A stretch of DNA of 32,841 bases from Clostridia bacterium (GTDB lineage Bacteria; Bacillota; Clostridia; TANB77; UBA1234). Positions within the stretch are counted from its first letter, which is position 1. Each line of letters begins with the position of its first letter. The notes under the pieces were generated by a model. It made no database searches and was not told the origin of the DNA. It saw only the letters and a program-made list of their open reading frames with translations. The DNA lies in NCBI GenBank assembly GCA_017469465.1, contig JAFUGH010000014.1, forward strand, positions 107,773 to 140,613, given 5' to 3'. The translations under genes were made by a program, and so were the position numbers. Below are positions 1 to 32,841 of the stretch, one piece after another.

Positions 1-1
1 A

Positions 2-490
2 CAAGCTTTGATATCAAAGTTTATTGAAAATGCAACACTTATTAAAAATAAAGATGGCTCATTTGATATAGATAAAGTTAATTTTAGAAGTAGTTTTATA
101 GAACAGATTGACAAGCTATATGATAAAGGTGTTGTAGATTTTCCAACTATGCTAGAAAGAGGTGGAAAACTTGAAGATACAAGAATTAGCGTCAATATGA
201 ATAATGAGCAACTTCAAGATTATTTAAGCAAATTGAAAAAAGAATTAGATATAAACTATATGGACTTGGGAGAATATTATTTCCACGATGATAAGATAGA
301 TGAAAATTATGACAATAAAACACAGGTTGCTAAAATTAGAGATAAGCACATTGAATTTAAGCTAAATAAAAACCAAAAAGTAATTAGAATGGTAGCAATA
401 AAACAATATAAAAACTTTTTAGTAAAGCCAGAAGGAAAAATACGAATAGGAATTGTTACCCATATTGCCTCGAAAAAACAACATAAATAA
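2..490 (+). CDS. Unknown protein, 5' end cut off by the window
   Basis: The frame is open from base 2 (reading ...Q-A-L-I-S-K-F...) to the TAA at 488-490. A TTG at base 8 could serve as a start but has no visible ribosome binding site, so I read this as the last 162 codons of a longer gene. The visible part is charged and soluble, without membrane segments, and ends in a lysine-rich tail (A-S-K-K-Q-H-K). I do not recognise a family. Its AT-rich composition matches the following genes. A short hairpin (AAGTAC at 500-505 with GTACTT at 523-528, then an A-rich run) follows the stop. Confidence 0.6.
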   Translation, partial: QALISKFIENATLIKNKDGSFDIDKVNFRSSFIEQIDKLYDKGVVDFPTMLERGGKLEDTRISVNMNNEQLQDYLSKLKKELDINYMDLGEYYFHDDKIDENYDNKTQVAKIRDKHIEFKLNKNQKVIRMVAIKQYKNFLVKPEGKIRIGIVTHIASKKQHK

Positions 491-770
491 TTACTTTAAA
501 AGTACATAAAAATGCTAAAATGGTACTTAAAAAAATCATAATATTAAACTTTTAATGCAAATAATTGAACAGAAAAAGTAATTATAAATTACAAGAATGC
601 TATTTAAAAGGTACAATAAAATGTACCTAAAAATTTTGAAAAACTTAAAATATTGTCCTAGCAAGCACTGAATTTGGGAGACCGAAAAATTGGCTCTTCC
701 CAAATTCTATACAATGGGATTAATCCCAAACCCTTTATAAGAAATTAAATTTAAAGAAAGAAAATTTGAT
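491..770. other. Intergenic tract with several inverted repeats, no gene seen
   Basis: No convincing ORF lies here. Four inverted repeats are visible: 500-505/523-528 (AAGTAC/GTACTT), 609-614/623-628 (AGGTAC/GTACCT), a perfect 10-bp pair GAATTTGGGA at 670-679 with TCCCAAATTC at 698-707, and the 14-bp palindrome TGGGATTAATCCCA at 715-728. The closely spaced palindromes resemble the edge or regulatory region of an accessory element, but I cannot assign a function. Confidence 0.5.
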
Positions 771-1060
771 ATGGAGAAAATAAATAATGTAATAAATATG
801 ATAAATAATATGGATATAAAAAATAAATTAAGATTAGCAATAAGAATAAGTGATAGTAATTATACTAATTTAAAATATGATAAGCCTAAAATGTATGAAA
901 ATTTGATAGTAAGCTAAAAGAACTAGATGAAGAATATAAAACAGCTATAATCAATTTTAATAAATACCCTACTATAACATTTGCAATGTCTAAAATAATG
1001 GAAATGTCAAAAGAAGAGCAAAATCAAATTGCTTTATATTTATATAATAATATAAAATAA
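771..1060 (+). pseudogene. Small unknown gene split by a single-base frameshift
   Basis: The ATG at 771 opens a 48-codon frame that stops at 915-917 right after ...Y-E-N-L-I-V-S. If one T is restored in the TTT run around 901-904, reading continues as ...Y-E-N-F-D-S-K-L-K-E-L-D-E-E-Y-K... through to the TAA at 1058-1060, giving about 96 residues of coherent, charged, helix-rich sequence. This is what a one-base deletion in a homopolymer looks like. It may be a real inactivation or a sequencing/assembly error. The family is not recognised; the gene lies just upstream of the kinase operon and may once have belonged to the same accessory module. Confidence 0.5.
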
Positions 1061-1094
1061 TGTAAAAATTTTATTATAAATGCAATAAAACAGC

Positions 1095-1123
1095 TTGACA
1101 AACAAGAACATTTGTTTTATCAT
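1095..1123 (+). promoter_or_regulatory. Sigma-A promoter with embedded LexA-type box
   Basis: TTGACA at 1095-1100 and TATCAT at 1118-1123 are separated by exactly 17 bases. Within the spacer, 1106-1117 reads GAACATTTGTTT, an exact match to the GAAC-N4-GTTT core I recall for clostridial LexA operators. A repressor bound there would cover the promoter. It is placed to drive the kinase gene starting at 1189. Confidence 0.65.
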
Positions 1124-1188
1124 ATTAACATGGAATAATTTGGAAAAGTAATATGATTATTTAACTATAAGGAGCTGATGAATTTAAT

Positions 1189-2109
1189 ATGGAAGAAATT
1201 AAGCAAATGCTTATACAAGACAATATTAATGTTATCAATATAGAAAGAGTACCAATTCCGTCTGGGCAAAAGAAAGTATATTTTATTGATACAGATACTG
1301 AAAATCTAGTATTAAAAATGGTAGATGTTACACCTCAAATATTAACAGATGAACCAGAACATGAAATAAATGAAGAGCTTCAACTAGAAATAAACTTAAA
1401 ATCTTATAGAATAATTGAAGAAATAAAAATGAGTAAACATTGTAAGAACTTTCCTCAAATAAAAATAATTGATAATCAAGATTATATAAAATATATTAGG
1501 CTGAATAATAGAATATATTTAATGTATATTGAAGAAAGATTCTTAGGTGAACCATTAGAAAAATTATTACTAGACATTAATAAGGAATTTTCTATTAAGG
1601 AAATTATTGACTTTTTATTACAAATGATAAATCATATAAAAATCATGAGTAGTAATGGTTATGTACATAGAGATATTAAACCTAACAATATTATAGTTAA
1701 TAATTCAATATACTATATTATTGATGGTGGTATATGCAAAGATATAAACTCAAATATAAACTTAACTGCTACAGGAAGTGAAATAGGTACCCAAAGGTAT
1801 TTAGCACCTGAACAAGAGAAAATAGTAAAAAATTATAATTGGTCTTTTCAAACAGATCTATATCCATTAGGTATAATAGCTGTGGAGATGCTAACTGTAA
1901 AAGCAAGGAAATTTTGTACTACTGATGAAGATATAAGAGATATTCAAATTGTTAAACAGTTATGGCTTGACAAAGAACAAAGTGATATAAGTATAAAACT
2001 ATTTAAAAGGGTTATTGCAACAATACTAAATAGAATTAAGGCATTAAGATTTAATAGTATAGATGAATGTATTCAAGAATTAGAAAATTTAAGAAAGGAA
2101 GTGATATAA
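1189..2109 (+). CDS. Hanks-type Ser/Thr protein kinase-like protein, DFG changed to DGG
   Basis: A 306-residue single-domain protein with clear eukaryotic-like kinase landmarks: a VAIK-like lysine in V-L-K-M (K43), the catalytic loop H-R-D-I-K-P-N-N (160-167, catalytic D162), the metal-binding segment I-I-D-G-G (D179; DGG in place of DFG), an activation segment G-T-Q-R-Y-L-A-P-E (200-208) and the F-helix region Q-T-D-L-Y-P-L-G. The glycine-rich loop is weak. There is no transmembrane or PASTA region, unlike PrkC/Stk1 housekeeping kinases, so it is soluble. Start choice is uneasy: GGAG at 1171-1174 lies 14 bases from ATG 1189, while an out-of-frame ATG at 1178 sits only 3 bases after it and opens a 21-codon frame. 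Only 1 base separates its stop from the next gene, indicating an operon. The target is unknown. Confidence 0.85.
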   Translation: MEEIKQMLIQDNINVINIERVPIPSGQKKVYFIDTDTENLVLKMVDVTPQILTDEPEHEINEELQLEINLKSYRIIEEIKMSKHCKNFPQIKIIDNQDYIKYIRLNNRIYLMYIEERFLGEPLEKLLLDINKEFSIKEIIDFLLQMINHIKIMSSNGYVHRDIKPNNIIVNNSIYYIIDGGICKDINSNINLTATGSEIGTQRYLAPEQEKIVKNYNWSFQTDLYPLGIIAVEMLTVKARKFCTTDEDIRDIQIVKQLWLDKEQSDISIKLFKRVIATILNRIKALRFNSIDECIQELENLRKEVI

Positions 2110-2110
2110 T

Positions 2111-3301
2111 ATGATATTTATTCAACATGGCCCTAGTTGGAAGCCTAAGACAGATGAGATATTAAAAATGAATTTAGCAAAAGGCATAATATGGGATCCG
2201 AGAGAAGAAAGTATTGAAAGAATTGAAGATATTAAAATAAACAACAATGAATATAATGATATTATCAATATGGTTGACCCTAAATTCTATTATGCACAGT
2301 TTAAAACTGCAATTCCAAAAAAACTAGAAGAATTAAATTATTATCCTAAAAACATGATATTAGATAGAAATTATTTAAGAGATACTGATAAAATAAAAAA
2401 TAACATTTCTGAAATTATAAAATTTGAACAAAATTTAGGTGTAAATTATTTTATATCTCCTACTCTTTATATAGAAAGCTTTAATGAAAGATTTGTAGAT
2501 AAAATTTATGATATGTATGATTGGTTTGATGAAATGACACCAAATACTGAAAAATATGCAGCACTATTAGTTCATGAATCAGCGTTTGACAATTCTACAT
2601 ATATGAGCGAATTTATAGATGATTTTAGCAATTATATTGGAAGATATAATGGTATATATTTGATAATTGATAGAGATAATTCGTCGAATATAAGAAATTC
2701 TTTTTCTCCAAATAGATTATCAAATGTAATGCAATTTATTTATTTTATGAAACGAATGCAATTTAAAGTTATTGTAGGATATTGTGGATTGGAAAGTATC
2801 AATTATATGGCTGTAGGAGCTGATATTATTGGAACTGGTTGGTTTTATTCATTAAGAAAATTTAATAGAATCGAAAAAGGATTTGAAGAATCTTCCAGAA
2901 TGGGACATCCTAAAAAAAGATATACCTCAATTAATTTATTAAGTGAATTAAAAATAGACGAAAATATTGAAACAATACCAAATCAATTTAAAGAAGAGTT
3001 AAATAGTATTATATTTAACCAAAGACCAATTGATGAAAAAATATTAAACAATAAATATGATACTATACCTACAAATACAGATTTTATACAGTATTTTGAT
3101 ACAATAAACTTTTTATCTGATCAATTTGATGAAATAGCAAATATTCAAGAAAAAATTGAGTATTTGGAAAAGCTTATAAATAATGCAATTAAGAATATAA
3201 AAATATATAATGAAAAAATTACACTTGAACAATTAACAATAAAACATTTAGAAGATTATAAAAATGCAATTGATTCTTTTAAAAATAACAATTTTATTTA
3301 A
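2111..3301 (+). CDS. Unknown 396-aa protein, TIM-barrel-like, partner of the kinase
   Basis: This gene is almost fused to the kinase gene (1-base gap, its ribosome binding site GGAAGTGATATAAT overlapping the kinase stop). The protein shows regularly spaced hydrophobic beta strands, several ending in acidic or polar residues: K-G-I-I-W-D-P, N-M-I-L-D-R, V-N-Y-F-I-S-P, A-A-L-L-V-H-E-S, I-Y-L-I-I-D-R-D, and K-V-I-V-G-Y-C-G followed by V-G-A-D-I-I-G-T-G-W. That pattern suggests a (beta/alpha)8 barrel. The G-Y-C-G-L-E-S...G-A-D-I-I-G-T-G stretch recalls tRNA-guanine transglycosylase-like barrels, but I cannot prove homology and see no certain catalytic triad. About 60 C-terminal residues look coiled-coil. 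It ends at a hairpin shared with the convergent gene. Confidence 0.65.
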   Translation: MIFIQHGPSWKPKTDEILKMNLAKGIIWDPREESIERIEDIKINNNEYNDIINMVDPKFYYAQFKTAIPKKLEELNYYPKNMILDRNYLRDTDKIKNNISEIIKFEQNLGVNYFISPTLYIESFNERFVDKIYDMYDWFDEMTPNTEKYAALLVHESAFDNSTYMSEFIDDFSNYIGRYNGIYLIIDRDNSSNIRNSFSPNRLSNVMQFIYFMKRMQFKVIVGYCGLESINYMAVGADIIGTGWFYSLRKFNRIEKGFEESSRMGHPKKRYTSINLLSELKIDENIETIPNQFKEELNSIIFNQRPIDEKILNNKYDTIPTNTDFIQYFDTINFLSDQFDEIANIQEKIEYLEKLINNAIKNIKIYNEKITLEQLTIKHLEDYKNAIDSFKNNNFI

Positions 3302-3304
3302 ATT

Positions 3305-3335
3305 GAAAGCCAAACTACATTAAAGTTTGGCTTTC
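3305..3335. terminator. Bidirectional hairpin between convergent genes
   Basis: GAAAGCCAAACT (3305-3316) pairs perfectly over 12 bp with AGTTTGGCTTTC (3324-3335) around a 7-base loop. It lies between two convergent genes and overlaps the stop codon of the minus-strand gene. The flanks are AT-rich on both sides but have no long uninterrupted T run. Confidence 0.65.
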
Positions 3336-3989
3336 TGATATTAATAAATATTTAGCAATACTACTTATAAAAATAGGATTTACAGAATAATGTTTTAATT
3401 TATTTGGTGAGTATATATAATATTTTATTGAGTTATTTTTTATTCCAATTAATCCAATATTATATTCTGTAAAAGTTTTAAATTCGTTAATATATAACTT
3501 AGATGCGATTATATCTGGCATTACTACATAAGATTGATATGCAAAACTTTTATTTTTAATAGCTTGTAAAACAGCTTTTTTCCACTGCTTTAATTTTAAT
3601 TCATAAGCAGTAAATTTTAGGTTTGGAAATCTAAAATTATCAGAAATTATAAATTTGTTATTATCTTCTAATATAATATTTTCTTTTTTTAACGTTGATA
3701 AAATAGATAGAATATATTCTTTTGTATATCCTGTTTTATTCATAAGATATTTAATTGTATGTTGCTTTTTTTTGTGTAAGTAAGCAACTACCAAAGCTGT
3801 TGAATAATTGGATAATATTTCAGCTTGAGATTTCGTCATTACTATTTTTAAATTATCATAGTCAGTCATAACTACATCAACATTACCAAACCTTGCATTG
3901 AATTCTTCTAATATATTTTGATGTTGTTTTTTATTTGCATTTAATAATTTAACAAATTCTTTTTGCATTTGTAGTTCTGTTTCAAACAT
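3315..3989 (-). CDS. Winged-helix plus PD-(D/E)XK nuclease-like protein
   Basis: A 224-residue protein. Residues 55-115 look like a winged helix-turn-helix (I-K-Y-L-M-N-K-T-G-Y-T-K-E-Y-I-L then L-K-K-E-N-I-I-L). From 117 on, D117, E130-L-K132 and Q143 in Y-E-L-K-L-K-Q-W-K-K-A-V-L-Q-A followed by A-Y-Q-S-Y-V-V-M-P fit the D...ExK...Q pattern of small PD-(D/E)XK nuclease-like domains, which often keep the E-L-K-L...W-x-x-A-x-x-Q-A signature. Start ATG has a good ribosome binding site (GGGAGGAT). The gene converges on the kinase operon with 13 bases between stops, so it could be its antagonist or an independent cargo gene. Nuclease activity is inferred from motif only. Confidence 0.6.
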   Translation of the reverse strand: MFETELQMQKEFVKLLNANKKQHQNILEEFNARFGNVDVVMTDYDNLKIVMTKSQAEILSNYSTALVVAYLHKKKQHTIKYLMNKTGYTKEYILSILSTLKKENIILEDNNKFIISDNFRFPNLKFTAYELKLKQWKKAVLQAIKNKSFAYQSYVVMPDIIASKLYINEFKTFTEYNIGLIGIKNNSIKYYIYSPNKLKHYSVNPIFISSIAKYLLISESQTLM

Positions 3990-4013
3990 AAAATATCCTC
4001 CCAGACTAAAATT

Positions 4014-4041
4014 ATTATATCATTACGAATAATAAATACAA
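4014..4041 (-). promoter_or_regulatory. Probable promoter of the nuclease-like gene
   Basis: On the minus strand TTGTAT (4036-4041) and TATAAT (4014-4019) are separated by 16 bases, 25-30 bases upstream of the GGGAGGAT ribosome binding site. Confidence 0.5.
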
Positions 4042-4091
4042 TAGTTTTAATTAAAATTTTGAAAAATATTTATTAATATTTTATAGCAATA

Positions 4092-4161
4092 TCGCATAGC
4101 ATTTGCAATTTACATAATTTTATGATATTATATTAAAGTAAAAATATTCGTAGCTATGCGA
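4092..4161. repeat. Inverted 9-bp repeat flanking a promoter region
   Basis: TCGCATAGC at 4092-4100 and GCTATGCGA at 4153-4161 are perfect inverted copies 52 bases apart. Between them lie TTTACA (4109-4114) and TATTAA (4131-4136), a plausible 16-base-spaced promoter for the gene at 4223. The pair could be an operator bound by a looping repressor; no regulator is identified. Confidence 0.4.
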
Positions 4162-4222
4162 ACTATAATAAGAATAGCAAAGTAGCAAATTCTCAAAAAA
4201 CAACTGTTAGGAGGATTAAATT

Positions 4223-4588
4223 ATGCAAGTAGAGAAGAAACTTTTTTGTCATTGGGATCTTGTTCGGTTCGTAACAAAGGAGCACCTCAGGCAGGAAGAT
4301 GGAACGTTTTTGACGCTTTCAGTTACCGAAGGAGACAAGATAGAACTCATGATTTTCTTGGGAAAAGATGATTCTACCTCTGACTATGAGGTAAGAGTCT
4401 ACAAGAGCAAGCCTACTGACAAGTATGTTCCGAATGAATATGATGAGGTCAAACGTTTTGAAGAGAACGACGAGTACGCATCATTTTTCTTTGATGAATA
4501 CGAGAAAGCACATGACTTTGCAGACTTGATTGGTTACATGCATCCTGAATACAAAACAAGACCCGTGAGAAAAATTGGTGAAGACTAA
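4223..4588 (+). CDS. Small acidic unknown protein, higher G+C than its surroundings
   Basis: A 121-residue soluble protein, rich in D/E and aromatic residues, preceded by an excellent ribosome binding site (TTAGGAGGATTAAATT-ATG). No family is recognised. Codon choice (many C- and G-ending codons such as CTC, GTC, AAG, CAG) differs clearly from the AT-rich genes around it. It is a single-gene unit with its own upstream promoter candidate and a strong terminator hairpin just downstream. Together with the genes at 5511 and 15985 it belongs to a set of isolated, compositionally distinct small genes, suggesting separate acquisition. Confidence 0.75.
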   Translation: MQVEKKLFCHWDLVRFVTKEHLRQEDGTFLTLSVTEGDKIELMIFLGKDDSTSDYEVRVYKSKPTDKYVPNEYDEVKRFEENDEYASFFFDEYEKAHDFADLIGYMHPEYKTRPVRKIGED

Positions 4589-4596
4589 CTTGCAAT

Positions 4597-4627
4597 CAGC
4601 CAGTCGCATATTTTATGTGACTGGCTG
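4597..4627 (+). terminator. Intrinsic terminator of the 4223 gene
   Basis: CAGCCAGTC (4597-4605) pairs with GACTGGCTG (4619-4627), extended inside by CA/TG after one mismatch. It is followed by AAACTATTTTTATT. Confidence 0.75.
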
Positions 4628-5108
4628 AAACTATTTTTATTAAAAATGTTGATATTTTTAAAGACTTATGTTAAAGTAAATACAATAAATCGAATTATAT
4701 AAGAGAACTTGAAACAGAGTATGCCAATTTTTCGCATACCTGTTTCGAAATCGCTCCAAAAAAATATGGTCTCAAAGAGGCCATATTTTTTTGGGGAGCG
4801 GTGGGAATCGAAAAGTCGTAGGAGCTCACGGAGCGAAGCGACAGTGAGTGAGTAGAAAAAGTCCAGTGGACTTTTTCGATACGACGCGGGTAGATTAACC
4901 GCTACCCGCTTAAAAAATAATTGGTTTTGAATTTTAGTGTAAATAGAAAAAGCACTGGAGTTTTTTTATTGCCAAAAAGTATTCTATCGTAAAGAAATTA
5001 CGTTACGTCAAAAAGGAGTGTCCCATTTTGACATAGTTCTTTTTTGCTATTTTTATATGTAAATATTGAAAAAAATGAAACAATGTGATAAGGTATCTTA
5101 GTGACTAT
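4628..5108. other. Gene-free, hairpin-dense tract upstream of tRNA-Ser
   Basis: No credible gene is seen. Hairpins follow one another: AAACAG at 4712-4717 with CTGTTT at 4740-4745; a long stem from 4752 to 4800 (CTCC-A7-TATGG pairing with CCATA-T7-GG); GAAAAAGTCC at 4855-4864 with GGACTTTTTC at 4868-4877 around the loop AGT; GCGGGTAG at 4886-4893 with CTACCCGC at 4902-4909; and GTCAAAA at 5007-5013 with TTTTGAC at 5026-5032, then a T-rich run. The part from 4800 to 4910 is much more G+C-rich than the genome around it. A TTGACA at 5028-5033 may belong to the tRNA promoter, but its -10 partner is weak. Confidence 0.5.
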
Positions 5109-5200
5109 GGAGTGATGCCGAAGCGGTCATAACGGCATAGATTGGAAGTCTATCGTGAGATATTTGTCTCCCGTGGGTTCGAATCCCACTCACTCCGCCA
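5109..5200 (+). tRNA. tRNA-Ser (anticodon GGA)
   Basis: A 92-base class II tRNA. The acceptor stem GGAGTGA pairs with TCACTCC, followed by the discriminator base G and an encoded CCA. The anticodon arm is ATAGA-TTGGAAG-TCTAT with anticodon GGA (serine, UCC/UCU codons). A long variable arm around GTGAGATATTTGTCTCC is typical of tRNA-Ser, and the T arm is GTGGG-TTCGAAT-CCCAC. A terminator follows at once (GCTACTTT/AAAGTAGC then T7). Confidence 0.95.
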
Positions 5201-5277
5201 AAAGAAGGCTACTTTAGGAAAGTAGCTTTTTTTAAGAAGGTACTTACATAAACGATTCGAACCCGAGAGGGCATCGA
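5180..5277 (+). repeat. 98-bp direct repeat, copy 1 (includes tRNA-Ser 3' end)
   Basis: Bases 5180-5277 are repeated exactly at 5364-5461. The copy starts inside the tRNA T loop, so it holds the last 21 bases of tRNA-Ser including CCA, the terminator hairpin and about 50 further bases. The unit length is 184 bases. Confidence 0.9.
5207..5233 (+). terminator. tRNA-Ser terminator
   Basis: GGCTACTTT pairs with AAAGTAGC and is followed by a run of seven T. The same hairpin recurs 184 bases downstream within the repeat unit. Confidence 0.7.
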
Positions 5278-5285
5278 GCGTAAAG

Positions 5286-5308
5286 AAAAAGCTCCAGTGG
5301 AGCTTTTT
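5286..5308. repeat. Hairpin with AGT loop, sibling of 4855-4877
   Basis: AAAAAGCTCC (5286-5295) pairs with GGAGCTTTTT (5299-5308) around the loop AGT. The stem inside the tRNA-upstream tract (4855-4877) has the same design, CC-AGT-GG core with A5/T5 outer arms, though not the same sequence. Confidence 0.6.
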
Positions 5309-5363
5309 TAGTGAGATGATTGACTGAGCAGAGCGAAGGAGAAATAAGACGAGAAGCGTGTGG

Positions 5364-5461
5364 CGAATCCCACTCACTCCGCCAAAAGAAGGCTACTTTA
5401 GGAAAGTAGCTTTTTTTAAGAAGGTACTTACATAAACGATTCGAACCCGAGAGGGCATCGA
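5364..5461 (+). repeat. 98-bp direct repeat, copy 2 (tRNA-Ser 3' end fragment)
   Basis: This is an exact copy of 5180-5277. It carries only the 3' 21 bases of tRNA-Ser, preceded by unrelated sequence, so it is not a second functional tRNA. The arrangement resembles an attachment-site duplication or a tandem tRNA-derived repeat. Confidence 0.9.
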
Positions 5462-5473
5462 ATATTTGTAGAT

Positions 5474-5503
5474 AAAAACCTCTCCCAAATGGAAGAGGTT
5501 TTT
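5474..5503. terminator. Terminator of the 5511 gene, usable in both directions
   Basis: AAAAACCTCT (5474-5483) pairs with AGAGGTTTTT (5494-5503); extra C/G pairs can form inside. The T run on the minus strand suits the gene ending at 5511. Confidence 0.75.
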
Positions 5504-5510
5504 AAGTACA

Positions 5511-6047
5511 TTAAAAAGGAGAATGTATTGCTTCTTGATAAAGCTTATTTCTTTTTTCTTTTGGCATAGCCATCCACCAATTTTGATGGTCATAGCGTAG
5601 TGCTTCTATGATTCTTTTGGAATCTTCCTCAAGAAATGCCATCCACTGCCCTAGTTCACCTTTGTCAATGCACCACCAAAATCTTGTCCAGCAAATGCTC
5701 CATGGCACATTGATGTCAGCGACTTTAACCAGTTTCTCAAGTTCAGACCATTCTTTCAATTGGTAAGGATTGTCGATAAAATTTCTGATAGCTTCAGTAA
5801 TCAGTTCACCACTTTCTTTTTTAGCAAAAAGTAAAAGTTTGCGATTACCAACGACCTTGACTTTGGTATTAGTAATTGTAAAGTCGGCAAAATCATGCAT
5901 GATTTTGCGATAAGAATATGGGATGGCGCCAAATTCGAATTCAGCACTTCCCATATAATCTAAATCTACAACACCATCACGTCCGGTTAAAGAAGGACCA
6001 CCTTTCTTATTGATTTTTCCACGTTGAATTAGATAAAATTTATTCAT
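5511..6047 (-). CDS. Unknown protein with G-S-A-E-F-E-F-G motif, higher G+C
   Basis: A 178-residue soluble, tryptophan-rich protein. The N-terminal stretch D-L-D-Y-M-G-S-A-E-F-E-F-G-A-I-P is a segment I associate with uncharacterised phage and bacterial proteins; no enzymatic function is known to me. The start ATG (6045-6047) follows AAAGGAGGTACAAT, and a small hairpin (GTGCT/AGCAC, 6062-6075) lies just upstream of that site. Codon use is less AT-biased than in neighbouring genes. It stands alone with its own promoter (TTTACA-17-TATAAT) and terminator, like the genes at 4223 and 15985. Confidence 0.75.
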   Translation of the reverse strand: MNKFYLIQRGKINKKGGPSLTGRDGVVDLDYMGSAEFEFGAIPYSYRKIMHDFADFTITNTKVKVVGNRKLLLFAKKESGELITEAIRNFIDNPYQLKEWSELEKLVKVADINVPWSICWTRFWWCIDKGELGQWMAFLEEDSKRIIEALRYDHQNWWMAMPKEKRNKLYQEAIHSPF

Positions 6048-6104
6048 ATTGTACCTCCTTTGTGCTATAAAGCACGTTGCTTAATTTAGGAAAATTACAT
6101 TCCT

Positions 6105-6133
6105 ATTATAGCATATTTTATACATTATGTAAA
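6105..6133 (-). promoter_or_regulatory. Promoter of the 5511-6047 gene
   Basis: On the minus strand TTTACA (6128-6133) and TATAAT (6105-6110) are 17 bases apart. The 14-mer GCAATTTACATAAT spanning the -35 (minus strand, 6124-6137) also occurs at 4105-4118 upstream of the other G+C-rich small gene. Confidence 0.7.
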
Positions 6134-6332
6134 TTGCTTTCGCCTTTTTTGTTATAGCAATACCATAGTTTAGTATCATTTCTATTCTATTTTTCTTTTT
6201 TGTACATATATTTTTTATGTATAGTATTTTAGTTTTTGAATTATTATAAGGAAGTAATTGAATGGTAGTTTCTCACGAAGTCTTACAAAAATACATGCTT
6301 TTTTTTCGCTAGTAATAGAATTTACAAAGTAG

Positions 6333-6364
6333 AAAGGTGACAAGAATAATTTCATGTCACCTTT
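6333..6364 (-). terminator. Terminator of the YbjQ-like gene
   Basis: AAAGGTGAC (6333-6341) pairs with GTCACCTTT (6356-6364), about 20 bases beyond the stop of the minus-strand gene, with AT-rich flanks. Confidence 0.65.
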
Positions 6365-6383
6365 TTACTATAATTAAAAAAAT

Positions 6384-6668
6384 CTATACCAAATAAACAG
6401 CAGTTCCATATGCAAATATTTCTACAACTTCTTTATCTCCACTAAAGCCACCATTTTCTCTTATTCGATATTCAAATTGACAATTAATAACAGCATCGCC
6501 ATCTAATTCGATGCATTTTTTTCTTAATTTGTTTTTCACTTTATCAAAAGCCTTATTGGGATCAGCTCCTCTTAGAATTCCTTCTTTACAAGAATCTAAT
6601 GCAAATATTGCATCTATTACTTCATAGTCATTATTAATGTCTCCAGTACTAATGATAATATCTTCCAT
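6384..6668 (-). CDS. YbjQ/DUF74-like (heavy-metal-binding domain family) protein
   Basis: A 94-residue protein with the usual order of this family: an N-terminal I-I-I-S-T strand, a central helix with A-F-D-K-V-K-N-K-L-R-K-K-C, then G-D-A-V-I-N-C-Q-F-E-Y and a final A-Y-G-T-A-V strand. The family forms small oligomeric beta-rich proteins annotated as heavy-metal binding, with poorly known function. I prefer the ATG at 6666-6668, six bases from GAGGTGA; the other ATG at 6672-6674 sits directly against that site. It is a single-gene unit. Confidence 0.75.
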   Translation of the reverse strand: MEDIIISTGDINNDYEVIDAIFALDSCKEGILRGADPNKAFDKVKNKLRKKCIELDGDAVINCQFEYRIRENGGFSGDKEVVEIFAYGTAVYLV

Positions 6669-6755
6669 ATTCATTCACCTCGTTTTATATTATAACATTG
6701 ACGGGAAGAAAATGAAAAGAGTTTTTAAAAATAGTGTGAATATGTTGATAAACGA

Positions 6756-6784
6756 TTGTGAGAATATAAAAAATGTGATATAGT
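6756..6784 (+). promoter_or_regulatory. Promoter of the zinc peptidase gene
   Basis: TTGTGA (6756-6761) and TATAGT (6779-6784) are separated by 17 bases, about 25 bases upstream of the start codon. Confidence 0.6.
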
Positions 6785-6809
6785 ATAAGGACGTAAAGGA
6801 GGAATGAAA

Positions 6810-7496
6810 ATGACAGTTGAACAGTACTATATATTATTTATGATAAGTTTTGCAATTACATTAATTGCACAAATAATGGTTAAGTCAAGGTATAATAAAT
6901 ATAAGCAAATTTCAAACAGTTCAGGAATCAATGGAGAGAATATTGCTAGAAGAATTTTAGATGAAAACGGAATGCAAGATGTTAAGATTATTCCGACCAA
7001 AGGAACATTAACAGATAATTATAATCCAACAAAAAGAACGGTGAATTTATCAGAAGATATTTTTTATGGAACTACAATTGCAGGAATTGCAGTAGCTGCA
7101 CATGAATGTGGTCATGCAATTCAACATCATGAAAACTATGCTTTTTTGAAATTAAGAATGAGTATGGTACCCGTTTTAAATATTACATCAAAGTTTAGTT
7201 ATGCTATAATTATGGCAGGATATTTTTTAGGTCTTTTAGGGCTATTTAAAATTGGTATTATATTAGAATCAGTTGCCGTTTTATTTCATGTTGTTACGTT
7301 ACCAGTAGAATTTGATGCTTCAAGGAGAGGTTTAAAACAATTGCAGTCATTTGGAATATTTGATAGTGTAGAACTTTCCGGATGTAGAAAAATGTTAACA
7401 GCTGCTGCGCTTACATATGTTGGAGCAGCTCTTTCAGCTATTGTAAGTTTACTTAGATTAATATTAATGTTTAATAATTCTAGAAGAAGAGATTAA
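6810..7496 (+). CDS. YugP-type neutral zinc metallopeptidase, membrane protein
   Basis: A 228-residue membrane protein of the Zn_peptidase_2 (YugP) family. A membrane helix at residues 5-24 is followed by a cytosolic stretch with N-I-A-R-R-I-L-D-E-N-G-M and the family signature Y-N-P-T-K-R-T-V-N-L-S. The zinc motif H-E-C-G-H-A-I-Q-H is at about residue 97, and hydrophobic segments follow at 120-160 and near the C terminus. Zinc is bound by the two histidines of HExxH plus a downstream ligand. ATG 6810 is preferred because the AAAGGAGG site is 7 bases away; ATG 6804 is almost touching it. The physiological substrate is unknown. It is the only gene of its transcription unit. Confidence 0.88.
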   Translation: MTVEQYYILFMISFAITLIAQIMVKSRYNKYKQISNSSGINGENIARRILDENGMQDVKIIPTKGTLTDNYNPTKRTVNLSEDIFYGTTIAGIAVAAHECGHAIQHHENYAFLKLRMSMVPVLNITSKFSYAIIMAGYFLGLLGLFKIGIILESVAVLFHVVTLPVEFDASRRGLKQLQSFGIFDSVELSGCRKMLTAAALTYVGAALSAIVSLLRLILMFNNSRRRD

Positions 7497-7538
7497 ATGT
7501 AAAAAATATTTAAATTATGTAAATATTTTTTAAAAAAC

Positions 7539-7568
7539 TTGACTTATTATGAAGAAGCATGTTATACT
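7539..7568 (+). promoter_or_regulatory. Promoter of the ABC-2 exporter leader
   Basis: TTGACT (7539-7544) and TATACT (7563-7568) are 18 bases apart. Transcription would start near 7575, leaving a leader of about 180 bases before the ABC ATPase gene. Confidence 0.65.
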
Positions 7569-7602
7569 GCAACCAATCTAGAATAAATAATTATTTAGTG
7601 AG

Positions 7603-7715
7603 TATGTAATAGTTAGTTACCAAACTAACGAAGCTACATAGGAGCTTGTAGAGCTCTACACGTTTATAAAGATAAGCGGAGTCACTACCATTTTGGGAGT
7701 GTACTTCGCTTTTTT
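7603..7715 (+). promoter_or_regulatory. Structured leader RNA with intrinsic terminator (attenuator or riboswitch candidate)
   Basis: Three successive structures are visible. The first is TATGTA (7603-7608)/TACATA (7635-7640) enclosing GTTAGTT (7612-7618)/AACTAAC (7623-7629). The second is GAGCT (7642-7646)/AGCTC (7652-7656). The last is a terminator, AAGCGGAGT (7674-7682)/ACTTCGCTT (7703-7711), with an inner CACT/AGTG stem and six T at 7710-7715. The terminator sits 41 bases before the ABC ATPase start and well after the previous gene, so it should control read-through into the operon. I could not match the conserved core of any riboswitch I know, nor a T-box. Confidence 0.55.
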
Positions 7716-7756
7716 GCATTCTAGAATTATTAAAAAGCCAAGAAGGAGGGGATAAT

Positions 7757-8740
7757 ATGGCGATAATTGAAGTAAATAATTTGAACAAAAATTTTTGCGT
7801 AAAGTTAAAAGAAAAAGGACTTAGTGGAAGTTTAAAATCCGTGATTAAACCAAACTACAAAAAAATCGAAGCAGTAAAAGGAGTTAGTTTTGAAGTTCAA
7901 GAAGGGGAAGTAATAGCATTTATTGGACCAAATGGGGCTGGTAAAAGTACAACAATTAAAATGATGACTGGGATTCTCTATCCTGATAATGGCGTTGTGA
8001 AAGTCTTAGGAATCGATCCGACGAAGCAAAGAAAGAAACTAGCTTATGAAATAGGAACAGTATTTGGACAAAAAGAGCAACTTTGGATGCACTTAACGCC
8101 ATATGATAATTTCAAATTTTTTGGCGCTATTTATGATATTTCTGAAGAAGATACTGAAAAGAGAATTGCTGAGTTGACTGAAATTTTTGATTTGGAAGAT
8201 TTTATCAATACACCTGTAAGAAATCTAAGCTTGGGGCAACGAATTCGTTGTGAGATTGTAGCTGCGTTAATTCATAGACCTAAAGTACTTTTCTTGGATG
8301 AACCGACGATAGGACTAGATCCAGTAGTAAAAGATAGTATTAGAAAAATTATTAAGAAAATGAATAAGGAATATCATACAACGGTATTTTTAACAAGTCA
8401 TGATATTTCCGATATTGAGAAGCTTTGTAAAAGGGTTATCATTATTAATAATGGACAAATTGTAATGGATGACTCTATGGAAAATTTAAAATATCATTAT
8501 TTAAATAAGAAAATTGTAGAGTTAAAGTTGAATAAAAAAGTTGATTTAAATAATATTGATGGAATTGAAATTTTGAAGCAAAAAGGAAATAGTATGAAAC
8601 TTGACATTGATTTGAAAAAGAAAACCTTGTCTGATGTTTTAAAATTGATTAATCCAGATGACATTATTGATATTAATATTTCAAATACTCCACTAGAAGA
8701 AATCATTAGCGAAATATATAGAAAGGAGCAATCATTATGA
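7757..8740 (+). CDS. ABC-2 type exporter, ATP-binding protein
   Basis: The 327-residue ATPase has Walker A G-P-N-G-A-G-K-S-T (57-65), signature N-L-S-L-G-Q-R, Walker B V-L-F-L-D-E-P-T and switch T-S-H-D. The long N-terminal extension before Walker A and the roughly 100-residue C-terminal domain fit the COG4586 type, which pairs with two dissimilar ABC-2 permeases (COG4587 and COG3694), exactly the order seen here. Its start follows AAGGAGGGGATAAT. The stop overlaps the next start (ATGA, 8737-8740). The substrate is unknown; related systems are loosely linked to peptide, drug or lipid export. Confidence 0.9.
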   Translation: MAIIEVNNLNKNFCVKLKEKGLSGSLKSVIKPNYKKIEAVKGVSFEVQEGEVIAFIGPNGAGKSTTIKMMTGILYPDNGVVKVLGIDPTKQRKKLAYEIGTVFGQKEQLWMHLTPYDNFKFFGAIYDISEEDTEKRIAELTEIFDLEDFINTPVRNLSLGQRIRCEIVAALIHRPKVLFLDEPTIGLDPVVKDSIRKIIKKMNKEYHTTVFLTSHDISDIEKLCKRVIIINNGQIVMDDSMENLKYHYLNKKIVELKLNKKVDLNNIDGIEILKQKGNSMKLDIDLKKKTLSDVLKLINPDDIIDINISNTPLEEIISEIYRKEQSL

Positions 8741-9528
8741 GAAAGTATTTGTACATTTATAAAGCGGAAGTAATGAGTGCTCTTCAGTATATAGGTAACT
8801 TGATTTTTAACTCGTTCAGCTATTATATTTTGATTTTTATATTATTTAGTTTATGGAATTATGTGTATGACGATCCAACGCAGCTAATTAATGGGTATTC
8901 AAAAAGCCAAATGATATGGTATGTCATCAGTACGGAAATATTATGGAAAATATATAATGGCAGAAAGTTATGTAGAAAAATATGTGATGATGTTAGAAGT
9001 GGAAATATTGCATATAACATGAATAAACCATATAGCTATATTGGATATATTCTTTCTAGTCATTTAGGAGAAGGAACGGTTAAATCGGTTATTTACATTG
9101 TGCTTGGAATGAGTATTGGATTGTGCTTTTTAGGAAGTTTTCCAAATGCATCGATAATTAGTATACTAACTGTTTTACTGACTAGTTTTCTTGCTGTAAT
9201 TATTGATGCACTGTTTGTTATTTTTATAGGATTATTTTCATTCTATATAGAAGATGCTAATCCGATTTATTGGGTATATAGTAAATTTATATTAATACTT
9301 GGAACTATTTTTCCAATTGAGTTTTTTCCACTTACACTTCAAAAAGTATTTGCATATAGTCCTATATATGGAATATGCTATGGACCTGCCAAGATGTTTG
9401 TTGACTTTAGCTATAGTGGTGCTATCAATATTATTACTTTCCAAATTATTTACATTATGATAGCTTATGTATTATGTACAAGACTATATGGGAAAGGAGT
9501 GAAAAAATTAAATGTTAACGGCGGTTAG
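8737..9528 (+). CDS. ABC-2 type exporter, permease 1
   Basis: A 263-residue integral membrane protein with about six hydrophobic segments (near residues 20-43, 60-75, 110-130, 140-165, 180-200, 235-255). An amphipathic stretch carries charged residues around W-K-I-Y-N-G-R-K-L-C-R-K, and D-D-V-R-S-G-N-I follows, the cytoplasmic element seen in this permease type. It is translationally coupled to the ATPase by a 4-base overlap and overlaps the next permease by 17 bases. It should form a heterodimer with that permease. Confidence 0.85.
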   Translation: MRKYLYIYKAEVMSALQYIGNLIFNSFSYYILIFILFSLWNYVYDDPTQLINGYSKSQMIWYVISTEILWKIYNGRKLCRKICDDVRSGNIAYNMNKPYSYIGYILSSHLGEGTVKSVIYIVLGMSIGLCFLGSFPNASIISILTVLLTSFLAVIIDALFVIFIGLFSFYIEDANPIYWVYSKFILILGTIFPIEFFPLTLQKVFAYSPIYGICYGPAKMFVDFSYSGAINIITFQIIYIMIAYVLCTRLYGKGVKKLNVNGG

Positions 9529-10306
9529 AAATCAATTGAAAGTAACATTACTTTCAATAAAATATGGATTAATGAGGGAGATGTTAAATAAGGTTACTTT
9601 TGTGATGAATATTGTTTTTATGATATTAAATAATGCAGGTTTTATTGTTCAATGGCTTATCATTTATTCTCTAAAAAGTGATATTGGTGGATATACTTTT
9701 AAACAAGTCTTGCTATTGTGGGGATTTGCCGCAGGAACTTATGGCTTTTCACATTTCTTCTTCAAAAAGGCTTTTTCACTATCTGATACGATTACAAATG
9801 GAAAGCTAGATTCTTATTTAGTTCAGCCTAAAAATGTATTGATTAGTGCAATTACGTCAGATGTTGAAACATCTGCATTAGGAGATATGCTTTACGGAAT
9901 AATTATGCTGATAGTTAGTGGACTAACATTTTCTAAATTTGTATTGTTTATAGTATTTTCTATTTGTGGTGGAATCATTACTACATCAGTAGCAGTTATA
10001 TTAGCAAGCTTGAGCTTTTGGATAAAGAAAGCAGATATGATTGCTGATACAGGAAATAATTTAATTATTCATTTTGCAACATATCCAGGCGGAATTTTTA
10101 ATGGTATTTCTAAAATTTTGTTATATACTATCATACCAGTTGGAATAATAGACTATATTCCTGTTACTATCTTAAGTAAGTTTAATTTTGGATTGATGAT
10201 ATTAGTAATTGGACTAACTATAGTTTGGACAGCATTTGCATTTATTATTTTCTATAAAGGATTAAGAAAGTATTCGTCATCTAATTTGATGATTGCAAAA
10301 ATTTAA
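9512..10306 (+). CDS. ABC-2 type exporter, permease 2
   Basis: A 264-residue membrane protein with six predicted helices. The motif D-T-I-T-N-G-K-L-D-S-Y-L-V-Q-P near residues 90-105 is typical of the ABC-2 (DUF990-like) permeases that accompany COG4586 ATPases. Its start lies inside the end of permease 1, preceded by GGAAAGGAGTG. It is the last gene of the exporter operon; no clear terminator separates it from the importer genes starting 77 bases later. Confidence 0.85.
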   Translation: MLTAVRNQLKVTLLSIKYGLMREMLNKVTFVMNIVFMILNNAGFIVQWLIIYSLKSDIGGYTFKQVLLLWGFAAGTYGFSHFFFKKAFSLSDTITNGKLDSYLVQPKNVLISAITSDVETSALGDMLYGIIMLIVSGLTFSKFVLFIVFSICGGIITTSVAVILASLSFWIKKADMIADTGNNLIIHFATYPGGIFNGISKILLYTIIPVGIIDYIPVTILSKFNFGLMILVIGLTIVWTAFAFIIFYKGLRKYSSSNLMIAKI

Positions 10307-10382
10307 ATAAATGTCACATTTTTTTAATTTCAAACATAATATTATCATGTAAACTGAATAACTTTTCAAGGAGGTAAGAATA

Positions 10383-11144
10383 ATGTTTGAAAGCTTGAGA
10401 CTTGAAAAGATAACGAAAATCTACCAAGATGACAATGGAGAAACAGTTGCAATCAATGATTTTAGTTATACTTTCAAAAGAGGACATTTTGTAAGCATTA
10501 TTGGACCTAGTGGATGTGGTAAATCGACGCTACTTTCTATTATTGGTGGGCTAGAATCTCAAACTTCAGGCATAATTTACATGGATAATTCCATACTTAC
10601 AAGAAAGAACAATAACATAGGATATATGTTGCAAAAAGATTATTTGTTAAGCTATCGGACAGTATTCGAAAATGTTTTATTAGGTGTTCAGATTAGGAAG
10701 ATGAAATCTAGGGCAACGTTTGAATATGCCAAGGAATTGCTAGATAAATATGGATTAGGTGAATTTAAGGATAAGTATCCTTCGCAATTATCTGGAGGTA
10801 TGAGACAACGTGTAGCGCTGATAAGAACATTAGCTACGAAACCAGACATATTACTTTTGGATGAAGCTTTTTCGGCATTGGATTATCAAACACGTCTTCA
10901 AGTAACAGATGACGTATATCAGATAATTAAAGCTGAAGGTAAAACAACTATCATGGTGACACATGATATCCCAGAGGCGATAAGCATGTCAGATGAAGTT
11001 ATCGTGCTAACAAAGCGACCGAGTAAAATTGAAGCAGAATATCAAATTCTTTTTGATATTCCCAATAGAACACCTCTTACATGTAGAGAGAATCCAAAGT
11101 TTTCAATGTATTTTGATGAAATTTGGAAGTCTCTGAATCAATAA
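10383..11144 (+). CDS. NitT/TauT (SsuB-like) ABC importer, ATP-binding protein
   Basis: A 253-residue ATPase with Walker A G-P-S-G-C-G-K-S-T (41-49), a Q loop at Y-M-L-Q-K-D, signature L-S-G-G-M-R-Q-R, Walker B I-L-L-L-D-E-A and switch T-H-D-I-P-E-A-I. The L-D-E-A-F-S-A-L-D and T-H-D-I-x-E-A sequences are characteristic of the nitrate/sulfonate/taurine/thiamine-precursor ATPases. It has an AAGGAGG site 6 bases before ATG. The permease and binding-protein genes follow on the same strand, completing a B-C-A importer. The substrate cannot be told from the ATPase. Confidence 0.9.
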   Translation: MFESLRLEKITKIYQDDNGETVAINDFSYTFKRGHFVSIIGPSGCGKSTLLSIIGGLESQTSGIIYMDNSILTRKNNNIGYMLQKDYLLSYRTVFENVLLGVQIRKMKSRATFEYAKELLDKYGLGEFKDKYPSQLSGGMRQRVALIRTLATKPDILLLDEAFSALDYQTRLQVTDDVYQIIKAEGKTTIMVTHDIPEAISMSDEVIVLTKRPSKIEAEYQILFDIPNRTPLTCRENPKFSMYFDEIWKSLNQ

Positions 11145-11176
11145 AACATAGAAAACATGTAAAGGAGGTGAATCAC

Positions 11177-11200
11177 ATGAAATATTGCGACCTTGGATGA
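11177..11200 (+). other. Seven-codon ORF in front of the permease gene
   Basis: The strong ribosome binding site AAAGGAGGTG (11161-11170) is ideally spaced for ATG 11177. That ATG opens only M-K-Y-C-D-L-G before a TGA (11198-11200), which overlaps ATG 11197 in the permease frame. It could be a leader peptide that couples translation, or the trace of a changed start. Confidence 0.4.
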
Positions 11201-11214
11201 AGGAGTTGAAAATC

Positions 11215-12021
11215 ATGAATAAAAAGATGTTGACGGAACGTGAAAAATATTTACGTGATAAAAAGCGGAAAAAATTTCTTGTTCTTGTCTCACAAATAGG
11301 CTTACTTATTTTTTTGATTGCAATTTGGGAAATACTTGCCAATACAGGAATTATTGATAGTTTTATCACAAGTAAGCCGTCTCGTGTTGTAGAAACATTT
11401 TTTAAAATGCTTTCAGAGGATTTACTGAAACACGTTGGAATTACTTGCTTTGAGACAATTATTGGATTTGTATTGGGCACCATCATGGGAACGCTGATTG
11501 CGACTATTCTTTGGTGGTCTCCGTTTTTGTCTAAGGTAATGGCACCGTTTTTGGTAGTCTTGAATAGTCTTCCTAAAGTTGCACTAGGTCCGGTGATTAT
11601 TGTATGGGTTGGTGCTGGTATGCCAGCCATTATTACTATGGCACTAGCAATTTCTTTGGTGGTGACAATTCTTGATATGCTAAATGGTTTTATTGCAACA
11701 GATCAAAACCGGATTAAGATGGTAAAAACATTTGGAGCAAACAAGTTTCAAGTTTTTACAAAAGTCGTTTTCCCATCTAATGTTTCTACACTTTTAAATG
11801 TACTAAAGGTCAACATTGGTCTTTCAATGGTTGGTGTTATCACAGGTGAATTTTTGGTATCTAAAGGAGGACTTGGACACTTAATTGTTTATGGCGGTCA
11901 GGTTTTTAACCTTGACTTGGTCATGACAAGTGTCATTTTACTTGCTATAGTTGCAAGTATTATGTACTATGCTGTCGTCTTGCTCGAAAAGCTTATTAGC
12001 CAAAAGGGCAAGTGGCAATAA
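11215..12021 (+). CDS. NitT/TauT (SsuC-like) ABC importer, permease
   Basis: A 268-residue binding-protein-dependent permease. Six membrane helices start at about residue 20 (F-L-V-L-V-S-Q-I-G-L-L-I-F-L-I-A-I). The EAA-type cytoplasmic loop I-K-M-V-K-T-F-G-A-N-K-F-Q-V-F-T-K-V-V-F-P, which docks on the ATPase, lies at about residues 160-180. The start is ambiguous: ATG 11215 has AAGGAG 9 bases upstream and is preferred, while in-frame ATG 11197 could be reached by coupling from the seven-codon ORF. From here to 13033 codon use is less AT-biased than in the ATPase gene, so the operon looks mosaic. Confidence 0.85.
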   Translation: MNKKMLTEREKYLRDKKRKKFLVLVSQIGLLIFLIAIWEILANTGIIDSFITSKPSRVVETFFKMLSEDLLKHVGITCFETIIGFVLGTIMGTLIATILWWSPFLSKVMAPFLVVLNSLPKVALGPVIIVWVGAGMPAIITMALAISLVVTILDMLNGFIATDQNRIKMVKTFGANKFQVFTKVVFPSNVSTLLNVLKVNIGLSMVGVITGEFLVSKGGLGHLIVYGGQVFNLDLVMTSVILLAIVASIMYYAVVLLEKLISQKGKWQ

Positions 12022-12040
12022 ATAAAAGGAGGTCTTCAAT

Positions 12041-13033
12041 ATGAAGCGGTTTGTTGCAATGTTGTTAGTAGTACTGATGGTCCTTACTTTCTCAACTTAC
12101 TCTTTGGCAGAAGAAAAGGTTGTTAGAGTGAGTGAAGTTACTCACTCGGTTTTCTATGCTCCCCAGTATGTTGCTATCAATCTTGGAATGTTCGAAAAAC
12201 ATGGTCTTAAGGTTGAGTTGATAAACAGTCAGGGCGCAGATAAAGTTATGACTGCTGTTCTTTCTGGTCAGGTTGATATTGGCTTTGCTGGACCGGAGGC
12301 CTCTATCTACGTGTACCTTCAAGGAAAAGAGGACTATCCTCAGGTGTTTGCGCAATTGACGCAGCGTGATGGTTCTTTTTTGGTTGGACGTGAGAAGGAG
12401 GAAAACTTCGAGTGGACCAATCTGAAGGGGATGCATGTGCTACCAGGTAGAAAGGGTGGTATGCCGTATATGGCACTTATGTATGTCATTCGGCAAAATG
12501 GTCTTGATCCCGAAATAGATATGAACTTTGACAATAGCATTAGTTTTGATGCTATGACAGGTGCATTCTTGGGTGGAATTGGAGACTATGTTACCATCTT
12601 TGAACCGACTGCAACTATGGTGGAAATGGAAGGAAGAGGCTATATTGTTGCATCTGTTGGTGAAGCGGCAGGTGAGATTCCTTATACTGCTTACTTTGCT
12701 AATAGGAGTTACATTGAGAATAATCCTGATGTGATTCAAAGCTTTGTGGATGCAATTTATGAAGGGCAAGTTTGGATACAAACTCATACAGCCAAAGAAA
12801 TTGCTGAAGTAATTGCTCCTTCTTTTCCGGATAGTGATGTAGATGTGTTGGAAACGGTAGCACAGCGTTATAAGGACATTGATGCTTGGAATCATACTCC
12901 CATTATGACGAAGGAATCGTTTGAAAGAATGGAAGATGTGATTGAGCAAGCTGGTGAGCTTAGCAGTCGTGCACCGTTCGAAGCCATTGTCACTAATCAG
13001 TATGCTGAATTTGCTGTTAGTTCAGCAGATTAA
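12041..13033 (+). CDS. NMT1/SsuA-like ABC importer, substrate-binding protein
   Basis: A 330-residue exported protein. Residues 1-23 form a signal peptide (K-R, hydrophobic core, cleavage expected after Y-S-L-A), then the type II periplasmic-binding fold of the NitT/TauT/THI5 group: V-F-Y-A-P-Q-Y-V-A-I-N-L-G-M-F, V-M-T-A-V-L-S-G-Q-V-D-I-G-F-A-G-P-E, then the second lobe. No lipobox cysteine is present, which is odd for a Gram-positive binding protein. It might be released, held by the uncleaved signal, or act through the permease. Substrates of the group include sulfonates, nitrate, pyrimidine thiamine precursors and riboflavin; nothing here decides among them. A good AAAGGAGG site precedes the start. 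Confidence 0.85.
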   Translation: MKRFVAMLLVVLMVLTFSTYSLAEEKVVRVSEVTHSVFYAPQYVAINLGMFEKHGLKVELINSQGADKVMTAVLSGQVDIGFAGPEASIYVYLQGKEDYPQVFAQLTQRDGSFLVGREKEENFEWTNLKGMHVLPGRKGGMPYMALMYVIRQNGLDPEIDMNFDNSISFDAMTGAFLGGIGDYVTIFEPTATMVEMEGRGYIVASVGEAAGEIPYTAYFANRSYIENNPDVIQSFVDAIYEGQVWIQTHTAKEIAEVIAPSFPDSDVDVLETVAQRYKDIDAWNHTPIMTKESFERMEDVIEQAGELSSRAPFEAIVTNQYAEFAVSSAD

Positions 13034-13045
13034 AACTAATGCTCA

Positions 13046-13070
13046 GAGGGTACCATTTTTTGGTACCCTC
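13046..13070 (+). terminator. Hairpin after the importer operon
   Basis: GAGGGTACCA (13046-13055) pairs perfectly with TGGTACCCTC (13061-13070) around five T. The sequence after it is AT-rich but without a pure T run. It ends the importer operon and directly abuts the large inverted repeat. Confidence 0.65.
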
Positions 13071-13073
13071 AAT

Positions 13074-13268
13074 TTATAATTTGTCGGTTTAGGCCATTGG
13101 GGACGGAGTTTTTGGCATTTTTCGACCATTAGGGACGGAGAATTTTGTTTTTTTAAATAACAAGATTAACAATTTTTGAGAAAATAAAAAAAACCAAAAT
13201 CCTCCGTCCCTAATGGTCGAAAAATGCCAAAAACTCCGTCCCCAATGGCCTAAACCGACAAATTATAA
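13074..13268. repeat. Large inverted repeat, REP/MITE-like
   Basis: Arms 13074-13140 and 13202-13268 are perfect inverted copies over 67 bp, extended inward by about a dozen more with one mismatch and one indel. The inner spacer is about 60 bases and AT-rich. Each arm holds two near-identical copies of CCATTGGGGACGGAG / CCATTAGGGACGGAG. Paired GGGACGGAG palindromes of this style are, to my knowledge, found around REP-associated tyrosine transposases; no transposase gene is present here, so this would be a non-autonomous copy. As RNA it would fold into a very long stem. Confidence 0.85.
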
Positions 13269-13323
13269 TTTATGATAGTAAAAAAAATAGATTTATTATA
13301 AAATATGTATATAAAGAAATGAA

Positions 13324-14514
13324 ATGGAGATGTTTAAAATAAAAAAGTTGAAAATCGGTATTTTTATGGATAGTTTTTTCCCTAATGTAGATGGGGTAGT
13401 AATGGTAATAGATAATTTAGCAAAGTGTATGAGTAAATTTGCAGAAGTAACTGTGGTTGTGCCATATAATGAGAGTGTAGTGGAAGATGAAAATAGACCT
13501 TATCGAGTTATTCGAATAAAAAGTATTCACTTGCCTACAACAGAATATAGAGTTGCCCTACCAGTAGCAAAGCATAGTAAAGTATTTCAAAAGTTATTAC
13601 ATGAAAAATTTGATGTGATTCATATTCATTCTCCATTTACTATTGGAAAACTTGGAATAAGAGTCGCAAGGGAGTTAAACGTTCCAGTTATTGCTACGAT
13701 GCACACACGTTTTGATTTTGAATTTAGAAAATATATGAAGTCAGAATTATTTGTTAAATTAGCTATTAGAGTGATCATAAAAGTGTTTAATCAATGTGAT
13801 AGAGGGATATCAGTTAATAAAGCGATTGGAAGAGTATTTAAAGAGTATGGTTATAAAGAGGAGCCGCTTGCTATGTATAACGGAACTGATATGAAAATAG
13901 TTCAGGATGGACAAGAGGCTATTCAAAAAGTGAATCAACTGTACCGTATAGAGCAAAATGAAAATGTTTTTCTTTTCGTAGGAAGAATAACAGAAATTAA
14001 AAATATATTCTTTATTTTAGATGTTTTGAAAATATTAAAAGAGAAAGAACAAAAATTTAAAATGCTATATGTTGGTACAGGACCTGATGAGGAAAAATTA
14101 AAACGAAAAGTATTGGAAATGAAATTAGATAAAGAAGTAATTTTGTGTGGAAAAATAATGGATAGAGAACTATTAAAATCAATTTATTACCGTGCAAATT
14201 TATTTCTATTTCCATCTTTATTTGATGCTTCATCATTAGTTCAAATAGAAGCAGCAAGCCAAAAGACACCTGGGATATTCATTGAAGGTGCAATTACAGC
14301 AGATACAATAACGAATAATGAAAATGGATATACTGCACCAAATGATGCAATTCAATTTGCAAATAGAGTCGTAGAAATACTTGAAAATAAAGAATTGTAT
14401 CATGTCGTATGTGAAAATGCACATAATCAATTGGCAAAGTCATGGGAAGAAATAGCAAAAGAAACTTGTGAACTATACCAACAAGAAATAATTAAGAAAC
14501 AAAAAGGCATGTAA
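13324..14514 (+). CDS. GT4-family glycosyltransferase, diacylglycerol glucosyltransferase-like
   Basis: A 396-residue GT-B glycosyltransferase. The N-terminal I-G-I-F-M-D-S-F-F-P-N-V-D-G-V-V and I-H-I-H-S-P-F-T-I-G are typical of bacterial 1,2-diacylglycerol 3-alpha-glucosyltransferases and related GT4 enzymes acting on membrane lipids. The C-terminal domain begins near F-L-F-V-G-R-I-T-E-I-K-N and has the donor-site region F-P-S-L-F-D-A-S-S-L-V-Q-I-E-A-A, where the usual first glutamate of the EX7E motif is D and the second is E. It should work at the inner membrane face to make glycolipids. The start is uncertain: ATG 13324 and ATG 13330 both lack a well-spaced ribosome binding site. It is a single gene. 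Confidence 0.82.
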   Translation: MEMFKIKKLKIGIFMDSFFPNVDGVVMVIDNLAKCMSKFAEVTVVVPYNESVVEDENRPYRVIRIKSIHLPTTEYRVALPVAKHSKVFQKLLHEKFDVIHIHSPFTIGKLGIRVARELNVPVIATMHTRFDFEFRKYMKSELFVKLAIRVIIKVFNQCDRGISVNKAIGRVFKEYGYKEEPLAMYNGTDMKIVQDGQEAIQKVNQLYRIEQNENVFLFVGRITEIKNIFFILDVLKILKEKEQKFKMLYVGTGPDEEKLKRKVLEMKLDKEVILCGKIMDRELLKSIYYRANLFLFPSLFDASSLVQIEAASQKTPGIFIEGAITADTITNNENGYTAPNDAIQFANRVVEILENKELYHVVCENAHNQLAKSWEEIAKETCELYQQEIIKKQKGM

Positions 14515-14556
14515 GAAGAAAAATAATAATATTTTACATAAATTAGTAAATAGCTG

Positions 14557-14585
14557 TTGACAATAGGGGTAGTTGGTATTATAAT
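14557..14585 (+). promoter_or_regulatory. Consensus promoter of the regulator-suf operon
   Basis: TTGACA (14557-14562) and TATAAT (14580-14585) are separated by 17 bases, a perfect sigma-A promoter. A strong promoter next to an operator-like palindrome suggests control by repression. Confidence 0.85.
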
Positions 14586-14602
14586 GTTAACCGTGGCTAA
14601 CA
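14585..14602. promoter_or_regulatory. Operator-like palindrome at the suf promoter
   Basis: TGTTAACCGTGGCTAACA is an 18-bp inverted repeat with one mismatch per arm, starting at the last base of the -10 and covering the transcription start. The GGCTAAC half resembles DtxR-family half sites (recalled consensus TTAGGTTAGSCTAACCTAA). A further GTTAGC follows at 14630-14635 and can pair with GCTAAC at 14596-14601, giving a possible stem in the 5' leader. Confidence 0.6.
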
Positions 14603-14656
14603 AATTGCAAACTGCTTGAAAATAGCATTGTTAGCTGTAGAAAAAGGAGTAATAAT

Positions 14657-15109
14657 ATGATTTCAAAATCATTAGAGGAATATCTAAAGACGATATATGT
14701 TTTGAAAAAGCAATTTGGAGTAGTTCGAGTTACAGATATTGCTTTAAAAATGAATTGTAGTAAGCCTAGTGTTAATAAAGCAATTAATAATCTAAAGGAT
14801 AATGGCTATATTAATTATGAAGCATATGGTGACATTGAACTAACAGAAAATGGTGAAGAACATGCAAAAAAGATTTTAGAAGCTTATGATATTGTTTATT
14901 TATTTTTAAAAGAAGTTTTAAATATTGATTCGGTAAATGCCAAAAATGAAGCAGACAAAATGAAACTTAGTATGAGTGATGAAACGCTGAATGAGTTAAA
15001 AAAATATGTGCATAAAGTTTTAGACTTAAATGATCTAAATTGTGCGTATGATATCAATAATGAATTATGTAGAAGTTGTCCTAAAGCAAAGGTTACACTT
15101 CAAAATTAA
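14657..15109 (+). CDS. DtxR/MntR-fold transcriptional regulator with C-terminal cysteine cluster, next to suf
   Basis: A 150-residue protein. Residues 1-70 are the DtxR/MntR winged helix (S-L-E-E-Y-L-K-T-I-Y, V-T-D-I-A, C-S-K-P-S-V-N-K-A-I-N-N-L, then wing and L-T-E-N-G). Residues 70-120 are the helical dimerisation domain. Compared with Bacillus MntR as I recall it, the metal ligands are mostly gone: D8 to E, E11 to K, H77 to Y, E99 to D, E102 to K, H103 to L. Instead the C terminus has C129-x8-C138-x2-C141, which could hold an Fe-S cluster or Fe/Zn. It is the first gene before sufC (46-base gap, no terminator), behind a promoter with an operator-like palindrome, so it probably controls the suf operon. 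No SH3 domain. Confidence 0.8.
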   Translation: MISKSLEEYLKTIYVLKKQFGVVRVTDIALKMNCSKPSVNKAINNLKDNGYINYEAYGDIELTENGEEHAKKILEAYDIVYLFLKEVLNIDSVNAKNEADKMKLSMSDETLNELKKYVHKVLDLNDLNCAYDINNELCRSCPKAKVTLQN

Positions 15110-15155
15110 ATCATTTTAAAATAATGATGTGTAAGGTAGGAAAGGAAAATAAAAT

Positions 15156-15899
15156 ATGGAAAACAATTTACTAGAAATTAAAGATTTATATGTATCGGCA
15201 GGAGAAAAAGATATTTTAAATGGAATTAGTATGAAAATAAAAAAAGGAGAGATTCACGTTGTAATGGGACCTAATGGTTCTGGTAAGTCAACAACCGCTA
15301 ATGCCATTTTCAATAATCCAGAGTATACTAAAAAGAGTGGAACAATTATATTTGATGGAGAAGATATTACTAACAGTAAGACAGATGAAATAGCTAGAAA
15401 AGGTGTATTTATGAGTTTCCAACTTCCAGAAGAGATTCCAGGAATTACTGTTGCTAATTTTTTGAAATATGCTAAAAACAAAATTACTGGTAAACCAGTG
15501 AAGCATTTTGCTTTTAAAGAAGAATTAAATCAAAATGTAGAAGAATTAAAAATGGATCCAGCTAATCTTGAAAGAAGTTTGAATGTTGGTTTTTCTGGTG
15601 GTGAAAAAAAGAAAAATGAAATTTTACAAATGCTAATGCTTAATCCTAAGCTTGCTATTTTAGACGAGACAGATTCAGGACTTGATGTTGATGCTATTAA
15701 AACTGTTTCTAAAGGAATTGAAATGTTTAAAAATGATGAAAATGCAGTATTAATTATTACACACAATACTAAGATTCTTCATAATTTGAAAGTTGACTAT
15801 GTGCATATATTAGTAAACGGAAAGATTGTTGAAACGGGTAATGGTGAACTAGCGCAAGAAATTGAAGAAAATGGATATGAAAAGTATAAGACAATGTAG
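15156..15899 (+). CDS. sufC: SufC, Fe-S cluster assembly ATPase
   Basis: A 247-residue soluble ABC-type ATPase of the SUF iron-sulfur cluster assembly system, working with SufB and SufD as the scaffold complex in the cytoplasm. Walker A G-P-N-G-S-G-K-S-T is at 38-46. The SufC-specific signature F-S-G-G-E-K-K-K-N-E, Walker B L-A-I-L-D-E-T-D-S-G-L-D and the H-loop I-T-H-N-T-K are all present, and D-E-T-D-S-G-L-D-V-D is diagnostic for SufC over transport ATPases. Length is normal. The start follows GGAAAGG. Downstream, sufB begins only after 361 bases because a minus-strand gene intervenes. Confidence 0.96.
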   Translation: MENNLLEIKDLYVSAGEKDILNGISMKIKKGEIHVVMGPNGSGKSTTANAIFNNPEYTKKSGTIIFDGEDITNSKTDEIARKGVFMSFQLPEEIPGITVANFLKYAKNKITGKPVKHFAFKEELNQNVEELKMDPANLERSLNVGFSGGEKKKNEILQMLMLNPKLAILDETDSGLDVDAIKTVSKGIEMFKNDENAVLIITHNTKILHNLKVDYVHILVNGKIVETGNGELAQEIEENGYEKYKTM

Positions 15900-15958
15900 A
15901 ATGAGCATTGATAAGGGAAAAAGTAACATAAAAAATTGGAGAAAATAGACATAAAAGA

Positions 15959-15978
15959 ACTCCCACAATAGTGGGAGT
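15959..15978 (-). terminator. Terminator of the small antisense gene
   Basis: ACTCCCAC (15959-15966) and GTGGGAGT (15971-15978) form a perfect 8-bp stem with a 4-base loop. On the minus strand it is followed by TCTTTTATG, so it suits the gene ending at 15985. On the plus strand the following bases are not T-rich, so suf transcripts may read through. Confidence 0.7.
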
Positions 15979-15984
15979 AGGGCT

Positions 15985-16179
15985 TTACTTTCCATCATCG
16001 GAATGGTGCTCCAAAGTATTTGCAATTCGCTCGAGAGCTGTAGCAATGCGGGCTAACTCTTTTTGAATTGCTTTACGATTCGGAGCATCATCTTCGTCCA
16101 TAGGGGCAAATGAATCTTCTTCAGGTTCATTTATCGGCTTCCGATCACATTTGTTGAATTCTTCAAATTTGGAAAGCAT
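15985..16179 (-). CDS. Small unknown protein encoded antisense between sufC and sufB
   Basis: A 64-residue acidic protein. The first half is polar and acidic (E-P-E-E-D-S-F-A-P-M-D-E-D-D), and the second half is an amphipathic helix (I-Q-K-E-L-A-R-I-A-T-A-L-E-R-I-A-N-T-L) that could oligomerise. I chose ATG 16177-16179 because AGGAGG lies upstream (AGGAGGTACAATTTAT-ATG); a longer in-frame start at 16242 overlaps the promoter. Codon use is clearly less AT-biased than the suf genes on either side. It has its own promoter and terminator. Family unknown. Confidence 0.7.
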   Translation of the reverse strand: MLSKFEEFNKCDRKPINEPEEDSFAPMDEDDAPNRKAIQKELARIATALERIANTLEHHSDDGK

Positions 16180-16213
16180 ATAAATTGTACCTCCTGTATT
16201 TTTTACAAGTGGT

Positions 16214-16242
16214 ATTATACCATATGGTTTTACATAAATCAA
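16214..16242 (-). promoter_or_regulatory. Promoter of the antisense gene
   Basis: On the minus strand TTGATT (16237-16242) and TATAAT (16214-16219) are separated by 17 bases. The -10 lies within the palindrome GGTATTATACC (16211-16221). Confidence 0.7.
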
Positions 16243-16260
16243 GTTAGAAAGGAAATTAAC

Positions 16261-17658
16261 ATGGCTAAAACTAACATTGATGATATTAATAGAAATATCT
16301 ATGATATTAAAAATAAAGATGAGTATGAATATAAAATTAGGGGACTAACGAAGAAGACTGTTGAAGAAATTTCTAAAATAAAGAATGACCCCGATTGGAT
16401 GAGAGAAATTCGTTTAAAAGCTTTAGAAGAATATAATAAATTAGATATGCCAACATGGGGGCCTTCACTTCATGAACTTAACATGGATGATATAGCAACA
16501 TATGTTAAGCCAAAATCAGATCTAAACAGCTCATGGGATGATGTTCCAGAAGATATTAAGAATACATTTGATAAACTAGGAATACCTGAAGCAGAAAAAA
16601 AATCACTTGCGGGTGTTGGGGCACAATATGATTCTGAAGTGGTTTATCATAGCATGAAAAAAGAATTAATCAAGCAAGGTGTTATTTATACGGATATGGA
16701 AACAGCGGTGAGAGAGTATCCTGAAATTGTAAAATCGCATTTTATGAAGTGTGTTCCAATTACTGATCATAAATTTGTTGCATTGCATGCTGCTGTATGG
16801 TCTGGAGGTAGTTTTGTGTATGTTCCCAAAGGTGTGAAAGTAGATATTCCACTTCAATCTTATTTTAGGTTAAATTCACCAGAATCCGGTCAGTTTGAAC
16901 ATACATTAATCATTGTGGAAGAGGGAGCAAGCCTGCATTTTATAGAAGGGTGTTCTGCACCGAAATATAATAAAGTAAATTTACATGCAGGTTGTGTTGA
17001 ACTTTTTGTGGCTGATAATGCATATTTAAGATATTCTACAATAGAAAATTGGTCAAAAAACATGATGAATTTAAATACTAAAAGAGCATTGATTGGTAAA
17101 AATGCGAAAGTGGATTGGGTTACAGGTTCTTTTGGTTCACACGTTTCAATGCTTTATCCAATGAGTATTCTAAATGGAGAAGGGGCTAAAACAGAATATA
17201 CTGGAATTTCATTTGCGAATACTTCTCAAAATTTAGATACCGGATTTAAAGTAATCCATAATGCACCAAATACTTCAAGTGTAATTAATTCGAAATCAAT
17301 ATCAAAAGGAGGAGGAAATTGTACTTATCGTTCGTTGGTTAGAATTATGGAAAAAGCCAAAAATTCTAAGTGTAGTGTATCATGCGAATCACTGATGTTA
17401 GATGACATTTCTAAATCTGATACAATACCAGTAAATGACATTCGAACAGATGAAGTAGAGTTTTCACATGAAGCTTCCATCGGAAAGATTTCTGATAAAG
17501 CAATTTTTTATTTAATGAGCAGAGGGCTTTCAGAAAATGATGCTAGGGCAATGATAGTGAGAGGATTTGCTTCACCAATTGCCAAGGAACTTCCAGTTGA
17601 GTATGCGGTAGAAATGAATAATTTAATTAATTTGGAATTGGAAGGAGCGATTGGATAA
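16261..17658 (+). CDS. sufB: SufB, Fe-S cluster scaffold protein
   Basis: The 465-residue SufB is the scaffold on which the SufBC2D complex builds [Fe-S] clusters. Diagnostic segments are A-A-V-W-S-G-G-S-F-V-Y-V-P-K-G-V, the beta-helix core with H-F-I-E-G-C-S-A-P, the region N-T-K-R-A-L-I-G-K-N-A-K-V-D-W-V-T-G-S, and the C-terminal F-Y-L-M-S-R-G-L-S-E-N-D-A-R-A-M-I-V-R-G-F motif. Full length for the family. The start follows GAAAGGAAATTAAC. Its stop codon overlaps the sufD start (base 17658 is shared), showing tight coupling. Its mRNA must cross the antisense gene if it starts at the 14557 promoter. Confidence 0.97.
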   Translation: MAKTNIDDINRNIYDIKNKDEYEYKIRGLTKKTVEEISKIKNDPDWMREIRLKALEEYNKLDMPTWGPSLHELNMDDIATYVKPKSDLNSSWDDVPEDIKNTFDKLGIPEAEKKSLAGVGAQYDSEVVYHSMKKELIKQGVIYTDMETAVREYPEIVKSHFMKCVPITDHKFVALHAAVWSGGSFVYVPKGVKVDIPLQSYFRLNSPESGQFEHTLIIVEEGASLHFIEGCSAPKYNKVNLHAGCVELFVADNAYLRYSTIENWSKNMMNLNTKRALIGKNAKVDWVTGSFGSHVSMLYPMSILNGEGAKTEYTGISFANTSQNLDTGFKVIHNAPNTSSVINSKSISKGGGNCTYRSLVRIMEKAKNSKCSVSCESLMLDDISKSDTIPVNDIRTDEVEFSHEASIGKISDKAIFYLMSRGLSENDARAMIVRGFASPIAKELPVEYAVEMNNLINLELEGAIG

Positions 17659-18758
17659 TGAGTGAACTAAAAATTAATAATACACCAGTAAGGACTTCTA
17701 AGAATTATCAAATTAATAATATAAAATTAGAAAATATTAAATTCCTTGCAAGTGAAAAATTTGATAATATTCTATACCAAGATTTAGATAATGAAAATAT
17801 TGAATTATCATTGATGACTAGTGATTTTAGTTTAACATATGGAGTTGGAAAAGAATTAGAAAATGAAGTTAAACAAAATTCTAATGTTAAATTAAAGTTG
17901 GAACTTAAAGAAAATACAAATAGAGAAAATATAATTAGCTTTATTTTTGATGAGGAGAATACACAACTCATTGATGATATAGAAATCGTTGCAAATGAAA
18001 ATGTAAAAGGGCAAATTACTCTTAAATATGTTGCAAAAAAGGATAGCAAAGTAGAAAGTAAATATGATGCTAATAACCCTTGCACTAATCTTCATAATGG
18101 GGTTATACGAACAACAATGAAGTCTAATTCAGAATTAAAATTAACAGTAATAAATTTGACTAGTTTTAGTACAACTAATATTTTAGCAATAGAAAATATT
18201 TTATCAGAGAAATCAAAACTTGAATATAACATTGTTGATTTTGGAGGAGATAGTTCGGTAACTAACTATTATACAGAATTAATAGGAGACAACTCTGAAA
18301 ATAATTTGAATACTATTTATCTTGGCATCAATAAACAGTTGCTAGATATGAATTATATTGCTGAAACAAGGGGGAAAAATACAAAAGTGAATATTGACGT
18401 GCAAGGTGCAATTAAAGATGAAGCAAGGAAGCATTTTAAAGGAACTATTGATTTCAAACGAGGAGGTAAAAAGGCGGAAGGCTCTGAAAATGAATTTTGT
18501 ATGCTTCTTTCTGATGAGGCAAAATCAATCAGTCTACCGATGCTCCTTTGTGATGAAGAAGATGTAGTCGGTAATCATGCAGCCGCTGCTGGGAAAGTAA
18601 ATAATAAAGAATTGTTTTATCTAATGAGTAGAGGCTTTACTGAAAAAGAGGCAAAAACACTTATGGTGAGAGCTAGATTTAATAAGGTGATAGAGAATAT
18701 TTCAAATGAAGATTTGAAAAATGAATTGTTAACAGAAATTGATTATAGGCTTTTGTAA
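17658..18758 (+). CDS. sufD: SufD, Fe-S scaffold partner of SufB
   Basis: A 366-residue SufB/SufD-family protein, shorter and more divergent than SufB, as is usual for SufD. The C-terminal part has the family landmarks: H-F-K-G-T-I-D-F-K-R-G, a histidine in V-G-N-H-A-A-A-A-G (the SufD histidine used at the SufB interface) and F-Y-L-M-S-R-G-F-T-E-K-E-A-K-T-L-M-V-R-A. The N-terminal 150 residues are rich in N, E and K. It overlaps the SufB stop and is followed by sufS after 22 bases. Confidence 0.93.
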   Translation: MSELKINNTPVRTSKNYQINNIKLENIKFLASEKFDNILYQDLDNENIELSLMTSDFSLTYGVGKELENEVKQNSNVKLKLELKENTNRENIISFIFDEENTQLIDDIEIVANENVKGQITLKYVAKKDSKVESKYDANNPCTNLHNGVIRTTMKSNSELKLTVINLTSFSTTNILAIENILSEKSKLEYNIVDFGGDSSVTNYYTELIGDNSENNLNTIYLGINKQLLDMNYIAETRGKNTKVNIDVQGAIKDEARKHFKGTIDFKRGGKKAEGSENEFCMLLSDEAKSISLPMLLCDEEDVVGNHAAAAGKVNNKELFYLMSRGFTEKEAKTLMVRARFNKVIENISNEDLKNELLTEIDYRLL

Positions 18759-18780
18759 TATGATATATAGGAGAGTTAAA

Positions 18781-20001
18781 ATGAATTTAGAAAATGTTAA
18801 AAGTGAATTTCCATTGCTATCCAATAGCGACATAGTATATTTAGATAGTGGTGCTACAACGCAAAAGCCACAAATGGTAATTGATGCTGTGGCTGATTTT
18901 TATAAATTAAATAATGCTAATCCGCATAGGGGGGCATATACATTAAGCACAACTGTAACAGAGCTATATGAAGGAACAAGAGAGAAGATTGCCCAATTTT
19001 TAAATGCGAGATATGCAAAAGAAATTATTTTTTCTAAAAACGCAACAGAGAGTTTAAATCTATTTGCATATTCTTATGGATTAGAAAATTTAAAGCAAGG
19101 TGATGAGATTGTTTTATCAATTATGGAGCATCACTCTAATATAGTTCCTTGGCAGATGATAGCTAAAAAAACAGGAGCTATTTTAAAATATATGTATATA
19201 AATGAAAATTTTGAAATACCAGATGAAGAAATTGAAAACAAGATAACATCTAAAACGAAAGTTGTAGGAATTACACATGTTTCAAATGCTTTAGGAACGA
19301 TTAATAATGTAGAAAAAATAATCGAGGTAGCTCACAAAAATAAGGCAGTTGTTATTGTCGACGCCTCTCAAAGCATTTCGCATATGAAAGTTGATGTTCA
19401 AAAATTAGATTGCGATTTTTTAGCATTTTCCGGACACAAAATTTATGCACCATTAGGAATTGGAGTTCTATATGGAAAGAAAGAATTATTAGAAAAAATG
19501 ACTCCTTTTTTAATGGGAGGGGATATGATAGAATATGTTTATGAGAATAAAACAACCTTTGCTGAGCTTCCAAATAAGTTTGAAGCAGGGACACAAAATG
19601 CGGAAGGTGTTATAGGTTTAGGAGCTGCAATTGATTTTATTAATCAAATTGGATATGATAAAATAGCTAGCATAGAAAAAGAAGTTGTTGATTATGCTAG
19701 AGAAAAATTATCTACACTAGATTATTTAACCTTATATGCTACACCTAATAAAGAACACCATCAATCGGTACTATCTTTTAATATTAATGGAATACATCCG
19801 CATGATGTGGCAAGTATTTTAGATTCAGAAAAAATATGTGTAAGAAGTGGAAATCACTGTGCCCAGCCATTAATGAGATTCTTAAAGATTGATTCAACAT
19901 GTAGAGCTAGTTTTTCGATATACAACACGAGAGAGGATGTAGATAAGTTAGTAGTTGGAATCCAAAAGGCTTATAATATGTTCAAAAAGTATATGAAGTA
20001 A
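18781..20001 (+). CDS. sufS: SufS, cysteine desulfurase
   Basis: A 406-residue group II, PLP-dependent cysteine desulfurase that takes sulfur from L-cysteine and passes it to SufU. It shows L-D-S-G-A-T-T-Q-K-P near the N terminus, P-H-R-G-A-Y, M-E-H-H-S-N-I-V-P-W, the PLP lysine in F-S-G-H-K-I-Y-A-P (K220) and the catalytic cysteine in R-S-G-N-H-C-A-Q-P (C360). I start at ATG 18781 with TAGGAGAG upstream; the longer frame from 18739 only adds residues overlapping sufD. Length is as expected. Confidence 0.96.
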   Translation: MNLENVKSEFPLLSNSDIVYLDSGATTQKPQMVIDAVADFYKLNNANPHRGAYTLSTTVTELYEGTREKIAQFLNARYAKEIIFSKNATESLNLFAYSYGLENLKQGDEIVLSIMEHHSNIVPWQMIAKKTGAILKYMYINENFEIPDEEIENKITSKTKVVGITHVSNALGTINNVEKIIEVAHKNKAVVIVDASQSISHMKVDVQKLDCDFLAFSGHKIYAPLGIGVLYGKKELLEKMTPFLMGGDMIEYVYENKTTFAELPNKFEAGTQNAEGVIGLGAAIDFINQIGYDKIASIEKEVVDYAREKLSTLDYLTLYATPNKEHHQSVLSFNINGIHPHDVASILDSEKICVRSGNHCAQPLMRFLKIDSTCRASFSIYNTREDVDKLVVGIQKAYNMFKKYMK

Positions 20002-20008
20002 TAGTAAA

Positions 20009-20025
20009 GGCGCACAATGTGCACC
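20009..20025 (+). other. Small G+C-rich hairpin in the sufS-sufU gap
   Basis: GGCGCAC-AAT-GTGCACC can fold with one mismatch in this 84-base gap, and GGAATTGATTCGCC follows. The gap is richer in G+C than the genes beside it. It may tune sufU expression, but there is no T run, so it is not a standard terminator. Confidence 0.35.
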
Positions 20026-20085
20026 ATAATAAGCATACTGTCGAGGTGGAATTGATTCGCCGCTACAAAACAGGAGGAATTGTAA

Positions 20086-20583
20086 ATGGATGAAAATTTA
20101 AATGATGTTTATAATGATTTAATTATGGAACATAGTATGAATTCATATAATAAAAAGAAATTAGAGTCATGTGATTACGAAGAGCTTGGGCACAATCCAA
20201 GTTGTGGTGATGAAATTACTTTAGAAGTGAAAATGAATGGAGATATTATACAGGATATGGCATTTATGGGACATGGTTGTGCCATATCCCAAGCTTCTAC
20301 TTCTATCATGATTGAAACATTGAAAGGTAAGACAATTCAAGAAGCAAAAGAAATTATCAAAACTTTTATTGGTATGATAAAGCGAGAAGATATAGCAGAC
20401 AGTGAATTAGAAAAATTAGAAGATGCTATTGCTTTCAAAAATATTCAGCATATGCCTGCTAGAGTGAAATGTGCATTACTTGCATGGCACACTCTTGAAA
20501 AAATTATTGCTGAAAGAGAAAAAAATCTCGACTCAGGCAGTATAATCTCATCAACAATAAAAAATAATCATTGTAATTTATAA
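20086..20583 (+). CDS. sufU: SufU, sulfur transfer protein
   Basis: A 165-residue SufU, the zinc-containing partner that accepts sulfur from SufS in Gram-positive SUF systems. The three conserved cysteines are C40 (N-P-S-C-G-D, with the zinc-ligand D42), C65 (G-H-G-C-A-I-S-Q-A-S) and C129 (R-V-K-C-A-L-L-A-W). An insertion after the second cysteine region relative to IscU is typical of SufU. The start follows CAGGAGGAATTGTAA. It is the last gene of the suf block, and the C-terminal tail (about 20 residues) is unconserved. Confidence 0.94.
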   Translation: MDENLNDVYNDLIMEHSMNSYNKKKLESCDYEELGHNPSCGDEITLEVKMNGDIIQDMAFMGHGCAISQASTSIMIETLKGKTIQEAKEIIKTFIGMIKREDIADSELEKLEDAIAFKNIQHMPARVKCALLAWHTLEKIIAEREKNLDSGSIISSTIKNNHCNL

Positions 20584-20589
20584 AATAAA

Positions 20590-20679
20590 AAAAGCACAAG
20601 TTGGATTCAGCTATAGGATACATTAAGCCAATAAAATGGACATTCTTCTTGTGCTTTTCACATTTCAGAATGTCCATTT
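20590..20679. terminator. Two interleaved inverted repeats between convergent genes
   Basis: Arms AAAAGCACAAG (20590-20600)/CTTGTGCTTTT (20648-20658) and AAATGGACATTC (20634-20645)/GAATGTCCATTT (20668-20679) are both perfect and interleave in the order 1-2-1'-2'. It lies between sufU and the minus-strand VirD4-like gene. The minus strand has seven T after the first stem, so it should terminate that gene; it may serve sufU as well. The interleaving would permit a pseudoknot. Confidence 0.6.
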
Positions 20680-20693
20680 AAATCTAAAAACTA

Positions 20694-23261
20694 TTACTTT
20701 TTCTTAATATCTACGATAATACCATCATCATTATTATTGTTATTTCCAGAAAGATCTATTACTACGTCATTGCTAGAATTTGAAGACGTATTTTTTTTCT
20801 TATTACTTTCATAAGGAGTTATGATTGTAGAAGAACTACTTGAAGTTCCAATATCAACATATACTTCTGAGGTTTTTCCAGGATCTTTATAATCATCAAT
20901 CTTTTGATCAAATTGATTTGAATAATTATAAAATTCTTTTGTATTTGAATATGCTTTTGAATCTTCTTCTTTTACTTCATTTGCCGTTCCGTGACCGAAC
21001 ATTTCGAAGTTGTAGGTAGACATCTTATGATCTGCAAGATGTGCTTTATTAATAAAGTCTGTAGCGCCTCTACCAACAAGATTCTTTCCACTTGATGTTT
21101 TTGTTTTATAAATACATTTTTTAAATCCCATGTTAACAAATTTATTCGCTTTATAGTTTGGCGGATAATCTTTAGAAGCACTCATATAAGTCTGCGTTAA
21201 TTTATCTGCACCTTCTTGAGTTTTACCATCGGCAAGTACTTTATTGTATTTCCATTTTTTCTTTGTACCCATTTCAACTTCCCAATATTTTGCTTCTTCC
21301 CAAGTCATATCACCAAAAACGATTCTTGTTTTTGAGTTTGTGATGATAACGTCTTTGAAATATGCAAGTGATGATGTCTTAGTTAATTGTGATAAATTTT
21401 GAACGGTAATTAAAGTTCCACAACGATATTTTCTAAACAAAGTGAAAAACGCCTCTGTATCTTTGGTAATATATAGTGGAAACTCATCGATATAAATGAA
21501 GTGAGGAGTTCTACTATCTTCTGTTCCAGGTCTTCTAAGTACAGCATCTTTTAATGATAAGATGACAAACATACCAAAAGCTTTTTGATGAAGTTCCCCA
21601 AGGTCCCCTTGACGAGTACAAGCGGTAATAATTTGACCTTCTTCTAATGCTTTATCTAGATTAACGTTGTTGTGCTTGCTGCATAATACTCGTTTAATAC
21701 CAGGATTCCTTAGGAAGTTGTCTAGCTGTGTAATAGCACCATAAACAAATTTTTCTGTTTCTTTTCTACCACTACCATAAGTTGAAGCTATTTCATAACC
21801 ATGAATATTAACAGGTGGTTTATAAAAGTTCTTTTCAAAGTATCCGATTAGAGATTTATAATCTTGCGATAATTCTGGATCTTTCTTTAGAACTTCTGTC
21901 ATTTCTTCTGCAAGGTCAAAGTTATTTAGAATGTCTAACATATCTTCAAGGGAAGGTAATTCACCGTTATGCATTCTTGGATAAACAAGTTTCAATAAAA
22001 TAGCTAGATTTTCAAAAGCTTGTTGCGTAACATTTGCAAAGAATACATTATTGCTACTAGCATTTTCGGCTTCATACATTCCTTTTAATACAGTTGAAAT
22101 AATGCTTGCAATTTTAGCTGGATCTTTTCCAATGAAAGGATTGATACCAAGTGATTCAGGATTCATTGGGTCAATGATATTGACATCCATATTATATGCT
22201 TTAGCAACATTTTGTACTCTTGAAATACATGCATTGTCTGGTGCAACAAGTGTTAAGCCTATTCCACGATAATACAATTTTCCAGTTTCAGGATCTTCAT
22301 ATTTCAACATATCTTTCACATAATTCTTGTATTCCTTCTTCCTAGCTGATTTTGGTTTCAAATAGGAAAGGGTAAAGTTCCTATTTAAGAACTCATTGCT
22401 GTAAGGAACTTCAAGTGAAGCCATGCCTGATTGTAATGCATTATAACCAAGCTTTTTACTTAATTCTCTAAAAAAATACTTCTTTTCAATATCGCCTGCA
22501 CACATAGGCTCCACGATTGTAGCCGTTTTACCTGTACCAGTAGCTCCTTCAACAAAAGTGGCTTCAAAACGAACTTTTTCAGGAATAACTGCTGGACTGC
22601 CAGTTTTATCATCAATACATATCTTAGCATCACACATAAATGCAGAAGGTATTGTAGAATCTTTCTTTGCTTTTGATGATTCTAGCTTTATTCCTTTATA
22701 TTCCTCGAAAGCTTCAATCCAATCGATATCACCATCAACAGCATTTCCAACAAAATAGTCCACAAAGGAACGAATCGTAAATGCTGGAATTATAAGCGCT
22801 AACGAACCAAAAGCCGGTGGAATCAATTCTGGTAAATTTATTGCGATATATTTAAAATTACTTAAATGGGAACAAGCAAACCACAATACTTCATTTATCC
22901 ATTGAGAAGCCATTGTAAATGTTATGATATATCCACAAATTGCGTAGAAAATTAAAAACTTCATAGGATGCGTAATTGTTGTATTGAGTGGTGAACCACA
23001 AGTAATCATATAACCTAGTGCAACCGCAATAAATACTAAACCATATTGAATTGGTGTCCAATAGTTGATACATTGTCCCGTAAGTAATAGGGAAATGAGT
23101 TCACAGGCTCTATCAACAGTAAAATATATAACTAGTAGACCAAATACATATGAAAAGAATGTATTTGTATTAATTTTTAAAGGTTTAAGTACTAGATATT
23201 CTAGTGGAGTTAGCAGTTTTTCAACTAACCACATTAATTTATTTTCTAAAAATTTTATCAT
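20694..23261 (-). CDS. VirD4/TraG-family type IV coupling ATPase, orphan
   Basis: An 855-residue membrane ATPase of the conjugative coupling-protein type, which normally brings DNA or protein substrates to a type IV secretion channel. The N-terminal 170 residues carry about four membrane helices. Walker A is E-G-A-T-G-T-G-K-T-A near 238-247 and Walker B H-F-I-Y-I-D-E-F-P near 585-593, then the T-V-Q-N-L-S-Q-L and I-I-T-N-S-K-T-R-I-V-F-G-D motifs of the TraG/VirD4 group. The C-terminal 120 residues are low-complexity (S, N, K, D-rich, ending V-D-I-K-K-K). The start is ATG 23259-23261 with TTGGAGGATAATA; a GTG 27 bases upstream is not needed. No other conjugation gene (relaxase, VirB4, VirB6) lies in the window. 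Confidence 0.88.
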   Translation of the reverse strand: MIKFLENKLMWLVEKLLTPLEYLVLKPLKINTNTFFSYVFGLLVIYFTVDRACELISLLLTGQCINYWTPIQYGLVFIAVALGYMITCGSPLNTTITHPMKFLIFYAICGYIITFTMASQWINEVLWFACSHLSNFKYIAINLPELIPPAFGSLALIIPAFTIRSFVDYFVGNAVDGDIDWIEAFEEYKGIKLESSKAKKDSTIPSAFMCDAKICIDDKTGSPAVIPEKVRFEATFVEGATGTGKTATIVEPMCAGDIEKKYFFRELSKKLGYNALQSGMASLEVPYSNEFLNRNFTLSYLKPKSARKKEYKNYVKDMLKYEDPETGKLYYRGIGLTLVAPDNACISRVQNVAKAYNMDVNIIDPMNPESLGINPFIGKDPAKIASIISTVLKGMYEAENASSNNVFFANVTQQAFENLAILLKLVYPRMHNGELPSLEDMLDILNNFDLAEEMTEVLKKDPELSQDYKSLIGYFEKNFYKPPVNIHGYEIASTYGSGRKETEKFVYGAITQLDNFLRNPGIKRVLCSKHNNVNLDKALEEGQIITACTRQGDLGELHQKAFGMFVILSLKDAVLRRPGTEDSRTPHFIYIDEFPLYITKDTEAFFTLFRKYRCGTLITVQNLSQLTKTSSLAYFKDVIITNSKTRIVFGDMTWEEAKYWEVEMGTKKKWKYNKVLADGKTQEGADKLTQTYMSASKDYPPNYKANKFVNMGFKKCIYKTKTSSGKNLVGRGATDFINKAHLADHKMSTYNFEMFGHGTANEVKEEDSKAYSNTKEFYNYSNQFDQKIDDYKDPGKTSEVYVDIGTSSSSSTIITPYESNKKKNTSSNSSNDVVIDLSGNNNNNDDGIIVDIKKK

Positions 23262-23302
23262 TATTATCCTCCAAATGTTTATTGGCACAAGATACCATCT
23301 AT

Positions 23303-23331
23303 ATTATCCTATATTTTAGGCAAAATTTCAA
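23303..23331 (-). promoter_or_regulatory. Promoter of the VirD4-like gene
   Basis: On the minus strand TTGAAA (23326-23331) and GATAAT (23303-23308) are separated by 17 bases, about 40 bases before the start codon. Confidence 0.55.
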
Positions 23332-23464
23332 GTGATTTTGATGAATTTATGCAAAATTATGTAAATTATTTTCACTGCAACTCTTAATTTTTTATGTGTT
23401 AAATAATAATTTTTTAGTGATTTGCAATTTAAAAAGATATGTAACAAAATTAAATGTTGAAAAA

Positions 23465-23494
23465 TTGACAAAAATTTTGTAAAATGTCTATGAT
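23465..23494 (+). promoter_or_regulatory. Promoter of pth
   Basis: TTGACA (23465-23470) and TATGAT (23489-23494) are 18 bases apart. The ribosome binding site GGAGGT (23517-23522) and ATG 23528 follow. Confidence 0.65.
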
Positions 23495-23527
23495 ATTTTA
23501 TTTAATTAAAGTATATGGAGGTATAGT

Positions 23528-24092
23528 ATGTATGCAATAGTTGGTCTTCGGAAATCCTGGAAAAGAATATGAAAGAACAAGGCATAATGTTGGATTTCGA
23601 GCAATTGATTTACTTGCAGAGAAGTTAAATATAGAGATGACGAAGAAAAAATTTGACGCCATTGTTGGCGAGAACATTGTCGAAAATGAGAAAATCATGT
23701 TAGTAAAACCACAAACATACATGAATCTTAGTGGAGTATGTGTTAGTGAAATAGTAGATTTTTATAAATTAGATATGGAAAATTTAATTGTGATATACGA
23801 CGATATTGACATAGAGCTTGGTAAGATTAGACTTAGAAAGTCGGGCAGCCCTGGTACACATAATGGAATGCGTAATATTACTCAAATGTTAGCAAGTGAA
23901 GAATTTCCTAGAATAAGAATTGGTACAGATAAACCAAAATTTCAAATGAATCTGGCAGATTATGTATTAATGCCATTTTCGAAAGAGGAAGATGAAATAG
24001 TCAAGAAAGGAATTGAAAATGCAGCTAGTGCTACTATAAAAATAATAAGTGCTGGTATACAAACAGCAATGAATGAATTTAACGGAAAATAA
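23528..24092 (+). CDS. pth: Peptidyl-tRNA hydrolase (Pth), with a +1 frameshift after codon 7
   Basis: Pth frees tRNA from peptidyl-tRNAs dropped by the ribosome and is normally essential. The ribosome binding site GGAGGT and ATG 23528 give M-Y-A-I-V-G-L, the canonical Pth start, but then CGG-AAA-TCC runs into a TGA after 14 codons. Skipping the single C at 23549 restores G-N-P-G-K-E-Y-E-R-T-R-H-N-V-G-F and the rest of a normal 187-residue enzyme (substrate-site N9, catalytic H19, later K-P-Q-T-Y-M-N-L-S-G and Y-D-D-I-D). A TTG at 23541 opens the downstream frame (V-F-G-N-P-G...) but has no ribosome binding site of its own. So this is a sequencing error, a recent mutation, or a genuine +1 frameshift at CTT-CGG-A. 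RNase E/G follows 11 bases on. Confidence 0.9.
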
Positions 24093-24103
24093 AAGGTGAA
24101 AAT

Positions 24104-25255
24104 ATGAATCAAATAATAATTAACAAAAAGACTAAAAAAGTGGATATATGTGTAGTCGAAGATAATGTGATATGTGAAAAATATTTACATGATATAGATA
24201 ATGAGAGTATATTAGGAAATATATATTCAGGTATCGTTGTGAATGTGGTTGATGGAATGCAAGCAGCTTTTGTTGATATAGGGGAAAAGAAAAATGCCTT
24301 TATGCCAGTGAAAGATGCTCTTCCTAAGGTAGATATTTTGAAAGAAGAAGTTTGTATCAAACCTATTTCAGAAGTGGTTAAGATTGGGCAAAAAATTTTA
24401 ATTCAAGTTAGAAAAGAACCTGTTAATGAAAAAGGAGCAAGAGTATCAACTCATATCACATTTCCAGGAAATTATATTATTTTAATGCCCAATTCAGACA
24501 TTATTACAGTTTCACAAAAGATTGAAGATGAAGATAAAAAAAATAAATTGAAAGAATTAATGAAAAATTTGTTGCCATCAGGATATGGTGCTATAGTTAG
24601 AACGGATGCTGAAAATGTTGGAGAGCACGAACTAAAAAGAGATTTAGAAGAATTGTTAAAAAAATGGCACGCGGTTATAGATAAGTTTAAAAAAAGCAAT
24701 GGAAAAGAATTAATTTATAATGATCATGAGCTTGCTAAAAAAGTTTTGCGTGATTTGGTAAATAGTAAAACAGAAAAAGTAATTTGTAACAGTAATGATA
24801 TATGTCAAGATTTGAAAAAGCTTTCAGAAAATATTGAAATTGAATATATTCAAACAGGAAATGTTTTTGAGACAATTGGAATATTATCTGAAGCTGAAAA
24901 TGCAGACAAAAGAAAAGTTTGGTTAAAATGTGGTGGATATATTGCTATTGATAAGACGGAAGCATTAACAGCGATAGATGTAAATTCAGGAAAGTATGTA
25001 GGGAAAAATGATTTAGAAGAAACTGCTTTTAAAGTTAATGAAGAAGCAGCAGTTGAAATTATGAAGCAAATAAAACTGAAAGATATTGGCGGAATTATTG
25101 TAATCGATTACATAGATATGACGTCTAAGCAAGACCAAGAAAAGATTCTAGAAATCATGAAACAAGAAGCTAAAAAAGATAGAAGCAAGATAGATATTAA
25201 GGAATTTACAAAGCTAAATCTTGTGGAAATGACTAGGAAAAAGATGTATGTATAA
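24104..25255 (+). CDS. RNase E/G family endoribonuclease, short form without zinc-link
   Basis: A 383-residue member of the RNase E/G family, which cuts single-stranded AU-rich RNA in rRNA and mRNA processing. An S1 domain lies at about 35-115 (G-N-I-Y-S-G-I-V-V-N-V-V-D-G-M-Q-A-A-F-V-D-I-G), then the DNase I-like catalytic core with metal-binding D292 (T-A-I-D-V-N-S-G-K) and D335 (I-I-V-I-D-Y-I-D-M). It ends at L-V-E-M-T-R-K-K-M-Y-V, where RNase G continues into the C-P-x-C zinc-link and small domain (about 490 residues in E. coli RNase G), so this form lacks the dimer/tetramer-forming zinc-link. The stop is clean and a terminator follows. Probably co-transcribed with pth. Confidence 0.88.
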   Translation: MNQIIINKKTKKVDICVVEDNVICEKYLHDIDNESILGNIYSGIVVNVVDGMQAAFVDIGEKKNAFMPVKDALPKVDILKEEVCIKPISEVVKIGQKILIQVRKEPVNEKGARVSTHITFPGNYIILMPNSDIITVSQKIEDEDKKNKLKELMKNLLPSGYGAIVRTDAENVGEHELKRDLEELLKKWHAVIDKFKKSNGKELIYNDHELAKKVLRDLVNSKTEKVICNSNDICQDLKKLSENIEIEYIQTGNVFETIGILSEAENADKRKVWLKCGGYIAIDKTEALTAIDVNSGKYVGKNDLEETAFKVNEEAAVEIMKQIKLKDIGGIIVIDYIDMTSKQDQEKILEIMKQEAKKDRSKIDIKEFTKLNLVEMTRKKMYV

Positions 25256-25270
25256 ATTGATATAAAAAGG

Positions 25271-25301
25271 AAAGTATGATATTATTTTAGTATCATACTT
25301 T
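25271..25301 (+). terminator. Terminator after the RNase E/G gene
   Basis: AAAGTATGATA (25271-25281) pairs perfectly with TATCATACTTT (25291-25301) around a 9-base loop, followed by TGTTAATTTT. Confidence 0.75.
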
Positions 25302-25320
25302 TGTTAATTTTGGAGGAAAA

Positions 25321-27372
25321 ATGTTTTTGAATTATGATGAAATAATTAATTATATTGAAAATAACGAAGACTCACTTGATGTATCCAAAGTACTTGAAAT
25401 GACTAATGAAAATCCAAAGTTAAATACACTTGAAAAAATTAGTAGCTACCAATCTTTATCAAATGATCAGATTGTTAATTACTTATTAGGCAAACCTGAG
25501 CATTTTGAATCTCTTGTAAAGATGTTAAGGTCAAAATCTTTTATAGAAGTTTTGAAAGGAATAGATGATGATGGGTATAAAGCAAAACTATTACTATTTT
25601 CTGGAATCCATGGGGTATCTAATTTTTTAGAATATTTAGAAGATGATTTTTATAAAAAATTAGTTTTTAAAAATGTATATAATGATATGGGAGATAAAGA
25701 AACATTAGAAAAATTAATTGATACATATAGTGAGTGGAGAAAAGCTTTGATAAATAGCTCGCAATCGGAGAAAGAAAAAGCAATGATAATTGCTAACATT
25801 GAAGATAATGATCTGAAAGAGGCGATGCTTCCTATTATAAAAGAAAAGGAAAATCGAGAAATTATAATTCAAAGTATGACAAAAGAAATTGATCCGGAAA
25901 TTGAAGAATACACACAACTAGCGCAACAAATGATTTGCTCTTTTTTTGAAAGCAATGGAACACTAACGAATGACTTAAGAGAAAAAATGGAAATTGTTTT
26001 ACAAACTATAAATGTGAAATTTTCAGAAATATTGGATGTAGATGAAAATAGTAAAACGGCAACAGCTGGATTAGCAGATCATTTTGAAAAGCAAATTTTA
26101 ATTCGAGAAAACTTAAAAGAAGAGCCACTATCTATATTGCAAGTATTATTGCATGAATATGCTCACATGTTTTCCAATGCTAATTTTTTGATTGGAAAGG
26201 GAATTGGTAATAATGCTATTGAAGAGGGAATAGCAGATATTTTTTCCGATTTAGTAATAAAAGACTTTTTTGAAAGAATAGATAAAGTGGAATTAAAAAA
26301 TGGTAGGACGTTGTCAAGTCAAACAAAGAACACTTTTTCCAAGGGATATATTTTGTTTAATGCATGGACAAGAAGTATGTTATATCCATTCCAAAAAGAT
26401 AAGAGTGATATTGATTTAATTACGCAATATTTATTAGGTGATAGAGATATTTTTTATGAAAAGATAAGAATAAAAGATTTTGCAAATGATAGAGGTATAG
26501 ACTTTAGAGAAAAATTAAAAATGGAGTATGACATAGGGGATATTATGTTACAAAAATTGTATGAATCAAACAAAAATATTTACCAAGATATAGATAATAA
26601 TAGTATATATGCAAAAAATAATTTTATATTTCCTATTTTTGAATTACAACATCAATTAGAGAATAAGGGCATAGAAGTTTTAAAAATTTTTGATAATCAA
26701 GAACAAATAGAAGCTAGTATGGTGGCAAAGGAATACTATCAAGATAGAAAGCTATATGAAATATCTAAAGATGATTTGAAAAAATTTGTTGCACTGTCAA
26801 ATATTCCGCAATTTGCAAATTCGAAAAGATTTGTCATAGACTTTTATCAATACGTTAATTTAAAATTTAATGAATTGTCAGACGAGGAGATAAAAAGTCA
26901 TTCACAAGACATTCTGATTTCTGGAATTATGTTAGCTGGCACAAGTGAAAGCATAGATTCTAAGGTTATAGATGTTTTTCAAAAAGCAATGGAAAACGAG
27001 TTAGAAAAGAGCAAGAAAATAGATAAATTAGAACAATTTGATAAATATATTGATTTACATGGGAAAATTTTTGATGAGTCCTTTTATGCAGCTTTCTCTA
27101 AGCAAACCTCGCCTGAGGGAAAAGAATTATACGAAAGAGTTAGTGATTTTAGTATAAAGCTTATCGATAATCTAAATATAAGTTTTGACAATTATCGAGA
27201 AAGACAAGATAGAATATATTCCTTATTAATTAATCAAAAAAGTTTTGGACAAAAATTAATAGAAAAAGCTAAAAAAGTTAAAATTAGAATAGGGGAAGTA
27301 CTTGCTAAAACTTTTTCATTTGATAAAGATTATAAAGGTGAACATAATGATAAAGAGGATCCTACACTATAG
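25321..27372 (+). CDS. Unknown 683-aa protein with HEYAH zinc-metallopeptidase motif
   Basis: The N-terminal 190 residues are alpha-helical and weakly repetitive (segments such as D-D-G-Y-K-A-K-L-L, D-D-F-Y-K-K-L-V and D-N-D-L-K-E-A-M-L, about 25-30 residues apart). A metallopeptidase-like domain follows with L-L-H-E-Y-A-H-M-F-S-N near 276-285 and, 20 residues on, A-I-E-E-G-I-A-D-I-F-S-D, whose glutamates could supply the third zinc ligand (gluzincin-like HExxH...E). The remaining 350 residues are mostly helical, without membrane segments or signal peptide, so it is probably cytoplasmic. A clear TTTTGGAGGAAAA site precedes ATG. The next gene follows after 20 bases. Substrate and role unknown. 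Confidence 0.75.
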   Translation: MFLNYDEIINYIENNEDSLDVSKVLEMTNENPKLNTLEKISSYQSLSNDQIVNYLLGKPEHFESLVKMLRSKSFIEVLKGIDDDGYKAKLLLFSGIHGVSNFLEYLEDDFYKKLVFKNVYNDMGDKETLEKLIDTYSEWRKALINSSQSEKEKAMIIANIEDNDLKEAMLPIIKEKENREIIIQSMTKEIDPEIEEYTQLAQQMICSFFESNGTLTNDLREKMEIVLQTINVKFSEILDVDENSKTATAGLADHFEKQILIRENLKEEPLSILQVLLHEYAHMFSNANFLIGKGIGNNAIEEGIADIFSDLVIKDFFERIDKVELKNGRTLSSQTKNTFSKGYILFNAWTRSMLYPFQKDKSDIDLITQYLLGDRDIFYEKIRIKDFANDRGIDFREKLKMEYDIGDIMLQKLYESNKNIYQDIDNNSIYAKNNFIFPIFELQHQLENKGIEVLKIFDNQEQIEASMVAKEYYQDRKLYEISKDDLKKFVALSNIPQFANSKRFVIDFYQYVNLKFNELSDEEIKSHSQDILISGIMLAGTSESIDSKVIDVFQKAMENELEKSKKIDKLEQFDKYIDLHGKIFDESFYAAFSKQTSPEGKELYERVSDFSIKLIDNLNISFDNYRERQDRIYSLLINQKSFGQKLIEKAKKVKIRIGEVLAKTFSFDKDYKGEHNDKEDPTL

Positions 27373-27392
27373 GAATTTACGAGGTGATATTT

Positions 27393-27896
27393 ATGAAAAA
27401 AATGATTGATAATAAAGTTTATGTTGAAGTTTATGAAGTAATAAAAGCCAATTCTGATTTTCAAAATTTCTTGCCCAAAAACGTTTTAAATGAAATAAAG
27501 AAAAATGCCACAAATACATCTTATACATTTCGTTATAATCCTAATGGTAATATTTTGAATCAAATCAGTAGGGACTCTTTGTCATTTTGTATTTCATTGT
27601 ATTTACAATATGGTGCAGATGATAATGAAAAAGAAAAATTTAAAAAATTGTTAATACAAAATGAAGTTATGTATAAAAATAAGATTCATTCTGATGCTGC
27701 TATGGCAGATAAATGTAAAGAAAAAATCATAGAAGATATTGAAAAGAAAGTTAGAAAAGACTTGAGTAATGTACTAAGTGAAGATGCGTTGGGATATCAG
27801 TATTACTATGAATTACTGATGAAAGAATTATTAAAACAAAAGGGGATAGAATGGAAACCAAAGAGAGAGAAGAATTTTGGTATCATGGCTGACTAA
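27393..27896 (+). CDS. Unknown 167-aa protein, partner gene of the HEYAH protein
   Basis: A 167-residue soluble, lysine-rich, mostly helical protein with N-terminal V-Y-V-E-V-Y-E-V-I-K-A-N-S-D-F and a C-terminal K-E-K-I-I-E-D-I-E-K-K-V region. No family is recognised. ATG 27393 is chosen because GAGGTGAT is 6 bases upstream; an in-frame GTG at 27384 lies inside that ribosome binding site. The 20-base gap and lack of terminator indicate co-transcription with the metallopeptidase-like gene, so it may be its regulator or substrate-binding partner. Confidence 0.65.
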   Translation: MKKMIDNKVYVEVYEVIKANSDFQNFLPKNVLNEIKKNATNTSYTFRYNPNGNILNQISRDSLSFCISLYLQYGADDNEKEKFKKLLIQNEVMYKNKIHSDAAMADKCKEKIIEDIEKKVRKDLSNVLSEDALGYQYYYELLMKELLKQKGIEWKPKREKNFGIMAD

Positions 27897-27915
27897 ATAA
27901 ATTCTTTGCAAATAG

Positions 27916-27948
27916 AAACTTTTGTTTGACAAGAACAAATATTTGTGA
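27916..27948. promoter_or_regulatory. lexA promoter with overlapping LexA-like boxes
   Basis: TTGACA lies at 27926-27931, with a weak -10 (TAGGCT) 17 bases on. AAACTTTTGTTT (27916-27927) and GAACAAATATTT (27935-27946) each differ by one base from GAAC-N4-GTTT; the second also contains the perfect palindrome ACAAATATTTGT (27936-27947). The placement fits LexA autoregulation. Confidence 0.6.
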
Positions 27949-27993
27949 TAGGCTTTGAATAGATAAAAAAGCTAATTGAGAGGAGAATTTTCT

Positions 27994-28626
27994 ATGGCAA
28001 AATCAAATAAAGCTACTGAAAAACAATTACGTGTACTAAATTTTGTAAATGAAGAAATAATGAAAAATGGATATGCACCTACTGTTCGAGAAATTTGTCA
28101 AGCATTGGACCTAAAATCAACTTCGACAGTTCATGGTTATTTGGCAAGACTTGAAAAAAAGGGACTTATTCAAAAAAATGCCTTGAAACCTAGAACAATT
28201 AGAGTTGTAAATAAAATGAATATGGCTGAACAAAAATTTTATACTTCAAAAGAGATGGTTGATGTTCCAATCGTTGGTAAAGTTACCGCTGGCGCACCAA
28301 TTTTAGCTGTGGAAAATATAGAAGACTCATTTCCATTACCAATTGATTTTGTTGGAAATTCCGAAACATTCATGCTTAGAGTTCGTGGAGATAGCATGAT
28401 TGATGCTGGAATTTTAGATGGTGATTTAGTTTTAGTCAGAAAGCAAGATACAGCAAAAAATGGAGATATTGTTGTTGCTTTGATTGAAGATGAAGCAACA
28501 GTAAAAAAATTCTATAAAGAAAAAGGTTTCATTCGATTACAACCACAAAATCAGTTTATGCAACCAATTATAGTTCCAACTTGTTCAATTTTAGGTATTG
28601 TATGTGGAGTATTTAGAAAGTTATAA
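27994..28626 (+). CDS. lexA: LexA, SOS response repressor
   Basis: A 210-residue LexA. The N-terminal winged helix includes A-P-T-V-R-E-I-C and the recognition helix [12 protein letters not shown]. The cleavage site is A99-G100 in K-V-T-A-G-A-P, and the S24-type dyad is S134 ([10 protein letters not shown]) and K171 (D-E-A-T-V-K-K). RecA on single-stranded DNA triggers self-cleavage and so derepresses the regulon. ATG 27994 follows GAGAGGAGAATTTTCT; a TTG at 27976 overlaps the ribosome binding site and is rejected. The gene sits alone between the metallopeptidase pair and the clpC operon. Confidence 0.97.
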
Positions 28627-28645
28627 AAAATGAATATATTTTTTT

Positions 28646-28679
28646 AATCACCTCATAATATATTAAGAGGTGATTTTTT
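28646..28679 (+). terminator. lexA terminator containing the next gene's ribosome binding site
   Basis: AATCACCTC (28646-28654) pairs with GAGGTGATT (28667-28675), followed by T to 28679. The GAGGTGA of the 3' arm is also the only ribosome binding site for the ORF starting at 28680. Confidence 0.75.
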
Positions 28680-28856
28680 ATGAGCAAAAATAAAAAGATA
28701 TCTATGAGTAAGGAAAGAAATATATATAGGACAAAAGGGAAGGGAATAGTAGAAGATGCAACAGAGTATGGAGAGTTTATTAGTTCATTTGATGTATGGC
28801 TAACACCAGAAGAGCAAAAAAGAAATGCAGAACGTTTAGAACATTTGGGAGATTGA
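28680..28856 (+). CDS. Small unknown 58-aa protein after lexA
   Basis: ATG 28680 to TGA 28854-28856 encodes a 58-residue protein with a basic N terminus (M-S-K-N-K-K-I-S-M-S-K-E-R) and an acidic, ordered-looking second half (V-E-D-A-T-E-Y-G-E-F, F-D-V-W-L-T-P-E-E-Q-K-R-N-A-E-R-L). The composition is protein-like and the ribosome binding site GAGGTGA is 6 bases from ATG, within the 3' arm of the lexA terminator. Its expression would depend on read-through from lexA or on a start between the two. Function unknown. Confidence 0.55.
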   Translation: MSKNKKISMSKERNIYRTKGKGIVEDATEYGEFISSFDVWLTPEEQKRNAERLEHLGD

Positions 28857-28907
28857 TACTTCCTCTAAAAATTTTCTATGTATAATTATTTTTTTTTAAA
28901 TTTTTTA

Positions 28908-28935
28908 TTGACAAATTAAGAAAAGGGAGTATAAT
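28908..28935 (+). promoter_or_regulatory. Promoter of the ctsR-mcsA-clpC operon
   Basis: TTGACA (28908-28913) and TATAAT (28930-28935) are 16 bases apart, both perfect matches to the consensus. Confidence 0.85.
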
Positions 28936-28946
28936 AATTATTGAAA

Positions 28947-28963
28947 GGTCAAAGAAAGTCAAA
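28947..28963 (+). promoter_or_regulatory. CtsR operator
   Basis: GGTCAAA-GAA-AGTCAAA matches the known CtsR direct heptad repeat (A/GGTCAAANANA/GGTCAAA). It lies just downstream of the -10, so CtsR would block its own operon until heat or protein stress. Confidence 0.92.
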
Positions 28964-29004
28964 GTTAAATTACAATATTAAGAAGTATGGAGGAGGCGCT
29001 TAAA

Positions 29005-29454
29005 GTGAGATTATCTGATTTAATTGAACAATATATAAAGGAGTTGATGAGTGAAAATGATGATGTGACAGAATTTGGTAGAAATGAATTAGCACAACAT
29101 TTTAATTGCGTTCCTTCGCAAATTAATTATGTTATCACCACAAGATTTAGTCCCGAAAGAGGTTACTATGTTGAAAGTAGGCGCGGTGGTGGTGGAAACA
29201 TTAAAATTAGAAGAGTAGATATTACAAAAAATAAATATATTATGCATGTGGTGAATTCAATTCAAAATGTTATAACTCAGCAAGAAGCGGATATAATTAT
29301 TAATAATTTAATTGATTATAATTTTATTAATAATGAGACTGCCAAACTAATGAGAATTGCTACAAATGATAAAGTGCTAAATTTACCACTTGAATACAAA
29401 GATTTAACAAGGACTAGAATATTAAAAAATATGCTTATCAATATTATTGATTAG
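29005..29454 (+). CDS. ctsR: CtsR, class III stress gene repressor
   Basis: A 149-residue CtsR. The N-terminal winged helix reads L-S-D-L-I-E-Q-Y-I-K-E-L, G-R-N-E-L-A-Q-H-F-N-C-V-P-S-Q-I-N-Y-V-I-T-T-R-F; the glycine-rich wing Y-Y-V-E-S-R-R-G-G-G-G acts as thermosensor in Bacillus. The C-terminal helical domain is for dimerisation. I chose GTG 29005 because AGGAGG (28991-28996) is 8 bases away and the protein then starts at the family-typical M-R-L-S-D-L-I; the ATG at 28987 lies before the ribosome binding site. The CtsR box upstream supports autoregulation. Confidence 0.95.
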   Translation: MRLSDLIEQYIKELMSENDDVTEFGRNELAQHFNCVPSQINYVITTRFSPERGYYVESRRGGGGNIKIRRVDITKNKYIMHVVNSIQNVITQQEADIIINNLIDYNFINNETAKLMRIATNDKVLNLPLEYKDLTRTRILKNMLINIID

Positions 29455-29470
29455 AAAGGTGGAGTTTAAA

Positions 29471-30034
29471 ATGAAATGTCAAAAATGTGGAAAAAATAAT
29501 GCAAATGTAAGTTATACAAGAATTCTAAATGGAGAAAAAATGGGATTACATTTATGTACTCAATGTGCAAAAGAAATGAATTTAAATATTAATTTTAGTT
29601 TTGGAATCGACGATATGTTTTCTAATTTCTTCGATGATTTTTCAACAGTTAGAAATATGTTAATGCCTAGCTTCGCACAATTAAGAGGTATCAATGAAGG
29701 CTTTAATGGCTTTATGTCAGATCCTTTCTTTGAGGAAATTCCTTTTATTAACGATGATTTGTTTTTTGAAAGCAATGGAATATCACAATCTTCAAAAGAT
29801 GATTTGGATGATGTTTTAAATGGAATTCAAAAAAAATATAAGAGCATTAATAAAAATGAAAAAGAACAAAATGTATTAGAAAAAAAGAAAAACATAATTA
29901 ACAAAAAGGAAGAAAAGAAGATAAGTGAAATTAATCAATTAAAAGCTAAAATACAAGAGTATATAAAAAAGGAAGAATATGAAAAAGCTGCAGTATTACG
30001 TGATAAAATTAAAAAATTAGAAGCCGATAATTAA
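29471..30034 (+). CDS. mcsA: McsA-like protein with one zinc finger and a UVR domain
   Basis: A 187-residue protein. One zinc finger is present: C3-x2-C6 ... C29-x2-C32 (M-K-C-Q-K-C and H-L-C-T-Q-C-A-K-E). A low-complexity, F/D-rich linker follows, then a charged helix and the UVR motif L-K-A-K-I-Q-E-Y-I-K-K-E-E-Y-E-K-A-A-V-L-R-D-K-I at 157-180. Bacillus McsA has two such zinc fingers and activates the arginine kinase McsB; here the second finger is missing and no mcsB follows. The start follows GAAAGGTGGAGTTTAAA, 16 bases after ctsR. It may act as a ClpC adaptor or CtsR modulator through the UVR part; this is inference. Confidence 0.85.
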   Translation: MKCQKCGKNNANVSYTRILNGEKMGLHLCTQCAKEMNLNINFSFGIDDMFSNFFDDFSTVRNMLMPSFAQLRGINEGFNGFMSDPFFEEIPFINDDLFFESNGISQSSKDDLDDVLNGIQKKYKSINKNEKEQNVLEKKKNIINKKEEKKISEINQLKAKIQEYIKKEEYEKAAVLRDKIKKLEADN

Positions 30035-30135
30035 GGAAAGATTTTAAATAAAAATGGGATGGTTAACTGACTACAAAACAAATATTCTATATTTTAGTAA
30101 AGGTAGAATCATCTTTTTAAAGGAGGAGGAGAAAC

Positions 30136-32568
30136 ATGACATATAGATTTACAAATCGTGCAGAGCAAGCAATTGCATATTCTGGTGAAATTGCAGCAGA
30201 ACTTGGACATGACTATATTGGTACAGAACATTTGCTTGCTGGACTTTTAAGAGAAGGAAACGGTCTTGCCTATAGAGTTCTTACTGAGCAAGGCGTAACA
30301 GAAGAAAAAGTAATTGAATTAATTGAAGATTTGATTGGGGTTGGAGAACCTTTGTCTGATAGCCCAAATGGCTACACCCCAAGAACAAAAAGAGTGATTG
30401 AAATTAGTTTTATTGAAGCTAAAAGGTTAAACAATAACTACATTGGAACGGAACATTTATTATTAGCTATTATGAAAGAAGGCGATAGTGTTGCCTCAAG
30501 AATTATTGCTGAATTGGGGGTAGATATTCAGAAATTGTTTAACGACCTTGTAAAAGCTTTACAAGAAGATAGCAGTGGGAATAGTACAACAAATAAAAAG
30601 AATTTTTTTAGTAATCAGACTCCTACTTTAAATCAATATGGTAAAGACTTAACTGAGGAAGCACAAAATGGAAAATTAGACCCTGTGATTGGTAGAGAAA
30701 AAGAAATAGAAAGAATTATTCAAATACTAAGTAGACGAACTAAAAACAATCCTTGTTTAATCGGTGAACCAGGTGTCGGTAAGACAGCTGTAGCAGAAGG
30801 ATTAGCAGAAAAAGTTGTTGAAGGAGAAGTACCTGAGAATTTACGTAATAAAAGAATCGTTACTTTGGATGTTTCTTCTATGGTTGCAGGAGCAAAATAT
30901 AGGGGTGATTTTGAAGATAGATTAAAAAAATGCTTACAAGAAATAAAAAAAGCAGGGAATATTATTTTATTTATCGATGAAATTCATACCATTGTTGGTG
31001 CTGGTGCTGCTGAAGGTGCAATTGATGCTGCTAATATATTAAAACCACTATTGGCAAGAGCAGAAATTCAAGTGATAGGTGCAACGACGATAAATGAATA
31101 TAGAAAATACATTGAAAAAGATGCAGCTTTGGAAAGAAGATTTCAACCAGTAGATGTAGGTGAGCCTACAGTTGAGGAGACAATTAAAATTCTAAAAGGT
31201 ATTAGAGATAAATATGAGGCACATCATAAGGTGAAAATTACTGATGAAGCAATTAAGGCTGCTGCAGAACTTTCTGCAAGGTATATTAATGATAGATATT
31301 TACCAGATAAAGCAATTGATTTAATGGATGAAGCAGCTTCGAAGGTGAAATTGCAATCACTTACAGCACCAAAAGAAGTTAAGAAAATAGAAGAGAAAAT
31401 AGAAGAAATAATTAGAGAAAAGGAAGATGCTATTAATAGTCAAGAATTTGAAAATGCAGCAAAGTTGAGAGATAAAGAACATAAAGAAAGAGAAAAATTA
31501 GAAAAAGCCAAAATTAGTTGGGAACAAAAAAATCAGATTGCAAATTTAGAAGTTGGAGAAAATGAAATAGCAGAAGTTATCAGTTGTTGGACTGGAGTAC
31601 CAGTTAGTAAACTGACGATGCAGGAATCAGAAAGATTAAGAAAGTTAGAAGATGAGTTACATCAAAGAGTTATTGGTCAGGATGAAGCAATAACTGCCGT
31701 TAGTAAAGCTATTAGAAGAGGTAGAGTTGGATTAAAAGATCCTAAGAGACCGATTGGTTCCTTTATGTTTTTAGGACCTACAGGCGTTGGAAAAACAGAA
31801 ACTTGTAAAGCATTAGCAGAATGTTTATTTGGCGATGAAAATGCAATTATTCGAATTGATATGTCAGAGTACATGGAGAAGCATACTGTATCAAAGTTGA
31901 TAGGTTCACCTCCAGGTTATGTTGGTTTTGAAGAGGGTGGTCAATTAACTGAAAAAGTGAGAAGAAAACCATATAGTGTTATCTTGTTTGATGAAATAGA
32001 AAAAGCCCATCCTGACGTTTTTAACATTATGCTTCAAATCCTAGATGATGGCAGATTAACAGATTCACAAGGTAGGGTAGTTGATTTTAAAAATACAGTT
32101 ATCATCATGACATCTAATATCGGTGCAAGAAATATTAGTGATGGAAAAATAATTGGATTTAACAGTGATGATAAAAAATCAACTAAAAAATATGAAGAAA
32201 TAAAAAATGATGTTATGGCAGAACTAAAGAAATCCTTTAGACCAGAATTCTTAAATCGTGTAGATGAAATTATTGTTTTCAAACAACTAAATGAAGAAGA
32301 AATAGATTCAATTGCAGAGTTAATGTTAAAGACGGTAACACAAAGATTATTAGATAGAAACATTAAAATTAAAGTGACAAAGGAAATGAAAAAGCATATT
32401 GTTAAGGCAGGTTTCGATCCTATTTATGGTGCACGACCATTGAAAAGGACAATACAAAATACGATTGAAGATAGATTAGCAGAAGAAATACTTGATGGTA
32501 ATGTTAAAGATGGTGATACAGTAAAAATAGACTATAAAGATGATAATATATTGGTTAAAATAGAATAA
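30136..32568 (+). CDS. clpC: ClpC, AAA+ unfoldase of the ClpCP protease
   Basis: An 810-residue class I Hsp100. It has two N-terminal Clp repeats (residues 1-145, with Y-I-G-T-E-H-L-L-A and N-Y-I-G-T-E-H-L-L-L) and AAA1 with Walker A G-E-P-G-V-G-K-T near 210. The middle UVR-containing domain (E-F-E-N-A-A-K-L-R-D-K) that binds MecA/McsB-type adaptors is at about 415-455. AAA2 has Walker A G-P-T-G-V-G-K-T near 546, and the ClpP-docking I-G-F loop is near 674. The C-terminal sensor-2 region has G-A-R-P-L-K-R-T. Full length for ClpC. It is preceded by AAAGGAGGAGGAGAAAC and a 101-base gap from mcsA without a clear terminator. Confidence 0.97.
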   Translation: MTYRFTNRAEQAIAYSGEIAAELGHDYIGTEHLLAGLLREGNGLAYRVLTEQGVTEEKVIELIEDLIGVGEPLSDSPNGYTPRTKRVIEISFIEAKRLNNNYIGTEHLLLAIMKEGDSVASRIIAELGVDIQKLFNDLVKALQEDSSGNSTTNKKNFFSNQTPTLNQYGKDLTEEAQNGKLDPVIGREKEIERIIQILSRRTKNNPCLIGEPGVGKTAVAEGLAEKVVEGEVPENLRNKRIVTLDVSSMVAGAKYRGDFEDRLKKCLQEIKKAGNIILFIDEIHTIVGAGAAEGAIDAANILKPLLARAEIQVIGATTINEYRKYIEKDAALERRFQPVDVGEPTVEETIKILKGIRDKYEAHHKVKITDEAIKAAAELSARYINDRYLPDKAIDLMDEAASKVKLQSLTAPKEVKKIEEKIEEIIREKEDAINSQEFENAAKLRDKEHKEREKLEKAKISWEQKNQIANLEVGENEIAEVISCWTGVPVSKLTMQESERLRKLEDELHQRVIGQDEAITAVSKAIRRGRVGLKDPKRPIGSFMFLGPTGVGKTETCKALAECLFGDENAIIRIDMSEYMEKHTVSKLIGSPPGYVGFEEGGQLTEKVRRKPYSVILFDEIEKAHPDVFNIMLQILDDGRLTDSQGRVVDFKNTVIIMTSNIGARNISDGKIIGFNSDDKKSTKKYEEIKNDVMAELKKSFRPEFLNRVDEIIVFKQLNEEEIDSIAELMLKTVTQRLLDRNIKIKVTKEMKKHIVKAGFDPIYGARPLKRTIQNTIEDRLAEEILDGNVKDGDTVKIDYKDDNILVKIE

Positions 32569-32573
32569 TATGT

Positions 32574-32639
32574 AACGAGCAACGTTTACTATTACTCAAG
32601 GTATAAGTGTTATCGGGTTAATAGTGGACGTTGTTCGTT
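32574..32639. terminator. Long hairpin downstream of clpC
   Basis: Bases 32574-32594 pair with 32619-32639 over 21 positions with three G-U wobbles and no mismatch, around a 24-base loop. It lies 6 bases after the clpC stop. No T run follows, so it may act as an RNA-stabilising end or an unusual terminator. Confidence 0.6.
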
Positions 32640-32745
32640 ATTGTAGATTCAATGTCGAAATAGTAATATTATTGTAATAAAATTGTAACAATAATTATAT
32701 TGTTGGTTTAACATAGATATGTCACAGTAACAGAATTAAATAAAA

Positions 32746-32814
32746 AGGAAATACCTTAAAAATATGATATAATTTTTTAGTCACAAAAAATAAATATCGA
32801 TGGAGGTATTTCCT
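32746..32814. promoter_or_regulatory. Inverted repeat enclosing the promoter and ribosome binding site of the last gene
   Basis: AGGAAATACCT (32746-32756) and AGGTATTTCCT (32804-32814) are perfect 11-bp inverted copies. A TATAAT lies between at 32768-32773, and the right arm overlaps the ribosome binding site GGAGGT (32802-32807) and touches ATG 32815. As DNA it could be an operator or a terminal repeat of an insertion sequence; as RNA it could hide the ribosome binding site. Confidence 0.5.
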
Positions 32815-32841
32815 ATGAATAATATAACACAAGATATACTA
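32815..32841 (+). CDS. Start of a gene cut off by the window (M-N-N-I-T-Q-D-I-L...)
   Basis: ATG 32815 follows GGAGGTATTTCCT and opens a frame that runs to the window end (nine codons). The opening residues and the flanking inverted repeat recall N termini of IS3-type transposase/integrase genes of Clostridia, but nine residues are far too few to decide. Confidence 0.45.

Follow-up and report, generated by a model that had tools for sequence, protein, structure and literature searches.

The window analysed here, the whole stretch of 32,841 nucleotides from a Clostridia bacterium, carries three neighbouring genes. They encode a soluble Ser/Thr protein kinase (gene B), a barrel protein predicted to have the TGT fold (gene C), and a putative PD-(D/E)XK nuclease (gene A). 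This trio is tightly co-inherited in about 18 phyla, and genes of BREX-type, RM, and Abi systems repeatedly lie next to it, making it a strong candidate for an immune system not yet described. We infer a role in defence, and the trio is probably an unrecognised anti-virus system. The reading we favour, at a little short of an even chance, is a mobile three-gene immune cassette in which a kinase gates a nuclease and the TGT-fold protein serves as the sensor. A preliminary description of the same DNA had proposed a two-gene module, with the kinase and a second open reading frame on the same strand and 1 base between them. Both genes lie as described (Table 1). The module is larger than proposed, since the nuclease gene is a near-constant third partner. 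Genes C and A converge in the window, and the hairpin between them, with a predicted energy of -16.9 kcal/mol for positions 3301-3340, is probably a two-way terminator.

Table 1. Features of the three-gene cassette and its surroundings in the window
Feature	Position	Strand	Evidence
Large serine recombinase gene, 3' end	2..490	+	Continuous with L005:8731-10263
Gene B, Ser/Thr protein kinase, 306 aa	1189..2109	+	Pfam Pkinase, catalytic residues
Gene C, predicted TGT-fold (beta/alpha)8-barrel with helical C-terminal part, 396 aa	2111..3301	+	AlphaFold2 model, VIA-align
Predicted 12-pair hairpin where genes C and A converge, reaching into the 3' end of A	3305..3335	.	Predicted energy
Gene A, predicted PD-(D/E)XK nuclease-fold protein with inserted winged helix, 224 aa	3315..3989	-	Conserved motif, model

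Single-protein searches with the window barrel returned nothing in genome contigs, viral contigs, or phages. A barrel search of the window's own genome revealed a second, very diverged copy of the trio on another contig, in the order A-kinase-barrel. The same order is found on plasmids of the haloarchaeon Natribaculum breve and of Polaromonas naphthalenivorans. Further relatives of the barrel came to light only with a profile made from the own-genome and plasmid copies. Scanning 85,000 species genomes with a subfamily profile yielded 61 barrel loci, plus 3 viral contigs. A phylum-wide profile search found the trio in 7 of the 397 other genomes sampled, and it occurs in 1 of 290 other genomes of the same class. 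The trio is therefore an accessory feature, uncommon inside any given group. The full collection holds 76 loci, from about 18 bacterial phyla and one haloarchaeal plasmid; some are near-duplicates or the same genome reached twice, and the number of independent cases is somewhat below 76. Many loci come from metagenome bins, and individual phylum labels may be wrong. Named strains alone cover Bacillota, Thermodesulfobacteriota, Bacteroidota, Pseudomonadota, and Halobacteria; cassette-bearing strains include Anaerospora hongkongensis, Desulfosarcina widdelii, Flagellimonas pelagia, Luteimonas aestuarii, and P. naphthalenivorans.

The loci were gathered by the barrel alone, which makes the presence of the kinase and of gene A an independent test. 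A kinase gene lies on the strand of the barrel in 75 of 76 loci, with a median gap of 1 base. The one locus with no visible kinase, L024, is on a contig that starts inside the barrel gene. The kinase and barrel are thus adjacent in 75/75 loci where this can be seen; they are not mostly apart, and chance pairing is excluded. Gene A is present in 72 of 75 loci. It is upstream on the same strand in 69, downstream in 1 (L022), and convergent in 2 (the window and L065). The loci with no gene A are two contig ends (L021 and L025) and an apparently decayed remnant (L059).

The three proteins also share a history. Once long-branch and duplicate rows are taken out, 48 loci remain; over these, the distance matrices of the three proteins show pairwise correlations of r 0.87-0.90, and 2000 row shuffles reached at most 0.26. 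The gene C tree mixes phyla; for instance, Ignavibacteriota sit next to Bacillota, and Lentisphaerota as well as Verrucomicrobiota are interspersed with Bacillota. Given the mirrored distances and the mixed tree, the trio therefore moves as one unit. Two groups of loci are alike at closer range. Cassettes from Flagellimonas, Cytophaga sp., Maribacter, and Euzebyella (L054, L056, L057, and L058) are near-identical, with the same lengths, scores, and E-values, and this sequence likeness suggests very recent transfer between genera. The barrel proteins of L072 and L073, from Ignavibacteriota and Bacillota metagenome bins, are identical, reflecting either recent transfer or a binning error.

The trio often adjoins defence genes, a setting that the preliminary description had put forward for checking. 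Pooled PADLOC scans of 106 neighbours recovered BrxHI, PglX, PglZ, PLD helicase, and type I and type II RM genes, with E-values down to 0. In L026 (5555-14112), the end of PglXI is the first base of A, and BrxHI begins 15 bases past C. In L061 (5862-13562), PglXI overlaps A by 42 bases and BrxHI follows the trio. These two loci, from two different genomes, each give the impression of a BREX-related operon into which the trio is integrated. Elsewhere gene A is preceded at 45 bases by a DUF1156 methylase and PLD helicase (L030), at 66 by HmaC (L018), at 15 by a DUF499 fragment (L032), at 51 by a type II REase (L028), and at 55 by AbiEii (L043). HsdM-HsdS in L052 and HsdR in L063 each overlap A by 3 bases. 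In many other loci, none of the genes adjoining the trio is recognised as a defence gene. Enrichment beside defence genes is accordingly a strong impression from individual loci, not a statistic with a background rate.

These arrangements bear on a possible role as guard of restriction systems. Here the trio would be a backup abortive module, triggered once the adjacent RM or BREX system is inhibited by a phage. PrrC and PARIS are thought to guard restriction systems in such a way. Insertion of the trio into RM-like operons, between PglXI and BrxHI in L026 and L061, after HsdS in L052, and after HsdR in L063, speaks for this role, as do the overlaps or gaps of a few bases between the trio and the RM-like genes. 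Most loci, the window included, nevertheless have no adjoining RM operon, and we consider a dedicated guard unlikely.

Gene B is the most readily recognised of the three. It matches Pfam Pkinase (PF00069) at 7.7e-21, with 75.1 bits against a curated cut-off of 31.7. The window kinase has K43, E78, H160, D162, N167, D179, and G181, all invariant in 39 aligned sequences. The HRD (160-162) and APE (206-208) motifs are intact and DFG reads DGG, exactly as first described. This change of Phe180 to Gly is the sole departure; the residue is Phe in 37 of the 39 sequences. Because the metal-binding Asp and the Gly of DFG are kept, we take gene B to be an active kinase, judging by its residues. A pseudokinase reading of DGG was rejected, since every catalytic residue is retained. 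The best PADLOC matches of the kinase are to PD-T4-6, Stk2, and MADS MAD6 (3.8e-24 to 1.1e-11), and they fall in the general kinase domain.

Gene A was matched in family libraries only through its winged helix and otherwise falls in no Pfam, NCBIfam, PADLOC, or PHROGs family. It has no NERD match in Pfam, and its best PADLOC E is 0.63. Its conserved positions are more informative: E5, D38, E130-x-K132, and Q142 are invariant in 58/58 aligned sequences. The residue before the catalytic Asp is Pro in 57 of the 58, the window having VD. In the alignment these residues are a PD-(D/E)XK signature, marking gene A as a putative nuclease. The AlphaFold2 model (pLDDT 87.8) runs helix, two strands, winged helix, strand, helix, strand. 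The predicted model thus contains the alpha-beta-beta-beta-alpha-beta core of the PD-(D/E)XK superfamily, with a winged helix (MarR/Lrp-like matches) placed in the stretch that separates the Asp from the ExK. The best structural match by VIA-align is the type IIS enzyme PaqCI (Z 11.0, 140 residues aligned, 4.3 A), followed by XisH (Z 10.2, 107 aligned, 2.6 A) and a Pyrococcus repair endonuclease (Z 9.5). Besides nuclease folds, the other VIA-align rows are mostly winged-helix matches. Foldseek alone gave nothing significant for gene A, with no match below E 0.02. Window gene A matches that of the N. breve cassette by BLASTP at 9e-12.

Gene C has no match in Pfam, NCBIfam, PADLOC (best E 0.77), or PHROGs. 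Its AlphaFold2 model, from a 58-row alignment, has a mean pLDDT of 79.6 and a pTM of 0.85. Eight strands (residues 2-5, 25-28, 52-55, 113-115, 148-155, 181-187, 219-225, and 239-242) alternate with helices. The predicted fold is thus a barrel and not another fold, as the preliminary description had read from the strand pattern. That description had also likened the barrel to base-exchange enzymes, and the structural comparison bears this out. By VIA-align, the best 50 structural matches listed are all TGTs (Z 17.5-19.1, about 290 residues), with archaeosine TGT 1iq8 giving Z 19.1 and 3.7 A over 290 residues. Foldseek's own ranking puts assorted other barrels on top, with weak E-values. Matches in a viral structure library were weak only, and two of them are annotated as queuine/queuosine tRNA-ribosyltransferases. 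None of the 58 gene C members matches PF01702 in Pfam, and a PDB profile search with gene C gave no TGT link. HMM-HMM comparison with 17 and then 33 bacterial TGTs also gave no link (E 0.12 against the 33). As the sequence routes gave nothing, the relation of gene C to TGTs is one of predicted fold only.

TGTs have zinc ligands CxCxxC...H, a catalytic Asp-Ser-Gly motif, and an Asp nucleophile located where strand 8 ends. The zinc site is absent from gene C, and the whole window protein has one Cys. In a by-eye alignment guided by secondary structure, the position expected to hold this Asp is an A/G column. With the zinc site absent and the nucleophile Asp seemingly so, the earlier suggestion of a barrel enzyme that actively modifies nucleotides or nucleic acids is not supported. 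An invariant D56-P57 does stand directly after strand 3 of gene C, coinciding in a manual alignment with the position of the catalytic Asp-Ser-Gly motif. The C-terminal face of the barrel is enriched in conserved residues, defined as the same in 85% or more of the rows (20/56 versus 25/194 positions, p = 2e-4). This placement on the model argues for a working pocket.

Only a distant barrel relative in L024, with gene A directly after it (L024:2-1942), was seen to carry a CxCxxC...H pattern resembling the zinc site of TGTs. It has no family match and no relative in 9 other genomes of its order. This single sequence is consistent with descent of gene C from a zinc-bearing TGT-like ancestor. The window barrel is diverged, 14-21% identical to the others and 23% to the own-genome copy, and it has lost several residues conserved in other members (Q58, Q228, N247). 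With its divergence, lost residues, and convergent gene A, the window copy may have changed in function.

The TGT fold raises the possibility of a modification-restriction pair under kinase control. Gene C would exchange or remove a base on DNA or tRNA, with A then cutting DNA in response to the mark, much like Dpd systems. The fold, the clustering of conserved residues at the catalytic face, and the D56-P57 position all agree with such a pair. The missing zinc ligands, the unmatched PF01702 model, and the A/G at the nucleophile column as aligned by eye do not. Moreover, no preQ0-synthesis or DpdB/DpdC gene was recognised among the neighbour matches listed (pooled PADLOC, 106 neighbours) or among recurrent neighbour clusters. 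We regard this pair as improbable, to about the same degree as the guard role. Marginally less probable again is a kinase-controlled TGT-fold enzyme with a rebuilt active site, which would alter a base of the invader or the host for the nuclease to act on. If that were true, nucleobase chemistry would be switched on by protein phosphorylation in many bacterial phyla and in archaea.

In the favoured immune cassette, the proposed order would run from sensor C through relay B to effector A. These roles are assigned by analogy with a known system (PMC10853773). Gene C would bind a ligand (nucleic acid, base, or nucleotide) that marks either infection or the failure of a neighbouring restriction system, the likely pocket lying at the C-terminal ends of the barrel strands. 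It would then relay its state to the kinase with which it is always paired. Kinase B would phosphorylate A, or C as the preliminary description had also considered, and so release the nuclease. The winged helix of A may position the nuclease on DNA, where it would cut phage DNA or, as a suicidal fallback, the DNA of the cell itself, and infection would stop. Which protein acts as sensor, in which direction phosphorylation runs, and what A cuts are our guess. If the trio is an immune system, it is a kinase-nuclease module on separate chains, so that point mutants could readily probe each role. The TGT fold would also gain a role beyond tRNA and DNA 7-deazaguanine chemistry.

Several known systems resemble parts of the trio. 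PglW of type 2 BREX likewise combines a PD-(D/E)XK-class nuclease, a Ser/Thr kinase, and a winged helix in a defence setting (PMC12839542, PMC10853773). However, PglW is a single large chain with NERD nuclease, pseudokinase, kinase, and wHTHs, whereas the trio consists of three separate small proteins, has its winged helix inside the predicted nuclease fold, and always includes the TGT-fold barrel. The PglW model matches two stretches of gene B at 25.7 bits, against a cut-off of 990. TGT homologues have been recruited into defence operons in the TGT/GNAT-bearing BREX-related capture (BRC) systems (PMC12839542). Those contain HerA/FtsK, PglZ, STAND NTPase, and DUF6079 and, as described, have no Ser/Thr kinase component, whereas the trio does. 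Gene C shares with TGTs (PF01702, including archaeosine TGT and DpdA) the overall predicted fold and an invariant Asp after strand 3, but it differs from TGT/DpdA in having no detectable sequence similarity, no zinc site, no nucleophile Asp seen, and other gene partners. The stand-alone defence kinases PD-T4-6 and Stk2, and MADS MAD6, are like gene B by PADLOC match. Because the barrel and the nuclease have no PADLOC model, PD-T4-6, Stk2, and MADS as modelled there do not include these partners. We found no published account of the trio in the open-access literature. The parts of the trio are of known kinds, and their combination and the barrel family appear undescribed.

Some copies lie close to mobile-element genes. 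A serine recombinase is present in 10 loci, the window included, a tyrosine-integrase cluster in 4, and a relaxase-like cluster in 3. The own-genome second copy is on an element of about 11 kb (L004:4443-15449) that also encodes a serine recombinase and a relaxase-like protein. This element sits inside murA, whose flanking parts (L004:3545-4443 and 15449-15808) share CAGGGGG at both junctions. Gene A could serve mobile-element biology, which we count against the immune reading. A module for the stability or transfer of such elements (toxin-antitoxin-like or recombinase-regulating) in place of immunity would fit these recombinases and the insertion in murA, but it is the least probable reading, as no one recombinase type is common to all loci, many have none, and several lie inside or beside restriction and BREX-like operons instead.

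Most of the mobile-element surroundings of the window copy lie just beyond the window, with only the recombinase end (2-490) inside it. The serine recombinase gene beside this copy is split: an N-terminal open reading frame (L005:8400-8783) is separate, and the frame is broken upstream of the window. The sequence suggests that the element may no longer be mobile, or that the assembly may be in error. A tRNA-Ser (GGA) gene lies at window positions 5109-5200, 1.1 kb beyond the trio, and upstream of the recombinase there is a tRNA-Gly gene (L005:7749-7822). A search for attachment repeats found none, and no long direct repeats flank the window copy. In a comparison with a congener, only a sirtuin gene was common and no empty site was identifiable. 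The trio region (1189-3989) has 23% G+C, against 31% in the remainder of the window after 4200, in keeping with a foreign origin. By eye, each of two integrated elements has, near the trio, a gene (L004:9594-10922 and L009:6559-7701) whose protein contains a similar Cys-rich motif, CxxCGR.F...C.
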